Assembly (NCBI RefSeq): GCF_036568125.1 | Contig: NZ_DATCTF010000019.1 | Coordinates: 62,001 to 126,000, forward strand | Reading direction: 5' to 3' | Source of the DNA: Magnetovibrio sp. | GTDB taxonomy: Bacteria; Pseudomonadota; Alphaproteobacteria; Rhodospirillales; Magnetovibrionaceae | Length of the DNA stretch: 64,000 bases | Shown: positions 1-64,000 of the stretch, piece by piece | Layout: each line of letters starts with the position of its first letter | Numbering within the stretch: position 1 is the first letter of the stretch | Program-made: the position numbers and the translations under genes | The notes under the pieces: model-generated | The model's database searches: none | What the model was told of the DNA's origin: nothing | The model's input: the letters and a program-made list of their open reading frames with translations, nothing else

Positions 1-1129
1 GGGTCGAGGCGTTAAGCATCACGATGGCGCTGTCGACTGTGTTGAGGAACGTTTCCGCAGCTTTTTCATCCTCGGTGATGATCGCGTCGGTGTGGCCGGA
101 ACTGTGCGCCGCGATGTGACCGATCGCGTCATCGACGCCGTCGACGGTTTTGACCGCGATGATCGCATCAAGATATTCGGTATCCCAATCTTCTTCAGTG
201 GCGGCTTTGACCCGCGCATCGGCGGCCTGGGCAGCGGCATCGCCACGCACTTCGCAACCCGCATCCAGCAGGTCCACGACCAGATCCTTGAGCACCTCAT
301 CGCCCGCCGCTTGGTCGACCAGCAGGGTTTCGGTCGCGCCGCAAATGCCGGTGCGGCGCATCTTGGCGTTCAGCACGATGGTGCGGGCCTTGTCCATGTC
401 GGCGGCGCGGTCCACGTACGTATGACAAATGCCTTCGAGGTGTTTGAACAACGGCACCTTGCTTTCCGCCGTGACCCGTTCGATCAACGACTTGCCGCCG
501 CGCGGCACGATCACGTCGATGTAGCCCACCATGGTGAGCATTTCGCCCACCGCCGCGCGGTCCGTGGTCGGCACGCGCTGGATCGCCTCGGCGGGCAGAC
601 CGGCTGCCTTGAGGCCATCGACCAAGCAACTGTGGATCAGGCCGGACGACAAAAAGCTCTCCGAACCGCCGCGCAAGATCGCCGCGTTGCCCGCTTTCAA
701 ACACAATGCACCCGCATCGGCGGTGACGTTGGGGCGGCTTTCGTAAATCACCCCGATAACGCCCAGCGGCACAGAAACGCGGCGGATTTTCAAGCCGTTG
801 GGACGGTCCCATTCACTGAGCGTGCGGCCGACGGGATCGGGCAGTTCGGCAATCGCTTCCAGACCTGCGGCCATGGCTTCGATGCGCTCGTCGTTCAGAA
901 CCAACCGGTCGATCATCGCCGGGCTGAGATTCTTTTGCTTCGCCGCCGCGACGTCTTGGGCGTTGGCATCCATGATTTCGGCCTTGCGCGCACGGATGGC
1001 TTTGGCGCCCTCGCGCAGGGCGGTATTTTTGGCCTCCGCGCTCGCCATCGCCAAGACGCGACCCGCCGCCCGGGCGGCTTCGCCGATGCCTTTCATCAAG
1101 GCGGGGATATTGTGGGTCATGTCATCCAT
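1..1129 (-). CDS. proA: Gamma-glutamyl phosphate reductase, 3' end cut by window edge
   Basis: Second enzyme of proline synthesis: NADPH-dependent reduction of gamma-glutamyl phosphate to glutamate semialdehyde in the cytosol. The reverse-strand frame is open from an ATG at 1129 to the window edge, about 376 residues, so the last 40 or so residues of the usual 415-420 lie outside. The reading includes [28 protein letters not shown] and the catalytic-cysteine region [13 protein letters not shown], all typical of ProA. An AGGATAGAG ribosome-binding sequence precedes the ATG. It follows proB by 23 bases, so the two are very probably co-transcribed. Identification is firm; only the C-terminus is unseen. 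Confidence 0.93.
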
Positions 1130-1152
1130 TGCTCTATCCTAGCTCAACATTC

Positions 1153-3311
<2,159 letters not shown>

Positions 3312-3351
3312 TTACAGCCTCACACACACGGGTCACAAAAGGGGGGCAACG

Positions 3352-3388
3352 AAAAAAGAGGAAACGGCCCGTGCCATTCCCTCTTTTT
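3352..3388 (-). terminator. Terminator-like hairpin between rpmA and obgE
   Basis: In the leftward direction an AAAAAGAGGGAA arm (3377-3388) pairs with TTCCTCTTTTT (3353-3363), with one bulged base, and ends in a run of T. This is the form of a rho-independent terminator or attenuator after rpmA. Because obgE follows 53 bases further on, it probably only lowers read-through. Confidence 0.55.
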
Positions 3389-3416
3389 CGAGAATCAATT
3401 CGGGCTGAACGTATCG

Positions 3417-3671
3417 TTACGCAGCCGGCTCCACACCCACGTAGGTGCGGCCTTTTTTCTCGGAAAACGCCACTTTGCCTTCGATCAGCGCGAAGATGGT
3501 GTGGTCTTTGCCGATGCCGACGTTCTCACCCGGGTGAACCTTGGTGCCACGTTGGCGGATGATGATGTTGCCGGGGATCACGGCTTGACCACCGAACTTT
3601 TTCACGCCCAGACGACGGCCGTCGGAATCGCGACCGTTACGGGAGCTACCACCTGCTTTTTTATGTGCCAT
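3417..3671 (-). CDS. rpmA: 50S ribosomal protein L27
   Basis: Small basic protein of the large subunit; its N-terminus reaches the peptidyl transferase centre. The 84-aa product begins [20 protein letters not shown] and contains [18 protein letters not shown], both diagnostic of L27, and its length is normal. It lies six bases downstream of rplU, the near-universal L21-L27 pair, and has no Firmicutes-type cleavable N-terminal extension. Confidence 0.98.
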
Positions 3672-3677
3672 GAGTGC

Positions 3678-4124
3678 TTACTCCTTGCTTGCCTTGGGCT
3701 CTGCCTTCGGCGCGGCTTTCTTGGCCGGCGCTTTCTTGGCTGCGGTTTCGGTGTCTGCTGCGGCCTTCTTCGGGGCTGCGGCTTTCTTCGCCGGGGCTTT
3801 CTTGGCGCCGGTGGCGCTGATGCCCGTGATCTTCACCAAGGTCAGGTCCTGGCGATGACCGTTTTTGCGGCGGGAATTCTGACGACGGCGCTTTTTGAAG
3901 ATGATGATCTTCTCGCCACGCGTCTGACGCACCACTTCGGCGCTCACGGAAGCCTTGTCGATCAACGGCGCACCCACGGTGGGGGCTTTGCCTTCTTCGC
4001 CGATCATCAGGACTTCGTCGAATTGTACGGTGTCGCCGGCTTCGGCAACCAGCTTTTCAACGACCAAAACGTCGTTTTCGCTGACGCGGTACTGTTTACC
4101 GCCGGTTTTAATCACTGCGAACAT
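3678..4124 (-). CDS. rplU: 50S ribosomal protein L21 with Ala/Lys-rich C-terminal tail
   Basis: 23S-rRNA-binding protein of the large subunit. Residues 1-103 are a standard L21 ([32 protein letters not shown]). Residues 104-148 form a low-complexity Ala/Lys/Pro extension with repeated PAKKAA units, longer than the roughly 103 aa of E. coli L21. Such tails occur in alphaproteobacterial L21. It is the first gene of the leftward operon and has its own promoter and a structured leader about 75-135 bases upstream. A GAGAGCGAAACC stretch lies before the ATG. Confidence 0.97.
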
Positions 4125-4197
4125 GGTTTCGCTCTCTTTTTTCTGTTCCGCGTCCTGTGGCGCCGGAAACTATCCCGGACTTCGGCTCAGAGTGAAA

Positions 4198-4258
4198 GCC
4201 GCCTCGGACTGCGCATTACAAAACCCCGGAAAATCACTTTCCGGGCTAGGAAGGCGGC
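4198..4258 (-). ncRNA. Nested hairpin in the rplU 5' leader
   Basis: On the transcribed (minus) strand an outer 7-bp stem (GCCGCCT at 4258-4252 with AGGCGGC at 4204-4198) encloses a perfect 8-bp hairpin (CCCGGAAA at 4245-4238 with TTTCCGGG at 4232-4225, 5-base loop). The element starts within a few bases of where the promoter at 4259-4286 should begin transcription. The position suggests an autoregulatory ribosomal-protein leader; that role is inferred. Confidence 0.5.
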
Positions 4259-4286
4259 AATATACCCCGAAAACGGCGCATGTCAA
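4259..4286 (-). promoter_or_regulatory. Sigma-70-type promoter for rplU operon
   Basis: The minus strand reads TTGACA (4286-4281), a 16-base spacer, then TATATT (4264-4259). This is close to the consensus and in the right place to drive rplU-rpmA-obgE-proBA with a leader of about 125 bases. Confidence 0.7.
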
Positions 4287-4456
4287 CGCTTTATGGCGTT
4301 CACCCCCAACGCCGGACGACACTCTATATATGGAGTAAAATTTTGGGCAAAATTTCGGGCGGACAAAAACCCGCAAAGAAGCGCATTGCCCGGCTTGCGC
4401 CCTCATAAGCTTTCGGTTAGTCTCCGCCCGCCTTAGGCCATAAGAACACCCAATAC

Positions 4457-4544
4457 GGAGAGGTGCCGGAGTGGTCGAACGGGGCGGTCTCGAAAACCGT
4501 TGTGCGCTTGCGTACCCAGGGTTCGAATCCCTGTCTCTCCGCCA
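4457..4544 (+). tRNA. tRNA-Ser (anticodon CGA)
   Basis: An 88-base gene with encoded CCA. The acceptor arm GGAGAGG pairs with TCTCTCC, the anticodon loop is CTCGAAA (anticodon CGA, reading UCG), and there is a long class II variable arm and the T-loop GTTCGAATC. The gene is intact at the left end of the integrated element; a partial copy marks the right end. Its own terminator has been moved 15 kb away, to 19512. Confidence 0.97.
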
Positions 4545-4549
4545 TTATT
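4485..4549 (+). repeat. Left attachment site, 65-bp direct repeat
   Basis: The 3' part of tRNA-Ser from the anticodon stem through CCA plus TTATT is repeated without mismatch at 19447-19511. This is the product expected from tyrosine-recombinase integration into a tRNA gene. The integrase gene starts 122 bases inside this copy. Confidence 0.93.
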
Positions 4550-4552
4550 TTT

Positions 4553-4568
4553 ATAAGTATATACTTAT
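4553..4568. repeat. 16-bp perfect palindrome beside attL
   Basis: ATAAGTAT followed by ATACTTAT, four bases inside the element from the core site. It is a candidate protein-binding site for integration or excision, or simply AT-rich filler. Confidence 0.4.
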
Positions 4569-4570
4569 GG

Positions 4571-4603
4571 TTACGCCCTTTTCGCGCTGCGGAAAGGGCG
4601 TAA
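4571..4603 (+). terminator. Hairpin just inside the element, possible replacement tRNA terminator
   Basis: TTACGCCCTTTTC pairs with GGAAAGGGCGTAA with one mismatch across a 7-base loop. It lies 26 bases after the tRNA and may end tRNA transcription in place of the displaced native terminator. No strong T-run follows, so this is tentative. Confidence 0.4.
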
Positions 4604-4625
4604 TACCTTGTGCGGTAACTCTAAA

Positions 4626-4647
4626 TTTGGCACACTTTTGGCGCAGT
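4626..4647 (+). other. Candidate integrase arm-type site, left
   Basis: Two near-identical half units, TTTGGCACA and TTTTGGCGCAGT, lie between the core site and the integrase gene. The same 22 bp with one mismatch occurs at 19300-19321, inside the opposite end of the element. Paired repeats in these positions are what lambda-type integrases use as arm sites. Confidence 0.6.
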
Positions 4648-4670
4648 CAGTAAATTAGTGGGGCTACGCC

Positions 4671-5672
4671 ATGGCAACATTCACTAAACGTGAAGGGAAA
4701 AAGGGTGCATCTTGGCGCGCTCAGATTCGTCGCCAAGGCGTTCCCATCCAAACACGCACCTTTGCTAAGCGTAGCGATGCTCAAGCTTGGGCACGCGAAA
4801 TCGAAGGCATGATGGATAAACGGACATTTGTGCCCCTTGGTGACGCTGAAAACACCACGTTGCATACTGCCCTGGGACGCTACCTTATTGAGGTTACACC
4901 TCACAAAAAAGGCGCGAAACAAGAAACGGCGAGAATTGACCTTCTGCAAAGAATGAAATTATCAGAGTTCACGCTCACCCGCCTCCGTTCCGCAGACATC
5001 GCCAGTTGGCGCGATGATCTGGTCTCCATGGGTAAAGCTCCCACCACAATCCGCAACATGACCACGATCATTTCCCAAGTTTATGAGACGGCAAAATACG
5101 AATGGGGGATGGAGGGGCTGCACAATCCGGTCAAGGGCGTGCCGATGCCGAAGCACCGCCCTGGCCGCGATCGCCGTCTGGTCGATGATGAAGAAGACCG
5201 TTTGCTGAAGGCTTGCGAGGAAAGCCGGAGCCATTGGCTCAAGCCGATCACTATCATTGCTCTTGAGACCGGCATGCGGCTTGGCGAGATCCTCTCTCTT
5301 AAACGCACCAACATTGATTACAAGGTTGCTGTCGCTCACCTGCCGGACACCAAGAACAACACAGCCCGCGATGTGCCACTGAGCACTCGCGCTATAGAAG
5401 CGCTTCAGGCTGCTCCAGCCTCTACGGACAAGGAAGGCCGAGCCTTCCCTATCACCACCCATTCTTTCGAACACCACTTCAAAAAAGCCCGTCAATCTGC
5501 AGGGATCGAAAACCTACGTTTTCATGATCTTCGGCACGAAGCCACCTCTAGGCTATTTGAGCGGGGGTTGGATATAATGGAAGTCGGCCACATTACCGGC
5601 CACAAGACCCTCGACATGCTCCGTCGGTACACACACTTGAAGGCTTCGGATTTGGCAAAGAAATTGGGCTGA
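4671..5672 (+). CDS. int: Tyrosine recombinase (integrase)
   Basis: Catalyses site-specific integration and excision between the tRNA-Ser site and the element. The 333-aa product has an N-terminal arm-binding and core-binding part (about residues 1-160) and a catalytic domain with Arg203 (ETGMRLGEIL), His285-x-x-Arg288 (HDLRH), His311 (TGHKTL) and nucleophile Tyr320 (RRYTHL), so the full RHRY set is present. The gene lies directly next to attL and points into the element. It follows the candidate arm repeat and converges on the large gene on the opposite strand, with nine bases between stops. Confidence 0.95.
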   Translation: MATFTKREGKKGASWRAQIRRQGVPIQTRTFAKRSDAQAWAREIEGMMDKRTFVPLGDAENTTLHTALGRYLIEVTPHKKGAKQETARIDLLQRMKLSEFTLTRLRSADIASWRDDLVSMGKAPTTIRNMTTIISQVYETAKYEWGMEGLHNPVKGVPMPKHRPGRDRRLVDDEEDRLLKACEESRSHWLKPITIIALETGMRLGEILSLKRTNIDYKVAVAHLPDTKNNTARDVPLSTRAIEALQAAPASTDKEGRAFPITTHSFEHHFKKARQSAGIENLRFHDLRHEATSRLFERGLDIMEVGHITGHKTLDMLRRYTHLKASDLAKKLG

Positions 5673-5681
5673 TAAAGCCCC

Positions 5682-8135
5682 TTAGCGGTTCTTGGCGTAA
5701 TACTCACCCAGCCATGCGTGGTATGAGGGAAGGCCTAAGTACAATTGCTGTGTGAAATCGGACAGGTTTCTTAGGTTTGAAAGTTGTACTGACGAATGCT
5801 CAACAAGTTTAGCATGAGTACCACCAAGGTCTTCCCATGCCTTTTTCAAACTCCAGTTAGCAAACAACTCGTTACCCGTGAATACAATTAAAGAGGCTCG
5901 TGGCTCGCCTAAAGGTCCTGGCTCTCTTCCCCATAAGGCCAATTCTATTAATCGTTTCTGGTCATCAAGATTAAATTCTGGATTGAGTGTCGATACAACT
6001 AAGAAGGACCCGGGAAAGCGTTCGCCCAATGCTTTTAGCGTATCCAGGTCTGCATCCTTTAAGCACGGACTTGCAAAGCTTTTAGCTTCGCCAAAAATAT
6101 ATTGAACCTCACCTGCTTCATTGAACATACGGCTACGTTGGTAAAAAGCGACAAAATCAATCTCACGTTCTTTGTTCGGCAACTGAAGATGTACCCCAGT
6201 ACAGTAAGCCAGCTTGGCCCTCCCACCGAGAGAGAGCAACCTAGAAAACACCCGTAGCGATAAAATGGTTGAATAGGCCCCACGCGCATAATCCGGCTCT
6301 GCAAATGGCCCAACGGGGCGAAAATGCCATGGGCTTTTGCTGAACTCAAAGTCCCCTTGCGGAAAAGAAAATTCATTTAGGCAGAGCTCACAGGGAAGAC
6401 TGTATCCAATACCCTCTAGGCTGTACCAATTATCATGATCACAGTGAGAACACGGAACACTTAGGCCCAATCTGACGATGTTCATGTCTGTCAAGTGAGA
6501 CAGCTTGATAGTATCAAAATGACCTCTTCGACTTCTCGCTTTCAGCAAGTTTTTGAATTTTTGGGCTTGCACGCCTGTTGCTCTAAATTGTTGTTCTTGG
6601 CCATTTTCTGCACCAGATTTGTGCCGAATGCTCATGGCCGATGTATTTAGAATTTTGATCGTATCTGCATCCGCAAAAACGCTTGCATCATGCAGAGAGT
6701 GTATTTTTTTTATTGCCTGATTAGCTATACGGCCTTCATACGACGGGCGTGTTTTAATCCCATTCTCTTTGAACCAGCCTGAGATCAACTCCTCTCCACT
6801 TAGAAAGCTTATGTAAACTTGGCTATTTTTGTACTGCTGAAAAAACACCCACCCTTCTCTGGAAACCAAGGCAGCCTCCCCTCCACTATTCAAGCGAGGG
6901 AAATCGGGCGTTTTGTGGTTTGACGGCATTGCCAGTGCAATGTCAATCTCTTGACTATAAGAGCTAAAACTCAGGACATTTACCCACCTAGCGTCAGCTC
7001 CATATCTTTCTGCAAAATCTGGCGCAAGTGACTCAAACTTAGTCGAGCGATCACTTTTAGAAACTAAAGCTTCATGACTCGAAGATTTACTTGTTATTCG
7101 TACTTTTTGAGACTGCGGAGCGAGGTCTTCATCATCAGGTTGAGACCATATCGAATCATACCAAAGTTTTTTTGCCCACCCTTCTGTTCCAACTCCATCC
7201 CGAATTTTTTGTGACAATTCATCCACGATATTTTCTGGTATTGACCTGCCAAATTCGATTGTTGAATGAACCATCACTTTGTTTGGGTTTCCTGGGAGGG
7301 GCCTATGATTTTTTTTGATGAAATCAACTAAATAATTTTCAAAAGCGTCAAACCACCTAACATCAATTGCTACAACATCGCGTTTAAACAGCCGAATGTT
7401 CCAAGCATCTATTAAATCTAAGGAATTCCGACCATCGAAGATAAAGACAAGAGGCCTCCAATTATCGCTGTAATCAAGCTCAAGGTCATGTTTGGTTATT
7501 GAGAAAGGGGTGGCAAGCTTCTCTCGATACACTTTGAGTGCCGATTGAGCATCAGCCTTTAGAGTAATGGGTTCGAATACATCTCTATACCCTTGCTCAA
7601 CGAATTGAAGACCGGAGACCTCTGGAAAACCGCCAAACAAAACTTCTAATGAGTTTGAATATTTTCCACCTTTTACAAATTCAACAAATGGTTGGCCATC
7701 TTTACGGACAAATTGAAACATCTCACTATATAGGTGACGGTAATAATCAAATATATTCAAAGAACATCGAAAATCGAATTCTCCATGATGATTCTGGGTA
7801 ATGAATTTATCCAAAGGTACTATCAAATTTGTGAAGGATGTTTTTGTCGCAGCATAACCTAATTTTGCCGCCATACCGGGAACGGCTTCAACCAACACAT
7901 CCGGCTCAAAATACCTCAGATAGCCTTGTGCAAGATCACGCCCCCTCAATGAAAATACGCCCTCTTTCCATTTCGTTGGCAACCGGTCTGAAACAGGAAT
8001 AATCGGATTAAATTGCCCCCCCCAAAGACACGCACAATACCGGACAAATTGCATAATAGATTGCTTGTCTGACGGGTTGACTAACAACCCAACCCTCGTC
8101 GGCCTTAACCGGATATCTCCGTAGACTGTAGACAT
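5682..8135 (-). CDS. Unrecognised 817-aa protein with zinc ribbon and PD-(D/E)XK-like motif
   Basis: I do not recognise the family. The ATG at 8135 is preferred because GAGGAG lies seven bases upstream; the frame opens with a TTG 15 bases earlier. Visible parts: an N-terminal region of about 330 residues (RPTRVGLLVNPSD near the start); a middle region; CSHC...CELC, a likely zinc ribbon, near residues 560-585; and a C-terminal stretch with E-I-D-F (about 657) and GEAKS (about 682). The last two match the acidic and E-x-K strands of PD-(D/E)XK nucleases. There is no signal peptide or membrane segment. Codon use is AT-rich. Its place beside the integrase of a mobile element suggests a defence or restriction role, which is inference. 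Confidence 0.75.
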   Translation of the reverse strand: MSTVYGDIRLRPTRVGLLVNPSDKQSIMQFVRYCACLWGGQFNPIIPVSDRLPTKWKEGVFSLRGRDLAQGYLRYFEPDVLVEAVPGMAAKLGYAATKTSFTNLIVPLDKFITQNHHGEFDFRCSLNIFDYYRHLYSEMFQFVRKDGQPFVEFVKGGKYSNSLEVLFGGFPEVSGLQFVEQGYRDVFEPITLKADAQSALKVYREKLATPFSITKHDLELDYSDNWRPLVFIFDGRNSLDLIDAWNIRLFKRDVVAIDVRWFDAFENYLVDFIKKNHRPLPGNPNKVMVHSTIEFGRSIPENIVDELSQKIRDGVGTEGWAKKLWYDSIWSQPDDEDLAPQSQKVRITSKSSSHEALVSKSDRSTKFESLAPDFAERYGADARWVNVLSFSSYSQEIDIALAMPSNHKTPDFPRLNSGGEAALVSREGWVFFQQYKNSQVYISFLSGEELISGWFKENGIKTRPSYEGRIANQAIKKIHSLHDASVFADADTIKILNTSAMSIRHKSGAENGQEQQFRATGVQAQKFKNLLKARSRRGHFDTIKLSHLTDMNIVRLGLSVPCSHCDHDNWYSLEGIGYSLPCELCLNEFSFPQGDFEFSKSPWHFRPVGPFAEPDYARGAYSTILSLRVFSRLLSLGGRAKLAYCTGVHLQLPNKEREIDFVAFYQRSRMFNEAGEVQYIFGEAKSFASPCLKDADLDTLKALGERFPGSFLVVSTLNPEFNLDDQKRLIELALWGREPGPLGEPRASLIVFTGNELFANWSLKKAWEDLGGTHAKLVEHSSVQLSNLRNLSDFTQQLYLGLPSYHAWLGEYYAKNR

Positions 8136-8393
8136 GGTCGCACTCCTCAAAGACAGCTTATGAACTTACATTAGGCCACACCAATATGTGTTATTGCGAC
8201 AGAAAAATCGAATATAAGTACACACATCAAGTAAAGAGAGCTTGAGGTCATAATTAAGGATCAAGGGTGAAGAGGGAGAGGACGCTTTAAACGAATAGCT
8301 ACAAGATCAAAAACATAGCAAATCCCTGATGCATCCCTCCTCTTATTAGAACAAATACGCCAGAAAGGCTGCATAATTTAAGCATTATAAACC

Positions 8394-8675
8394 TCAGTTC
8401 AGATAGCCTCTTCGGGCCATGACCTGAACCTCAGAGACATCACCATCTATGCCATACCAAACAGTGGCGATACGAAATGCAATCGCATTGTGATAGGGAT
8501 CAAACCGGATTGCCTCAATCGATCCCAAGGGGAGCTCTAGAGTGTTTTCAAGCTCGCCTGACAAGTCCAATATTTTGTGGTCATATGTGGCCTGATCACA
8601 GTCCATATATGCCTCATCGATTACAACTTGATAGTCTACACAGACTTTCCTTGCTTCCTTCCATTGTAGCGCCAT
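8394..8675 (-). CDS. Small hypothetical protein, coupled to VirB6-like gene
   Basis: A 93-aa product starting at the ATG at 8675, which overlaps the stop of the upstream gene (TGATG), with GGAGGGAG upstream. An upstream in-frame start at 8714 would lie inside the preceding gene and is less likely. The sequence is acidic, without membrane segments or cysteine motifs (a single Cys pair is widely spaced). It contains LSGELENTLELPLGSIEAIRFDP, here cited only as the most ordered stretch, and I know no family for it. Tight coupling to the TrbL/VirB6-like gene suggests a partner role, possibly immunity or regulation. Confidence 0.6.
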   Translation of the reverse strand: MALQWKEARKVCVDYQVVIDEAYMDCDQATYDHKILDLSGELENTLELPLGSIEAIRFDPYHNAIAFRIATVWYGIDGDVSEVQVMARRGYLN

Positions 8676-10093
8676 CACTCCCTCCCCTTCGGCTTTGATG
8701 AATCTGATGCCCACGCATCTGTGCCAGCCGAACCCTTCTTAGGCATTGGACCCATTTCCATATCCGAAAATGGGGCACGACCACTCACATCGGAATTAAT
8801 CGGCGGCGGTACCACAGGGTTCACCGGACCGCCACGCAGCGGATCACCGCCGGTCCCGCTATCGTCAAGGCGGCTCCCGATTTCACCTCCAATATTTCGT
8901 GTCAAATTGGTTCCACCTCGTACGGATTGACCAAACACATTCTTCGACATTGCAAGACCTACTCCTGCCGCACCGGTAATCACGGAGGCAACACCAGCTG
9001 CTGCACCTGGCCCATCTTGAGCACCGGCCAAGTTACTCGCCCAGGTCTTTGCCTTAAGGTGTAACAGAACCGAGATGAAACCAATTGCTATGAGCTGCAT
9101 ATAATATGAATCGAAAAGGCTGAACGCTGGCGCCGCCAAAATGGCCACTTGCTCTCGTGCATCTAAACATCTTTTTTGAGCATCGTTTCCTTTTTCACGT
9201 GCCTCGTTCCACTGATCAAACCAGTTCTTTGATGGGTCAAAGGTACCGTCCGTAAACAGTGGATTGATGTCCGGTGCAATCGCACAAAGTTCATCGGCTT
9301 TCTGCTGCGCTTCTGCAACGCGCTCATGCGTTTCATCTGTACTCGGATCAAGAACGGAACGAACCGTTGCTTGATGAGTTTGTATCGCGAACCCGGTGAA
9401 GCTGATCACGACAGATGCCAACATCACGGTCAACATCGCACCAAGAAGAATACGGCCCATGGCATGAAGATAAACGCGCCCCGGCGGAGCGACATAAACT
9501 GCTAACAACAGCGGAGCCATAATGCCTGCTATCGCGAACATAAATGCAGCTTCAATCATAAATGCTGCCTGCAATATGACGATAAATAGCCACGGTGCGA
9601 GTAAGAGCAAAGCACCGAAGAACCGCTCAAAAATTTCTAGGTTGTACCAAGGCGCACCAGTGATAATTTTTGTGGCAAGAACAATCACCCATTGAACCAT
9701 ATATTCCACCTGCCAAACGAGGCGCGTGTATAGGGTATATTCCTTCGGTGGATGCTGTGAACTGGCAGGAGAGAACTCCTGCATCATCGCCTCCGCGAAA
9801 GCCACCGCAAAGTTCTGCATTGGCCACAACAAGAATTCAAAAATGAACATGGGTGAGGCAAAGGTAACCACCACGACAGCTGTAATCAGCATCAGTTTTG
9901 GAAATGATGAAGCAGCTTGGCTCACGTACCCGCGATCGATGACCAATCGCAAGCCCATAACGACGACGACAAGTGTAAGAATGCTCTTCGCGACTGGATA
10001 GATTCCGTCATAGAAAATGGTAGAGCCACGGATTGCAAAATCATTCGTAAATGTGGTCAAGTCCTGAGCGAATTGACAAGTGAAGCATTCCAT
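8675..10093 (-). CDS. TrbL/VirB6-like polytopic membrane protein
   Basis: The 472-aa product has a cysteine pair near the N-terminus (CFTCQF), several hydrophobic segments between about residues 30 and 230 and one near 330, and a soluble, Pro/Gly-rich tail. This arrangement and residues such as SILTLVVVVMGLRLVIDRG resemble inner-membrane channel subunits of type IV secretion systems. No other VirB/Trb gene is nearby, so it is an orphan. It overlaps genes on both sides by one to three bases in a leftward three-gene unit. It could contribute to mobilization or entry exclusion, or form the membrane part of a separate effector system. Confidence 0.6.
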   Translation of the reverse strand: MECFTCQFAQDLTTFTNDFAIRGSTIFYDGIYPVAKSILTLVVVVMGLRLVIDRGYVSQAASSFPKLMLITAVVVVTFASPMFIFEFLLWPMQNFAVAFAEAMMQEFSPASSQHPPKEYTLYTRLVWQVEYMVQWVIVLATKIITGAPWYNLEIFERFFGALLLLAPWLFIVILQAAFMIEAAFMFAIAGIMAPLLLAVYVAPPGRVYLHAMGRILLGAMLTVMLASVVISFTGFAIQTHQATVRSVLDPSTDETHERVAEAQQKADELCAIAPDINPLFTDGTFDPSKNWFDQWNEAREKGNDAQKRCLDAREQVAILAAPAFSLFDSYYMQLIAIGFISVLLHLKAKTWASNLAGAQDGPGAAAGVASVITGAAGVGLAMSKNVFGQSVRGGTNLTRNIGGEIGSRLDDSGTGGDPLRGGPVNPVVPPPINSDVSGRAPFSDMEMGPMPKKGSAGTDAWASDSSKPKGRE

Positions 10094-10548
10094 TACGACA
10101 GCTCCTTTGGTCCGCCATTTTGCTCACCAAATGCAGAACTGCGCCATATAGCCCATGCCAAAAATAAGAAGCCGAAAAAGAGCGAGGCATCTTGCCAATT
10201 TGGTCCGTTCCTGAACGCAAGATAAGCAAGCGGAATATAAATCAGAGCCAAATAGATGAAGGCGTGCTTTTTGGCGAAGGGATGCCCCGGAATCAAAGCC
10301 GTTAAGAAAGACGATTTTGCGGAAGGTTTGCTTGCGTCAGACAACGGCAATGGAGCGGTCAATATTTCATGACCGCGCGCCTCCCATTTGCGACGCTCTA
10401 GCTCTGGCAAATTTGCGTATGCAACCAGGCCATTAATACCCTGCGTATCTTCGCAAACGCCGTGCTCAGAAAGATATGCGTGCACACCCAAGCACAGCGC
10501 GCTCACATGATCGCCATTGGAGATGTGTGTGTCGTCAGATTGTTCCAT
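10093..10548 (-). CDS. Hypothetical protein with two C-terminal membrane helices
   Basis: A 151-aa product from the ATG at 10548, supported by AAGGAGG seven bases upstream; the frame is open further upstream but has no comparable signal. Residues 1-80 are soluble, with a DTQGINGLVAYANL segment. Residues about 100-140 hold two hydrophobic helices (FIYLALIYIPLAYLAF and ASLFFGFLFLAWAIW). It is the first gene of the leftward unit with the TrbL/VirB6-like gene, and its stop overlaps that gene's start. Function unknown; the context points to a membrane complex. Confidence 0.6.
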   Translation of the reverse strand: MEQSDDTHISNGDHVSALCLGVHAYLSEHGVCEDTQGINGLVAYANLPELERRKWEARGHEILTAPLPLSDASKPSAKSSFLTALIPGHPFAKKHAFIYLALIYIPLAYLAFRNGPNWQDASLFFGFLFLAWAIWRSSAFGEQNGGPKELS

Positions 10549-10645
10549 AGGAACCTCCTTAATTTTTGAAACGCTTTCCGATCTCCCTTTGCGGTTCAAA
10601 ATGGTTAAGACGACACATCTGCAACGGTATTTCATCCAGCTACTT

Positions 10646-10675
10646 TTGACAAGCCTAAAATGTATTAGTTATAAT
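10646..10675 (+). promoter_or_regulatory. Promoter for mobC-relaxase
   Basis: TTGACA, an 18-base spacer, then TATAAT: both hexamers match the sigma-70 consensus exactly. It lies 88 bases before mobC, and the oriT-like inverted repeat falls in the transcribed leader, so binding of MobC there could autoregulate the operon. Confidence 0.7.
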
Positions 10676-10683
10676 AGTGCTGG

Positions 10684-10716
10684 CGAGGATAATGTCATAC
10701 GCATTCGCGTAACATT
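10684..10716. other. Candidate oriT: inverted repeat with nic-like motif
   Basis: An imperfect inverted repeat, AATGT-CA-TACGC with GCGTA-ACATT around a 4-base loop (10691-10716), abuts TATCCTCG on the minus strand (10691-10684). The latter differs at one position from the YATCCTG-Y nic consensus of MOB-P type origins. It lies directly upstream of mobC and the relaxase gene, the usual place for an oriT. Functional assignment is inferred. Confidence 0.45.
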
Positions 10717-10762
10717 ACCACCAGCTTTCGCCCACGCCTTCGGCGGAGCTCAAGGACACAAA

Positions 10763-11116
10763 ATGACAAAAGCCCCCCCAAAAAAAACTAAAGAGCACCG
10801 TGAGCGTGTTTGGTCTGTCCGCTATAACGCGACTGAAAATGAACGGCTTGAATTACTAGCCGCTGACGCCGGATTTCAGAGCACATCCACCTATATTCGG
10901 AACGCTTCTCTTAAAGAGATTTTCTCTCGGACAGATGCAAAGACAATTCGTCAATTAATGATACTCGGAAACAACCTCAATCAGCTCACTCGCAAAGCAC
11001 ACGCAGATGGTTTTTCAACGATTGAAGAACGCATCCTGAGGCTTATTGATGAGATTGATAATTCAGTCCGGTGCATAGGCAAAAAAAATGATCACAAAGA
11101 AAATTCTGAAGCTTGA
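10763..11116 (+). CDS. mobC: MobC-like relaxosome accessory protein
   Basis: A DNA-binding accessory protein that helps the relaxase open oriT. The 117-aa product from the ATG at 10763 (AAGGA upstream) has the N-terminal ribbon-helix-helix-like segment RVWSVRYNATENERLELLA and the MobC signature LMILGNNLNQLTRKAH around residue 75. The frame extends upstream to 10517, but that part has no family resemblance and runs over the promoter. It overlaps the relaxase gene by 29 bases, which indicates coupled translation. Confidence 0.82.
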   Translation: MTKAPPKKTKEHRERVWSVRYNATENERLELLAADAGFQSTSTYIRNASLKEIFSRTDAKTIRQLMILGNNLNQLTRKAHADGFSTIEERILRLIDEIDNSVRCIGKKNDHKENSEA

Positions 11117-12968
11117 AGACGACCCCTCAAGGAGGACATTAAAAGGGTCATCTCATGATGAAGAACGAGCCACAAGATTGCTCGTCAGAGGCAAGCGTAT
11201 TGGCATCATCGGGCCATCTAAAAATGTGTCTAATTCCAATCCACAAGGAAACCGCCGAACCGTTCCGGCCGTGCCTGTAGGATCAACGCCACGACCACGG
11301 TTTCAACATCGCCAAGATGCAATCCAACTTGCCGAATATTTTCTTGAAGGGGAGCCAGACGCCAATGGCGAACGCCCCCACAAAGACGGTAAGGGGCGTG
11401 TCGAATATGCAACCTCGATAAATTGCCAATTACCTGACAAGAAGCCCCTCAGCGCCGAAGAAGTTCGGCGCGTAGCAAATTGGATGGGGGAGACCGCTGC
11501 CCTCAACACGCGCGCCCGAAAAGCGTCCACACTTCACTATGTCGTCTCACTCCATGAGATCGATGCCGACAAATCCACTCCCGAACTTTGGAACGACACT
11601 GTAGAGCGCATGTTGAAAAGTTTAGGAATGGATGAGCACCAAGCATTGTTGGTCATCCATGGCGATACTGACAACCCACACATGCACATCATGGTCAATC
11701 GCGTACACCCGACAAAGCATACCGTAGCAGATCCTCTACGCGATCTAATTGCCCTGGAAGAATTAAACCGACAGCTTGAAAAAGATTACGGTCTGCGCGT
11801 TGACAAGGGACGCCATATCGATCCCGTGACAGGCCAGACCTACGACTGGGATAAAGTCCGCAAAGGCGAGATACACGTCCCTAAAAATCGAGCTCGTAAG
11901 TCTCGTATTGAGATGGAGAAATTTGCCCGGCAGGTTAAAAAAGATTTGGCAGATAAACCATTTTCCACGGCCATAAGTTGGGATCAACTTGAAGAACGCT
12001 TGTCTAAAAATGGATATCACCTCAAACCCTCCGGTCGAGGCATGAAAATATGCGACATCGCCGAAAACGAAGTGAAACTGACAAAGATTGCCGGCAAAGG
12101 AAATGGCCGTGAAAAACTCGAAGAAAGGCTTGGTCCTTGGAACGATTATCTAGCCTCAATCGAACTAGAAAATACTCGTGAGATGGCGCAAGAAGACGGT
12201 CAAAGCGAGAAGCCTGCCTTGCCACTGGGTACGCAAGAGAAGCTAAACAAACCTGATCCCCTTGCTGAATTTCGCCCCTCCCCAATTGGAAAGCCGCAAC
12301 GATTAAATTACCGAGATGACAAAGAGCCTAGCGAGGAGGAAGAAAGCCAAATCGACAAAGGAGAAGACAATAAACGCGATGAAAAGAAATGCATTTACCG
12401 CAAGCAGATCGATAAAATCAAAGGGCACCCCTGGGTTGTTGGCATTAACCTACCGGAATGTTCCGAAATTAAAAACGAATCAGAGCTCAGAGAATTGATT
12501 GCATTCATGACCCCCAACGAAAGAATGGGGACCTACTGTGCAACAAAAGCACAACACGAGAAGATGATTGCAGCTGATGCGCCATGGCTAGAACTAAGGC
12601 AAATTGAGAAGACTTTAGGTAGGATAGAAAGGTCACTCGACGGCAATCAACTTGAAGTGATCAATCTGGCTCCGCTCGCAGTTGACCCTGAAAACGAATC
12701 AGACAAAGCCTGGGCACGTGGAACGCTTGATTTAAAAACTGAAAAGCATATTGGGCAACTTTTGGAAGCCACATGGAACGCTCATGTTCTCGCAAAGAAG
12801 AATATGAACAACAGGATCAATCCATCTGAAAATGCAAAAATGTCATCTCAGCACAGAGCTGCATTCAATCTAATTAAAGCATTCATGCACGAAAAGGGCA
12901 TGGCTATACCGAATATGTTCCACCCAAATCAAACAAAGAGAAGCAGAGGACGTGGGCGGGGCAATTAA
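11088..12968 (+). CDS. mobA: MobA/VirD2-type relaxase
   Basis: Nicks oriT and leads the strand during conjugative mobilization. The 626-aa product carries the three-histidine metal motif in HGDTDNPHMHIMVNRVHP at about residues 190-207, preceded by STLHYVVSLHE, the conserved strand of relaxase domains. An N-terminal extension of about 80 residues precedes the domain, and the C-terminal half (about 290-626) is charged and unassigned. No primase or helicase domain is recognisable. It is encoded directly after MobC, on the same promoter. It supports classification of the island as mobilizable. Confidence 0.88.
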   Translation: MITKKILKLEDDPSRRTLKGSSHDEERATRLLVRGKRIGIIGPSKNVSNSNPQGNRRTVPAVPVGSTPRPRFQHRQDAIQLAEYFLEGEPDANGERPHKDGKGRVEYATSINCQLPDKKPLSAEEVRRVANWMGETAALNTRARKASTLHYVVSLHEIDADKSTPELWNDTVERMLKSLGMDEHQALLVIHGDTDNPHMHIMVNRVHPTKHTVADPLRDLIALEELNRQLEKDYGLRVDKGRHIDPVTGQTYDWDKVRKGEIHVPKNRARKSRIEMEKFARQVKKDLADKPFSTAISWDQLEERLSKNGYHLKPSGRGMKICDIAENEVKLTKIAGKGNGREKLEERLGPWNDYLASIELENTREMAQEDGQSEKPALPLGTQEKLNKPDPLAEFRPSPIGKPQRLNYRDDKEPSEEEESQIDKGEDNKRDEKKCIYRKQIDKIKGHPWVVGINLPECSEIKNESELRELIAFMTPNERMGTYCATKAQHEKMIAADAPWLELRQIEKTLGRIERSLDGNQLEVINLAPLAVDPENESDKAWARGTLDLKTEKHIGQLLEATWNAHVLAKKNMNNRINPSENAKMSSQHRAAFNLIKAFMHEKGMAIPNMFHPNQTKRSRGRGRGN

Positions 12969-13183
12969 ATATTTTACGCTCTACAAAGAAATAGCCGACT
13001 CCAATGAGGGCATCACCCGATCAAACATTCCTCCTATGCCACAAATCAAAATGTTCTCATTGCGTGCTTTAGGAACGCAAGCACCACAACACCTAACGGC
13101 CGCACAGCTCATTGAGATACCGTCCTCCAACACCGGAAGCCATCATCCCAATGGACGAAAGGCCGATCATGAACTAACAATTT

Positions 13184-13211
13184 AACTGGACCAGTCAGTG
13201 GGGGCTGATCA
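13184..13211 (+). repeat. 28-bp direct repeat, copy 1
   Basis: Identical to 15085-15112 over all 28 bases. It contains ACTGG-A-CCAGT, an inverted repeat, and ends in TGATCA. The HTH remnant loses its homology at this point, so the repeat marks a recombination junction. The two copies frame a 1.9-kb segment with the TIR gene and HigBA. Confidence 0.8.
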
Positions 13212-13395
13212 TAAAGACCTCGCGGAGAAGTCTGGGGTGTCTCTTCCGACCGTAAAAAGGCTGGAAACAAGAGAGGGCGAATTAGGAGCTCACGCAAGCA
13301 CCGTCGCTGCTTTAAGAGCTGCCTTAGAAGCCGCTGGCGTCCATTTTGTGGATCCTAACGGCATGGGACCGGGGGGGGGCGGTTGCGTCAGAAGG
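13198..13395 (+). pseudogene. N-terminally truncated XRE-type HTH regulator remnant
   Basis: The frame reads KDLAEKSGVSLPTVKRLETR, a helix-turn-helix, then ALRAALEAAGVHFVDPNGMGPG, the ending of a common family of small XRE-like regulators. The first 20 or so residues normally found (helix 1) are missing and replaced by the 28-bp repeat; a stop lies 13 bases upstream of the only GTG. The ending runs through a G9 tract into a shifted frame. With one extra G the frame would join that of the TIR gene. It is either a dead fragment or one half of a slippage-controlled fusion. Confidence 0.6.
13371..13379 (+). repeat. G9 homopolymer between HTH remnant and TIR gene
   Basis: Nine consecutive G. The HTH frame and the TIR frame differ such that a G10 allele would make one continuous HTH-TIR reading frame, so the tract could act as a contingency switch. 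Assembly error in a homopolymer is an equally simple explanation. Confidence 0.7.
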
Positions 13396-13403
13396 ATAAA
13401 CTT

Positions 13404-14126
13404 TTGGATATTCACTCTCAAAAATTTGATGTCTCACTCTCCTTTGCTGGAGAGGACAGGAAGTACGTCAACGAAGTGGCCCAACAGCTTGTGGATTTAG
13501 GCTTCTCCGTTTTCTACGATAAATATTTTGAAATTGAGCTAATTGGCCTCGAACTCGTGTCTACGCTCCGAGATATATATGGGCAACGGTCTAGGTACAG
13601 CGCTGTATTCATTTCAGATCACTATTTACATAAACGCTGGACAGAACGGGTAGAATGGGAAGCAATTTTAGACAAGTCAACCTTAACGAGCCGCAGCTTT
13701 ATCATCCCAATCAAACTAGATGAATCATGGCTCCCAGGCTTACCTAGTTCTTACGGCTATATCGATGCATGTCAACTGCCCCCCGAATCTGTAGCACGTA
13801 AAATATCTCAAAAATTAGGCACGCCGACGATTAACGTAGAATCTGACGCAGAGCTTTTCACTCTTCTTGCCTCAGATTTTCACCTTGTATGGCAGTTCAT
13901 GCAAGAATTCCGCGATGCTCCTAACCGTTGGATGGCGACATTCAGGAAAGACCCTATTGATATTGAAGTCTTAGAAAAATTTGGGCAAGAACTTGTTCAA
14001 TATGACTTGGCAACAGTTGATAGCTCATTAAACGGTGACGGCGATTATTGGGTGGACATAAATCTGACTGATAGAGGAATTAGATTCATGTCTCACTTGA
14101 GGCAGAATCTAGTACCTAATTGGTAA
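13404..14126 (+). CDS. TIR-domain protein, candidate defence effector
   Basis: TIR domains of bacterial defence systems cleave NAD+ or make signalling nucleotides from it. The product (240 aa from the TTG at 13404, which has AAGGA seven bases upstream; TTG 13383 is an alternative) opens with FDVSLSFAGEDRKYVNEVA, the first TIR strand and box 1, then DLGFSVFYDKY and RVEWEAIL, whose glutamate near residue 84 is the likely catalytic residue. The TIR domain ends at about residue 140. The last 90 residues look like a small winged-helix-type domain but are not assigned. No sensor partner is adjacent except the broken HTH gene. Confidence 0.78.
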   Translation: MDIHSQKFDVSLSFAGEDRKYVNEVAQQLVDLGFSVFYDKYFEIELIGLELVSTLRDIYGQRSRYSAVFISDHYLHKRWTERVEWEAILDKSTLTSRSFIIPIKLDESWLPGLPSSYGYIDACQLPPESVARKISQKLGTPTINVESDAELFTLLASDFHLVWQFMQEFRDAPNRWMATFRKDPIDIEVLEKFGQELVQYDLATVDSSLNGDGDYWVDINLTDRGIRFMSHLRQNLVPNW

Positions 14127-14237
14127 AACGTTTTCATTGGACGCAGCTAACTTCACACTTCATCTTTTTCTATAGTCACCGGGACGGAATGACATCAAGC
14201 CACTTCTCGGAGGCCCCTACGGGTTTCTGAATGCAGC

Positions 14238-14540
14238 TTAACCGCATGCCATCATGGCACCCTCAGGGACGTGGATGCGTTGAACCTTTGGCGGATTGCT
14301 CTCCTTAGCAACCTCAAGGTCATAGTGAGCCTGTAGGTTGGTCCAGAATTCTGGCGTTGTGCCGAATGCTCCAGACAGCCTGAGAGCCGTGTCTGCGGTA
14401 ATCCCACGGTGGCCGTTCACCAGGTGAGTAATACGGTTTGTGGGCACACCTAGGGCCTCAGCCAGCTTGTTAGCGCTTAGCTCCATTGGGACCATGAATT
14501 CTTCTTTTAAAATCTCTCCAGGATGAATGGGGGCAATCAT
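14238..14540 (-). CDS. higA: HigA-type antitoxin
   Basis: Antitoxin and repressor of the HigBA pair. The 100-aa product starts with IAPIHPGEILKEEFM and has an XRE helix-turn-helix (LSANKLAEALGVPTNRITHL), the standard HigA/VapI layout. The ATG at 14540 has GGAG upstream. It follows higB by 21 bases in the toxin-first order typical of higBA. It probably binds the near-palindrome at 14863-14884 in front of higB. Confidence 0.92.
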   Translation of the reverse strand: MIAPIHPGEILKEEFMVPMELSANKLAEALGVPTNRITHLVNGHRGITADTALRLSGAFGTTPEFWTNLQAHYDLEVAKESNPPKVQRIHVPEGAMMACG

Positions 14541-14561
14541 CACTGCTCTCCTTGCCGGGTG

Positions 14562-14843
14562 TTAGTGGTAATCTACAATCTCTACGTCGTAAGCGTCTCC
14601 GTCCTTCCATACAAAGCAAACGCGGTATTGATCGTTGATCCGTATTGAGTGTTGCCCCAGCCTGTCTCCCTTGAGGGCTTCAAGCTGATTGCCTGGAGGG
14701 CACGTAAGGTCCCTAAGCTCCCTAGCCGCATGGACCATAACCAGCTTCCGTAGGGCAACACGGTCAAAGGCTCGCCATTTCCTGTGGAACTTCTCCCTCT
14801 TGAATAGGGCCTCTGTAGCTTTGTCGCGGAAGCTCTTAATCAT
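14562..14843 (-). CDS. higB: HigB-type mRNA interferase toxin
   Basis: RelE/HigB-fold ribosome-dependent RNase. The 93-aa product has IKSFRDKATEALF, the LEALKGDRLGQHSIRIND strand and YRVCFVWKDGDAYDVEIVDYH, all typical of the family and full length. It is the first gene of the toxin-antitoxin pair. A 22-bp near-palindrome lies 20 bases upstream of its ATG. It may stabilise the integrated element. Confidence 0.92.
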   Translation of the reverse strand: MIKSFRDKATEALFKREKFHRKWRAFDRVALRKLVMVHAARELRDLTCPPGNQLEALKGDRLGQHSIRINDQYRVCFVWKDGDAYDVEIVDYH

Positions 14844-14862
14844 TCTGTTATGATAGTGTTAT

Positions 14863-14884
14863 TTACGCATTACGTAAAGCGTAA
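14863..14884. promoter_or_regulatory. Near-perfect 22-bp palindrome, probable HigBA operator
   Basis: TTACGC and GCGTAA flank a central TTACGTAA; only the two bases at the junctions break the symmetry. The site sits just upstream of higB, where HigA-type autorepressors bind. Confidence 0.65.
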
Positions 14885-14959
14885 TAGGTGAAATGTTTCA
14901 TGAAACTTTCGTGTTATGTTTCTGGAAAGCCTGCCCGCCCCATTTATACCGGCAAATAT

Positions 14960-14977
14960 TGGTATCACGTGATACCA
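14960..14977. repeat. 18-bp perfect palindrome
   Basis: TGGTATCAC followed by its exact complement GTGATACCA. No gene starts within 100 bases on either side except higB (117 bases away). A regulator binding site or recombination site is possible. Confidence 0.6.
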
Positions 14978-15084
14978 GGAATTGCCCCCATTGCTGTCAA
15001 CTACATTTGCAGCCTAGGCACGCTCAAGTGATGCCCCCTGCATTAACAGGGGCCGGTGTATTCCACAGTGTATTATCACCGACA

Positions 15085-15112
15085 AACTGGACCAGTCAGT
15101 GGGGGCTGATCA
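15085..15112 (+). repeat. 28-bp direct repeat, copy 2
   Basis: Identical to 13184-13211 and in the same orientation. It lies between higB and the DUF5677-like gene. Recombination between the copies would remove the HTH remnant, the TIR gene and HigBA as one 1.9-kb unit. Confidence 0.8.
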
Positions 15113-15389
15113 GTTTTGGCGTTGGGAGTTTCAATAAAATGGCTGATCAAAAATCTGAAAAAACTTTCCCTCAGACTATGAAGGGCCCGCCAGAAGCGTG
15201 TTACGCTCTGAAATCGCAACTTTACCCCCTTAGCGACAACCTATTTTCATTTCTAAAAGTCTGCGCGCCTGCTTTCAAACTCTATGCAGACCCACTTATG
15301 CTTATGTCAGCTTTTGACGCAGTCTAGACATCATTTAATTAGGTAGCTGTCCCCAGCATCCAAACTTTGATTATCTGGTAAAATCAATC

Positions 15390-16256
15390 ATGGAAGAGAT
15401 TCTGTCGATCACGAAGAAATATGATGAGGCATATGTTCAGGAGGGATTTGAAAACCTCGAAAGTCTCAAGACCTTCTCGCTCGTCTTCTACAAAGATGTG
15501 GCGGCGATTTACGACTGCATTACGAGGATCAAGAACGTAGAGCGGAACCCTTCGGGCTTCTCGATAGATGATGCCCCGGTTCTCGGCTTGCTAGTACGTG
15601 TCTGGAAACTTCTGAATGAGGTCATTGCCTATTACGAACAGGATAACGCTGAGATTATCAGCATCATAGAGCGTCCCCTCATCGAGGCGGCGGTGGTTGC
15701 TACCTACCTGATGTCGCACGGTGACGACGTAATCGTAGACTACCGGAAATGCTCTTACAAAGATCGCTTAAGAATTCTTCGTGATCTCGAAAGTGGCTCT
15801 GCCTTCTATGAAACCAAGGCGGGAAAACGACTACTCAAATCGGTGCAAGAGAAAATGGCATTTGAGGGCCTAACGAAAGACGATTTTGACGATCAAAAAA
15901 AGAACCGCTGGCGCATTCAAGGAAAAACCTTCTTTGATATCTTCGCTGAAGTCGAGCATGAAGATTTATATGCGGCGACGTATGGGATGATGTCGGAATC
16001 GATTCATGGTTCATGGAACGAGTCCATGGATTGGTGCCTGGCCAAAGAAGATGACGGTACGTTCAAGGCGTATCCGTTTCATTATCCTGCTGATGTTCGG
16101 TTTGCTTCTCCGATGTTGCGCTTTACCAATAAGCCCTATCGTCTCTGGCTACAGCGTATTGATGCCTACGACGACGGGCTGAAGGCACAACTTGACTGGA
16201 TTGAGCGAGTCAATAACGCATTATTTTTGAAATTTGATGAGAAATTTGATGGTTAG
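15390..16256 (+). CDS. DUF5677-like (HEPN-related) protein
   Basis: The 288-aa product resembles DUF5677 proteins: an all-helical sequence with ERPLIEAAVVATYLMSH in the middle and MMSESIHGSW near residue 205. The family has no settled biochemical role but is repeatedly associated with HEPN-type proteins. No signal peptide or membrane segment is seen. The next gene starts inside its last codons, so the two products are made together. An inverted repeat sits directly before the ATG. With the ApeA-like neighbour it forms a candidate two-gene abortive-infection unit. Family call moderate, role inferred. Confidence 0.6.
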   Translation: MEEILSITKKYDEAYVQEGFENLESLKTFSLVFYKDVAAIYDCITRIKNVERNPSGFSIDDAPVLGLLVRVWKLLNEVIAYYEQDNAEIISIIERPLIEAAVVATYLMSHGDDVIVDYRKCSYKDRLRILRDLESGSAFYETKAGKRLLKSVQEKMAFEGLTKDDFDDQKKNRWRIQGKTFFDIFAEVEHEDLYAATYGMMSESIHGSWNESMDWCLAKEDDGTFKAYPFHYPADVRFASPMLRFTNKPYRLWLQRIDAYDDGLKAQLDWIERVNNALFLKFDEKFDG

Positions 16257-17772
16257 ATCAAAAGCCGATTACGATGGTCTCTTTCTGCCACGCGACGGTG
16301 TAGGCACAGGCCACCTGAACATTTCCGGGAAGGATACACAGCTAAAATTACTAAGTGCAGGTCCCTGGGAAGGAGGGGATGAAGAGTTTCGAGATTTACA
16401 TGGTGTTCTAAGCGACGGAACGAAAGCCTCCCTGATCGAGTGCGTCTGGTTGGGAGCGACAGATCATCGCTGGGGGGAGGAGACACAGTCTGAGCAGAGA
16501 TTTTTTCCTCACTACGTGCTTACAGGGGAATCATATATTTCATCCGGTGAAGATAAGATAAGAGCTATCAATTATCATTTCGAAAACGTCCATTGTCTCG
16601 TGAATGGTTTCAAAACTTTCGGGAACATTCATCCAACTCAAGATGAATTTAGAGACATCCTGAAGTCAGAGCACGAAAGGCATCAGGGAATTGCAGAAAA
16701 CCATAATTGGGGAACTTCCGAATTTGATCCTGAAATAGGCGATCACCCTTTTCTCATGTATTTCAGTGGTCTGTGGGAAATTGTGAAATGTCATGCCGAA
16801 CTTGGTGCTGTAAGCTTGACGAACCGTTCGTCGCATGGCTTCGGTAGCTCGCAGGGCGTCGGCATAAAAAACGAAATCACTGTGAATCTTGAGTTCGCGA
16901 ATTTAATGCCGGTCTCGAAAGCCTTCCAATCATTAAGCATATTGCACAGCTTCTTTGAGTTGTGCCTTGGAAGAAGACAGCGTTACCTATGGATTGAAGC
17001 CGTATTGGACGATAAAGGTGTCGAGTCCAGTGGACGGATGCCGCCCCAGTTAGATGTCCATTGGAGTTATTGTAACGAGCAGATCACAGGTGAAACCGAA
17101 CCCACACAGTATGGGGACATCCTAATTGATCCCGGAGCAGAAAAAGAAGAATTCTCCAAGATGCTCTCAGGTTGGTTAAACACCAATTCTGTTATAGGAG
17201 AGGCTCGGGGTAGATTTTCCAGCGCATTCCATTCTGGGGCGTACGGCATAGATCGTATCGTGGGGGCGGCCAACATGTTTGACCTTCTCCCAGAATCTCA
17301 TGTTCCCGCAAAGATCGAACTGGATGATGAAACAAATGCGGCAGTGGAAACGTGCCGAAAACAGTTTAAAGGACTTCCTGATAGTTTTGCCCGACAGTCT
17401 GTCCTCTCTGTGTTAGGGCGGGTAGGCACGGCGAGCCTCCGCGACAAAATTTGCCATAGAGCCGATATATTAATCAAAGCCGCGCCAGAGAAATTTGCAG
17501 AAATACATTTGCCTTGCAGTCAGGCAGTCCACTGCCGGAATCATTTTGTCCACGGAAGTGATGTGGCGTTCGATTACAGAGAACATTTCAATGGGTTTGC
17601 TTTTCTCGTCGATACGCTTGAGTTCGTTTTCGCTGCCTCTGACCTTATCGAACTAGGATGGGACTATAACAGTTGGCGCGCAAAGGGGTCTTCTTTGAGC
17701 CATAATTTTGGGGCTTATGTGGTTAATTACGAAGGCAACCTTCGAATTCTAAAGGGCCTATTGAAGTCTTAG
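16249..17772 (+). CDS. ApeA-like HEPN protein, candidate abortive-infection RNase
   Basis: ApeA proteins are HEPN-type anti-phage RNases that cut tRNA. The 507-aa product has an N-terminal beta-rich region (LPRDGVGTGHL, then GVLSDGTKASLIEC) resembling the ApeA N-terminal domain and a helical C-terminal part with RNHFVH at about residues 430-435. This is the R-N-x3-H form of the HEPN catalytic motif, followed by GSDVAFDY. The start is uncertain: ATG 16249 has GAGAA upstream; ATG 16237 is also in frame. It overlaps the DUF5677-like gene by eight bases. No membrane segment is seen. Confidence 0.68.
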   Translation: MVRSKADYDGLFLPRDGVGTGHLNISGKDTQLKLLSAGPWEGGDEEFRDLHGVLSDGTKASLIECVWLGATDHRWGEETQSEQRFFPHYVLTGESYISSGEDKIRAINYHFENVHCLVNGFKTFGNIHPTQDEFRDILKSEHERHQGIAENHNWGTSEFDPEIGDHPFLMYFSGLWEIVKCHAELGAVSLTNRSSHGFGSSQGVGIKNEITVNLEFANLMPVSKAFQSLSILHSFFELCLGRRQRYLWIEAVLDDKGVESSGRMPPQLDVHWSYCNEQITGETEPTQYGDILIDPGAEKEEFSKMLSGWLNTNSVIGEARGRFSSAFHSGAYGIDRIVGAANMFDLLPESHVPAKIELDDETNAAVETCRKQFKGLPDSFARQSVLSVLGRVGTASLRDKICHRADILIKAAPEKFAEIHLPCSQAVHCRNHFVHGSDVAFDYREHFNGFAFLVDTLEFVFAASDLIELGWDYNSWRAKGSSLSHNFGAYVVNYEGNLRILKGLLKS

Positions 17773-17831
17773 GCTCAAATCTAGTTTGAAACTCGAAGTT
17801 AGCTTGTCTTGTGCTTCCTGCATGCAATCAT

Positions 17832-18073
17832 GGACCGCTTGCGGTCCTGTGTGCCGTGCCACGGGCACGATAAGCACACAACAGGTTGCGTGAGCTCGTC
17901 TCGCGCTCAGTCTGATTCTGATTATCCGATTCTTTCAATTATTATTAAAATCAGATTCTGATCTGAATCAGCCTTTTCTGTACCAAACGATAGCCGGGCC
18001 TTGCCCCCAGGACGCTCGCTACAGCGCTCCCTGAGGGCGCGCTTCGCGACCTGGGGACAACCCGCTTCGCGGG
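17832..18073. other. Cluster of hairpins and iteron-like repeats, candidate replication or transfer origin
   Basis: This non-coding segment between the ApeA-like gene and the DUF1376 gene contains in order: a 7-bp hairpin GGACCGC/GCGGTCC (17832-17847); an abutting compound hairpin, TGTGTGC/GCACACA outside CGTGCC/GGCACG (17848-17880); an AT-rich stretch with CTGATTCTGAT and CAGATTCTGATCTG (17912-17971); CCCCAGG paired with CCTGGGG 38 bases on (18005-18056); and CCCGC/GCGGG (18061-18073). The density of structure beside a DUF1376 (replication-associated) gene suggests an element origin. The first hairpins could instead terminate the upstream operon. Confidence 0.5.
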
Positions 18074-18150
18074 CCGGTGGCTAATATAAAAAGAAGGTGA
18101 TGGTGATGGGCATACTCTAAGCATCCTCCAAGAATGCTTCAAGCATACCC

Positions 18151-18576
18151 TTATCTCCATCGAGCTTCTGCTGCATTCTTTGCTCGTTGAGTGTTTTTCT
18201 TTTTATTTTCTAATGCCCTAGCATACTCCTGATCTAATTGTGCATGCTTCCACATTCCGTTCTCAACAGAAAATAGTTTTGCGATTTTTGGTCGTATTTT
18301 TTTCCAAACATGCGAAGAAGTTTTTGAGATATTTCTGAGCACCTCATCATCATCAGGTAATGCCCCCCCTGCCTGCCAGTAAGCTATTCGCAGCAAAGAA
18401 TACGCACCATGTTCCACAGTGCTTAACATCATTGTTTCTTTCAGATAGTCACCAATAAACGTTGGCATCCAAATTTGAATGCACCCGCTTGTACGTTGAA
18501 TCTCTGTTTGGTAAGATTGGCCACCTATTGAATTGGACCCCTTTGCTGCCAGGCGGGGGTCTTTTTCTTTTGTCAT
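18151..18576 (-). CDS. DUF1376 (YdaU-like) protein
   Basis: DUF1376 proteins occur in prophages and integrative elements, usually in the replication or regulation module. The 141-aa product contains MPTFIGDYLKETMMLSTVEHGAYSLL (cited in part: IGDYLKETMMLSTVEHGAY), AYWQAGGALPDDDEVLRNI and the closing AAEARW, all diagnostic. It is shorter than fused versions but complete for the domain. The ATG at 18576 overlaps the stop of the excisionase-like gene, so the two form an operon transcribed away from attR. It reads toward the structured region at 17.8-18.1 kb. Confidence 0.8.
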   Translation of the reverse strand: MTKEKDPRLAAKGSNSIGGQSYQTEIQRTSGCIQIWMPTFIGDYLKETMMLSTVEHGAYSLLRIAYWQAGGALPDDDEVLRNISKTSSHVWKKIRPKIAKLFSVENGMWKHAQLDQEYARALENKKKNTQRAKNAAEARWR

Positions 18577-18878
18577 CACTCACCCCCTTCAACTTCTTGA
18601 GCGGAATGGCTACGTTTCGGTTTTATATATGCCAACCCTTTCCCACCGGTTGAGAAGCGGTGATCTAGGTCGGTTTTGTTTGGTGATGTTTTTAGTGATC
18701 GTTGTCGAAGGAATGCTTCGACCTCATCTGGATCGTAAAATCGCAAGCTACCTGGGCCACCTGGTTGGTAAGGCTCCAGTCCCTTGTGCTCAACAAGATA
18801 ATCAAGTCGCCTCTTATCCAAGCAATCTTTGAAACGATCAAGCTGAAGGAGTTTGTTCTGTGTAAGTAGCGCAGACAC
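18576..18878 (-). CDS. Excisionase-like small DNA-binding protein
   Basis: A 100-aa product from the GTG at 18878, with GGAGG six bases upstream. The central part (RRLDYLVEHKGLEPY, then GSLRFYDPDEVEAFLRQ) resembles the winged-helix of MerR/AlpA/Xis-type proteins, where a short strand pair precedes a conserved x-F-Y-x-x-x-x-V-E motif. Such proteins act as recombination directionality factors or regulators of mobile elements. It lies near the attR end and is coupled to the DUF1376 gene by a four-base overlap. The exact role is inferred from size, fold and place. Confidence 0.6.
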   Translation of the reverse strand: MSALLTQNKLLQLDRFKDCLDKRRLDYLVEHKGLEPYQPGGPGSLRFYDPDEVEAFLRQRSLKTSPNKTDLDHRFSTGGKGLAYIKPKRSHSAQEVEGGE

Positions 18879-19446
18879 GACAGGCCTCCGTGCTGACCGC
18901 GCAATACGCGCGGTTAGTTACGAAAACCACCTAGTGTCTCGTGTTGGTGGCGGCGCACCCCCAATGGGTCCGTTTTGCTCGGATCACCGTGATCTGGGGG
19001 TGTCCCCCGGCGTTCGTGCACCTCACAGCGGGTCCCTTCTGAGCAGCCACCCGCAAGCCCCACCCTGTTTAGGCCCGGGTGCCTCCCTGCCCCCTCGAAT
19101 CCGGTGGGGGCTCCACTTCCTTGGTTTCCGTTTACATACCTGTTTTCTGCTCTATCTAGCCAACGCAGATCACAACGATGACATAAGCAAAATCAAGCAG
19201 GGCAAACCCGGCGCGCATATGGATGATGCGCATCGCTGTATCAGCGACTTATGAACAATGTCAAACATCCCCATTCCAAGCAAGCACATTTTGTTCTGTT
19301 TTGGCACAATTTTGGCGCAGTAATTTGTGTGATAGGTTGGGAAAGGGTGTGTCAGAATGTGACAGGATTGTATATTTTTGTGATTATTTTTCAGATAGTT
19401 AAACCAACACCTCTTTGTCACAACGAATGCCAAATATTCAAAAAGT
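18879..19446. other. Non-coding attR-proximal segment with inverted repeats
   Basis: No convincing gene. An 18853-19254 frame lacks start signals and family resemblance. Structures: ACCGCGC/GCGCGGT hairpin (18896-18914); a long hairpin with CACCCCCA (18956-18963) and TGGGGGTG (18995-19002) whose right arm abuts the palindrome GATCAC-C-GTGATC (18982-18994); and the right arm-type site (19300-19321). Likely functions are promoter and control of the xis-like operon, excision, or transfer. Confidence 0.5.
19300..19321 (+). other. Candidate integrase arm-type site, right
   Basis: Matches the left copy at 4626-4647 in 21 of 22 bases and in the same orientation, 125 bases inside attR. Each copy consists of TTTGGCACA and TTTTGGCGCAGT. 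Confidence 0.6.
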
Positions 19447-19511
19447 CGGTCTCGAAAACCGTTGTGCGCTTGCGTACCCAGGGTTCGAATCCCTGTCTCT
19501 CCGCCATTATT
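19447..19511 (+). repeat. Right attachment site, 65-bp direct repeat
   Basis: Perfect copy of the tRNA-Ser 3' portion (anticodon stem to CCA plus TTATT) without the 5' half, so it is not a functional tRNA gene. It marks the right junction of the element. Confidence 0.93.
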
Positions 19512-19550
19512 AAGGGGCTCTGCGACGACATGCAGGGCCCCTTTCGTTTT
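19512..19550 (+). terminator. Native tRNA-Ser terminator, displaced by the element
   Basis: A 12-bp stem (AAGGGGCTCTGC with its complement, one G-U pair) and 8-base loop, followed by TTCGTTTT. It starts at the first base after the right repeat. Before integration it would have lain directly behind the tRNA-Ser gene. It can also end the leftward gene that stops at 19587. Confidence 0.75.
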
Positions 19551-19586
19551 GAACCGGTCTTAGAAACTGATAAGCCGGGAAATGGC

Positions 19587-20936
19587 TCAGGGTTTCTTCA
19601 TCAAGCTCCGTTGGTAGTTCAAATAGGGCGCGGCGAGACTGAAGCCTTGAACGTCGAGCGCCCCGGTGGCGATGGAACTCAACGCATAACCATCAAGATA
19701 ATCGAAGCCAGTGCAGATGGCTGCCGTCAGCAGACTGATGGAGCGGATACCGTGCGCGTAAGTTCGCAATTGATTTTCTTTGGCGTTACTGACGAAGGTT
19801 TCGATGTCTTTAATCAACATCCGCTCGCTCTTGGTCTGAGAAAAAACGTCGATTCCAACCGCGTGCAGGCCCGCCGTGCGGTAAGCGGGAAAGTTTCCAT
19901 GGTCGGGAGAAAAGCGCGCAATCACGGCGCGCGAGGACCGACGCAGCGACGAGGTAAATTCCAAGATGCGGGGTTGGGGTATATTTTCCGGAAGACCGAC
20001 CATTTCAAAAACAATTCGGTCTGTGTTGTTTTGCATAATGCTTTCTAAATTGGCCAGGTACTTCAACCGCCGCTGTATATTGGCAAGAGTCTCAAAATGC
20101 ACAGGCAGTGCAATCAGCGATCGCGCATGGTTTTTGATGAGCTTGGCGAGTTCCTCCGCCGCGACATGTTCGGTCAGATGATCCAGTTCGAAGAGTTCTT
20201 GCGGCGATGGCGTGGCGCCCAGAACGCTATAGCCTGATTGATATTGACCGAGCTTGTCCTTGTGCACGGGAATGCAGACATACGTCGAAACGACACGCGT
20301 GCGCGTCACCAACATGGGGCGATAGATAAATTCGATGTCATCGAGATATAGCGGTGTTTCATATCCGGCGGGGGGGCTGGCGACGGCACGGTCTTGATCC
20401 GCTTTGTCTACCATTTCCGCGATCAGTTGATTCTTGTCGGGAGCTTTGGAAATCAGCACCTCGCCCTTTTTGTCGATGGCAACGTCCATGACACAGATCA
20501 AGCTGCTTGCCTCTTTGACACCGACCAGGGCACGCGCGATTTCTTCATTGAGCACGTTGGCCTTAAGGTGTCCCTGCAAATGCGGCAAGGCGTCGAACAC
20601 CACGAGATAGCTCGCATCGTCCCGGCGTATGAACAGATCACGCGCCGTCAAATGAGCCTTAATGATGCCCTCCACTTTGATGTGGATTTTTTCTATAGAG
20701 CGGTCCCATTTCGCGCCCAGATGGTCTTTGATTTTTGTCAGATCGAGTAAATAGACCTGATCTTTCAATTCCTCTCCCTTATGAGCTTTCAGGATGGAGT
20801 TCAGGCGGATTTGAAACTCGGTCAGTTGCTTGGTCGGTTGCTCACTATCTTCGGCGCCATTTTGATACGCCGATTTCAGGCCTGGCCACAATGTTCCCAG
20901 TATGCGTTCGATAACGGTTTGCAGCTGATCGGTCAT
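19587..20936 (-). CDS. Degenerate EAL-like signalling protein (paralogue 1)
   Basis: The 449-aa cytosolic product ends in a domain shaped like EAL phosphodiesterases: IVFEMVGLPE, AVIARFSPDHGNF, AVGIDVF and GFDYLDGYALS stand where FEITE, DDFGTGYS, lKID and GxxxxQGY are expected. The catalytic acidic residues are not conserved, so it is more likely a binding or scaffold domain than a c-di-GMP phosphodiesterase. The N-terminal part (about residues 45-170) is unassigned. It follows a CheY-like receiver gene by 22 bases and shares its plan with the 385-aa protein at 21397-22554. Last gene of a leftward four-gene signalling cluster. Confidence 0.65.
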   Translation of the reverse strand: MTDQLQTVIERILGTLWPGLKSAYQNGAEDSEQPTKQLTEFQIRLNSILKAHKGEELKDQVYLLDLTKIKDHLGAKWDRSIEKIHIKVEGIIKAHLTARDLFIRRDDASYLVVFDALPHLQGHLKANVLNEEIARALVGVKEASSLICVMDVAIDKKGEVLISKAPDKNQLIAEMVDKADQDRAVASPPAGYETPLYLDDIEFIYRPMLVTRTRVVSTYVCIPVHKDKLGQYQSGYSVLGATPSPQELFELDHLTEHVAAEELAKLIKNHARSLIALPVHFETLANIQRRLKYLANLESIMQNNTDRIVFEMVGLPENIPQPRILEFTSSLRRSSRAVIARFSPDHGNFPAYRTAGLHAVGIDVFSQTKSERMLIKDIETFVSNAKENQLRTYAHGIRSISLLTAAICTGFDYLDGYALSSIATGALDVQGFSLAAPYLNYQRSLMKKP

Positions 20937-20958
20937 GTGTGCGCCCTTGCATATTTGG

Positions 20959-21327
20959 CTATGACGCCAAGATATCGTTAACCGCTTCCAACAATTGACC
21001 CTCGGTAAACGGCTTGGCCAAAATCTTCCCGGCGCCGAAGCGTTCGGTTAATTTCAAGAAATCCAAATTGCGCGTCCGACCACCGCCGGATATGGCGATA
21101 ATTTTCAAGTCGGGAAAATCCTGTTTCAGGTCGATGATGGTTTCGACCCCCTCTTTTTCCGGCATGATGATATCGGTGATGATCAAGTCGAAGGGGGAGG
21201 CTTTTTGTTTTTCGACGCCAATGCGGCCGTTTTCGGCTTCATCGACTTCGAAATTCGCGCTTTCGAGAATCTCACGAATGGTAAAACGCGCCAATTCCTC
21301 ATCGTCGATTACCAAGACACGTGTCAT
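20959..21327 (-). CDS. CheY-like response regulator receiver
   Basis: A 122-aa single-domain receiver: acidic pocket VIDDEE, phospho-acceptor Asp in LIITDIIMPEKEG, and the conserved Lys in ILAKPFTEGQL. It has no output domain, so it must act through a partner protein. It is flanked by two degenerate EAL-like genes and lies downstream of a large histidine kinase, its probable phosphodonor. It could control the EAL-like proteins by protein contact. Confidence 0.9.
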   Translation of the reverse strand: MTRVLVIDDEELARFTIREILESANFEVDEAENGRIGVEKQKASPFDLIITDIIMPEKEGVETIIDLKQDFPDLKIIAISGGGRTRNLDFLKLTERFGAGKILAKPFTEGQLLEAVNDILAS

Positions 21328-21396
21328 GAAATTTCTCCAACTCCCAAATACTCGGTAAATGATAACACCATAAAAAACATATGTGAAACGGCACCG

Positions 21397-22554
21397 CTAT
21401 CGCTTGAGCATTGCACGGAAGACATCGGATGGCTGGGCCATCGCTTCGGGCTGTGTCACATCCAACGGCGGAGCTATGGCGACAGAACTGATGTAATCAT
21501 ATTCTAGGTTTACTGCTGAAATGCAGGTGTCCATGTCTTGAAGACCGTGGGCGTGGCGGGTACAGCCCTGTTCCCGGGTCGCCTGGGTCAGGGACGTCAA
21601 TTCGGCATGAATGTCCTCACTGCTACGCACATCGTATTGAAAGCCGAGCCCAACAGATCCGATCAAATCCATGGGGATGGCACCAAAATTTGAAAACCCG
21701 TGATCCAAGCGCAGCCAAATGGCCTGTCCGAATGGGGTCAGGGCATTGATGGCTTGGTAAAGGGTGTCGCCATCGACGTCAGAAGGAACCTTGATGATTT
21801 CGAAGATTACGTTATCCCTGACGGACCACACACCGTCATTGCACGCTTCGATAAAGAGCGTCGCCAGATCCGGGTTAGACATGGTGCTGTAGTGTACCGG
21901 AACGATTATGTTGGTGAACATATATCGGTCTAGAAAATCTTGAGCTTGAGCAACGGCCTTGTGCAGGGCCTCTTTGTCCAAAGCATAGACGTGACGATGT
22001 TTGGCGAAGAACGCATCTAAAGCTTCTTCGGAAACGTAAGAGCCCTCGCCGGTGTTCCAAACATTTTCACAGACGTAACCGATGATTTCGCCGGCGTGCA
22101 CATCCCACATGGGAAAATAGCTGAACTCCGCATCCGTCAGAACGATGTCATGCTTGAGCGACGACGGATTGTTTTCACCGCTGGCCGCTTCGATATGCTC
22201 GACATCGAGTGGTACGAAATCCAGACCGTCATCGTGAACACCGACCGCGCGCCAGATTTTCAGTTGTTCCGTGGTCACATTCAGCACTTTTTGGGCCGCC
22301 CGCAGAACTTCCAGGTCCGTAACACCGGGTTCGATCACCAGCAAGCTGGTCGGGTCGTAGCGAACGCATGCGACGTCCGGGGTCAAAGCTTGTTCCATGC
22401 GCACGCAATGATCATGGGTCATAGGGCCCGCGCCGACCGCATGAAGCAGACGCAAGGTGGCGATGTCCGCGCCAGCCTCCAGCGAACTGTGCAACACCCT
22501 CCACCATGGACCGACGTCCGCATTCAAACCGCCTGCGGGGAAAAAAGTACTCAT
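21397..22554 (-). CDS. Degenerate EAL-like signalling protein (paralogue 2)
   Basis: The 385-aa product has the same plan as the protein at 19587-20936: VIFEIIKVPSD, AIWLRLDHGFSNFGAIP, GLGFQYDV and EYDYISSVAI occupy the EAL motif positions without the catalytic residues. The N-terminal 150 residues are unassigned. Its ATG overlaps the stop of the sensor kinase by four bases, so it is translated with it. It probably reads out or modulates the kinase-receiver pathway. An active c-di-GMP phosphodiesterase is unlikely. Confidence 0.65.
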   Translation of the reverse strand: MSTFFPAGGLNADVGPWWRVLHSSLEAGADIATLRLLHAVGAGPMTHDHCVRMEQALTPDVACVRYDPTSLLVIEPGVTDLEVLRAAQKVLNVTTEQLKIWRAVGVHDDGLDFVPLDVEHIEAASGENNPSSLKHDIVLTDAEFSYFPMWDVHAGEIIGYVCENVWNTGEGSYVSEEALDAFFAKHRHVYALDKEALHKAVAQAQDFLDRYMFTNIIVPVHYSTMSNPDLATLFIEACNDGVWSVRDNVIFEIIKVPSDVDGDTLYQAINALTPFGQAIWLRLDHGFSNFGAIPMDLIGSVGLGFQYDVRSSEDIHAELTSLTQATREQGCTRHAHGLQDMDTCISAVNLEYDYISSVAIAPPLDVTQPEAMAQPSDVFRAMLKR

Positions 22555-25500
22555 GAGCTTTGTCCTGACGTCGATTTAGACTTGGCTTTTTTTGTGATAG
22601 GGCCTTGTTTTAAGGGAAGGTACAAATCGACGCGGGTGCCTTTGCCTTCGGTGCTATGCACATCGATCGCACCGCCATGCTTGGTAACGATACCGTGGAT
22701 CATCGACATGCCGAGCCCGGTTCCCTTGCCGGGTTCTTTGGTCGTAAAGAACGGATCGAAGGCACGGTTGAGAATTTCCGGGGCCATGCCGCAACCGTCG
22801 TCAATCACGCTGAGTTTTGCATAAGGGACTGCACGCAGCTGGGTATTGCGGATCAGTAAACCCATGTCGGGCTTTGACCTTTTCAATTCGATTGAAATGT
22901 GTCCGTTATGCCCGCCGATAGCGTCGCTCGCGTTGCTGACAAGATTGATAAGGGCCGCGTTGATCTGCTTCTCATCAGCATGAATACGGCCATTGAATTT
23001 GCTCATGGAAATGTTGAGTTCAATGGACGATGGCGTGGTGGATTTGATCAAAGGAAGCGCATTGTTCACGATATCGTGGATATCGTGATCTTTATATTCC
23101 GGGTCGTCCTGACGGGAGAATTCGAGAACCCGTTGCACCAATCCGCTTACCCGCTCTGCCGCTTGCAGCACCATGCCGAGTTTTTTTTCTTCGCTGCTGT
23201 CGACAGTCAAGGTCCGCTTGACCATGGCGGTCAAATTCAAAATAGGCAAAAGCATATTGTTGATATCGTGCGCCATGCCCCCCGCCAAGTTGCCGAGGCT
23301 TTCCATGTTTTGGGCCTGGCGGCGTTGGCGTTCGGCTTCTTCCCGGTCGCTGGCATCGCGGATGATGGCCGTACACAGGTCGGTGGTGCTCTTGGGCATG
23401 GGCGATAATGTCAGTTCGATCGGAAACTCCTGACCATTGGAACGCCGCCCGTATAAATTCAGGGTCTTGCCAAAGATATGGCCCTTGCGGGTCTTGGCGT
23501 AGTTCTGAATCGATTGCACATGTTGAGCTTTGAACCGCTCGGGGATGATGATGCTCACGTCGGCGCCAAGGGCTTCGTTAAAGGTGTAGCCGAACATATT
23601 CTGTGCGGCGGGATTGAACTGCGTGATGTGGCCTGAATCATTGATGGCGATGATCGCATCGTGGGCGGTTTCGACAATGGCAAGGCTACGCTCCTCGCTT
23701 TCGGCGAGTTTTTCCATCGTGTAAATACGCTCACGCTTCATGCGTAAGGAAATGAGCCCATAGGCCAAGTCGTTCGCCAGTTCATCGAGTAAATTCCGCT
23801 CTGTTTCGTGGAGGTCCCTTGCCTCTTTGTGGGTCAAGAATAAGAAGCCGAACGTCACGCCCGCATCCTTTAAAGGCCACAGGTACATCGAAGAGATCCC
23901 CAACCGCGCACGGAGCTTGTGCCAATTCGGCAGATGAGGATTGCCCTGCGTGGATGAAAAATGCATGGGACTGGAGGTCGCGGATAAATCCAGCGCGTCG
24001 ACATCTTCGATCACCTCTTCGATGACATCCTTGTGAAGGCCGTACGCCGCCCTGGGAACCAAGTGCTTGCCGTCATCGAAACGAACAAAGGCGGTCCAGG
24101 CCGTTTGATATCCGCCTTCTTCGACGATGACACGACAGATGTTTTGCAGCAATTGATCTTCACTGGTCGCATGAACCAAGACTTCATTGCAATGCGATAT
24201 GGTGTGCAAGGCACGATTGCTGCGTTCCATGTTCAGCAGTGACTGGCGCTGGTTTGTGATGTCAATTCCCGATGACAACATGGTCAAGATCGAACCGTCA
24301 GGTTCATGCAGGTAGGTGTTGTTCCAAGCGACCAGACGACGTTCACCGCTATGTGTAATGATTTCATTTTCGAAGTACCCAACCTCGTCGAGATCGCCAT
24401 GGAGAATTTTATCGGCCACTCCCCGGATTTCCGCGCGATCGTCCGGGGCAATGGCAATATCGAACCAGTTCTTGCCCATCAATTGCTCTTCCTCATAGCC
24501 GAGAAGATGGCAGGCGTACTTGTTGATCAAGATGATATTGCCGTCTGTGTTCAAGGCGACGACCATGGTACCCGCTAAATCCAGATATGTGCGCACGCGG
24601 TCTCGCTGGCGGGCAATCTCGTTGCGATCGGCAATGCGCTCATTGATGTCCTCGATCACGCCGATAAAGTAATCGGGATCGTCATATCCACCACGCACCA
24701 ATGTCCCCGTGACATGAACCCAGGTTTCCGCACCATTCTTGCGAATGTAACGTTTGTCCATTCTATACGTGGCGATATCGCCATTCCGCAGTTGGTCCAG
24801 GTAACTCAGATTCAAGGGCAGATCATCGGGATGAGTGATGTCTTGAAACGTCAGGTGCAACAATTCGTCGCGGCTGTAGCCAGTGATGTCGCACAACACC
24901 TTATTGACCCGCAGCCACCTCCCATCCAAACCAATGTGCGCCAAACCGACGGCCGCTTGCTCGAACGTTGAACGGAAGCGTTCCTCACTGGCGATCAATG
25001 CGCGTTCGGCATTGCGGAAGTCGGTAACATCTATAGAGATGCCACCGATGGCGTAAATTTCTCCATTGGGTGTTTCGAGAGGAAATTTTTTGGTCAAAAA
25101 AGCGCGTTCAACACCGTTGATGGTCAAGCTTTCTTCGATGTCGAGCGCGGTACCCGTTTCGACGATGGTCCTGTTTTGTTGTTGAAAACGTTCAACTTCA
25201 TCGGCAGACAGTGACCGTTCGTGGAGGCTTTGCATCACCTGTTCGCGGGTTTCGCCGAATATATCGCAATAGGCCTTGTTGACTTCGGTGGCCTTGCCGT
25301 CGAGATCGGTGAGGAACATGATCGCCTGGGCGTTGTCGCGAAACCCATCGTACTGGGCTTCTTTGAGCTGAATTTCCCGGATCACCGGCAGTGTCACCCG
25401 CATGTAAATAAACATGATCAGCATGGCGATGGCGAAAGACAGAAAACTACCGTAAATGGCCATCTTGATATGCGGCGCCTGCAGGTCGGCAATGTCTATT

Positions 25501-26972
25501 TTAAGCACCACCCCCAAACCCAGCGTGTCGATATATTCGTAGGCCGCCAACACCCGTTCGTTACGGTAATCCAAACCGACAACGGTTCCGCGTTGGCCGC
25601 TCAAAGCCAAACGCATAGGAACCGCAATATCGCTTGCTAGCGGCACATACATTGGCGAAAAACGGTCCCAATCGCGTTGGCGCAAAATGAAATGAATTTC
25701 ATCGCCGGATTTTTCACCGATGGTGATTTCGCTAAGCCCTGCATGACGACTTTTTGCCAAGCTCAGCCGTGAGATGACGGCATTACGCATGTCGGTCGAT
25801 TTCACATCAACACCCGGCGACAGTGGAAGTTGGGCAAAACTTTCAATCATGCTCACCTGACTGGCGATCGTTTCATGCAGCGATTGCGTGACTTGCCCCA
25901 TCGTCGCCCGGTAATGGAGATAGAGGGTTGATAATGTCGCCGTAACAAGCCCACCCACCATCACTGCGGACATCAACATGATCCGTCTGCGCAAGAGCTG
26001 GTCTGTTGTCGTGGACCTCAACACATCTTCCATGGACCCTTTGGGTATGAACCGAGAGCGGACGAAGTACCACAGCCATATCGTTATGATCGCGACGATG
26101 ATAAGGCCGATGGAGATAACCACGAGATCGCGGACCGTCCAGGGATCGACTTTCCCGCCATGCCAAGTCCTATAAATATCTTCATATTCCTTGGAATCGA
26201 GGAAAACCTCGGTGGCGCTCTTCAGTCGTTCGAAAATTTTGTCTTGTCCTTTGGCGACCGCCAACGCGCGGGTAACTACGGCCAGCGGTTCACCCACCGG
26301 GATCAAAGCGCCGGGCATGTTGTGAAGCTGCATGTGCTCAAAGACCACCGGCTCAGGCAATGCCAACGCATCGACTTTGCTGGTCAGCAGAGCGTTGACT
26401 GCGGCGGTGGTGTCGTCAAACAGACGAACGTCGTACCCGCCCTGTTCCGTCAGAATTTTACTTGCTGCATTGCTGAGCGCTGTGGCGATACGTGAGCCCT
26501 CGGCAACACCGTTCGCAAAAAAGTCGTAGCGATCCCATGGAACAAAAAATGATATATGGAATTGTTCGAAAGCCGCTGTGAAATTCAAAAAATCCTCACG
26601 GTCTGGGGTGATGCCCATGTTGGGGATGATCTGTGCTTGTCCCGTCTTGACCGCGTCTTGGACTTCAGGCCAAGTATCGTAGACTTTGTATTCGATCTTA
26701 AGACCGGCCCGTTGGGCGATGGCTTCCATAATCTCAATGGCAAAGCCGGTGGGCGCGCCTTGTCGATTCGTGTCGTAATATGGCGGGAAGTACTTGGGAA
26801 CGGCGGCGACCACGGGATCATTGACAATAGGCCGACCTGCAGCGCGCGTATTGGCTTCACGATGATCGGTATTGGATGTGGTCGGTATTTCATGGGCTTC
26901 GATTCCACGGGGTGCTGCGATGATAGCCATCATCGCCGCCAAAACCACAAGCGGAAGAGCTTTGAAGCCCAA
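22551..26972 (-). CDS. Large multi-sensor histidine kinase with periplasmic solute-binding domain
   Basis: A 1473-aa membrane kinase. In order: signal peptide (1-26); amino-acid-binding-type solute domain (about 50-275, AVPKYFPPYYDTNRQGAPTG cited in part); membrane helix at about 285-307; second helix near 335-355; a second extracytoplasmic region; a helix near 510; PAS repeats (about 540-905); a GAF domain (about 920-1065); another PAS (about 1085-1205); the phospho-acceptor His in GGMAHDINNM (about 1233); and an ATPase domain with LVNASDA-type N box, GCGM and GTGLGMSMIHG. There is no receiver domain. The TTG start has GGGAG seven bases upstream. It heads the cluster with the receiver and both EAL-like genes. 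Confidence 0.9.
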   Translation of the reverse strand: MGFKALPLVVLAAMMAIIAAPRGIEAHEIPTTSNTDHREANTRAAGRPIVNDPVVAAVPKYFPPYYDTNRQGAPTGFAIEIMEAIAQRAGLKIEYKVYDTWPEVQDAVKTGQAQIIPNMGITPDREDFLNFTAAFEQFHISFFVPWDRYDFFANGVAEGSRIATALSNAASKILTEQGGYDVRLFDDTTAAVNALLTSKVDALALPEPVVFEHMQLHNMPGALIPVGEPLAVVTRALAVAKGQDKIFERLKSATEVFLDSKEYEDIYRTWHGGKVDPWTVRDLVVISIGLIIVAIITIWLWYFVRSRFIPKGSMEDVLRSTTTDQLLRRRIMLMSAVMVGGLVTATLSTLYLHYRATMGQVTQSLHETIASQVSMIESFAQLPLSPGVDVKSTDMRNAVISRLSLAKSRHAGLSEITIGEKSGDEIHFILRQRDWDRFSPMYVPLASDIAVPMRLALSGQRGTVVGLDYRNERVLAAYEYIDTLGLGVVLKIDIADLQAPHIKMAIYGSFLSFAIAMLIMFIYMRVTLPVIREIQLKEAQYDGFRDNAQAIMFLTDLDGKATEVNKAYCDIFGETREQVMQSLHERSLSADEVERFQQQNRTIVETGTALDIEESLTINGVERAFLTKKFPLETPNGEIYAIGGISIDVTDFRNAERALIASEERFRSTFEQAAVGLAHIGLDGRWLRVNKVLCDITGYSRDELLHLTFQDITHPDDLPLNLSYLDQLRNGDIATYRMDKRYIRKNGAETWVHVTGTLVRGGYDDPDYFIGVIEDINERIADRNEIARQRDRVRTYLDLAGTMVVALNTDGNIILINKYACHLLGYEEEQLMGKNWFDIAIAPDDRAEIRGVADKILHGDLDEVGYFENEIITHSGERRLVAWNNTYLHEPDGSILTMLSSGIDITNQRQSLLNMERSNRALHTISHCNEVLVHATSEDQLLQNICRVIVEEGGYQTAWTAFVRFDDGKHLVPRAAYGLHKDVIEEVIEDVDALDLSATSSPMHFSSTQGNPHLPNWHKLRARLGISSMYLWPLKDAGVTFGFLFLTHKEARDLHETERNLLDELANDLAYGLISLRMKRERIYTMEKLAESEERSLAIVETAHDAIIAINDSGHITQFNPAAQNMFGYTFNEALGADVSIIIPERFKAQHVQSIQNYAKTRKGHIFGKTLNLYGRRSNGQEFPIELTLSPMPKSTTDLCTAIIRDASDREEAERQRRQAQNMESLGNLAGGMAHDINNMLLPILNLTAMVKRTLTVDSSEEKKLGMVLQAAERVSGLVQRVLEFSRQDDPEYKDHDIHDIVNNALPLIKSTTPSSIELNISMSKFNGRIHADEKQINAALINLVSNASDAIGGHNGHISIELKRSKPDMGLLIRNTQLRAVPYAKLSVIDDGCGMAPEILNRAFDPFFTTKEPGKGTGLGMSMIHGIVTKHGGAIDVHSTEGKGTRVDLYLPLKQGPITKKAKSKSTSGQSS

Positions 26973-27080
26973 AATGAAACTCCCTCGGAAAAACCCGGAA
27001 GAGAAAAATCATAGCACGAATACAATTGTAAGACTATATACTTATACTGGCATTTCGGGATCTGGCGAGAGTATCAAAGC

Positions 27081-28568
27081 ATGGGCGATAACCTGCTCGA
27101 CAAATGGAAAAACGACCCACGATACCGATTGCTTCAAGCTGAAGTTGAGGCGCTCGACAACCGCTTGGAAAGCAAAAGCGAATTTGGGCAGGTGCTCCGC
27201 GAGGTTTGGGGAAAACAGCAAACCGCGCTGGATGCGCCCGACCAAGCGCATCTGGCCTTTTACCGCCAAGTGTTGACTCAGATGCTGAACGGGCAGTTTG
27301 AACGCATCGTACCGTCGGATCCACTAACGGACATCGACAGTTTTGGCGCGAACCTAGCGAAACTGAATTTGGTCCTGGACCGAAAATTCACCGAGGTGCG
27401 GGCTTTGTCGGAGATTGCCCACGAAATCAATGAAGGCATTTTCATTGACGACGTTCTCAATCATATTTTCGAAACGTTTCGCCCGATTATTCCCTACGAC
27501 CGCATCGGCTTTGCGGTTTTGGACGAAGATGTCCGCGGTGTGCAAATCGTCAAAGCGCGTTGGACGCGATCCGACTTTGATCACATTTGCATCCAACCGG
27601 GGTTTCATCAACCTTTGCATCAGACCAGTCTCAGCGACGTCGCGCAAAGCAAACGACCCCGCATCATCAACGACCTAACTTCGTACTTGGAACGCCACCC
27701 CAAATCCGTCTCCAGCCGCCTGATGGTCAAGGAAGGCGTGCGTTCCAGCCTGACCTGCCCGATGATTGCCAAAGGCGACACTTTCGGCTTTATGTTTTTT
27801 TCTTCCCGTGTCGCGGGAGCATACAAAACCGGTCACGTCAAAACCTTCCAAGATATCTCCAGTCAACTGGCGTCGACCCTCGAAAAAAGCCGTTTGTACG
27901 AAGACCTGACCATTCGCAATAAATTCATTCGCTCTATTTTCGGGCGATACATATCCGACGAAATCGCCGACTCTTTACTGGAAAATCCGGAAGCCTTGAA
28001 AATGGGCGGACGAAAATGCCAGGTGACTGTGTTGATGAGTGATATCCGCGGTTTTACGGCGATGTCAGAACATATGGAACCTGAACACGTGGTGTCCGCT
28101 CTCAACACCTGTTTCAATGTGATGGTCGACGTCATTCACAGACACAACGGCACCATAGACAACATCATCGGCGATGCGCTGATGGTTCTGTTCGGTGCAC
28201 CCCTGAGTCATGACGACGATGCCCAACGGGCCGTCGCATGTGCCTTGGACATGCAGGCCGCCATGGCGGAAGTCAATCGCAGGAACGCCGAGTTGGATCT
28301 CCCGGAACTGGCAATCGGCATTGGCATCAACACAGGCGATGTCGTCGCGGGCAACATCGGATCGGAAGCTCACGCAAAATACAGCGTCATCGGTGCATCG
28401 GTAAACATGGCGGCACGCCTGGAATCTCAGGCCGGTCGCGGAGAAGTCTTGATTTCCCAGAGCAGTCTGGATCTCACCAGAGGTATTTTGTGCATAATCG
28501 ACACGCGCGAAATCACTGTGAAGGGGTTTAGCACGCCCTTACGCGCTTACAGCATCGCCCCCCGCTAA
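27081..28568 (+). CDS. GAF-domain class III adenylate/guanylate cyclase
   Basis: Makes a cyclic nucleotide from ATP or GTP. The 495-aa soluble product has an N-terminal helical part, a GAF domain (about residues 120-280) and a class III catalytic domain (about 310-480) with metal-binding MSDIRGFT and GDALMVLFG and the downstream NMAARLESQA helix with its transition-state Asn and Arg. It is transcribed away from the large kinase gene with 108 bases between the starts, so the two may share control. Cyclase substrate cannot be fixed by eye; cAMP is the usual product. Confidence 0.88.
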   Translation: MGDNLLDKWKNDPRYRLLQAEVEALDNRLESKSEFGQVLREVWGKQQTALDAPDQAHLAFYRQVLTQMLNGQFERIVPSDPLTDIDSFGANLAKLNLVLDRKFTEVRALSEIAHEINEGIFIDDVLNHIFETFRPIIPYDRIGFAVLDEDVRGVQIVKARWTRSDFDHICIQPGFHQPLHQTSLSDVAQSKRPRIINDLTSYLERHPKSVSSRLMVKEGVRSSLTCPMIAKGDTFGFMFFSSRVAGAYKTGHVKTFQDISSQLASTLEKSRLYEDLTIRNKFIRSIFGRYISDEIADSLLENPEALKMGGRKCQVTVLMSDIRGFTAMSEHMEPEHVVSALNTCFNVMVDVIHRHNGTIDNIIGDALMVLFGAPLSHDDDAQRAVACALDMQAAMAEVNRRNAELDLPELAIGIGINTGDVVAGNIGSEAHAKYSVIGASVNMAARLESQAGRGEVLISQSSLDLTRGILCIIDTREITVKGFSTPLRAYSIAPR

Positions 28569-28668
28569 GCACTTTGTTCGGCGCGACCACGACTGATCAC
28601 GCGCGCGTGGGATCGGGTGTGGATCGTCCTGATCCGTGAGAGCGGCTTTTAGACCACATCAGGCCGAC

Positions 28669-28699
28669 AAAAAAAGCCCCCAGTTACGGGGGCTTTTTT
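28669..28699. terminator. Bidirectional terminator
   Basis: A run of A, then GCCCCC, a 6-base loop, GGGGGC and six T. It is symmetrical and serves both the cyclase gene from the left and mmsA from the right. Confidence 0.9.
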
Positions 28700-28727
28700 A
28701 AGTAGGGAGGTCGCAAACAATCGTTGC

Positions 28728-30233
28728 TTAGTGGTCTTTGCCCGCTTTGAAGTGGAACAAAGCACCTTCTTTCATGCCCGACGGCCAACGCGTGGTGACG
28801 GCTTTGAGCTTGGTGTAGAAGCGCACGCCTTCCATGCCGTGGATGTCGTGATCGCCGAACAGCGAGCGCTTCCAACCGCCGAAGCTGTGGTACGCCACCG
28901 GAACCGGGATCGGCACGTTGACGCCGACCATGCCCGCTTGCACGCGGGTGGTGAAATCACGCGCGGCGTCGCCGTCGCGGGTGAAGATCGCCGTGCCGTT
29001 ACCGTATTCGTGATCGTTGACCATCTGCAACGCGGTTTCGTATTCGTCCGCACGCACCACACCCAGGACCGGACCGAAGATTTCGTCCTTGTAGATGTCC
29101 ATGTCGGTGGTCACGTTGTCGAACAAGGTGCCGCCCAGGAAGTAGCCGTTTTCGTAACCTTGCAGCTTCAAGCCGCGACCGTCGACCACCAGCTTCGCAC
29201 CTTGATCGACGCCGGACTGGATGTAGCCTTCGATTTTTTCTTTCGATTCCTTGGTCACCACCGGGCCCATTTCGGCTTCGGGGTCGGTGTAAGGAGCGAC
29301 TTTCAGGGCTTGGATTTTCGGCGTCAGTTTTTCAATCAAGGTGTCCGCCGTGCCTTCGCCGACGGCGACCGCGACCGAAATCGCCATGCAGCGCTCACCG
29401 GCAGAACCGTACGCGGCACCCATCAGCGCGTCGACAGCCTTGTCCATGTCAGCATCGGGCAGGACCACCATGTGGTTCTTGGCGCCACACAGCGCCTGCA
29501 CGCGTTTTCCGTGCTTGCAGCCTTCGGTGTAGATGTATTCACCCACCGCGGTGGAGCCGACGAAGCTGACCGCTTTGACGTCGGGGTTGGACAGAATTTC
29601 GTCGACCGCTTCCTTGCCGCCGTTGACCAGGTTCATCACACCCTTGGGCAGACCGGCTTCATGCAGCAGTTCGACCAAACGAATGGTCGAGGACGGATCG
29701 CGTTCGGACGGCTTCAGCACGAAGGTGTTGCCGCATGCCAAGGCGACGGGGAACATCCACATCGGCACCATGGTCGGAAAGTTGAACGGCGTGATACCGG
29801 CAACCACGCCCAAGGACTGACGGATCGAGTGGGTATCGACGTTGGTGGCGACGGCTTCGGAGAACTCGCCCTTCAACAGTTGCGGAATGCCGCAAGCGAA
29901 CTCAACCACCTCGATGCCACGGCCAAGCTCGCCTTTGGCGTCGTCCAGGGTCTTGCCGTGTTCTTGCGACACCAACTGCGCGATTTCGTCTTGGTGGGCG
30001 TACAGCAGTTCGCGGAATTTGAACATCACCGCGGCACGCTTGGCCGGTGCGGTGGCGGCCCAGGCCGGAAACGCCGCTTTGGCGGACGCAATTGCGGCTT
30101 TCACCTCGGCGGCGCTGGCCAGTGGCACCTGAGCATGCGATTCGCCGGTCGCCGGATTGAACACGTCTTGAAAATTGCCCGACGTGCCGGGTACGCGCGC
30201 GCCGTCGATGAAGTGGGTCAGTTGTTCGGTCAT
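28728..30233 (-). CDS. mmsA: Methylmalonate/malonate-semialdehyde dehydrogenase (acylating)
   Basis: Oxidises malonate semialdehyde or methylmalonate semialdehyde to acetyl-CoA or propionyl-CoA. The 501-aa product is a CoA-acylating aldehyde dehydrogenase: FNFPTMVPMWMFP, FVGSTAVGEYIY, CGAKNHMVVLPDADMD and the catalytic Cys in GSAGERCMAIS are the MmsA/IolA signature. It is downstream of the omega-amino acid transaminase on the same strand (153-base gap). The pair suits degradation of beta-alanine, a product of spermidine or 1,3-diaminopropane breakdown, via malonate semialdehyde. Confidence 0.93.
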   Translation of the reverse strand: MTEQLTHFIDGARVPGTSGNFQDVFNPATGESHAQVPLASAAEVKAAIASAKAAFPAWAATAPAKRAAVMFKFRELLYAHQDEIAQLVSQEHGKTLDDAKGELGRGIEVVEFACGIPQLLKGEFSEAVATNVDTHSIRQSLGVVAGITPFNFPTMVPMWMFPVALACGNTFVLKPSERDPSSTIRLVELLHEAGLPKGVMNLVNGGKEAVDEILSNPDVKAVSFVGSTAVGEYIYTEGCKHGKRVQALCGAKNHMVVLPDADMDKAVDALMGAAYGSAGERCMAISVAVAVGEGTADTLIEKLTPKIQALKVAPYTDPEAEMGPVVTKESKEKIEGYIQSGVDQGAKLVVDGRGLKLQGYENGYFLGGTLFDNVTTDMDIYKDEIFGPVLGVVRADEYETALQMVNDHEYGNGTAIFTRDGDAARDFTTRVQAGMVGVNVPIPVPVAYHSFGGWKRSLFGDHDIHGMEGVRFYTKLKAVTTRWPSGMKEGALFHFKAGKDH

Positions 30234-30386
30234 GGGAATACCCCGTTTTCAAAAATTCGAGAGCGACGGCCTCCGACGTCATAGAAACGCCGGAAGCCGT
30301 GATCTTGGATAAGGCTGGCAATAGCGCATTTGAACGCCATTGGCATAGCCACACTTTCACGATGCGGAAGTGGCTTTCAGCCCGGA

Positions 30387-31715
30387 TCAGTCCGTGGTTT
30401 TCAAGATGTCGCCGATGATACCAAAGATTTCATCGATCTGGGCCTTGGAAATGATCAGCGGCGGCGAAAGTGCAATGGTATCGCCGGTGGTGCGGATCAA
30501 CAGGCCCTTTTCGAACGCCTTCAAGAATACGTCGAAAGCGCGCGCGCCAACCTTGCCGGGACGCGCCTGCAGCTCGATGCCTGCGACCAGACCAATGTTG
30601 CGCACGTCGATCACGTGCGGCGCACCGTTGAGGCTGTGGGCGGCGTCTTGCCAATAGGCCTCAAGCTCGGCTGCACGCGTGTACAGACCTTCATCGCGGT
30701 ATACGTTTTGCGTCGCCAATGCCGCAGCGCAGGCCAGCGGATGAGCGGAATAGGTATAACCGTGGAACAGTTCGATCGCACCTTCGGGGGCCGTGTTCAC
30801 GATGGTGTCGTATATGCCGTCGCGGGCGAAAACCGCACCCATCGGCACGGTGCCGCTGTTGAGACCCTTGGCGGTGGTGACTAGATCGGGTGTGACATTG
30901 AATTTTTCGACCGCAAACGCCGTGCCGAGGCGACCAAAGCCTGTGATGACTTCGTCGAAAATCAACAAGATGCCGTGCTTGTCGCAGATTTCGCGCAGAC
31001 GGTCCAGGTAGCCCTTGGGCGGAATGAACACACCGGCGGACCCGACCATCGGCTCGACGATCACAGCGGCGATGGTCGATGCATCGTGCAGCGCGACCAT
31101 GGCTTCCAGCTCGCTGGCGATCTCGGCGCCGGTTTCGGGCTGGCCTTTGGAAAAGCCCATGGTGTCGCGTTTGTAAAAGAACGGCATGTGATCGACGGCC
31201 GGCAATTGGTTGCCGAACTGTTTGCGGTTGTTGCCCAAACCGCCGACGCTGATGCCGCCAAAGCCGACGCCGTGGTAACCCTTGTCGCGGCCGATAAACT
31301 TGACGCGCGAACCCTCGCCGCGGGCCTTGTGATAGGCCAGCGCGATCTTCAACGCGGTGTCGACGGATTCGGAACCCGAATTGGTGAAGAACACGTGGTT
31401 CAAATCGCCCGGCATGATGTCGGCCAAACGGCTGGCCAGTTCAAATGCGACCGGATGACCGACTTGGAACGGCGGTGCGTAATCCATTTCCAGGGCTTGC
31501 TTTTGGATCGCCTCGACGATTTCGGGGCGACCGTGACCGGCATTGCAGCACCACAGACCGGCGGTGCCATCGAGAATCTGACGCCCATCGCTGCTGGTGT
31601 AATGCATGTCCTTGGCCGCAACCAACATACGCGGCGCGGACTTGAACTGACGGTTGGCCGTAAACGGCATCCAATAGGCTTCGAGATCGTTACGATTGTG
31701 GCTTGCAGCGGCCAT
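30387..31715 (-). CDS. Omega-amino acid:pyruvate aminotransferase
   Basis: PLP-dependent class III transaminase, probably beta-alanine:pyruvate. The 442-aa product from the ATG at 31715 (CAGGAGAG upstream) has LDGTAGLWCCNAGHGRPEI, FTNSGSESVDTALK, LLIFDEVITGFGR and the PLP lysine in TTAKGLNSG, as in the omega-amino acid:pyruvate group. It lies in front of mmsA and divergent to the first PuuR-like regulator, with a 13-bp palindrome in the 153-base gap. Alternative substrates such as other omega-amines or taurine cannot be excluded. Confidence 0.85.
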   Translation of the reverse strand: MAAASHNRNDLEAYWMPFTANRQFKSAPRMLVAAKDMHYTSSDGRQILDGTAGLWCCNAGHGRPEIVEAIQKQALEMDYAPPFQVGHPVAFELASRLADIMPGDLNHVFFTNSGSESVDTALKIALAYHKARGEGSRVKFIGRDKGYHGVGFGGISVGGLGNNRKQFGNQLPAVDHMPFFYKRDTMGFSKGQPETGAEIASELEAMVALHDASTIAAVIVEPMVGSAGVFIPPKGYLDRLREICDKHGILLIFDEVITGFGRLGTAFAVEKFNVTPDLVTTAKGLNSGTVPMGAVFARDGIYDTIVNTAPEGAIELFHGYTYSAHPLACAAALATQNVYRDEGLYTRAAELEAYWQDAAHSLNGAPHVIDVRNIGLVAGIELQARPGKVGARAFDVFLKAFEKGLLIRTTGDTIALSPPLIISKAQIDEIFGIIGDILKTTD

Positions 31716-31787
31716 GGGGCTCTCCTGTAGCAGGCATGATGAATAGATTGAGATCAAGCTATCAGGGCCAAGGATTTTTAGAAAACA

Positions 31788-31800
31788 GTTTCATTGAAAC
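31788..31800. promoter_or_regulatory. 13-bp palindrome, candidate operator
   Basis: GTTTCA-T-TGAAAC in the gap between the transaminase gene and the first PuuR-like gene, 69 bases from the regulator start and 73 from the transaminase start. It is a plausible site for that regulator on both promoters. Confidence 0.5.
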
Positions 31801-31868
31801 ATTTAGTGTGTTGAATTTACTTATTTTATATATATTATTTATAGATATATTTAACAGGGTGCTTAAAC

Positions 31869-32423
31869 ATGTCTCATGAAATCGACATCGGCGCGCGTTT
31901 GCGCCAAGTGCGCCGCACTGCGGGATTGTCGCAACGCGACCTATCCAAACAGTCCGGCGTGACCAACGCCATGATCTCGTTGATCGAAAACAACCGCACC
32001 AATCCGTCCGTGGGCCGCCTCAAACGCATTCTCGACGGCATCCCCATTTCCATGTCGGATTTCTTCGCCTTGGAAAACGAACCGCAGCGCCAAGTGTTCT
32101 TTCAAGCCGACGAGTTGAAGGAAATCGCGGACGGTCGCATTTCCTATCGCCAAGTCGGCGCGGGCGGGGCCGGTCAAACCTTGCAGATTTTGCGCGAACG
32201 TTACCGCCCCGGCGCCGACACCGGCAAAGCCATGTTGCGGCACAATTCCGAAGAAGGCGGCATCGTCATCAAAGGCCGCCTGGAACTCACGGTCGGCAAA
32301 CAAAAGCGTGTGCTCGGCCCCGGAGACGCGTATTATTTTGATTCTCGCGTACCGCATCGTTTTCGCAACGTCAGCGATGACGAGTGCGAAGTGGTCAGCG
32401 CCTGTACGCCCCCCAGCTTCTGA
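31869..32423 (+). CDS. puuR: PuuR-like XRE/cupin regulator, copy 1
   Basis: The 184-aa product has an XRE helix-turn-helix (LRQVRRTAGLSQRDLSKQSG, residues 10-65) and a C-terminal cupin domain (about 110-180, with GGIVIKGRLELTVG and DAYYFDSRVPHRF), the architecture of the putrescine-responsive repressor PuuR. The cupin probably binds a polyamine or intermediate. It is divergent from the transaminase-mmsA pair and precedes a paralogue by 117 bases. Its likely targets are the surrounding polyamine genes. Confidence 0.85.
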   Translation: MSHEIDIGARLRQVRRTAGLSQRDLSKQSGVTNAMISLIENNRTNPSVGRLKRILDGIPISMSDFFALENEPQRQVFFQADELKEIADGRISYRQVGAGGAGQTLQILRERYRPGADTGKAMLRHNSEEGGIVIKGRLELTVGKQKRVLGPGDAYYFDSRVPHRFRNVSDDECEVVSACTPPSF

Positions 32424-32450
32424 CGGCGGCCGGCAGGAAGAATTAATTAT

Positions 32451-32526
32451 TTTTGACGATTTTCGAATCTTTGATGATTTTTAGTGCTTTTTAACGGCCA
32501 TCTGTCTAATATAATTGACGATTGAA
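32451..32526 (+). promoter_or_regulatory. Direct repeats upstream of second regulator
   Basis: TTGACGATT at 32453 and 32515 and TTGATGATT at 32471 repeat in the 117-base gap between the two regulator genes; the last copy lies 18 bases before the second regulator's ATG. They may be autoregulatory sites. AAGGAAAAGGA before the ATG is the ribosome-binding region. Confidence 0.35.
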
Positions 32527-32540
32527 GGAAAAGGATACCA

Positions 32541-33092
32541 ATGGACAGTGATATCGGCGTGCGCCTCAAGGGGCTTCGTAACATGTATGGGCTTTCCCAA
32601 CGCGAAGTCGCGAAACGCGCTGGCGTCACCAACAGTACCATTTCTTTAATCGAACAGGGCAGAGTCAGCCCGTCAGTCGATTCCTTGAAGAAAGTCTTGG
32701 ACAGCTTCTCCCTAAGCCTGATCGAATTTTTGACCATGGATTTGGATGAAGCGGACGACAAGATTTTCTTCGCCAAAGAAGACTTGCTGGAATTTTTCGA
32801 AAACGGCGCACATCTGAAGCTCGTCGGCGCAAACCGCAAAGACCGCAAATTGAGGTTCTTGCACGAACGCTACGAGCCAGGCGCACACTCGGGGGATGAA
32901 ATGCTCACCCACGACAGCGAAGAAGCCGGCATTGTCATTCAAGGCAAAATCGAACTGACGGTGGGTCAAAAAAGCAAAGTGCTGAGCGAGGGCGATTCTT
33001 ATTACATCAACAATAAGATACCCCACCGTTTCAAAAACGTCGGTAAGGGGGAGGCCATCGTCATCAGCGCCGCCACACCACCGAGCTTTTAA
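32541..33092 (+). CDS. PuuR-like XRE/cupin regulator, copy 2
   Basis: A 183-aa paralogue of the preceding gene: XRE domain with LSQREVAKRAGVTNSTISLI, then cupin with AGIVIQGKIELTVG and DSYYINNKIPHRF. Both end in the same TPPSF. Identity with copy 1 is clear but far from complete, so this is an old duplication. It precedes puuC by 58 bases on the same strand, and an inverted repeat lies in that gap. It may control puuC and read a different polyamine signal from copy 1. Confidence 0.85.
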   Translation: MDSDIGVRLKGLRNMYGLSQREVAKRAGVTNSTISLIEQGRVSPSVDSLKKVLDSFSLSLIEFLTMDLDEADDKIFFAKEDLLEFFENGAHLKLVGANRKDRKLRFLHERYEPGAHSGDEMLTHDSEEAGIVIQGKIELTVGQKSKVLSEGDSYYINNKIPHRFKNVGKGEAIVISAATPPSF

Positions 33093-33110
33093 GATTCAAA
33101 GCTGATCCCT

Positions 33111-33135
33111 GTTTGAGCATACATTTCACTCAAAC
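33111..33135. promoter_or_regulatory. Inverted repeat upstream of puuC
   Basis: GTTTGAG and CTCAAAC separated by 11 bases, in the 58-base gap before puuC. The GTTT-GA half resembles the half site of the palindrome at 31788. Candidate operator for one of the PuuR-like proteins. Confidence 0.4.
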
Positions 33136-33150
33136 GATCGGTGATCACAC

Positions 33151-34662
33151 ATGACACATTCGCGCACGACCGCATCCCTCAAAGCCCGCGCAGAGGAGAT
33201 GACCCAATCGGGGGGGATTCCCGGTAAACTGTTTATCGACGGCAAGTCCGTCGATGCCGCATCGGGCAAGCTGTTCGATTGCATCAACCCCGGCACCGGC
33301 CAGGTCATCGCGCAAATCGCCGAAGGCGACGCCGAAGACGTCAACCGCGCCGTATCTGCTGCGCGTCGCGCTTTCGAAAAAGGCCAGTGGTCGAACATGG
33401 CGCCCAAGGATCGCAAGAAGGTCCTGATCCGTCTTGCCGATTTGATGGAAAAGCACGCCGAGGAACTGGCGATCTTGGAAACGCTCGATGTCGGCAAACC
33501 GATCGGCGATAGCTTGGCCGTCGACGTACCGTCGTCCGCCAACTGCATGCGCTGGTACGGCGAAGCGTGCGACAAGATTTACGACGAAGTTGCGCCTTCC
33601 GGCCCCAACGCGTTCGGCACCATCACCCGCGAAGCCATCGGCGTGGTCGCCGCCGTGGTGCCGTGGAACTTCCCATTGCTGATGGCGTGCTGGAAACTCG
33701 GTCCGGCGCTGGCCGCCGGCAATTCGGTGGTGTTGAAACCGGCCGAACAATCCCCGCTGACCGCCCTGCGCATCGCCGAATTGGCGATGGAAGCGGGCCT
33801 GCCCGAGGGCGTGCTCAACGTGGTGTCCGGTTTTGGCCCCACCGCCGGTCAAGCCCTGGGCATGCACATGGACGTCGATTGCCTAGTGTTCACCGGATCA
33901 GGCGAAGTCGGCAAGCTGTTCTTACAGTATTCCGGCAAATCGAACATGAAGCGCGTGTGGCTGGAATGTGGCGGCAAGACCCCGAATGTGGTGTTCGACG
34001 ACTGCCACGATCTCAAGAAAGCCGCCGAGCACGCCGCCATCGGCATCTTCTACAACCAAGGCGAAGTCTGCACCGCGGCATCGCGCCTGATCGTGCAAGA
34101 CACCATCAAGGACCAATTCGTCGAGGAAGTGCTCAAGGTTGCCGAAACCATGCAACCGGGTGATCCCATGGATCTCGACACCACCATGGGCGCGCTGGTC
34201 GAAGAAAAGCACATGGAACGGGTGCTCAGCTATATCCAGGCGGGCAAGGACGAAGGCGCGACGGTGCGCTGCGGCGGTGAGCGGGTGTTGCTCAACCAAG
34301 GTGGTTACTACGTCGCCCCGACGGTGTTCGACGGGGTCAAAAACTCCATGCGCATCGCCCAAGAAGAAATCTTCGGCCCGGTGTTGTCGACCATCACCTT
34401 CAAGGACGCCGAAGAAGCCGTGGCGATCGCCAACGACAGCATCTTCGGTTTGGCCGCGTGCTTGTGGACCGGCGACGTCAACAAAGCGATCAAACTGTCG
34501 CGACGCATCCGTGCGGGCAACATGTGGGTCAACTGCTGGGACGGCGGCGATATGACCATGCCGTTCGGCGGGTTCAAGCAATCCGGCAACGGTCGCGACA
34601 AATCGTTGCACGCGCTGGACAAATACACCGAAATCAAAGCCACGTGGATCGACCTGACTTAA
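33151..34662 (+). CDS. puuC: Gamma-glutamyl-gamma-aminobutyraldehyde dehydrogenase
   Basis: NAD(P)+-dependent oxidation of the aldehyde made from gamma-glutamylputrescine. The 503-aa product is a full-length aldehyde dehydrogenase with VVPWNFPLLMACWKLGPAL, FTGSGEVGK, LECGGKTPNVV and catalytic Cys in NQGEVCTAASRL. The DMTMPFGGFKQSGNGRDKSL ending matches PuuC. Genome context (two PuuR-like regulators upstream, PuuA, PuuB, PuuD nearby) supports that substrate, although related dehydrogenases accept many aminoaldehydes. Confidence 0.88.
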   Translation: MTHSRTTASLKARAEEMTQSGGIPGKLFIDGKSVDAASGKLFDCINPGTGQVIAQIAEGDAEDVNRAVSAARRAFEKGQWSNMAPKDRKKVLIRLADLMEKHAEELAILETLDVGKPIGDSLAVDVPSSANCMRWYGEACDKIYDEVAPSGPNAFGTITREAIGVVAAVVPWNFPLLMACWKLGPALAAGNSVVLKPAEQSPLTALRIAELAMEAGLPEGVLNVVSGFGPTAGQALGMHMDVDCLVFTGSGEVGKLFLQYSGKSNMKRVWLECGGKTPNVVFDDCHDLKKAAEHAAIGIFYNQGEVCTAASRLIVQDTIKDQFVEEVLKVAETMQPGDPMDLDTTMGALVEEKHMERVLSYIQAGKDEGATVRCGGERVLLNQGGYYVAPTVFDGVKNSMRIAQEEIFGPVLSTITFKDAEEAVAIANDSIFGLAACLWTGDVNKAIKLSRRIRAGNMWVNCWDGGDMTMPFGGFKQSGNGRDKSLHALDKYTEIKATWIDLT

Positions 34663-34727
34663 CCACAGACGACACCCTGAAACGAACGGTTACATTTTCG
34701 CCGTTTTGAGACACGTTGGAGAAACAC

Positions 34728-34794
34728 CGTCGCTGTAGACTTATCCTTAACGATCCCCCGATCGAAAGGATTTGATCAAATGTCTACAGCGACG
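34728..34794 (+). promoter_or_regulatory. Inverted repeat enclosing the ribosome-binding site of the next gene
   Basis: CGTCGCTGTAGAC (34728-34740) is exactly complementary to GTCTACAGCGACG (34782-34794). The 41-base loop holds a small CGATC/GATCG hairpin, AAAGGA and most of the start codon. If transcribed it would fold across the translation start of the DUF4405 gene. Confidence 0.6.
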
Positions 34795-35346
34795 CCTTTC
34801 TCTCTGTCAGCCGTGTTCCGCAAAATCCCCAACACGACTTTTCAGACCTTTTTACAAAAGTACGCCACGGCCGCCACGGCCGCGACTTTCATGATCGTCG
34901 CGGTGTCCGGCGTGTTGTTGTTTTTTCATCTCGGCGAAGCCCAATTGATGGGCGTTCATGAATGGCTCGGCCTCACATTTGTTGGCGCGGCGGTCTTTCA
35001 CGTTACGCGTCATTTGAAAACCTTTTCCACCTTGCTGAGCAAGCGTCGCACGCACGCACTGTTCGCGGTGACGGCGATGATCGCGGCGGCGATGATCGTG
35101 CCCGCGTCGTTCCAGAGCAACACCGGCAATCCGATGAAACAGTTCGTCGGCACGGCAAGCACTGCGCCGATTGCAGTAGTGGCGGCAATGGTGGGGAAGA
35201 CACCGCAACAACTGATCGTTCAATTCACCCAAGCGGGTGTGGACGGCGTGGTCCCGAGCCAAAGCCTCAACGACATCGCCAAGGCGCAGCAACGCGACAT
35301 GCGCGCGCTCTTTCGCATCGTCATGAGCGACGTCAAAAACGGTTGA
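34780..35346 (+). CDS. DUF4405-like membrane cytochrome protein
   Basis: The 188-aa product has three hydrophobic helices in residues 25-115, with His residues in FFHLGEA, VHEWLGL and FHVTRH. These match DUF4405, a family of small haem-binding membrane proteins often tied to electron transfer or flavinylated proteins. The C-terminal 75 residues are soluble. It stands alone between puuC and the convergent synthetase gene. Its place in a polyamine cluster is unexplained. A start-spanning inverted repeat suggests control at the RNA level. Confidence 0.6.
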   Translation: MSTATPFSLSAVFRKIPNTTFQTFLQKYATAATAATFMIVAVSGVLLFFHLGEAQLMGVHEWLGLTFVGAAVFHVTRHLKTFSTLLSKRRTHALFAVTAMIAAAMIVPASFQSNTGNPMKQFVGTASTAPIAVVAAMVGKTPQQLIVQFTQAGVDGVVPSQSLNDIAKAQQRDMRALFRIVMSDVKNG

Positions 35347-35362
35347 GCGGATTGAAATAAAA

Positions 35363-35393
35363 CGGGCCCGGCGCATTTTAAACGCCGAGCCCG
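35363..35393. terminator. Hairpin between convergent genes
   Basis: CGGGCCCGGCG and CGCCGAGCCCG pair with one mismatch around CATTTTAAA. It separates the rightward DUF4405 gene from the leftward synthetase gene. It has no strong T-run, so it may need Rho or act as an mRNA end-stabiliser. Confidence 0.6.
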
Positions 35394-35399
35394 GATCAA

Positions 35400-36773
35400 T
35401 CAGAGATACCAGTCGTATTCGCGCTTGGAAATGTAATCGCGGAAGCTGGTGACTTCGGCAACCTTGGTCAGGTGATAGATTTCGGAATACATATCGCCGA
35501 AATAATCGGTGAGAATTCCACCTTCCTTGAACGCCACCAACCCTTCTTCGATGGTGCGCGGGAATTCGGGATCCGGTTCCGCCCCGGCGTTGCCGGTGTT
35601 GGGTTCGCCGGGATCGAGCTTGTTGACGATGCCGTGATGTAGCCCCGCGAGAACCGCTGCCAACGCCAAATACGGGTTGGCATCCGCACCCGCGACGCGG
35701 TGTTCGATGCGCCGCGCGCCGTTGTCGCCAAGCGGAATGCGGAACGCCAACGAGCGATTGTTGACCCCCCAGGTCTTGCCCATCGGCACATAGATGTTCG
35801 GCTGATAGCGGCGATAGCCGTTGATGCACGGCGCGAACACCGCCATGGACTGAAACAAAGCCGCCTGCATGCCGCCGATGGCGTTGCGCAACATCTGATT
35901 GCTCACTGGATCGTCACCGTCGCTGAACAAGTTCTTCCCCGCCTCGTTCAAAACGCTGGTGTGGATGTGCAGACCGTTGCCGGCTTGATCCAAGAACGGC
36001 TTGGCCATAAAGGTGGCACGAAAGCCGTGTTCAAGCGCGACGTTGCGTACCACCCGACACAGCAACGCCGCATGGTCGGCGGCAACAACGGCGGGCGAGG
36101 AGTGCTTGAGGTTGACTTCAAACTGACCCGAAGCGTATTCGGCGCTGGCGGTGTACGCCGGAACGCCCTGGGCGTGACAGGTCTTTTCGATGTCGCTCAG
36201 CACCGCCGAATAATCTTCCAGTTCCTCCATGCCATAAACCTGAGTGGAGATTTCCCGTTCGCCGGTGGCCGGAGAAATCGGCGCTTGAGGGCGGCCGTCG
36301 GGTGTGCGCTGAGGATCGATCAGATAGAATTCCAGCTCCAACGCGCACACTGCATTCAACCCGTCTGCACGCAAGCGCTCGTCGACACGTTCCAAGATAT
36401 TGCGCGGTTCGAGAAATTCCTTGCCGCCATTGCTGGCGTCGAACGACACGATGCACTGGGCGGTCGGTTCATGCGCCCACGGCACCGGCACAAGGGTGCC
36501 GGGTACCGGAAACATAACGCCATCCGGATCGCCGTCGCTAAAGCCCACGCCGCCGGCGTCCGACGTATTGCCGGTAACGTCCACCACCATTGCCGAATAC
36601 GGCATCAGCATGCCTTTTTCGTAAAGGTGCGGCACTTCGGCGCGGGGATAGCGTTTGCCGCGCATGATGCCGTTGATGTCGACGAACAAAGCGTCGACAT
36701 GTTGAACGCGCGGATGGGCGTCAAGAAAGGCCTCGGCTTCCAAACGCGCCGCTTCCGGATTGTGGGACTTCAT
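35400..36773 (-). CDS. Glutamine synthetase-like gamma-glutamylpolyamine synthetase (spuI-like)
   Basis: ATP-dependent ligation of glutamate to an amine. The 457-aa product has the GS beta-grasp N-terminus and catalytic domain, with ELEFYLIDPQ, NLKHSSPA, GNGLHIHTSVL, NNRSLAFRIPLGDNGARRIE and ADANPYLALAAVLAG. Its length and motifs fit the GS-III-like amine group (PuuA/SpuB/SpuI) rather than GlnA. It is the last gene after the PotFGHI transporter, 34 bases after potI, as expected for a cluster that imports and then glutamylates polyamines. A second such gene lies at 42513-43871; substrate division between them is unknown. Confidence 0.85.
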   Translation of the reverse strand: MKSHNPEAARLEAEAFLDAHPRVQHVDALFVDINGIMRGKRYPRAEVPHLYEKGMLMPYSAMVVDVTGNTSDAGGVGFSDGDPDGVMFPVPGTLVPVPWAHEPTAQCIVSFDASNGGKEFLEPRNILERVDERLRADGLNAVCALELEFYLIDPQRTPDGRPQAPISPATGEREISTQVYGMEELEDYSAVLSDIEKTCHAQGVPAYTASAEYASGQFEVNLKHSSPAVVAADHAALLCRVVRNVALEHGFRATFMAKPFLDQAGNGLHIHTSVLNEAGKNLFSDGDDPVSNQMLRNAIGGMQAALFQSMAVFAPCINGYRRYQPNIYVPMGKTWGVNNRSLAFRIPLGDNGARRIEHRVAGADANPYLALAAVLAGLHHGIVNKLDPGEPNTGNAGAEPDPEFPRTIEEGLVAFKEGGILTDYFGDMYSEIYHLTKVAEVTSFRDYISKREYDWYL

Positions 36774-36807
36774 GGAAAGGTACTCCGATTATCGAACTTG
36801 AATGTCG

Positions 36808-37629
36808 TTAAGATGAGGCAGCGGCCAACATCTCATCTTTCTTGCGCTGGTCTTCGCGTTTCTTGTGCATGATGGACGTCAGCAACACCCCCACCGCGAC
36901 AATGCCGATCAAAATCGTCGAAACCGCATTGATTTCCGGGGTCACGCCCAAACGCACCATCGAATAGATCTTCATCGGCAAGGTCGTCGCCCCCGGCCCG
37001 GTGGTGAAGCTGGCGATCACCAAATCGTCCAGCGACAACGTGAACGACAGCAACCAGCCCGACAGAACGCCCGGTAAGATCACCGGCAAGGTGATGACGA
37101 AGAACGTCTTCAGCGGCGTGCAGCCCAAGTCCATCGCCGCTTCTTCGATGGAGCGGTCGAACGAGTTGAGCCGTGCTTGAATGACCACCGCCACGTAACA
37201 CATCGAAAAGGTCGTGTGCGCCAACGTGATGGTCCACATGCCGCGATCGAGCGAGATCGCCACGAACATCAACAGCAATGACAGACCGGTGATCACTTCA
37301 GGCATGACCAACGGCGCATAGATCATGCCGTTAAATAACGTACGGCCGCGAAAGCGCCCGAAACGCACCATGGAAAAACCCGCCATGGTGCCGAAAACGG
37401 TCGCAAAGGTGGACGAAATCAACGCCACTTTGATGGTCACCATGGCGGCGCTGAGAATGCCTTCGTTTTGCAACAGCGCCCCGTACCATTTGGTCGAGAA
37501 CCCAGCCCACACGGTCACCAGACGAGATTCGTTAAAACTGTAAATGACCAACAGCAAAATCGGCACGTACAGGAACGAAAATCCCAGAACTAGGGAGAGT
37601 TTATTAAACCAGCTCCATTGTTTGAGCAT
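36808..37629 (-). CDS. potI: Polyamine ABC transporter permease (PotI/SpuH)
   Basis: One of two inner-membrane permeases of a putrescine/spermidine importer. The 273-aa product has six hydrophobic segments and the binding-protein-dependent permease motif EEAAMDLGCTPLKTFFVITLP near residue 160 (the EAA loop). It is in a leftward operon, 12 bases after potH and just before the synthetase gene. Confidence 0.92.
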   Translation of the reverse strand: MLKQWSWFNKLSLVLGFSFLYVPILLLVIYSFNESRLVTVWAGFSTKWYGALLQNEGILSAAMVTIKVALISSTFATVFGTMAGFSMVRFGRFRGRTLFNGMIYAPLVMPEVITGLSLLLMFVAISLDRGMWTITLAHTTFSMCYVAVVIQARLNSFDRSIEEAAMDLGCTPLKTFFVITLPVILPGVLSGWLLSFTLSLDDLVIASFTTGPGATTLPMKIYSMVRLGVTPEINAVSTILIGIVAVGVLLTSIMHKKREDQRKKDEMLAAASS

Positions 37630-37641
37630 GCCGTCTCTCCC

Positions 37642-38643
37642 CTACTCGCCCAGCGCGCTGCGGCGCGACTGGAATTTCTGGAACCACACGATCGGCACCA
37701 CGAGCATCAGCAATAAGATCACCGCAGCGGCAGACGCCAACGGCCAATCGCGGTTGTTGAAGAATTCCGCCCACAGGGTTTTGCCGATCATCAAGGTGCT
37801 CGACCCACCCAAAAGATCCGGGATCACGAACTCGCCCACGGCCGGGATGAAGACCAGGAAGCACCCCGCGATAACACCCGGAAGCGACAATGGGAAGGTG
37901 ACTTTCCAAAACGCTTGAAACGGCGGACAGCCGAGATCGGACGCCGCTTCCAAAAGCGAGTGATCCATTTTTTCCAGGCTCGAATACAGCGGCAGGATCA
38001 TGAACGGCAGATACGAATAGACGATGCCGATATAGACCGCGACATCGGTGTGTAAGATCACCAGCGGCTCATCGATGATGCCAAGCCAAATCAGGAACAT
38101 GTTGAGAAAGCCTTCGGGCTTCAAAATGCCGATCCATGCGTAAACGCGGATCAGAAACGATGTCCAAAACGGCAAGATCACCAGCATCACCAACGGCAAC
38201 CGCCACGTTTTCGGCGCGCGGGCCATCCCGTAGGCGATGGGATAGCCGACCAACAGCGTCAGCACCGTCGACAGCACCGCAATCTTCAAACTGCTGAGAT
38301 AGGAATTGACGTACAGCGAGTCCGAAAACAAACGCTGGTAGTTGGCCAGGTTCAGCGTGATCTGCAGATAGGTATCATTGACCATCTCATAGAGCGGCGC
38401 ATACGGCGGAATGGCGATGCGAATTTCGGAAAAGCTGATTTTGAAAACGATGAAAAACGGCACCAGAAACAGCACCAAAAGCCACGCGTACGGAACCATC
38501 ACCGTCAGCGTGCGGCCTTGAATGCCCCAGCGCCCGCATTGGCCGCTGGCCCATCGTGCCAAAGAGCAGGTGCGGATGCTTTGCACCCCCCGCCGCATCA
38601 CAGTCAGTGCACCCATTTTGCCTTGTGTGCTTTGAGATGACAT
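37642..38643 (-). CDS. potH: Polyamine ABC transporter permease (PotH/SpuG)
   Basis: Partner permease of PotI. The 333-aa product from the ATG at 38643, preceded by a G-rich AGGGGGG, has six membrane segments and the EAA loop LEAASDLGCPPFQAFWKVT. The frame is open upstream to 38721, but that part overlaps potG and lacks a start signal. An N-terminal region of about 50 residues before the first helix is longer than in E. coli PotH. Confidence 0.9.
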   Translation of the reverse strand: MSSQSTQGKMGALTVMRRGVQSIRTCSLARWASGQCGRWGIQGRTLTVMVPYAWLLVLFLVPFFIVFKISFSEIRIAIPPYAPLYEMVNDTYLQITLNLANYQRLFSDSLYVNSYLSSLKIAVLSTVLTLLVGYPIAYGMARAPKTWRLPLVMLVILPFWTSFLIRVYAWIGILKPEGFLNMFLIWLGIIDEPLVILHTDVAVYIGIVYSYLPFMILPLYSSLEKMDHSLLEAASDLGCPPFQAFWKVTFPLSLPGVIAGCFLVFIPAVGEFVIPDLLGGSSTLMIGKTLWAEFFNNRDWPLASAAAVILLLMLVVPIVWFQKFQSRRSALGE

Positions 38644-38660
38644 GCTCGTCGCCCCCCTGC

Positions 38661-39809
38661 TCAGCTCAGCAACACAACAGAGGCGTCGGGCGACCACGTT
38701 ACATAAACGCGATCTTCCCACGTGATGGTGCGTTCCGTTTCGCGCGAACGATTGGTCATCGCCACCGTCACCATGCGGCCGTCATCCAGGCGTACGTGGT
38801 AAACCGACAACTTGCCGAGATACGCGATATCCCAGACTTCGCCCTGCAGAACGTTTTCCGTCATGTTCTTGGGTGGGTTCAAGCTGACGATCATCTTTTC
38901 CGGCCGGATCGCGACCCATGCCATTTCGCCCGCGACAGCGTTGACGCTGCGCCCCGAGCGCACCGGAGCATCGATGCCGTTGATCAGGATTTGTGCGGTG
39001 TCGGCCTGAACATCACCGATGCGACCTTCCAAGATATTCACGTCACCGATGAACTCGGCAACCTTGCGCGAATTGGGATATTCGTATACTTCGCCGGGGC
39101 CCGCAACCTGTGCCACGGTGCCGTGGTCCATCACGGCGATACGCGACGACACGGTCATCGCCTCTTCTTGATCGTGGGTCACGATGACGAAGGTGATACC
39201 CAGTTTTTCTTGAATGTTCATCAATTCAAACTGGGTTTCTTCGCGCAGCTTTTTGTCCAACGCGCCAAGCGGTTCGTCCAACAACAGCATTTTCGGGTTC
39301 TTCGCCAACGAGCGGGCCAAGGCCACGCGCTGGCGCTGGCCGCCGGAAAGCTGATCGGGCTTGCGTTTGGCGAAGCTGTTCAACTTCACCAAATTGATCA
39401 TGCGTTCGACTTGGTCGGCGATTTCTGTTTTGGGCATGCGGTCTTGCTTAAGACCAAAGGCGATGTTTTGCTCGACGGTCATGTGCGGAAACAGCGCATA
39501 CGACTGGAACATCATGTTCACGGGACGCTTGTGCGGGGGAACGGTCGACATGTCTTCGCCGTCGATGATTATGCGTCCCGAAGTGGGAATTTCAAATCCC
39601 GCGAGCATCCGCAGCAGCGTCGTCTTTCCGCACCCGCTGGGCCCCAGCAGGGAAAAGAACTCGCGTTCGTAAATATCGAGAGAGATGTTGTCGACAGCGG
39701 TAAAATTGCCGAATTTTTTGGTAACGTTTTCGATGCGCACGAAGGGCTTCTTATCCGCTTCGAGCCAAGGTGCAAACACCTTGCGCGCTTGTGAACTGGC
39801 GTCGGCCAT
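38661..39809 (-). CDS. potG: Polyamine ABC transporter ATPase (PotG/SpuF)
   Basis: Energises import. The 382-aa product has Walker A GPSGCGKTTLLR, the ABC signature LSGGQRQR, Walker B LLLDEPLGALD, the switch His in VTHDQEEA, and a C-terminal TOBE domain (about 295-375), as in PotA/PotG. The ATG at 39809 follows GAGGAGG. The frame is open to 39854 without a better start. It lies between the binding-protein gene and the permeases. Confidence 0.94.
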   Translation of the reverse strand: MADASSQARKVFAPWLEADKKPFVRIENVTKKFGNFTAVDNISLDIYEREFFSLLGPSGCGKTTLLRMLAGFEIPTSGRIIIDGEDMSTVPPHKRPVNMMFQSYALFPHMTVEQNIAFGLKQDRMPKTEIADQVERMINLVKLNSFAKRKPDQLSGGQRQRVALARSLAKNPKMLLLDEPLGALDKKLREETQFELMNIQEKLGITFVIVTHDQEEAMTVSSRIAVMDHGTVAQVAGPGEVYEYPNSRKVAEFIGDVNILEGRIGDVQADTAQILINGIDAPVRSGRSVNAVAGEMAWVAIRPEKMIVSLNPPKNMTENVLQGEVWDIAYLGKLSVYHVRLDDGRMVTVAMTNRSRETERTITWEDRVYVTWSPDASVVLLS

Positions 39810-39895
39810 GATGCCCGAGCCCTCCTCAACTGTGGAAGAAAAGTGCCGCCCCATCCGTTAACCGGGGGGGGATGGGGCGGCGTGGTCTTCAGATG

Positions 39896-40990
39896 TTATT
39901 GACCGCTTTTCACGCGGGTCCACAGGCGCGTCACGGCACGCTGGGAGTCCGTGTCGTACGGCGTGGTGATGTAAAGCGTCTTCAGCGCTTCCGGCGTCGG
40001 ATAGATCGCCGGATCACCAATCACGTCCTCGGCGAGGAACTTCTCGGACGCTTTGTTGCCGTTGGCGTAGTAAACGTAGTTGGACGCTTTCGCCATTACT
40101 TCGGGACGCATGATGTAGTTGATGAAGGTGTGCGCGTTGTTCGGATGGGCGGCATCGGCCGGGATCGCCATCATGTCGAACCACATCAACGCACCTTCGT
40201 TCGGCGCTACATAGCTGATCTCGACGCCATTGTTGGCTTCTGCTGCACGGTCACGCGCTTGCAGCACGTCGCCAGACCAACCCACGGCGACACAGATGTC
40301 GCCGTTGGCCAGCGCATCGATGTATTCCGAAGAATGGAACTTGCGGATGTAGGGACGGATCGCCATCAACACGGCTTCGGCCTTGGCGATGACATTGACG
40401 TCCTTGCTGTCCGGATCTTCACCGATGTAGTTAAGCGCAGCCGGGATCATTTCGTCGCCAGCATCCAGCATGTAGATACCGCAATCGGCGAACTTGGCGG
40501 CGACTTCGGGTTTGAAAATCATGTCCCAAGAATTGACCGGCGCGTCGGCCATGCGTTCGTTGACCATGTTGACGTTGTAGCCGATGCCGGTGGTGCCCCA
40601 CATATAGTTGACGGCGTATTTGTTACCCGGATCCCACTTGGAGGTGCGGTCCAAAACCAAGTCCCACAGATTACCCCAATTGGTCAGCTTTTCGCGGTCG
40701 AGTTCCTGAAACACGCCAGCTTGGATCTGACGGCCGAGGAACGTGCCGGACGGAACCACAACGTCATAACCGGAACCACCGGCCAGAAGCTTGGTTTCGA
40801 GAACGTCGTTGGAATCGAACACGTCATAGACGACCTTGATTCCGGTTTCGGCTTCGAACTCGGCAAGGATTTCTTCGTCGATATAGTCCGACCAGTTGTA
40901 GACGTTGACGATTTTTTCTTCCGGCTTATCGCCGCAGGCCGACAGGGCGAGCGCCGCCACGGCCAAAAGTGCTGCACCAAACTTTTTCAT
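39896..40990 (-). CDS. potF: Putrescine/spermidine-binding lipoprotein (PotF/SpuD-like)
   Basis: Periplasmic receptor of the importer. The 364-aa product has a lipoprotein signal (LALSACGD, lipidated Cys at about residue 19). The mature part has the polyamine-binding fold with NVYNWSDYIDEEILAEFEAE, DVVVPSGTFLGRQIQ and WGTTGIGYNV, all conserved in PotF/SpuD/SpuE. It is the first transporter gene, 79 bases after spuC. Lipid anchoring rather than a free binding protein is the one departure from E. coli PotF. Confidence 0.92.
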   Translation of the reverse strand: MKKFGAALLAVAALALSACGDKPEEKIVNVYNWSDYIDEEILAEFEAETGIKVVYDVFDSNDVLETKLLAGGSGYDVVVPSGTFLGRQIQAGVFQELDREKLTNWGNLWDLVLDRTSKWDPGNKYAVNYMWGTTGIGYNVNMVNERMADAPVNSWDMIFKPEVAAKFADCGIYMLDAGDEMIPAALNYIGEDPDSKDVNVIAKAEAVLMAIRPYIRKFHSSEYIDALANGDICVAVGWSGDVLQARDRAAEANNGVEISYVAPNEGALMWFDMMAIPADAAHPNNAHTFINYIMRPEVMAKASNYVYYANGNKASEKFLAEDVIGDPAIYPTPEALKTLYITTPYDTDSQRAVTRLWTRVKSGQ

Positions 40991-41069
40991 CTTAACCCTC
41001 CAACAAAAATGAGAATTTCATAATTCTACGGCTTGTTATGTTCCCCAACATTACACGCCCATATGCCAC

Positions 41070-42440
41070 TTACATCATACCGATGTCCTTGGCCGTCAAG
41101 TCCAGACACATGAGCGCCTTATCCAAGAGCTCGTCAATCTCTGCCTTGGTGATCACCAGCGGCGGCGCCAACAACATGGAGTCGCCCGTCGCGCGCATAA
41201 TGATGTTGTTCTCAAAGCAGTGATTGCGACAAATCATACCCACTTCTCCGACTTTGTCGAATGGCTGATGCGTTTCTTTGTCTTTCACCAATTCCAGGGC
41301 GGCGATCAAGCCGCGGCCGCGGACTTGGCCGACCAGAGGGTGATCGGCGAAGGCCTTGAGGCGCTCTTGCATGTAGGGTCCGATGTCGGTTTTGACCCGC
41401 TCGACCAAGCCTTCGTCGCGCAAAATAGAGATGTTGGCTTGCGCCACGGCTGCGGCAACCGGGTGGCCCGAATAGGTGTAGCCGTGGTTGAAATCGCCGC
41501 TGTCTTTCAAAACGTCGACGAGACGGTCGTGGACCATCACACCGGAAATGGGGATGTAGCCCGACGACATGCCCTTGGCCATGGTCATCATATCCGGCTC
41601 AAAGCCAAACGACTGGCAACCGAACCATTCGCCGGTACGGCCAAAACCGCAGATCACTTCGTCGGAAACCAGTAAAATGTCGTACTTGCGGCAAATGCGC
41701 TGAATTTCCGGCCAATAGCTATCGGGCGGCACGATCACGCCGCCGGCGCCCTGGATCGGCTCACCGATGAACGCGGCGACGTTGTCGGCGCCGAGTTCAA
41801 GGATCTTTTCTTCCAGCTTGCCCGCTGCCTTGATGCCGTATTCGTCTGAGGTCATGTCCGCGCCGTTGAAATACCAGTGCGGCTGTTCAATGTGCTCGAA
41901 GCCCGGCAGCGGCAAAGGACCTTGTTTGTGCATATAGCCCATTCCGCCGAGGCTCGATCCTGCCAACGTGCTGCCGTGGTAAGCGTTTTGACGCGCGATA
42001 AATACCGTCTTGTTGGGCTGGCCCTTGGCCGCCCAATAGCGCCAAGCCAAACGCACCACGGTGTCGTTCGATTCAGAACCCGAGTTGCCGTAGAACACAT
42101 GGTTCAAGCCATCAGGCGTCACCTCGGACAGCAGCGTCGCCAAGGACGTTGCAGGCATCGTCGTGGTTTGGAAGAACGTGTTGTAGTATGCCAACTCATC
42201 CATCTGCCTGGCGGCAACTTCGCTGAGTTCCTTGCGACCATAGCCGATGTTGACGCACCACAGCCCCGACATGCCGTCGATGATTTTTTCACCCTCGGAA
42301 TCCCAAAGGTACACGCCATCGGCTTTCGTGATAACGCGCACGCCTTTTGCGTTCAATTGCGCGATATCGGTGAACGGGTGCAGGTGATGCTCCCGGTCTT
42401 CTTGTTGCCATTGGCTGGTGCTGTTGAGTACGACGTTCAT
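41070..42440 (-). CDS. spuC: Putrescine-type aminotransferase (SpuC-like)
   Basis: PLP-dependent transfer of the putrescine amino group to pyruvate. The 456-aa class III transaminase has HPFTD near the N-terminus, DGMSGLWCVNIGYGR, YGNSGSESNDTVVR, LLVSDEVICGFGRTGEWFG and the PLP lysine in TMAKGMSSGY. It sits between the gamma-glutamylpolyamine synthetase and the polyamine transporter genes, in the same order as spuB-spuC-spuD of Pseudomonas. Spermidine or 2-oxo acid preference cannot be judged from the sequence. Confidence 0.9.
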   Translation of the reverse strand: MNVVLNSTSQWQQEDREHHLHPFTDIAQLNAKGVRVITKADGVYLWDSEGEKIIDGMSGLWCVNIGYGRKELSEVAARQMDELAYYNTFFQTTTMPATSLATLLSEVTPDGLNHVFYGNSGSESNDTVVRLAWRYWAAKGQPNKTVFIARQNAYHGSTLAGSSLGGMGYMHKQGPLPLPGFEHIEQPHWYFNGADMTSDEYGIKAAGKLEEKILELGADNVAAFIGEPIQGAGGVIVPPDSYWPEIQRICRKYDILLVSDEVICGFGRTGEWFGCQSFGFEPDMMTMAKGMSSGYIPISGVMVHDRLVDVLKDSGDFNHGYTYSGHPVAAAVAQANISILRDEGLVERVKTDIGPYMQERLKAFADHPLVGQVRGRGLIAALELVKDKETHQPFDKVGEVGMICRNHCFENNIIMRATGDSMLLAPPLVITKAEIDELLDKALMCLDLTAKDIGMM

Positions 42441-42512
42441 AGTGTTATTCCTTTAAACCAAAGCGATGTCGCAGCAGCCCGCCCACAGCAAATAGCCGGA
42501 CCGCTTGCGCGC

Positions 42513-43871
42513 TTAAACATTCAGCAACAAGTGTTCACGCTCCCAAGAACTGATCACTTGGTCATAGGTGATCTGTTCTTCACGCTTCACAATGCAGTAG
42601 AGATCGACAAACCGGTCGCCCAAGACGCCGCGCACGGATTCGTTTTGCTCGAACCGTTTCAAGGCATCGGACAAATGGGTCGGCAGGTGTTTCGGCAAAA
42701 TATAGGCATTGCCCTTTTCCTCTTCGGTGGGCGCGAGGTTTTCGATCATGCCCAAATAGCCACATGCCAAGGTGCCCGCAATCGCCAGGTACGGGTTCAC
42801 GTCCGCACCGGGCAAGCGGTTTTCAATACGTCGGGCGCTTGGTTCGGAACGCGGAATGCGCAAACCGCAACTGCGGTTGTCGACGCCCCAATGGGTATTG
42901 ATCGGTGCTTCTTCATAGGTAAAGCGGCGATACGAATTCACGTTGGGCGCGAACAGCGGCATCATCAGCGGCGCGTACGTTTGCAGGCCTGCCAAATAGG
43001 ACAGGAACAACGTGGTGTTTTGACCGGCCTCATCGCTGAAGACGTTGTTGCCCGATTCGATGTCGTAGAGGCTCTGGTGAATGTGCAAAGCGCTACCCGA
43101 CTCTTGTTGCATGGGTTTTGCCATGAAGGTCGCATAGACATCGTGGTTGATGGCGGTTTGGCGCAAGGTGCGCTTGAACAAGAACACCTGATCAGCCAGA
43201 TCCAGCGCTTCGCCGTGCAGGAAGTTCACTTCCATCTGCGCTGCGCCGCCTTCGTGGTTCAGGGTGTCGATGTCGATGCGCTCCGCATCGCAATAGTCGT
43301 AAACGTCTTCGAACACGGCATCAAATTCGTTGGCGGCGTCGATGCCAAAAGCTTGGCGACCAGTCTCCTGACGGCCGGAACGCCCCACCGGCGGGGCAAG
43401 CGGATAATCGGGGTCGATGTTCTTTTGCACCAGATACATCTCGACCTCGGGCGCGACCACCGGCTTCCAGCCTTTATTTTCATAAAGCGCCAAAACCTCG
43501 CGCAGCACATGGCGCGAAGAAATTTCAACCGCGTCACCATCGGTGTAGAAGCAATCGCAAATCACCTGCGCGGTGGGCTCTTCGTACCAAGGCACGGGGC
43601 GAATGGTGGCGGGATCGGGACGCATCACCACATCGCGGTCAACCACGGAAACCAGACCGTCGGTTTCGGGAAAATCGCCGGTGACGGTTTGGGTGAACAT
43701 GCTTTCGGGCATGCGGTGAGAGTCGGCCTTGAGGCCTTTGAGAAATTTTTCAGTGGGCAGGATTTTACCGCGCGCGATACCGGAAATATCCGGGACCAAA
43801 CATTCGACTTCGGTAATGCGGTGCTCGATGCACCAACCTTCGATATCGGTAATTTTTTCGTCTTGTGTCAT
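42513..43871 (-). CDS. puuA: Gamma-glutamylputrescine synthetase (PuuA/SpuB-like)
   Basis: First step of the gamma-glutamylated putrescine route. The 452-aa GS-family enzyme has EVEMYLVQKN, EVNFLHGEALDLADQVF, SGSALHIHQSLY, NRSCGLRIPRSEPSARRIENR and GADVNPYLAIAGTLACG, with DQVISSWEREHLLLNV as its C-terminal end. It overlaps the gamma-glutamyl hydrolase gene by four bases and precedes spuC by 72 bases. It differs enough from the GS-like gene at 35400 to be a separate specificity, not a recent copy. Confidence 0.9.
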   Translation of the reverse strand: MTQDEKITDIEGWCIEHRITEVECLVPDISGIARGKILPTEKFLKGLKADSHRMPESMFTQTVTGDFPETDGLVSVVDRDVVMRPDPATIRPVPWYEEPTAQVICDCFYTDGDAVEISSRHVLREVLALYENKGWKPVVAPEVEMYLVQKNIDPDYPLAPPVGRSGRQETGRQAFGIDAANEFDAVFEDVYDYCDAERIDIDTLNHEGGAAQMEVNFLHGEALDLADQVFLFKRTLRQTAINHDVYATFMAKPMQQESGSALHIHQSLYDIESGNNVFSDEAGQNTTLFLSYLAGLQTYAPLMMPLFAPNVNSYRRFTYEEAPINTHWGVDNRSCGLRIPRSEPSARRIENRLPGADVNPYLAIAGTLACGYLGMIENLAPTEEEKGNAYILPKHLPTHLSDALKRFEQNESVRGVLGDRFVDLYCIVKREEQITYDQVISSWEREHLLLNV

Positions 43872-44629
43872 GATTCATTTCTTTGACTGGCGCGCTTTCG
43901 GCAGGCTTGGCCAAATCGCTCGAACAGCGCGCGTGAAAATGTATTGTCCATCACCTTCCATTCGGGATGCCACTGCACGCCGACGGCGAACGCTTGAGCA
44001 TCCTTGACGCGAAAGGCTTCAATCAAACCATCCGGGGCGCGGGCCTCGATCTCCAAATTCGACGCGAGACGCTGCACCCCCTGACCATGTAAGGAATTCA
44101 CCGTGATTCGGTTCGTGCCCGCGATATCTGCGAACAGACCGCCTTCCACCAAATCAACATCGTGGGCGGGGCCGAAATAGACGTCGGGCTCCTGCTCACG
44201 ATCCTCGCGATGATCCATCATACCAGAAACCGTGTGCACTTTCTGGTAGAGCGCGCCGCCGAAGGCGACGTTCATTTCCTGAAAGCCGCGGCAAATCGCG
44301 AACACCGGCACACCGCTTTCCACCGCGCGGCGGATCAACGGCAAAGTGGTCGCGTCGCGCAACGGGTCGTGCAAGGTGCCTTCTTCGCTGGGCTCGCCAT
44401 CGTAATGGTGAGGCTCGACGTTCGAGACGCTGCCGGTCAAATAAAGACCGTCGCACATCTCTAGAACATCTTCGGCGTGTGTCCCGTAACCGATGGCCGG
44501 CAAGATCAACGGCGTCACGTCCGAAGCTTGGGCCAGTGCGTCGACATACTTGGTGCCGACTGCATAATTTGGAAAGCCGTCCACGTTCTTCACGCACGCT
44601 GAAACGGCCACGATGGGCTTGGAGCGCAT
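43868..44629 (-). CDS. puuD: Gamma-glutamyl-gamma-aminobutyrate hydrolase (PuuD/SpuA-like)
   Basis: Releases GABA and glutamate from the gamma-glutamylated intermediate. The 253-aa class I amidotransferase-like hydrolase has the nucleophile Cys in VFAICRGFQEMN (about residue 111) and the His in GVQWHPEWK near the C-terminus. It is first in the leftward spu-like operon and divergent from puuB. An ATGA overlap couples it to puuA. Confidence 0.92.
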   Translation of the reverse strand: MRSKPIVAVSACVKNVDGFPNYAVGTKYVDALAQASDVTPLILPAIGYGTHAEDVLEMCDGLYLTGSVSNVEPHHYDGEPSEEGTLHDPLRDATTLPLIRRAVESGVPVFAICRGFQEMNVAFGGALYQKVHTVSGMMDHREDREQEPDVYFGPAHDVDLVEGGLFADIAGTNRITVNSLHGQGVQRLASNLEIEARAPDGLIEAFRVKDAQAFAVGVQWHPEWKVMDNTFSRALFERFGQACRKRASQRNES

Positions 44630-44959
44630 AATTTAAGTCCGCACCTAAGATTTGAACAGAACCATCGGGCTCTGCGTTCGATATATGCAACACTATCATG
44701 CGTATTTGAACGCCACAAGCGGCTTATGAAGATCTTTTTTAAATCTCCTCACAAAATATTATTTTTAAATATATTCAATTACTTATAAATCATTCATCGC
44801 ACTAATCATGGACGCATTCGGTCATTTACCCCCAATCTCAGTGTTAAAATATAATGGACATTTCACTTGACAATCAGGGGTGTCCGAATGCCATAGTCGG
44901 CCCCGGATCAACGCGATCCTCTCTTTAATTATAAATTCCAAAGTATCAGTGGTGACGCA
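44630..44959. promoter_or_regulatory. Divergent promoter region between puuD and puuB
   Basis: A 330-base gap, strongly AT-rich around 44750-44790, between two divergent polyamine genes. No gene fits. A rightward TTGACA occurs at 44867 and a leftward TTGTCA with TATTTT downstream overlaps the same area, so promoters for both directions probably face each other here. I see no clear copy of the 31788 palindrome. Confidence 0.45.
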
Positions 44960-46249
44960 ATGAGCACAATTCACAACGACCGCCATGCCGATTCGTATTA
45001 TGCCGCATCGGCCAACCCGGCGCCGGAACGCGCCAAGTTGGAAGGCGAGGTCAGTTGCGACGTGTGCGTCATCGGTGCGGGCATCACCGGCTCATCTGCG
45101 GCCCTTCACTTGGCCGAACAAGGCTACAACGTGGTGGTGCTCGAAGGTCGTCAAGTCGGCTGGGGGGCCTCGGGGCGCAACGGCGGCCAAGCGATCATCG
45201 GCTACAACAAAGGCATTCGCGATATCGCGGGTTTGGTCGGCCGCGACGATGCGCAGAAACTTTGGGATTTGGGCCTGGAATCGAAGAAACTGCTCACCGA
45301 AACCGTCGAAAAGCACAACATCCAGTGCGACCTCAAGTGGGGTCACTTGATGATGGCCATCAAACCCCGGCAATTCCGCGAGCTGGAAGAAACCAAGGAA
45401 GAGCTTGAAACGGAAACCGGCTATCAAGGCCTGCAAATGCTGAGCAAGGCTGAAGCCCGTGACCGGGTCGGCAGCGACAAGTACATCGGCGCGCTTTATG
45501 ACCCTGAGAGCGGCCATCTGCACCCGCTGAATTACACCTTGGGTCTGGCTGCCGCCGCCGAGGCCGCCGGCGCCAAGATTTACGAAAATTCGCCCGCCAC
45601 CCACATCCAAGAAGGCGCGGCCCCTGTCATCACCACCCCGTCGGGTTCCGTGCGCTGCAAGCATGTAATCATGTGCGCCAACGCCTATTTGGAAAAGTTG
45701 GAGCCCCGCATCTCGAGCAAGATCATGCCGGTCGGCACCTTCATCATCGCCACCGAGCCGCTCGACGACGCGATGGCGAAAAGTCTGATCCGCGACGATG
45801 AAGGCGTGGTCGACATCAATTTCGTGCTCAACTACTGGCGACTTTCCGCTGACAAACGCATGCTGTTCGGCGGCCGGGTGAGCTATTCGGGTTTGGTGCC
45901 GTTCGACCTCAAGGCCACCATGGGCAACACCATGCGCAACATTTATCCGCAGTTGCAAGACGCCAGGATCGATTACGCCTGGGGCGGCAACGTCGCCATC
46001 ACCGTCAACCGCCTGCCGCATTTTGGTCGGGTCGGCAAAAACATCTATTTCGCTCATGGTTTTTCCGGTCACGGTGTTTTGTTCACCGGCCTTGCAGGCA
46101 AACTGATGGCCGAGGCCGTTCAGGGCACGGCGGAACGTTTCGACGTGTTCACTCGCATTCCGCACATGTCGTTCCCCGGCGGCGCGCTGATGCGCAAGCC
46201 CGCGCTGGTCGCCGCCATGGCGTACTTCAAGCTGCGCGATCTGCTGTAA
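44960..46249 (+). CDS. puuB: Gamma-glutamylputrescine oxidoreductase (FAD, DAO family)
   Basis: Oxidative deamination of gamma-glutamylputrescine to the aldehyde used by PuuC. The 429-aa product has the FAD dinucleotide-binding motif VIGAGITGSSAALHLAEQG (about residues 35-55), GRQVGWGASGRNGGQ, and a C-terminal FAHGFSGHGVLFTGLAGK, as in PuuB and the DAO family. It is divergent from puuD and 56 bases upstream of gabD. N-terminal residues 1-30 fit a cytosolic enzyme; no signal peptide is seen. Confidence 0.9.
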   Translation: MSTIHNDRHADSYYAASANPAPERAKLEGEVSCDVCVIGAGITGSSAALHLAEQGYNVVVLEGRQVGWGASGRNGGQAIIGYNKGIRDIAGLVGRDDAQKLWDLGLESKKLLTETVEKHNIQCDLKWGHLMMAIKPRQFRELEETKEELETETGYQGLQMLSKAEARDRVGSDKYIGALYDPESGHLHPLNYTLGLAAAAEAAGAKIYENSPATHIQEGAAPVITTPSGSVRCKHVIMCANAYLEKLEPRISSKIMPVGTFIIATEPLDDAMAKSLIRDDEGVVDINFVLNYWRLSADKRMLFGGRVSYSGLVPFDLKATMGNTMRNIYPQLQDARIDYAWGGNVAITVNRLPHFGRVGKNIYFAHGFSGHGVLFTGLAGKLMAEAVQGTAERFDVFTRIPHMSFPGGALMRKPALVAAMAYFKLRDLL

Positions 46250-46305
46250 CGCCCAAGGCTGATCCAACCCTTTTTAAAACCACCCAATTACCGAGTGCTG
46301 ACCTT

Positions 46306-47757
46306 ATGGACCTCCCCGCCAATTTGATTTTCAGTCAGGCCTTCATCGACGGCCTGTGGACCGACAGCGCGAACGGCGCGACTTATCCGATCACCAACCC
46401 CGCCACCGGCGAGGTCATCGCCACCGTGCCCGACATGGGGCGCGATGAAACCGCACGCGCCATTGCGGCGGCGGAAAAAGCACGCCCTGCCTGGGCCGCG
46501 CAAACCGCGAAGACCCGTGCCGCGATCTTGCGCACATGGTTCGACCTGATCATGGGCCATCAAGAAGAACTGGCGAAAATCGTCACCTTGGAATGCGGCA
46601 AGCCGTTGGGCGAGGCGCGCGGCGAAGTCGCCTACGGCGCATCGTTCATCGAATGGTTCGGCGAAGAGGCCAAGCGCCTTTATGGCGAGGTCATTCCCTC
46701 ACCCGCAGGCAACAGCCGCATCGTCACCTTGCGCCAACCCATCGGCGTGGCCGCCGCGATCACGCCATGGAACTTCCCGCTCGCCATGATCACGCGCAAA
46801 TGCGCACCCGCCTTGGCGGCCGGTTGTCCGGTGGTGGTGAAACCATCCGAAGACACGCCGCTGACCGCCTTGGCACTGGCCGCGCTGGCGCACAAAGCCG
46901 GTTTCCCGGCAGGCACCTTCAACATCGTCACCGCCAGCCGCGGCGCAGAGGTGGGGTTGGAACTGTGCGAAAACCCGATCGTGCGCAAACTGTCGTTCAC
47001 CGGCTCGACCCCGGTGGGTAAAATTCTCATGCGTCAATGCGCCGACACGGTCACCAAGGTGTCTTTGGAACTGGGCGGCAACGCGCCGTTTATCGTGTTC
47101 GACGACGCCGACGTCGATGCCGCCGTCGAAGGCGCACTGGCGTCCAAGTACCGCAACGCCGGGCAAACCTGCGTGTGCGCCAACCGCTTTTTGGTGCAAA
47201 GCGGCGTCTACGACGAATTCGCGCAAAAAATGGCCGCCGCCGTGGCGAGCTTCAAGGTCGGTAACGGCCTGGAAGACGGCGTCACCCAAGGCCCGCTGAT
47301 CAACGCCAAGGGATTGGCCAAGGTCGAGGAACTGGTCGACGACGCCCTGGCCCACGGCGCGAAGGCGTTGTCCGGGGGCGCGGTGCATGCTTTGGGCGGG
47401 ACCTATTACGAACCCACGGTGCTCACCGACGTCACCCCCGAGATGCGCATCGCCAACGAAGAAATTTTCGGCCCCGTCGCGCCGCTTTATCGTTTCGAGA
47501 CCGAAGAAGATGCCGTGCGCATCGCTAACGACACGCCGTACGGCCTGGCCGGTTATTTCTACAGCCGCGACATCGGCCGCGTCTGGCGCGTGGCGGAAGC
47601 CTTGGAATACGGCATCCTCGGCATCAACGAAGGCATCTTCTCGACCGAAGTCGCACCGTTCGGCGGGGTCAAGGAATCCGGCATCGGCCGCGAAGGCGGC
47701 AAGCAAGGCATCGAGGAATACACCGAGATCAAATATCTACGCATCGGCGGCCTTTGA
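46306..47757 (+). CDS. gabD: Succinate-semialdehyde dehydrogenase
   Basis: Converts succinate semialdehyde, made from GABA, to succinate. The 483-aa aldehyde dehydrogenase has ITPWNFPLAMITRKCAPALA, FTGSTPVGKILM, LELGGNAPFIVFDDADVDAA and catalytic Cys in NAGQTCVCANRFLVQ, matching GabD. It follows puuB closely and is followed by speB, so it links the putrescine route to the TCA cycle. A GABA transaminase is not separately seen; the spuC product or the omega-transaminase may serve. Confidence 0.92.
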   Translation: MDLPANLIFSQAFIDGLWTDSANGATYPITNPATGEVIATVPDMGRDETARAIAAAEKARPAWAAQTAKTRAAILRTWFDLIMGHQEELAKIVTLECGKPLGEARGEVAYGASFIEWFGEEAKRLYGEVIPSPAGNSRIVTLRQPIGVAAAITPWNFPLAMITRKCAPALAAGCPVVVKPSEDTPLTALALAALAHKAGFPAGTFNIVTASRGAEVGLELCENPIVRKLSFTGSTPVGKILMRQCADTVTKVSLELGGNAPFIVFDDADVDAAVEGALASKYRNAGQTCVCANRFLVQSGVYDEFAQKMAAAVASFKVGNGLEDGVTQGPLINAKGLAKVEELVDDALAHGAKALSGGAVHALGGTYYEPTVLTDVTPEMRIANEEIFGPVAPLYRFETEEDAVRIANDTPYGLAGYFYSRDIGRVWRVAEALEYGILGINEGIFSTEVAPFGGVKESGIGREGGKQGIEEYTEIKYLRIGGL

Positions 47758-47826
47758 CCTCTGGACCTTTCGCGTATACTGGTGAAAATAGCGAATTCGT
47801 AACGGATCTTAAAAGGCGGCATCACC

Positions 47827-48813
47827 ATGTCGGACCAACACGCATCCAACCCAAAAAGGGGTGATCAAGCGTTTCGCAAGGATAGCGTTTACGGACGCTG
47901 GCCGGAACTGACCCATGGCGGCGCGCTGAGCTTCCTGCGTCGCAAATACAGCGAAGATCTCAACGGCGTAGATGTGGCGGTCAGCGGCATTCCCTACGAC
48001 TGCGCCACCACCTATCGTCCCGGCGCCCGTCTGGGCCCGCGCGCGATCCGCGCCGCGTCGGTGCAGTTGGCCGAATTGAAAGCCTTTCCCTTCGGCTTTG
48101 ATCCGTTCGAGCATCTCGCCGTGGTCGACACCGGCGACTGTTTCGTCGACAGCCATTACCCGTCCCAAGTGATCGAGACGATCCAAAGCCACATCGCGCG
48201 CATTCTCGATGCGGGCGTACTGCCAATGAGCTTCGGCGGGGACCATTTCGTCACCTATCCGATCTTGCGCGCCATCGCCGACAAGCACGGCCCGGTCGCC
48301 TTGATCCATTTCGATGCCCATCCCGACACCTGGGATGACGATGGCGAGCGCTTCGATCACGGCTCGATGTTCCTGCGCGCCAAGAACGAAGGGCTGCTGG
48401 ATGTCGAAAATTCCGTTCAGGTCGGCATCCGCACTTACAACGACAGCGATCACGGCTTTGAAATTCTCACCTCGCCGTGGATCCACAAAAATGGCGTGGA
48501 CGCCACCATCGCCGCGATCAAACAGCGCGTCGGCGACACCAAGGTCTATCTGACCTTTGACATCGATTGCCTGGATCCGGCTTTCGCGCCGGGCACCGGC
48601 ACACCGGTTTCGGGCGGCTTGAGCTCGGCCCAAGCGCTCGACATCGTGCGCGGGCTTGGCGCACTGAATTTCGTCGGCATGGACGTGGTCGAGGTCTCAC
48701 CGGCCTATGACGTGTCCGAAGTCACTGCCATCGCGGCGGCCACCATCGCCCACGACTTGTTGTGCCTGCTGGCGGAAAAAAAGGGCGCGGTGCGCAGACC
48801 CGTCGGGCGTTAA
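47827..48813 (+). CDS. speB: Agmatinase-type ureohydrolase
   Basis: Hydrolyses agmatine to putrescine and urea. The 328-aa product has the ureohydrolase manganese ligands in FGGDHFVTYP, IHFDAHPDTWDD and DIDCLDPAFAPGTGTP. An N-terminal extension of about 30 residues precedes the core. It could feed putrescine into the surrounding catabolic genes. Related guanidinobutyrase or guanidinopropionase activity is possible, since these share the motifs. Confidence 0.88.
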   Translation: MSDQHASNPKRGDQAFRKDSVYGRWPELTHGGALSFLRRKYSEDLNGVDVAVSGIPYDCATTYRPGARLGPRAIRAASVQLAELKAFPFGFDPFEHLAVVDTGDCFVDSHYPSQVIETIQSHIARILDAGVLPMSFGGDHFVTYPILRAIADKHGPVALIHFDAHPDTWDDDGERFDHGSMFLRAKNEGLLDVENSVQVGIRTYNDSDHGFEILTSPWIHKNGVDATIAAIKQRVGDTKVYLTFDIDCLDPAFAPGTGTPVSGGLSSAQALDIVRGLGALNFVGMDVVEVSPAYDVSEVTAIAAATIAHDLLCLLAEKKGAVRRPVGR

Positions 48814-48832
48814 GCCAACGCGTTGCCTGAAC

Positions 48833-48853
48833 ACACTTTTCCGTAAAAAGTGT
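48833..48853 (+). terminator. Hairpin downstream of speB
   Basis: ACACTTTT pairs with AAAAGTGT across CCGTA. It lies between speB and the methyltransferase gene. It is a weak terminator without a T-run, but suggests the two genes are separate units. Confidence 0.4.
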
Positions 48854-48889
48854 CGTGATCCGATGTGAAAAATCGGGCATTGTTGGGTC

Positions 48890-49597
48890 ATGCGCACACG
48901 TTCATCGACACCATCCGATTCTCAACATCGCGACAACATCCAAACGATGTTCGAGCTGGTGGCGCCGCGCTACGACCTGATGAACGATTTGATGAGCTTC
49001 GCCACCCATCGTTTGTGGAAGCGCGCCATGGTGCGCAAGGCACCACAATGTTCCGGTGGCTTCGCGGTCGATGTTGCGGGTGGCACCGGCGACATAGCCC
49101 GCTTGCTCCATCAACGCGGCTGGAACGTGACGGTGTGCGACCCCAGCGCCGGAATGATGCGGGCAGGACGCCCCCGCCAACCGAGCGAGATTTCTTGGGT
49201 TGCGGGTTTGGGGGAAAGCTTGCCGTTCGCCGACGCGTCGCTCGACCTGCTCACCGTCAGTTTCGGCCTACGCAACATGACCCGACCGCAACACGCGTTA
49301 GCGGAAGCCATACGCGTGCTCAAACCCGGCGGTCGCTTCATCTGCCTGGAATTCAGCACCCCGGCGTGGTGGTTGAAACCGTTTTACGATTGGTATTCCG
49401 AACACATCATCCCGCGCCTGGGCGCCATGGTCGCGGGACGACCCGAGGCTTATCGCTATCTGGTCGATTCGATCCGCGAATTTCCCGATCAAGATACTTT
49501 GAAGGAACAAATGCAAGCTGCGGGCTTTGCCGACGTGACCTACACGAACCTGTCGTTCGGCATCGCCGCCATCCATGTCGGAAGCAAGACGTCATGA
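48890..49597 (+). CDS. menG: UbiE/MenG-type quinone methyltransferase
   Basis: SAM-dependent C-methylation of demethylmenaquinone (or the ubiquinone precursor). The 235-aa product has the N-terminal FELVAPRYDLMNDLMSF, SAM motif I DVAGGTGDIARLL, and GLRNMTRPQHALAEAIRVLKPGGR (cited in part), all typical of UbiE/MenG. Its stop overlaps the start of menA by four bases, which argues for the menaquinone reaction, at least here. A dual-use enzyme cannot be excluded. Confidence 0.82.
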   Translation: MRTRSSTPSDSQHRDNIQTMFELVAPRYDLMNDLMSFATHRLWKRAMVRKAPQCSGGFAVDVAGGTGDIARLLHQRGWNVTVCDPSAGMMRAGRPRQPSEISWVAGLGESLPFADASLDLLTVSFGLRNMTRPQHALAEAIRVLKPGGRFICLEFSTPAWWLKPFYDWYSEHIIPRLGAMVAGRPEAYRYLVDSIREFPDQDTLKEQMQAAGFADVTYTNLSFGIAAIHVGSKTS

Positions 49598-50526
49598 CCG
49601 CCCGCCCAACCGGCCTGAATTTGTGGTGGCAAGCCATTCGCCCAAAGACCTTGGGCATGGCAGCAAGCCCAGTGGTGCTGGCCAGCGCGCTGGCTTGGGC
49701 GGGCGACAGCCCCATCGCGCATCCGGAAGTTCCGATCGTCATCTTGCTGTGCGCGCTGGCCATTCAGGCCGGAACCAACCTGTTCAACGATGCTCAGGAT
49801 TTCCTCAACGGTACCGACGACATCGACGGCGCTGAACGTCTGGGACCGCCACGCGTCACCGCACTGGGTTGGGCGTTGCCGCACCAAGTATCGGCTGCCG
49901 GATTGACGGCGTTTTTGATCGCGCTTTTGGGCGGGCTTTACCTCATCACCATCGGCGGTTGGCCGATCTTTTTCCTCGGCCTCGGGTCGCTGTGGGCAGG
50001 CTACCTATATTCCCATGGTCCCTATCCAATCTCGCGCTCGCCGTTCGGTGAACTCGTGGTGATCGCTTTTTTCGGCGTCGCGGCGGTATCCGGCACCTAT
50101 TATCTGCACACTGGCCACGTCGGCATGTCGACTTGGATCTGGGGCATCGCCATGGGGCTTCCCGCAGGCGCGGTGCTGTTGCTCAACAATGTACGCGATG
50201 AAGCGGGCGATCGTCTTGCCGGGCGCAAGACCTTGGCGATTTTGATCGGCGTCAAGGCTTCACACGCCCTTTATGCCATCTTGGTGTTGGCTCCGTACGG
50301 CGTCTCGGCGCTGAGCGTTGCGACGGGTCTAATGGCTGTGGGTGCCTTGTTGGGCATCGCCACCTTGCCGCTGGCGTTGCGCAACGCGCGAACGTTTCGT
50401 GACACCGCGCCAAGCGCAAGCCTAAACCCCCTACTCGGCGCGACTGTGCGCTGCCAAGGGTTGTTCGCCATCTCGACCGCGCTGGGTCTGTTCGCGTCCC
50501 TATATGTCACGATGCCTGGACCATAA
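49594..50526 (+). CDS. menA: MenA-type 1,4-dihydroxy-2-naphthoate prenyltransferase
   Basis: Attaches the isoprenoid tail in menaquinone synthesis. The 310-aa membrane protein of the UbiA superfamily has about eight helices, the aspartate motif NLFNDAQDFLNGTDD and the second NNVRDEAGDRLAGRKTLA, with WQAIRPKTLGMAASPVVL near the N-terminus, as in MenA rather than UbiA. It is translationally coupled to menG. The remaining menaquinone genes are not in the window. Confidence 0.82.
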   Translation: MTARPTGLNLWWQAIRPKTLGMAASPVVLASALAWAGDSPIAHPEVPIVILLCALAIQAGTNLFNDAQDFLNGTDDIDGAERLGPPRVTALGWALPHQVSAAGLTAFLIALLGGLYLITIGGWPIFFLGLGSLWAGYLYSHGPYPISRSPFGELVVIAFFGVAAVSGTYYLHTGHVGMSTWIWGIAMGLPAGAVLLLNNVRDEAGDRLAGRKTLAILIGVKASHALYAILVLAPYGVSALSVATGLMAVGALLGIATLPLALRNARTFRDTAPSASLNPLLGATVRCQGLFAISTALGLFASLYVTMPGP

Positions 50527-50600
50527 GACACCCTCGCCATTTGACTGGGCGGCATTCCCGCCTAAAATACGCAACCTTTTATGTCTGGAAAGCCCACACT

Positions 50601-51464
50601 ATGTCGACGGATATTCTGCTCCCCATCGGTTTGGCCTTTATCATGTTCTCAATCGGCCTTGGCCTCAAAATCGAAGATTTCACCCGTGTGGTGCTCTATC
50701 CGCGCGCTATTTTCGTTGGGCTGCTCAACCAGATCATACTGTTGCCGTTGATCGGACTCGCGGTGCTGGTCGGTTATGAGGGGCGGCCTGAATTCGCTTT
50801 GGGCCTGATGATCTTGGCGGCCTCGCCGGGCGGCATCACGTCCAACCTGCTGACCACCCTGGCAGGCGGCAATGCGGCCTTGTCTGTATCCATGACAGCG
50901 ATCACCAGCCTCATCAGCGTTGTATCCGTGCCCGTCATTTTGGGTTTTTCCCAAGTTTTCTTTCTCGGCACGGGCCAGGACGTGCAAATGCCCTTAGGCT
51001 TTATCATGGGCTCGATCCTGGTCGTGACCGGCCTGCCCATCGCGCTCGGCATGGGCTTGCAGGCGTGGAAACCCGACAGCGCCAATTGGCTGCGGCCAAA
51101 GGCACGTCACCTCGCCACCATCATCTTCGCGCTGATCGTCGCCAGCGCGTTCGTCGGTCAAATGGACAATATCCTCAATTATTTCACCGAAATCGGCCCG
51201 CGCTTGGTGATCCTCAACGTCGCGACCATGGCGCTGGGCATGTTCACCGCACGTGCCCTGGGTTTAGCCCACAGTGACCGCATTGCCATTGCATTGGAAT
51301 GTGGGCTGCAAAATGCCGCCTTGGCGATCTTTATCGCCGTTTCGGTGTTGGGCAATCCGATTTTGGTGGTCCCGGCGATCACTTATGCCTTGGTCATGAA
51401 CATCACGGCAGCCGGGTTTATCGTGTGGGCGCGCCGACCACAGCTTCGCACCGCAACCGACTGA
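50601..51464 (+). CDS. BASS-family (bile acid:sodium symporter-like) transporter
   Basis: The 287-aa membrane protein starts at the ATG at 50601, with GGAAAG upstream; an upstream in-frame start at 50541 has no comparable signal. It has about nine to ten helices with GLGLKIEDF, LGLMILAASPGGITSNLLTT and ALECGLQNAALAIFIAVSVL, the paired repeats of the BASS fold. The substrate is unknown; sodium-coupled uptake of an organic anion is typical. It is downstream of menA and nine bases before the COQ10-like gene. Confidence 0.85.
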   Translation: MSTDILLPIGLAFIMFSIGLGLKIEDFTRVVLYPRAIFVGLLNQIILLPLIGLAVLVGYEGRPEFALGLMILAASPGGITSNLLTTLAGGNAALSVSMTAITSLISVVSVPVILGFSQVFFLGTGQDVQMPLGFIMGSILVVTGLPIALGMGLQAWKPDSANWLRPKARHLATIIFALIVASAFVGQMDNILNYFTEIGPRLVILNVATMALGMFTARALGLAHSDRIAIALECGLQNAALAIFIAVSVLGNPILVVPAITYALVMNITAAGFIVWARRPQLRTATD

Positions 51465-51473
51465 CCCTTGGCG

Positions 51474-51908
51474 ATGCAACCCATCGTCCTTCAACGTGTC
51501 GTCGCCCTGAGCCCCGATCAGCTGTTTGCCGTCGCCGCCAACATCGAGGCTTATCCCGAGTTCGTGCCCAACTGCGTGGCGACGCGTATTCGCCAGCGCA
51601 CCGATGACACATGGCTGGTGGACAATGTGTTTCGCTGGGGGCCGGTGCCGATCCGCTTTCGCACCCGTGCCACGATGCGACCGCCACGCGAGATCGATAT
51701 CCGCTCGATCGACAGCGTGCTCATAGATTTATCTTTGAAATGGCGCTTCGTTGCCTATGACGGCGGCACCGAGGTGACGTTTGAAATGGCCCTCGACCTG
51801 CCCGGACCGAAACTCGGCCTGATGGAACAATCCCTGCGCAAGCAAGCCGAAGCCTTCGAGCGCGCATTTTTGGCGCGCGCCGCTCAGTCGTCGAGCGTGG
51901 AGAAATAA
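51474..51908 (+). CDS. COQ10/RatA-like START-fold protein
   Basis: The 144-aa SRPBCC-fold protein has FAVAANIEAYPEFVPNC and a closing helix FERAFLARA, typical of the COQ10/RatA group. Family members bind a hydrophobic ligand, coenzyme Q in the eukaryotic relative. The neighbouring quinone genes fit that role. The ATG at 51474 is preferred over the TTG six bases upstream. Its last 25 bases overlap the 3' end of the convergent cytochrome gene. Confidence 0.75.
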   Translation: MQPIVLQRVVALSPDQLFAVAANIEAYPEFVPNCVATRIRQRTDDTWLVDNVFRWGPVPIRFRTRATMRPPREIDIRSIDSVLIDLSLKWRFVAYDGGTEVTFEMALDLPGPKLGLMEQSLRKQAEAFERAFLARAAQSSSVEK

Positions 51909-52537
51909 GCCAATAAATTCTGCACGTCGTCTTCCGACAGGGGGACGATCAACCGCTTAGGGCGCGGGTGCAACCGCGCATCGGCGCGCATTTCGCGAAA
52001 TTGCTTAGCCAAGTACTTGATGTATTGCCCCGCCAGCGGTGGGTCATGGGGACGGCCCTCACCTTTTTCGCCGTGGCAGCGTGCACAGTTTTCTTTATAA
52101 AGCGCAGCACCTTTATCGACATCGCCCGGGGCACGGGGAATCTGCAACACCCGCTTGGCCGCCAACAGTCGTTCGTAGCCATCAACCTGACCTTCCATTT
52201 CCGGCAATCGGGTATCGAGGGTCATTTTGGTGATATACGCTGAAACGTCGAGAATATCTTGATCGTTCAGTTCCCGTTCGACGGTAAACGGATACATGGG
52301 AATATTGACCCGCTCGCGGGCTTTGAACGCTTTCAACTGGCTGATCAGGTACTCGGTTGAAAACCCGGCTAGACGTGGATAATCCCCGCCACCGCCGCCT
52401 TGACCCTCAGGACCATGGCACGGCGCGCAAACGACATAGATGTCCTTGCCGTCTTCGGCGTAGCCTTGTTCCTGCGCCATCACGACGCCGGGCACGGCGA
52501 AACTGCATGCCAAGACAAGGGCCGCCAAGCGTTTCAC
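51884..52537 (-). CDS. Dihaem cytochrome c (c4 type), last gene of the nos operon
   Basis: Periplasmic electron carrier. The 217-aa product starts at a GTG (52537) with CGAGGAGA upstream; the frame is open much further, but upstream residues belong to nosY. It has a signal peptide (1-22) and two haem motifs, CAPCH and CARCH, in a duplicated class I cytochrome fold, each with a downstream Met (PMYPF type). It overlaps nosY by four bases. It is the third dihaem cytochrome of the cluster and probably delivers electrons to NosZ or accepts them from NosGH. Confidence 0.88.
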   Translation of the reverse strand: MKRLAALVLACSFAVPGVVMAQEQGYAEDGKDIYVVCAPCHGPEGQGGGGGDYPRLAGFSTEYLISQLKAFKARERVNIPMYPFTVERELNDQDILDVSAYITKMTLDTRLPEMEGQVDGYERLLAAKRVLQIPRAPGDVDKGAALYKENCARCHGEKGEGRPHDPPLAGQYIKYLAKQFREMRADARLHPRPKRLIVPLSEDDVQNLLAYFSTLDD

Positions 52538-53364
52538 TGCAAGTCTCCTCGACGAAACAATACGAAGCCCAGTACCGCGCACAATGTGCCGAACACCGCC
52601 GGATACAGAAAACCGTAGATCAAGAACCCTGTACGCCCCAGCGCATCCAAGATCACGTGCGCAGCTGGCCCCATCAAAATCAGTTCCGGATCGAACACCA
52701 GCATCGACGCGGTGCGAAACACCTGCATGGGATTGAGCAGCGCAATTGTCACTACCACTTCGTGAGGCATCTGTTCGCGCACCATCGCGCCCAGCAAAAT
52801 CAGATCGAGAAACAACAGCAACACCAACCACACGGTGAACGCCGCCCCTTGGGCAACGTCGGACGTCTTGGCGATGGTGGAAATCAACATGCCGATGCCC
52901 AAAAAGCACCACGTCAACGACACCAGCATGGCTGTACTGAAGAGGAACTCGGACCACGGCACGTCGAAACCGCGCACCGCCGCCCAGATCACCGCCAACA
53001 CCACGGCCAGAAACACCGGCAAAAACACCGTAACGTACCGGCCCAACAGCTTACCCCAGTACCACGCACCCAACGGCACCGGCAGCGCCAGCATATATTC
53101 CAACACCCCGGCTTCGCGGTCGCCAGCGACCGAGCGCACCATGGTGATGAGAATAAAGATCGGCAAGATCGCCATACAAATCTGAATGTAGGTGGTCAGC
53201 GTGCGCGACAAACCGGTAAAGCCCATGACGCGAGATTCGGTCAAACCCGATGCCAACAGCAACACCATCACGGCACCGAACACCAGGCTGTAGACCAAAA
53301 ACCACCGTGCCCTGATGGATTCCTGGTACTCGAGGCGCGCGGTATGGAGGAGCGGTTTGAGCAT
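52534..53364 (-). CDS. nosY: NosY-type ABC permease for copper-site maturation
   Basis: Inner-membrane permease that works with NosF and NosD to build the NosZ copper sulfide centre. The 276-aa product from the ATG at 53364 has an N-terminal helix (ARLEYQESIRARWFLVYSLVF), TMVRSVAGDREAGVLEYML and about six helices. It lies four bases downstream of nosL and overlaps the dihaem cytochrome gene. Assignment rests on the adjacent NosF and family resemblance. Confidence 0.9.
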   Translation of the reverse strand: MLKPLLHTARLEYQESIRARWFLVYSLVFGAVMVLLLASGLTESRVMGFTGLSRTLTTYIQICMAILPIFILITMVRSVAGDREAGVLEYMLALPVPLGAWYWGKLLGRYVTVFLPVFLAVVLAVIWAAVRGFDVPWSEFLFSTAMLVSLTWCFLGIGMLISTIAKTSDVAQGAAFTVWLVLLLFLDLILLGAMVREQMPHEVVVTIALLNPMQVFRTASMLVFDPELILMGPAAHVILDALGRTGFLIYGFLYPAVFGTLCAVLGFVLFRRGDLQ

Positions 53365-53368
53365 GGCG

Positions 53369-53854
53369 TTATTCGTTTCTATCCGGAACTTTGCAAATGT
53401 GATTCGGAGCATCGGCGAGAATTTTCGACGTCAGCGCGACAAAATCGATACCGACCGGATCGCCTGCCGACGTCGGCGCGAAAGCCGTGTAGCCGTAGTT
53501 CATCGGTGTCAATTCACCGCGCACATAGTGAGCCTCGCGCGCGTTCAGCCAGACCATTTTTTCACGGGTGCTGGAACCTTCGGCCACCCAGATTTCCGTC
53601 GCCTGGTCCCCCGCCCAATGCTGATCGTTAAGCCAATTGATGGCGCAACCGATATCGTCGAACTTATAGAGCTTGTTTTTCTCGCCGCCGCGCACCTCGG
53701 CGGCGAAGCGCGGATCGCTGACGAACATCTTGCACAGTTCGCACACGTCACGATCCCAGTGAATATCCTCGGGACCGGATTTATCACCGTCTCCGCACGC
53801 CGCCAGAACAAGCACCGCGCCAACCATCAACAGTCGGGTGATCAAACGTTGCAT
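53369..53854 (-). CDS. nosL: NosL copper-chaperone lipoprotein
   Basis: Outer or inner membrane-anchored Cu(I) donor for NosZ. The 161-aa product has the lipobox LVLAACGD and the copper-binding CELCKMFVSDPRFAAE. KLYKFDDIGCAINWLND fits the NosL fold. The ATG overlaps the stop of nosF (TGATG). It lies between nosF and nosY, an order usual for clade II clusters. Confidence 0.93.
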   Translation of the reverse strand: MQRLITRLLMVGAVLVLAACGDGDKSGPEDIHWDRDVCELCKMFVSDPRFAAEVRGGEKNKLYKFDDIGCAINWLNDQHWAGDQATEIWVAEGSSTREKMVWLNAREAHYVRGELTPMNYGYTAFAPTSAGDPVGIDFVALTSKILADAPNHICKVPDRNE

Positions 53855-54699
53855 CACTTCAACTCCAACGCCGCGATGAGACCGGCGTAACGCGACATCA
53901 TGGCCAAAAAGCGCAACCGATCGGGTCCGGCCACCGTGCCGGTCCACGCCAAGCCGTCTCCGGTGGCGACAAACCCCCACGACGTCAACGATTTGGATAA
54001 AGCTTCCTCGGCACGGACCAGTCGTAGCGTGCAGGCTTGCAACGCCGATGGGTCGACGGTGTCCTCGACGTGATCGTCAAGAACCACCTTGCCGCGATCC
54101 AGTTCGATCACGCGGTTGACCAGCGCAGCGACCTCGTCGATGCGGTGGCTGGACATCAGCATCACCGTACCGTCCAAACGCTCGGACAACAGATTGAAAA
54201 AGATCTTGCGCGATTCCGGGTCCAGGTTTGCGGCCGGTTCATCCATCACCAAGATGTCGCTGTCGCGCCCGAGCGCGATACCGATGAGCAGTTTCTGTTT
54301 TTGCCCGCCCGACAACTTGACGAACGGCTGGCGACGGATCACATCCATGTCCAGGCCCAGCTGTTCGGCGACGTGCTCCATCCGTTTGGGATCCGTGTTA
54401 CACACGCTGGCGGAAAAATTGATCAGCTCGCCGACCGGTATTTTCAACGGCGGCGGCAATTGCGGCACGAAGCCGATGCGCGCCAAAACGCCACGACGGT
54501 CTTGGCGTGGATCGATGCCATCGACCCTGACCTTGCCTTGACAGACATATTCACCCAGCAGACAGCGGATCAACGTGGTCTTGCCCGCGCCGTTGGATCC
54601 CACCAGCGCCACCCGATTGCCACGGCCCAACGACAAGGAAATGTCGTCGAGCACGGCGCGACGCTGAAAGGTTTTCGAAATCGCTTGAAATTCGATCAT
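53854..54699 (-). CDS. nosF: NosF-type ABC ATPase
   Basis: Energises the NosDFY copper/sulfur transport or maturation complex. The 281-aa product has Walker A GSNGAGKTTL, signature LSGGQKQKLL, Walker B ILVMDEPAANLD and the switch His in MSSHRIDEV. The start is the ATG at 54699; an extension to 54882 would run over nosH. It follows nosH by 23 bases. Confidence 0.93.
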   Translation of the reverse strand: MIEFQAISKTFQRRAVLDDISLSLGRGNRVALVGSNGAGKTTLIRCLLGEYVCQGKVRVDGIDPRQDRRGVLARIGFVPQLPPPLKIPVGELINFSASVCNTDPKRMEHVAEQLGLDMDVIRRQPFVKLSGGQKQKLLIGIALGRDSDILVMDEPAANLDPESRKIFFNLLSERLDGTVMLMSSHRIDEVAALVNRVIELDRGKVVLDDHVEDTVDPSALQACTLRLVRAEEALSKSLTSWGFVATGDGLAWTGTVAGPDRLRFLAMMSRYAGLIAALELK

Positions 54700-54722
54700 C
54701 TGCGGACGGTTCTTTTCTTCGC

Positions 54723-55697
54723 TTAGAGTAACTTGTTGAGGCCTTTGACATCGTACGTCAAAGAATCTGTCGGGCAGATGTCGACACACATACCGCAGCG
54801 CGTACAGTCGGCGCCGATGTCGCTGTTCACGGTCAGGGCAAAGCCTTTTTTGGTCACCTCCAACACATGGGGAACCAAACACACGGTCCGGCAGTCGCCT
54901 TCATGCAAACAATTTTCCAGATTGTAGGTCACATGAACCGGCGAGGTGATGCCGACCATGCCATAGGTCAAGCCGATTGGGCACATGTAACGGCACCAGG
55001 CGCGGCGGGTAACGAACACTTCAAACGCCAACAGCACCGCGACCCAAATCAGCGCCAGACCGGGACCGTAAATCATCGCGCGGGACAAAATACCCACCGG
55101 CGAGATGGCCTCGAACACCGTATAACCAGTGGCGAACGCCAACCCGGCAAATATGACGTACAGCACCGTGCGCACGCCGCGATGCATGGGCAGATCGCGC
55201 ACCAGCTTCATGTCGGCAAGACGCAGGTGGATTTTTTCCGCCAGTTCCGACAACAGATGATACGGGCACACCCACGAACAGAACGTGCGCCCCCCCAACA
55301 ACCACCACAACAGCAACACCGTCGCCGTGCCGATCACCAGATTGATGAGGATTTCCTTGAACGCCAGCATCACCTGGATCGAGGCGTTGAGATCGGCGAA
55401 ATGAAAGCCGATCACGCGCGACGCGGACAACGATCCTTCGATCAACTGCACGTCCCACGAAAACGAAATCACGAACAGTGCGTTGACGATCAAGATCGAC
55501 GCCCAGCGGCGGTTGCGCCATTTGTGCGACGGATGCAGATCGCGCTCGGCCTTGATGGCGGCGACGCGTTCTTTCTTACCTTCCGTGCCGCGCTTGCTTT
55601 CGTGCATGGCGCGCGCATCATCGGAATAGGCGCTGTCATCGGGTTTGTTGCCGGGGGTGCGGCCGAACATTTCGGCGATGGAGCTCAACATAGACAT
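54723..55697 (-). CDS. nosH: NosH/NapH-type membrane ferredoxin (quinol dehydrogenase component)
   Basis: Membrane iron-sulfur protein of the electron path to NosZ. The 324-aa product has four membrane helices (about residues 70-230), CSWVCP and CRYMCP motifs between them, and a C-terminal pair of 4Fe-4S sites (CLHEGDCRTVC and CTRCGMCVDICP). It oxidises menaquinol in related systems. Its ATG overlaps the nosG stop. NosR is absent, as expected for this cluster type. Confidence 0.9.
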   Translation of the reverse strand: MSMLSSIAEMFGRTPGNKPDDSAYSDDARAMHESKRGTEGKKERVAAIKAERDLHPSHKWRNRRWASILIVNALFVISFSWDVQLIEGSLSASRVIGFHFADLNASIQVMLAFKEILINLVIGTATVLLLWWLLGGRTFCSWVCPYHLLSELAEKIHLRLADMKLVRDLPMHRGVRTVLYVIFAGLAFATGYTVFEAISPVGILSRAMIYGPGLALIWVAVLLAFEVFVTRRAWCRYMCPIGLTYGMVGITSPVHVTYNLENCLHEGDCRTVCLVPHVLEVTKKGFALTVNSDIGADCTRCGMCVDICPTDSLTYDVKGLNKLL

Positions 55698-56461
55698 CAG
55701 CCGTCCTCCCAACGCTTGCGAATATCGACGACGATCGCGGGCGGATCGACCGGGCAAATCATTTCACACATGCCACAACCGACGCACTTGTCGAACACCA
55801 CCGGGGTGCCGCGCAGGTCAGAGGGATCGAAGTTGACGCGCTCCAACGTGATCGCGCCTTCGATCGGACATTCGCGCACACACAGGTCGCACAGCTCCAA
55901 ATCATATGGATGGTCGGCGATGCGTATCGGCGTCCAGCGGTCCACTTCCATGTAACGATGCATGCCGGGGAAATCATCGCCGCGCGCGGTGCCTTTGACG
56001 CCCTTGCCCAGACGCGCTAGGCACGCCTTGGGGCGCGATAGCCGCGCCACGCCCATGCGCACTTGCTCTTTCACATCGACGTTGTGCGACAACGCCCCGG
56101 TGGGACACGCCAACACGCATTGCACCGCGTCGCAGGAAAAGTCGCATGCTTGGCTGCGCGCATCGATGTAGGGCACGCCGACGCCAAAGCCCTCATCGAG
56201 ATCGCCCAGTTTAATGGCCTCGACTGGACAGACCTGAACGCACTGTCCGCACTTGATGCAGGCGGCGAGGAATTTGTCTTCCTCCAACGCGCCGGGCGGT
56301 CGCAAACGGTCCATCCAATGTTTGACCACCGGGAAAAACCCCAGCAGCGCCGCACCGACGACACCGGCCCCTGCACCGATGGAGCGCAAGATACGGCGGC
56401 GTTCACGGAGCTGACGCACCGTGACCGGCTTCTTCTTCGGTTTTGAATTGGCGTCGGACAT
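55697..56461 (-). CDS. nosG: NosG/NapG-type periplasmic ferredoxin
   Basis: Accepts electrons from the NosH quinol dehydrogenase on the periplasmic side. The 254-aa product has a Tat-like N-terminus (RERRRILRSIGAGAG with a helix after it) and four iron-sulfur motifs, CIKCGQCVQVCP, CDFSCDAVQC, CDLCVRECP and CVGCGMCEMICP. It overlaps nosH and follows nosD by 16 bases. NosG and NosH together replace NosR-type electron input. Confidence 0.92.
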   Translation of the reverse strand: MSDANSKPKKKPVTVRQLRERRRILRSIGAGAGVVGAALLGFFPVVKHWMDRLRPPGALEEDKFLAACIKCGQCVQVCPVEAIKLGDLDEGFGVGVPYIDARSQACDFSCDAVQCVLACPTGALSHNVDVKEQVRMGVARLSRPKACLARLGKGVKGTARGDDFPGMHRYMEVDRWTPIRIADHPYDLELCDLCVRECPIEGAITLERVNFDPSDLRGTPVVFDKCVGCGMCEMICPVDPPAIVVDIRKRWEDG

Positions 56462-56477
56462 TGTTCGTCTCTGATTG

Positions 56478-57839
56478 TTACTGGTTCATGTACTTGGGCA
56501 CCCGAGTGGACAGGCCAAACGGATCGTATTTGATTTTGCTTTCGCTGTCGGGGTCGTTGTTCTCACCCTTTATTTCGGCGGCACGAGCCACCTTGACATC
56601 GGGGGTCATCTTCGGTCGCGGATCTTTCAACAGCACGATCGGTTCGGAAAACGGTGCCAAACGTTCTAGAAAATCGAGCATCGACAACACCGCCGAACCC
56701 TTGAAGAACGAAGCCGCCGGAACGTCCATCCACAACCGGTCGGCATAGACGCGCATCTCATGCACGCTGTCGCCGATGCCGTCGCGGTTGCGGTCGAAAC
56801 CTTGGTAGTCATCCCAGTAGTTTCCGTCCCAGGCGTTGCGCTGGGCGCTGGCGCCCGCGTTCACCGAGACCTGCACGAAGTTGGATTCGAAACGATTGTC
56901 TTCCAATACGTTTCCGGTCCAATCGTTGTGAAACAGAATGCCGATGGAATTGAACGCGAGATAATTGCGGCGAATGCGGTTGGTGGTGTCGGGCTGGTAG
57001 GGCGAGACGTCCATATAGATGCCGGTGGCGCAATAGACGATGGTGTTGTCTTCCAACGTGACATCGCTGCTTTCCTTCATGCCGATGCCCATGCCCGTAG
57101 CGCCGAGACCGTGGGAAATGCGGTTTCCGCGCATTTCGACGCCGTCGCTGTACATCAGGAACGTTCCCACCGAATTCCCCTGGAAACGATTGTCCTTAAC
57201 CAGATTGTACTGCGCATACATGAAGTGCAGACCGTAGCGTCCGCCGCTGATGGCGTTGGACGCGATGACGTTGTCGCGCGAATACCACACCACCATGTCG
57301 CGGGCGTCGGTGATGGTGTTGTCTTCGATGCGATTTTTGTTGCTGTACCACAAACGAATGCCGTCACCACGCACGCCCAAGTCGAATTTTTTCGAACCGA
57401 TGCGATTGCGGGTCACGATGTTGTTGTCGGACTTTTGAATGTCGATGCCGAACAAATTGTCGGTGATGACGTTATCCTTGATGACGTTATAACTGCCGCG
57501 CACCTGAATGCCGGCATCCAGGTCGTTGTGGGATTCACCGGTGTTTCGCAGATGCAGGCCGCGAATGGTTGCGCCATCGGCCTGTAAGACGATGACGCTT
57601 CCAACGCCACCGCTATCGATGGTGACTTGCCCCGCGCCGTCGAGCGTAATCGCCTTGTCAATCAAGAGCGGGCCGGCGTACAGCCCCGGGTCCGGGGTGA
57701 TGACGTCGCCGGGCTTGGCGGCGTCAATCAGCGGCTGCAGCGACGCCATCGCCGCCGCCCAAGCCGACCCCGGCACGGCGCATATCAGCCCTGCCACAAC
57801 CGTGATCATTTTCGTTAGACAGCGATACGGGTTGCCCAT
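56478..57839 (-). CDS. nosD: NosD periplasmic copper-site maturation protein
   Basis: Right-handed beta-helix protein required for the CuZ centre of NosZ. The 453-aa product has a signal peptide (about 1-29) and a long series of parallel beta-helix coils (NTI and DNVI turns, for example NVITDNLFGIDIQKSDNNIV). A conserved GWD-type WDGNYWDDYQGFDRNRDG ends the helix near residue 345. It is transcribed with nosB upstream and nosG downstream. Confidence 0.92.
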   Translation of the reverse strand: MGNPYRCLTKMITVVAGLICAVPGSAWAAAMASLQPLIDAAKPGDVITPDPGLYAGPLLIDKAITLDGAGQVTIDSGGVGSVIVLQADGATIRGLHLRNTGESHNDLDAGIQVRGSYNVIKDNVITDNLFGIDIQKSDNNIVTRNRIGSKKFDLGVRGDGIRLWYSNKNRIEDNTITDARDMVVWYSRDNVIASNAISGGRYGLHFMYAQYNLVKDNRFQGNSVGTFLMYSDGVEMRGNRISHGLGATGMGIGMKESSDVTLEDNTIVYCATGIYMDVSPYQPDTTNRIRRNYLAFNSIGILFHNDWTGNVLEDNRFESNFVQVSVNAGASAQRNAWDGNYWDDYQGFDRNRDGIGDSVHEMRVYADRLWMDVPAASFFKGSAVLSMLDFLERLAPFSEPIVLLKDPRPKMTPDVKVARAAEIKGENNDPDSESKIKYDPFGLSTRVPKYMNQ

Positions 57840-57857
57840 GACCGCATCCTCGACAGC

Positions 57858-58865
57858 TTAGCTGTCGTCCCCCGTCTCGATCATGTGCTTGCGCCTCAGC
57901 AACGCTGCGAACGCCAACGCCACCGACGACGCCACCAACAACCCATAACCGTAGTGAGGATACGAATAGGTCGCAAACTGCGCCACCTTGCCTTGCCCCA
58001 ACACGGTGGGCATGAAAGGTTTCAAGGTGAACGCGCCCATTTCGTTGAGGCTATGGCCGAACCACCACAGCCAACCTGCGTAATCGACGATGAAAAACAC
58101 CGGCAGCAAGATCGGCACCAATATCGTCAGCCAGTAGATCGGCTTCCACCGCCCCACGCCGACGATCAGCAGCAACATGGCGGCCATGAGCACACCGTAA
58201 GAGATATGCGCCGCCAATGTCATGGTCTTGACGTTGGTATCGATGATGTCTTGTTGACGGAAGTATCGGCCCAGGGCTTCGTTGTAGCCTTCCTGCAGCA
58301 TTTCGATGCCGGACCACGCCTCATATTCGTCGGGATCGAGATCCATGGTCGTGACCACGTCGGTAACGTAATTCGGCGACAAATACTGATGCCCGCCCGG
58401 AGTATAGAGGGAGACCGTCATCCAGCCGCCAATAGCCACACAGCCGACGGTCGTGACGATGGTTCGCGCTCGCCGTCCCGGCACCACGAAAATGACGATC
58501 ATCAACCCCAACAGAGTAAACACGAACGGCGACAACACTCGTTCGACCGGACCGCCCGCGGCGATGGGATACATGCCGACATAGTGGTTGATGGCATCCA
58601 TTTCGTGTTTGCAGTTGAGCGCTTCGTCTTCTTGCTTTTCGGCAACGTCGACTTTTTTGCAGCCGTTGAATACGCCGTCCATGTGGAAGTGGATACGAAT
58701 GCCCTGGGGAAAAGCGACTTCGGGATACTGCGGCGCTTTCAAGGACACCCACCACGTCGGCGAGACATATGCGAACGCCAACATGACGAGCGCAGCGAAG
58801 GCCAAAGCGCGCACGACCAACATGCGGCCAGATGAGGTTGAACTGGAGCTATTTTGATCGGTCAT
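57858..58865 (-). CDS. nosB: NosB-type membrane protein
   Basis: Integral membrane protein found in clade II nos clusters, of uncertain function, probably in electron transfer or assembly. The 335-aa product from the ATG at 58865 has about six helices (residues 20-40, 145-190 and four between 230 and 325), and a periplasmic loop with HFHMDGVFNGCKKVD and a second Cys, plus LNCKHEMDAINHYVGMYPI. It lies between the cytochrome genes and nosD, with a 165-base leader that holds a GCCCTG/CAGGGC hairpin. Confidence 0.8.
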   Translation of the reverse strand: MTDQNSSSSTSSGRMLVVRALAFAALVMLAFAYVSPTWWVSLKAPQYPEVAFPQGIRIHFHMDGVFNGCKKVDVAEKQEDEALNCKHEMDAINHYVGMYPIAAGGPVERVLSPFVFTLLGLMIVIFVVPGRRARTIVTTVGCVAIGGWMTVSLYTPGGHQYLSPNYVTDVVTTMDLDPDEYEAWSGIEMLQEGYNEALGRYFRQQDIIDTNVKTMTLAAHISYGVLMAAMLLLIVGVGRWKPIYWLTILVPILLPVFFIVDYAGWLWWFGHSLNEMGAFTLKPFMPTVLGQGKVAQFATYSYPHYGYGLLVASSVALAFAALLRRKHMIETGDDS

Positions 58866-59030
58866 GTGTTTGGTGTCCTCAATGCCTGCCCTGTTTTCAG
58901 GGCTTCGTATGCGGGGAGCTTTATTATGGCATGCCTTTCCCCGGAAAGGGAAAGGGGACCGAAGCGGAGGAACGGGGTCGCCCACCAACCCACGCTTCGG
59001 CCCGTACTTTCGAGATCAATCTTCAGCGGA
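58866..59030 (-). other. Leader between cytochrome and nosB with hairpin
   Basis: 165 bases with a perfect 6-bp hairpin GCCCTG-TTTT-CAGGGC (58888-58903) and a purine-rich segment (58938-58962). Possibly an mRNA processing or attenuation point between the cytochrome and nosB-D parts of the operon. Confidence 0.35.
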
Positions 59031-59750
59031 TCACTTGAAGTCCGGGTTTTCCCAACCGGGCGTACCGACTTTGTCCGCAGGCGGCTTCTGACGCGACACG
59101 AAATCCATCACGGCGACCATATCTTTGTCGGAGAAGCCTTGAATCTGCTTGATCATGTCAGGGTTGGCGTTGCGGCGCTTGCCATCACGGATCCATTCAA
59201 ACTGGCGCAGCAGATAATTGTAGTGCTGGCCTTGGATGCGCGGATAGTATTTTTCCGGCATGCCTTCGCCGTTCTCACCGTGACAGCGCACGCAGTTGTC
59301 TTTGTACAACTGTTCGCCCAACGCCAAATCGGTGCCCGGCCCGACGCCCGGTTCCGGGTTCATCGGCAAGGTCGCGATGTATTCGGCGACGTCGGCGATC
59401 GACTGCGGGCCACCGATGGATTCGGGCAACGCGAACGGATACATGGTCGGGTTGTCGCGGTTCAGCGCGCGAATGTCGGCCAATTGCTTGATGATCACTT
59501 TACGGTGCTGGCCGGCCAACTGCGGGAAGGTGCCGTCGGTCTGACCCCAGCCTTCGTAGAGGTGACACGCTGCACAGACTTCATAGACCTCGATACCATT
59601 TTCGACATTCGGCTCCAGATGCAACGCTTCATCCTGCTCGCCACCGCCTTGGTTCCAGGTGGTCGGTTGCTGAGCAACCGTCGGACCGGCCATCAACACA
59701 GTGGCGGCTACGGTTGCGACAAGTGCGGTCATTTTAAATTGCATAGTCAT
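59031..59750 (-). CDS. nosC2: Dihaem cytochrome c (nosC-type)
   Basis: Periplasmic electron carrier for N2O reduction. The 239-aa product from ATG 59750 (GGAG upstream; ATG 59744 is an alternative) has a signal peptide (about 1-25) and two haem motifs, CAACH and CVRCH, each followed by a Met ligand region, like cytochrome c4. Clade II NosC proteins in Wolinella have one haem; the two haems here are a variation. It is second after nosZ. Confidence 0.85.
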   Translation of the reverse strand: MTMQFKMTALVATVAATVLMAGPTVAQQPTTWNQGGGEQDEALHLEPNVENGIEVYEVCAACHLYEGWGQTDGTFPQLAGQHRKVIIKQLADIRALNRDNPTMYPFALPESIGGPQSIADVAEYIATLPMNPEPGVGPGTDLALGEQLYKDNCVRCHGENGEGMPEKYYPRIQGQHYNYLLRQFEWIRDGKRRNANPDMIKQIQGFSDKDMVAVMDFVSRQKPPADKVGTPGWENPDFK

Positions 59751-59791
59751 TCTCATCTCCATCAATGCCTTTGGCGTGATGTTCGTTTAGA

Positions 59792-59801
59792 GGGGGGGGG
59801 G
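59792..59801 (-). repeat. G10 homopolymer between the cytochrome genes
   Basis: Ten G in a row in the 54-base gap between the two cytochrome genes, read as C10 in the leftward transcript. It lies 42 bases upstream of the ribosome-binding sequence of the downstream gene, so a length change could alter spacing only of leader, not of frame. Confidence 0.7.
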
Positions 59802-59804
59802 TAT

Positions 59805-60497
59805 TTAATTTCCTGCGTTGCGATCAACCTGGGACAGGTAATCCGCCAGGGTCGCAAACTGCTCATCGGTCATGTTTTTCACGATGCCGTACATGCCCGC
59901 GCTTTTCGGCGTTTGACGCGCCTTACTCTTGATGTCTTGCATCTGGATGAACAGATAGTCGCGCTTTTGCCCGGCGACGTAGGGGTTGCCCTTAAGGGGT
60001 TTTTTGCCCTCGGCACCATGGCAGGCTTTGCATTTCGAATTGAACAATTTTTTACCGGCCTCGACGCTCGCGGGATCCAGCGGAGTCTTCGGTTCTTGCA
60101 GGTCGGCCGGCGGTTGCTTGGCGAGCCACGCGGCGACCTGTTGGATTTCCTCTTTGGAAATACGCGGCTTGTTGTCGCTGGGGCTGATCAAAGCGCCTTG
60201 CATGCCCTGCGCGCGCGGATTGCCGGTCGCATCATGGCTGCCCAGTCGCTTGCCTGAAATGATGTAGTTGATCTGGTTGACCATATACTTCTCATCCTGA
60301 CCCGCGATGTTCGGGTAGTTCAGCATCGCCTTGCGGCCATCCTTGCCATGACAGGCCATGCAGGTCTTGGTCATGTAGATCTTCTTGCCGGGATCGCGCT
60401 TGGGCTTTTCTTCGGCGTTGGCCGTGAAGCTGGCCGCGGATACCGACATCAAAACGCCGGTGAGAACTGCGAAGCGTGTGAGGATGCTCTTGTTCAT
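59805..60497 (-). CDS. nosC1: Dihaem cytochrome c (nosC-type)
   Basis: The 230-aa product has a signal peptide (1-28) and two haem motifs, CMACH and CKACH, in two class I domains (about residues 35-130 and 140-225), a c4-like layout. It is the gene directly after nosZ, 89 bases apart, and is presumably the main donor or shuttle to the CuA site. All three cytochromes of the operon are dihaem. Confidence 0.85.
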   Translation of the reverse strand: MNKSILTRFAVLTGVLMSVSAASFTANAEEKPKRDPGKKIYMTKTCMACHGKDGRKAMLNYPNIAGQDEKYMVNQINYIISGKRLGSHDATGNPRAQGMQGALISPSDNKPRISKEEIQQVAAWLAKQPPADLQEPKTPLDPASVEAGKKLFNSKCKACHGAEGKKPLKGNPYVAGQKRDYLFIQMQDIKSKARQTPKSAGMYGIVKNMTDEQFATLADYLSQVDRNAGN

Positions 60498-60586
60498 TCT
60501 TGGTCTCCAGTTTTTTGTAAACGATGGGGGAGCCTGAATAGGCGGGCTCCCCCTCGCTTATGCCTTAGGTGCAAGGCTTGCGGTCG

Positions 60587-62884
60587 TTACTTCTTGACCT
60601 CAACTGCACCATGCTGGTCGAGATAGGTCTTGGCGCGCAGACCGATGTCGGCTGCCTTAACCTGATACTGCCACCACTGGCCAGCCCACAGCGTCGCATT
60701 TTGCCAATCTCCCTTGGCGGCAAAATCTTCAGCTTTTTTGCGGGTGTCAGCAGCGAAGCCCAGCTGTTCGGTGGCGTCTTCGACCAACGAAACCACAGGC
60801 GGGAAGTCCTGATAGTTCCGTGCGACGATGTAGCCCACGACACTGTCGATTACGCCTTGCGTTTCAAGATTGGTCTTGTGCTGCTTTTCGTAATCGGCCT
60901 GGGTGTAAACGGTGCCTTCGGCGCCCTTGGTCGCCACTTCCTTGTAGCCCTTAGGCTGAACCAGGAGGTAGCCCTGCATTTCCAAGTGCAGTGCCGAGCA
61001 GAACTCGGTGCAATAGTACGGGAACACACCGGGTTTATCGGCATTGATCGTCACGGAAGCGGTTTTACCCGGTTCCAAGGACAAGTTGGCGTTGGTGCCG
61101 CTGATGGCGAACCCGTGGGTTTGGTCTTCAGCGCGTTCCAAGTTGGTCATGATGAACGTGACCTCGTCGCCTTCTTGAACTTCGACGATTTCAGGCGTGA
61201 TGTGCGAACGGATGGTGGTGCCGTACACGGTGACTTTGTTGCCATCGCGAACGACGCTTTCTTTACCCGGACGGGTGCGGCCTTCGTGACGCTCATCGGT
61301 ACGGGTGTTCCAACCGCTCTTGTAACGGATGATCGGTTTCAGCTTGTCAGCCGAAATCGCAACCGCGTAGTGCGGCTCGCCCAACGGCAGCGGCATGTCG
61401 TACAGCAGTTCCATCTTGTCACCGCTGATGTCGATCAACTGGTGGTTCTGCGGGTGCAGAGGACCGACCGGGTTGAAACGGTCAATCGCCAGCTTGTTCA
61501 AGGAGACCAAGTATTTACCTTGCGGCGTAACCGAGTCGCCTTCCATCGTCATCAAGTGGCCGATGTTGTAGTGGATGGAAATTTTGTCGAGCACTTTACC
61601 TTCACAGTAGTCCCACTTGGTGACCTGGCTGTCCACGTAGATGGAGGTGTAGACCGTGCAGGGCTTGGAATCGTACTGGGTGTGAAGCGGGCCCAAGCCG
61701 ACTTGGACCTGGGTGTGCAAAGATTTCTTCAGATCGAGAATGGGGATGCCATAAGGGTCTGTGCCCATGAAATCCTTGTTCTTGATCAGGCCCATCATCT
61801 TGTCGAAGCTGTAGACGTAGGTGTGGCTGTCCAGCTTACCGGAAACGATGACGAACTTACCGTCCGGGCTGACGTCGGCGCCGTGCGGGCTTTTCGGTTC
61901 CGGAACCAAGAACAGCATGCCTTCCTTGACGGCGGTGTCCATGGTGATCACCGGGTGGCCGTTGATCATCTTGGTCTTACCGGCCTTGAACAGCTCTTCG
62001 CCCTTCTTCCAGTTGACCATGTGCAGGAAGTCGGTGTCTTTCTGCGAGCAACCGGCTTCGAACGGCGGACGACCTTTTTCGATGCCACCGACATAGCGTT
62101 CGGAACAGAACGAGTTGGTGAACGACCAGCCGTCAGACGGGCCTTTGCCGAAGTCCGACAAATCCTGGCTGTAAGGCGGCAGTTCGACCGAGAAGGACTG
62201 GGTCGGATCAATGCGGCCTTTTTCGCGGTTGAACTTCCAGTAGGTGACGGCGCCACGATACCGCTCGTTGAATTGATCCAACGGCACGTATTCGTCTTCC
62301 AGCGGAGCCGGATATTGCGCGGCTTCGATCACGTAATCGGTGTTCGGCGTGACGAATGCGCCGCCGTGTTCGGATTTCATGATCGGGTTGACGACGATCT
62401 GCTTGGTTTCAAAATCGTGCAGGTCGATCACAGCCATACGCGGGTTGTTCTTGTCGTTGATGAACAGGTAGCGTCCATCGTACTCACCGTTGGTTTCCGA
62501 AATGGCCGGATGGTGGGTATCGCCGAACAAGATATCCTTGCCGTTGACGCGGCCTTGGTCGAGAACGGCTTTCGATTCGTTGTCGAAGCCATAACCCTGC
62601 CAGGGTTCCGGCGTGAACACGCCGATGTATTTCAAAATCCGCATGGACGGAATGCCATAAACGATCACTTGACCGCTCTGCCCACCGGAACTGAAGGCGA
62701 TGAATTCATCGCGCTTGCCCGTCGGCACATAGGTTTTCGCCGCGGCCAAAACATCCTTTTCGGTCAACCCGCGCCGTTTCATAACGGTATCCAGGTTTTC
62801 CGCCGACCAGGATGCCGACGCGGTAACCAGACCCACACTAACGGCGCTAAACGCCATCAGGGCCCGTTTGCCAAATTGTTGCAT
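60587..62884 (-). CDS. nosZ: Nitrous-oxide reductase, Sec-exported clade II type
   Basis: Reduces N2O to N2 in the periplasm with a CuZ and a CuA site. The 765-aa product begins with a Sec-type signal (GKRALMAFSAVSVGLVTASA), without the twin-arginine motif of clade I. DTHHPAISETNG, HMDTAVK-type histidines and the beta-propeller give CuZ. The CuA ligands appear in YYCTEFCSALHLEMQGY (about residues 622-637). There is no fused cytochrome domain as in Wolinella. First gene of an eleven-gene operon, with an FNR-type box 127 bases upstream. Confidence 0.95.
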   Translation of the reverse strand: MQQFGKRALMAFSAVSVGLVTASASWSAENLDTVMKRRGLTEKDVLAAAKTYVPTGKRDEFIAFSSGGQSGQVIVYGIPSMRILKYIGVFTPEPWQGYGFDNESKAVLDQGRVNGKDILFGDTHHPAISETNGEYDGRYLFINDKNNPRMAVIDLHDFETKQIVVNPIMKSEHGGAFVTPNTDYVIEAAQYPAPLEDEYVPLDQFNERYRGAVTYWKFNREKGRIDPTQSFSVELPPYSQDLSDFGKGPSDGWSFTNSFCSERYVGGIEKGRPPFEAGCSQKDTDFLHMVNWKKGEELFKAGKTKMINGHPVITMDTAVKEGMLFLVPEPKSPHGADVSPDGKFVIVSGKLDSHTYVYSFDKMMGLIKNKDFMGTDPYGIPILDLKKSLHTQVQVGLGPLHTQYDSKPCTVYTSIYVDSQVTKWDYCEGKVLDKISIHYNIGHLMTMEGDSVTPQGKYLVSLNKLAIDRFNPVGPLHPQNHQLIDISGDKMELLYDMPLPLGEPHYAVAISADKLKPIIRYKSGWNTRTDERHEGRTRPGKESVVRDGNKVTVYGTTIRSHITPEIVEVQEGDEVTFIMTNLERAEDQTHGFAISGTNANLSLEPGKTASVTINADKPGVFPYYCTEFCSALHLEMQGYLLVQPKGYKEVATKGAEGTVYTQADYEKQHKTNLETQGVIDSVVGYIVARNYQDFPPVVSLVEDATEQLGFAADTRKKAEDFAAKGDWQNATLWAGQWWQYQVKAADIGLRAKTYLDQHGAVEVKK

Positions 62885-63010
62885 AGGATTATTCCTCCCT
62901 CGGGCTGCATTAAGGACTAAAACAAACCGCAGTATCCCCGAGCCGCTGCGGTTTTAGGACGTAGTGTATTTGGACGTGTAGCAGTCTATGCTAATGTACA
63001 TGACAGGGGT

Positions 63011-63024
63011 TTGACGACGGTCAA
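63011..63024. promoter_or_regulatory. FNR/CRP-family box for nosZ
   Basis: TTGAC-GACG-GTCAA, a perfect inverted repeat with the 4-base spacing of FNR, FnrN and NnrR/Dnr sites. It is between nosZ (start 62884) and the divergent SCO gene (start 63146). On the nosZ side TAGACT lies about 30 bases from its centre, suiting a class II activation site. Oxygen or NO response is inferred. Confidence 0.75.
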
Positions 63025-63145
63025 GTCGCCTACCCTTTCAGAACGTCATTATAGACGCTAAGCGTCTGAGTTTCGATGAAATTCCTAAACTGCGCACAGG
63101 CCACGATCACCGGACGCCACCATAACAAGAACAAGGTAACAGCTT

Positions 63146-63772
63146 ATGTTTCCATCTCGCCCCCGACTGCACCGCTTGCGGCATTTGTCCCGGTCGTTAT
63201 TTTACACCCTAACTGCGTGTATTGCGATTTTGGCGTCATCGCCGTTGCAGGCTCAAGAGCAAGGCCAAGAAGAAGCGACCCTGTCGTCGAGCATCGGTGG
63301 CCGCTTCATGTTGGAAGACCACAACGGCCAGATCGTCACCGATCAGCACTTTCAAGACCGCTTCATGTTGATCACCTTCGGCTATACCTATTGCCCCGAC
63401 ATCTGCCCGACCAATTTGGTCAATATGGCCGCGGCTTTGGAAGCCTTGGGCGATCGCGCCGAAAAAATCGCGCCGATCTTCATCACCATCGACCCCGCAC
63501 GCGACACGGCCGCCAAATTGCGTGAATATGTTGCCGCCTTCGACGACCGCATCATCGGCCTCACCGGTCCCCAGCCGATGATCGACAGCGTTTCAAAGCG
63601 CTACAAAATCGTCGCCGCCGTCCACAAGCCGGAAAATTGGAAAGACGGCGATTATCTGGTCGACCACACCGCATCGATCTTTCTGATGGCGCCGGATGGA
63701 AAATTCCTGGTCAAGTTCGCCCACGGCATGCCGCCCGAAGACATGGCCAAACGCATCGCCGATTTTATGTAA
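63146..63772 (+). CDS. SCO1/SenC-family copper chaperone
   Basis: Thioredoxin-fold protein that delivers copper to, or reduces, CuA sites. The 208-aa product has a signal or anchor segment (about 12-35), CPDIC (about residues 83-87) and the copper-ligand His in LVDHTASIFLM (about 173). It is divergent from nosZ across the FNR-type box, so it may serve the CuA site of NosZ rather than only cytochrome oxidase. It is followed by a hairpin terminator and tRNA-Ser(GCT). Confidence 0.9.
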   Translation: MFPSRPRLHRLRHLSRSLFYTLTACIAILASSPLQAQEQGQEEATLSSSIGGRFMLEDHNGQIVTDQHFQDRFMLITFGYTYCPDICPTNLVNMAAALEALGDRAEKIAPIFITIDPARDTAAKLREYVAAFDDRIIGLTGPQPMIDSVSKRYKIVAAVHKPENWKDGDYLVDHTASIFLMAPDGKFLVKFAHGMPPEDMAKRIADFM

Positions 63773-63816
63773 GCCTGCACGCCGCAACATCTCACGGCAG
63801 AACCACGAAACCAAAA

Positions 63817-63844
63817 GAGGCCCTGCAAGTCGTTGCAGGGCCTC
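63817..63844. terminator. Perfect 12-bp hairpin between SCO gene and tRNA-Ser
   Basis: GAGGCCCTGCAA with its exact complement around GTCG. On the minus strand it is followed by TTTTGGTTT, so it mainly ends the tRNA-Ser transcript; it may also terminate the rightward SCO transcript. Confidence 0.85.
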
Positions 63845-63850
63845 ATATAT

Positions 63851-63943
63851 TGGCGGACAGGGAGGGATTCGAACCCTCGGTACGGGTTTACCCCGTACGG
63901 CGGATTAGCAATCCACTGGTTTCAGCCACTCACCCACCTGTCC
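63851..63943 (-). tRNA. tRNA-Ser (anticodon GCT)
   Basis: A 93-base class II tRNA on the minus strand with encoded CCA. The acceptor arm begins GGACAGG, the anticodon loop is TTGCTAA (GCT, reading AGC/AGU), and there is a long variable arm and GTTCGAATC. It is intact, with no duplicated 3' end in the window. Confidence 0.96.
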
Positions 63944-64000
63944 ACAGGTGTTCGGGTGGCACCGAACGCCCCTTCATAAACGTCTCTGGCCCCTGGATCA

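Follow-up and report, generated by a model that had tools for sequence, protein, structure and literature searches.

A candidate single-gene defence nuclease with a predicted PD-(D/E)XK core and a zinc ribbon, carried by an integrative mobilizable element of Magnetovibrio sp.

Introduction

What does a large gene of no named family do beside the integrase of a mobile element? The question is raised by an 817-codon frame in the 64,000-nucleotide stretch of Magnetovibrio sp. DNA analysed here (the window), for which the initial annotation had proposed a new defence effector with a zinc ribbon and a nuclease-like C-terminus. Beyond that annotation, the analysis adds the ends of the element, its other defence-like cargo and a predicted nuclease fold like that of Can2/Card1. 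The answer that we favour, at a probability of roughly 0.58, is a nuclease that is encoded by one gene, travels as mobile-element cargo and becomes active, under some condition, against phages or other elements.

The gene and the element that carries it

The gene is a single uninterrupted frame of 817 codons on the minus strand (5682–8135; GC 43%), the strand having been left unstated in the initial annotation, with GAGGAG upstream of its ATG as a possible ribosome-binding site; a plus-strand reading of the same positions is ruled out by stops throughout. As the initial annotation had it, this is one large gene beside an integrase: a convergent tyrosine integrase adjoins it, the two stop codons lying 9 bp apart. 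The other features of the element are as follows (positions in the window).

4457–4544, plus strand: tRNA-Ser(CGA), proposed integration site (ARAGORN)
4485–4549, plus strand: 65-bp perfect direct repeat, left copy
4671–5672, plus strand: tyrosine integrase of the element (PF00589, E 3.4e-31)
10517–11116, plus strand: NikA/MobC-like mobilization protein (PF21983, E 7.8e-12)
11088–12968, plus strand: MobA/VirD2-type relaxase (PF03432, E 1.1e-24)
13383–14126, plus strand: TIR_2 protein, cargo (PF13676, E 2.2e-14; PADLOC PDC-S66, 1.8e-14, and ThsB, 4.4e-6)
14238–14843, minus strand: gene pair of HTH protein and HigB-like toxin, cargo (PF01381, E 1.3e-8; PF05015, E 3.9e-18)
15390–16256, plus strand: DUF5677 protein, cargo (PF18928, E 1.6e-25)
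16234–17772, plus strand: protein with ApeA N-terminal domain and HEPN domain, cargo (PF18862, E 8.3e-17; PF18739, E 2.3e-5; weak PADLOC match to PDC-S58, 2e-6)
19447–19511, plus strand: 65-bp perfect direct repeat, right copy

The repeat consists of the final 60 bases of the tRNA-Ser gene and 5 more, with no mismatch between the copies, and the DNA from repeat to repeat measures 14,962 bp; GC is 47% within it versus 61% and 57% on the flanks. In four of six relatives' genomes tRNA-Ser adjoins the left flank, rplU included, and in one more only short pieces of that flank match; the right flank was found beside tRNA-Ser in none of the six (about 1.5 kb compared per side, one locus ending just past the tRNA). 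The whole reads as an integrative mobilizable element of about 15 kb that carries several defence-like cargo genes, the 817-aa gene among them.

The protein itself gave no match at E ≤ 10 in Pfam, PADLOC 2.0.0 or NCBIfam, consistent with the remark in the initial annotation that no named system has this layout. Its parts, all on the minus strand, are listed with the evidence that delimits them.

5682–8135, minus strand: 817-aa protein with predicted PD-(D/E)XK core, zinc ribbon and N-terminal alpha/beta domain (open frame, relatives, model)
7158–8135, minus strand: residues 1–326, predicted alpha/beta domain, proposed sensor, with conserved RPxR, WGG and WN (models, invariant columns)
6804–7157, minus strand: residues 327–444, mainly beta strands (secondary structure of the model)
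6477–6803, minus strand: residues 445–553, helical part, within the range that matches Can2/Card1/Cdn1 (model, structure matches)
6360–6476, minus strand: residues 554–592, zinc ribbon with C562, C565, C582 and C585 (40/40 rows; invariant in 42 rows)
5856–6338, minus strand: residues 600–760, predicted PD-(D/E)XK nuclease core (helix and strand order in the model; structure matches)
6081–6164, minus strand: residues 658–685, putative catalytic motif E658-x-D660...E683-x-K685 (invariant columns)

Extent and spread of the family

Two short N-terminal patterns were used in a profile scan of 84,980 species genomes; of the 94 stretches that matched, 43 encode relatives, a count to be read as a lower bound; a first scan of the species genomes with the single protein had given six pattern-matching stretches and no relative. 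Among the 43, L040, L042 and L047 are incomplete, L035 is frameshifted and L048–L050 are very divergent; L002 and L020 share one genome, as do L003 and L042. The hosts are Pseudomonadota (many families), Poribacteria, Planctomycetota, Nitrospirales, Acidobacteria, Acidimicrobiaceae, Anaeromyxobacter, Dadabacteria and Methylacidiphilales. Within the host's own lineage the gene is rare: its own genome is the sole positive among 385 genomes of the class, and is included in the positives among the sampled genomes of the phylum (4/398) and among related genomes (2/60). A relative in the same order (L051) is 40% identical and keeps the cysteines, E-x-D and E-x-K; the same residues are retained in a fragment of a distant relative (L004) that matches the family profile.

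One relative lies on a plasmid, that of Photobacterium damselae (L006; 32% identical across the whole length), and one of 21 candidate stretches from viral contigs encodes another (L007). A translated search of phage records gave no match at E ≤ 0.01, and a search of E. coli genomes, at the DNA level only, gave none. In the tree, the Pseudomonadota need seven label changes, at least six of them forced by well supported branches; the Poribacteria form a single clade, and the window protein stands with Anaeromyxobacter, short of full support (94/95). Proteins 92% identical to each other occur in genomes of Sandaracinobacteroides and Ancylobacter, which belong to different families. Horizontal spread of the family is likely, although a metagenome bin may contain foreign contigs.

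With PADLOC, one of 42 members matches PDC-M33C (5.1e-4) and one BrxD (0.0074), both taken as chance, and ten chosen members, eight of them from divergent or deep branches, gave no match. Several members match zinc-ribbon families of Pfam weakly, consistent with a zinc ribbon. In the openly licensed PMC literature, no paper was recognised as describing the family. The window protein, missed by the profiles of three collections, belongs to a candidate defence family whose putative catalytic residues can be named.

Conservation

Both motifs that the initial annotation had picked out are borne out by an alignment of 40 full-length sequences, the window protein included (L002 and L020 being from one genome). 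The CxxC...CxxC pair corresponds to C562, C565, C582 and C585, and the E-I-D...GEAKS stretch to E658-I-D660...G682-E683-A-K685-S686; these four cysteines, E658, D660, G682, E683, K685 and S686 are identical in 40/40 rows. When the alignment is extended to 42 rows, with three very divergent relatives, S686 is the only one of these ten residues that is not invariant. Residues invariant in the C-terminal half across the 42 rows are G557, C562, C565, W570, C582, C585, R606, G609, G619, E658, D660, G682, E683, K685, E756 and L757.

Predicted structure

An AlphaFold2 model built on the 42-row alignment had a mean pLDDT of 86.3 and a pTM of 0.86. Residues 445–553 are modelled as six helices and three short strands, and residues 600–760 as helix 620–633, strands 641–652, 655–666 and 678–685, helix 694–706 and strand 710–716. 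This is the helix-strand-strand-strand-helix-strand order of a PD-(D/E)XK core, and the (D/E)...(D/E)xK motif is there as well: the second strand carries E658 and D660, the third E683 and K685. The restriction-endonuclease core suspected in the initial annotation is therefore present in the predicted structure, and the assignment of the catalytic half as a PD-(D/E)XK nuclease, by predicted fold and motif, is well supported.

With the whole model, Foldseek gave one match in the PDB at E ≤ 0.001, Cdn1 with cA4 (3.0e-4, probability 0.99), a partial match by its TM scores (0.18/0.33). VIA-align gave Cdn1 (Z 10.8; 225 residues, 4.7 Å), Can2 (Z 9.8; 200 residues, 4.8 Å), Card1 (Z 9.6; 189 residues, 5.5 Å) and VC1899 (Z 9.4; 212 residues, 5.2 Å), and its top 13 rows (Z 8.0–10.8) were all Cdn1, Can2, Card1 or VC1899. 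Next came FokI (7.8), S-layer proteins (7.7 to 6.8, on the N-terminal part), MspJI (6.0), SfsA (6.0), AgeI (5.8) and HamA (5.6). As best Z scores of 7 to 8 are common among unrelated structures, the Can2 group is set apart from the other matches, which support the fold only. A library of viral structures gave no match at E ≤ 0.001, and sequence comparison of the whole protein or of either half with PDB structures gave nothing credible.

Residues 1–326, modelled alone on 44 rows, gave a pLDDT of 89.0 and a pTM of 0.89; they are best described as a confidently predicted alpha/beta domain of no clear fold relative. The three Foldseek matches of this model at E ≤ 0.001, two glutamate racemases and an adenylate-forming enzyme, were set aside, TM being at most 0.25 among the 50 matches listed; so was the S-layer protein of C. 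difficile, with a best VIA Z of only 7.7. The N-terminal half had no sequence match in the PDB. An internal duplication of the domain was rejected: three of 20 column shuffles scored above its profile-profile value of 13.5.

Comparison with Can2, Card1 and Cdn1

The likeness to the nuclease halves of the CRISPR ancillary nucleases Can2, Card1 and Cdn1, and to VC1899, lies in the predicted fold of residues about 445–790 (Z 8.0–10.8) and is one of structure only; the protein also shares with them an order in which the sensor part, here a proposed one, comes first and the nuclease last. According to PMC7969007, an extra element by the core, four helices flanking two antiparallel strands, is common to Can2 and VC1899, and their active residues are E276/D278 and E291/D293, respectively, an E-x-D as in the 817-aa protein. 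For Cdn1, PMC12825302 places Mg2+ near E308, E310 and E323, and K325 at the RNA; this is the E-x-(D/E)...E-x-K layout of E658, D660, E683 and K685.

There are also differences. The 817-aa protein is about twice as long as these proteins (about 370–440 aa) and, unlike them, has a zinc ribbon and a beta-rich region; unlike in Can2 and Card1 (DUF1887), its N-terminal domain is not recognised as CARF; and, unlike for the type III CRISPR proteins Can2, Card1 and Cdn1, no CRISPR linkage was seen, its own genome having been checked for the Cas10 palm. PF09002, the Can2/Card1 family, is not among the 17 Pfam families matched by the 42 members at E ≤ 10, and a profile of the C-terminal half found none of the solved Can2/Card1 members in the PDB. 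Because this comparison by sequence gave no match, the protein is not filed in the Can2/Card1 family; its catalytic half, as modelled, is built like theirs.

A nuclease half closest to Cdn1, Can2 and Card1 would also suit a second-messenger effector like Can2, in which the N-terminal part would be a diverged CARF-like domain and the cyclic oligonucleotide would come from another system. Neither a CARF nor a SAVED chain is among the Foldseek and VIA matches listed for the N-terminal model, a result that leaves room for a CARF identity. A SMODS cyclase, however, was not found in the protein's own genome, and the three Cas10-palm matches of that genome are GGDEF/GGEEF proteins, in keeping with a palm family that also matches the E. 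coli control. Switching by a cyclic oligonucleotide, in the manner of Can2, may occur but has no support here, and we regard the whole reading as improbable.

Genomic neighbourhoods

The neighbourhoods of 45 loci were compared, namely the window, L006, L007 and 42 genome loci, with incomplete loci kept and L033 (a near copy of L032), the repeats L002 and L003, and L051 left out; the recombinase seeds were derived from the same 45 loci, so that the counts are descriptive and have no matched background. Fourteen of the 45 loci have a recombinase at most 2 kb away or a type I restriction gene at most 4 kb away, or are located on a plasmid or viral contig. Relatives always in housekeeping contexts, which the initial annotation had named as counting against it, are thus not what was found. 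A tyrosine integrase is nearby in five loci (window, 10 bp; L017, 20 bp; L044, 61 bp; L020, 97 bp; L015, 431 bp) and a resolvase within 2 kb in three (L019, L023, L025); the early genes of the viral contig are presumably Mu-like. The remaining loci (31/45) are unclassified or lie among ordinary genes, the neighbours in L012, L028 and L030 being, we assume, metabolic or ribosomal; outside the 45, L051, the nearest copy from the same order, reads as a lone gene among housekeeping genes, with an apparent polA about 1.8 kb away.

When the 726 ORFs of the loci were clustered, no constant partner gene emerged, a cluster covering at most six loci apart from the family itself; the upstream neighbour common to L015 and L020 is limited to their clade. 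Neighbour tallies with Pfam and PADLOC, cross-hits included, draw on 272 of 312 ORFs, one batch of 39 and a single over-long ORF lying outside them; limited to the 25 top families, naming just the first matching member of each and with no background for comparison, they serve as description.

Three loci of one Poribacteria clade (L034, L038, L045) have the gene 5–13 bp before hsdS, with hsdM 3.2–3.6 kb upstream and hsdR 1.3–4.3 kb downstream, all four genes in one direction. In L008, hsdM is 1.4 kb off and a HerA gene is also present, the gene beside HerA being one that we take to be SIR2; one of 148 scanned neighbours matches SIR2 at 2.2e-120, a figure for which the member behind the match is not specified. 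Such operons, together with MspJI and FokI among the structure matches, would fit a nuclease that partners a restriction system or depends on modification (type IV-like): its N-terminal and beta-rich parts would read the DNA directly, and modified or foreign DNA would be cut with no separate trigger. MspJI is modification-dependent. Yet hsdM-like genes occur in just 4 of the 45 loci, most loci having no methyltransferase found nearby; Pfam recognises no DNA-reading or modified-base reader domain in the window protein, and in the 42 members only at weak, chance-level scores; and no DNA-binding relative is among the Foldseek and VIA matches listed for the N-terminal domain. FokI, MspJI and AgeI have the nuclease core fold in common with the protein (Z 7.8, 6.0 and 5.8), which differs from them in having neither a recognised DNA-reading domain (Pfam) nor a regular methyltransferase partner. 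We consider this reading unlikely, though it deserves weight.

A role for the benefit of the mobile element itself, in competition with other elements, in stability or in control of transfer and not in phage defence, would be expected where an integrase is the direct neighbour, as in the five loci above, and on a plasmid or a viral contig. Several copies, however, have no integrase visible close by and stand in a restriction operon or isolated in the chromosome, and there is no antitoxin-like constant partner; we think this explanation rather improbable. Copies between ordinary genes could likewise point to an ordinary DNA repair or housekeeping nuclease, but the gene is absent from 58/60 related genomes and from 394/398 in the phylum sample, it is element cargo in the window, and the relative L035 reads as a frameshifted remnant, all of which makes such a role very improbable indeed.

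Defence is preferred because it would be the simplest account of why a nuclease gene with no partner is carried by an integrative element, a plasmid and a viral contig, occurs in restriction operons and, in the window, lies beside TIR and ApeA/HEPN genes. HamA of Hachiman is a defence nuclease of related fold (Z 5.6 over 129 residues, a weak match to part of the nuclease only). HamA acts together with the helicase HamB, unlike the present family with no constant partner across its loci.

Proposed mechanism

We infer that the 817-aa protein cuts nucleic acid, is gated and serves defence. Residues about 445–790 (helical part, zinc ribbon and PD-(D/E)XK core) would form a metal-dependent nuclease like Can2, Card1 and Cdn1, with E658-x-D660...E683-x-K685 as its putative active site. 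Its activity is probably conditional, because most copies are without a methyltransferase or a constant partner, and the N-terminal domain would be the natural place for its control. Acting through the beta-rich region, the alpha/beta domain (1–326) would hold the nuclease off until an infection cue (a small molecule, a nucleic acid or a phage protein) meets it; the released nuclease would then cut nucleic acid, DNA being likelier than RNA. Gating by this domain is a guess, because the domain has no recognisable ligand-binding relative; if it holds, a Can2/Card1-type nuclease would be at work outside CRISPR, and the question becomes which signal the new sensor reads.

A more ambitious version, which we put forward tentatively and would not be surprised to see fail, is a single-protein immune receptor in which a new alpha/beta sensor of about 326 residues gates a Can2/Card1-type nuclease and which has spread from phylum to phylum by mobile elements and restriction operons. 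One polypeptide would then do the job that Cas10, a second messenger and a CARF nuclease do in type III CRISPR.

Residues invariant across the 42 rows in the N-terminal and middle parts are R11, P12, R14, W38, G39, G40, D79, G168, W245, N246 and F374; the RPxR, WGG and WN motifs among them may mark a ligand or contact site.

Divergent second clade

Relatives of the window protein encoded at five loci (L004, L005, L048, L049, and L050) form a second, divergent clade, with 17–20% identity to the window protein in the alignment. In the full-length members, the architecture is that of the window protein and the invariant zinc and catalytic residues are kept; the clade is probably larger than the five found.

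Gene neighborhoods of the relatives

In type I restriction operons of Poribacteria, the family gene sits between hsdM and hsdS:
L034:4642-18329, operon
L038:5113-16764, operon
L045:4971-19824, operon
AAA-ATPase-like genes lie additionally within the L038 and L045 operons (loci assigned by reading translations); in the Pfam scan of neighbor genes, AAA_21 was found in 4/124 and DUF3696 in 3/124. In Roseobacter, a 441-aa gene is located immediately upstream of the relative:
L015:8639-9964, 441-aa gene
L020:8676-9961, 441-aa gene, appearing as two shorter frames
At two further loci, a gene with what we take to be an HNH-endonuclease-like motif (L025:8870-9898; L047:2628-3755) immediately precedes or adjoins the relative.

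Other genes of the window

Upstream of the window gene, on the same strand, lies a 106-aa protein gene, and a membrane protein gene, the product of which presumably resembles VirB6/TrbL, is also present; Pfam and PADLOC searches gave no matches for either.
8394-8714 (-), 106-aa protein
8675-10093 (-), membrane protein
Two genes sharing the integrative mobilizable element with the window gene are further candidate defense genes (Pfam assignments; PADLOC matches distant only):
13383-14126 (+), TIR_2 protein
16234-17772 (+), ApeA-NTD/HEPN protein
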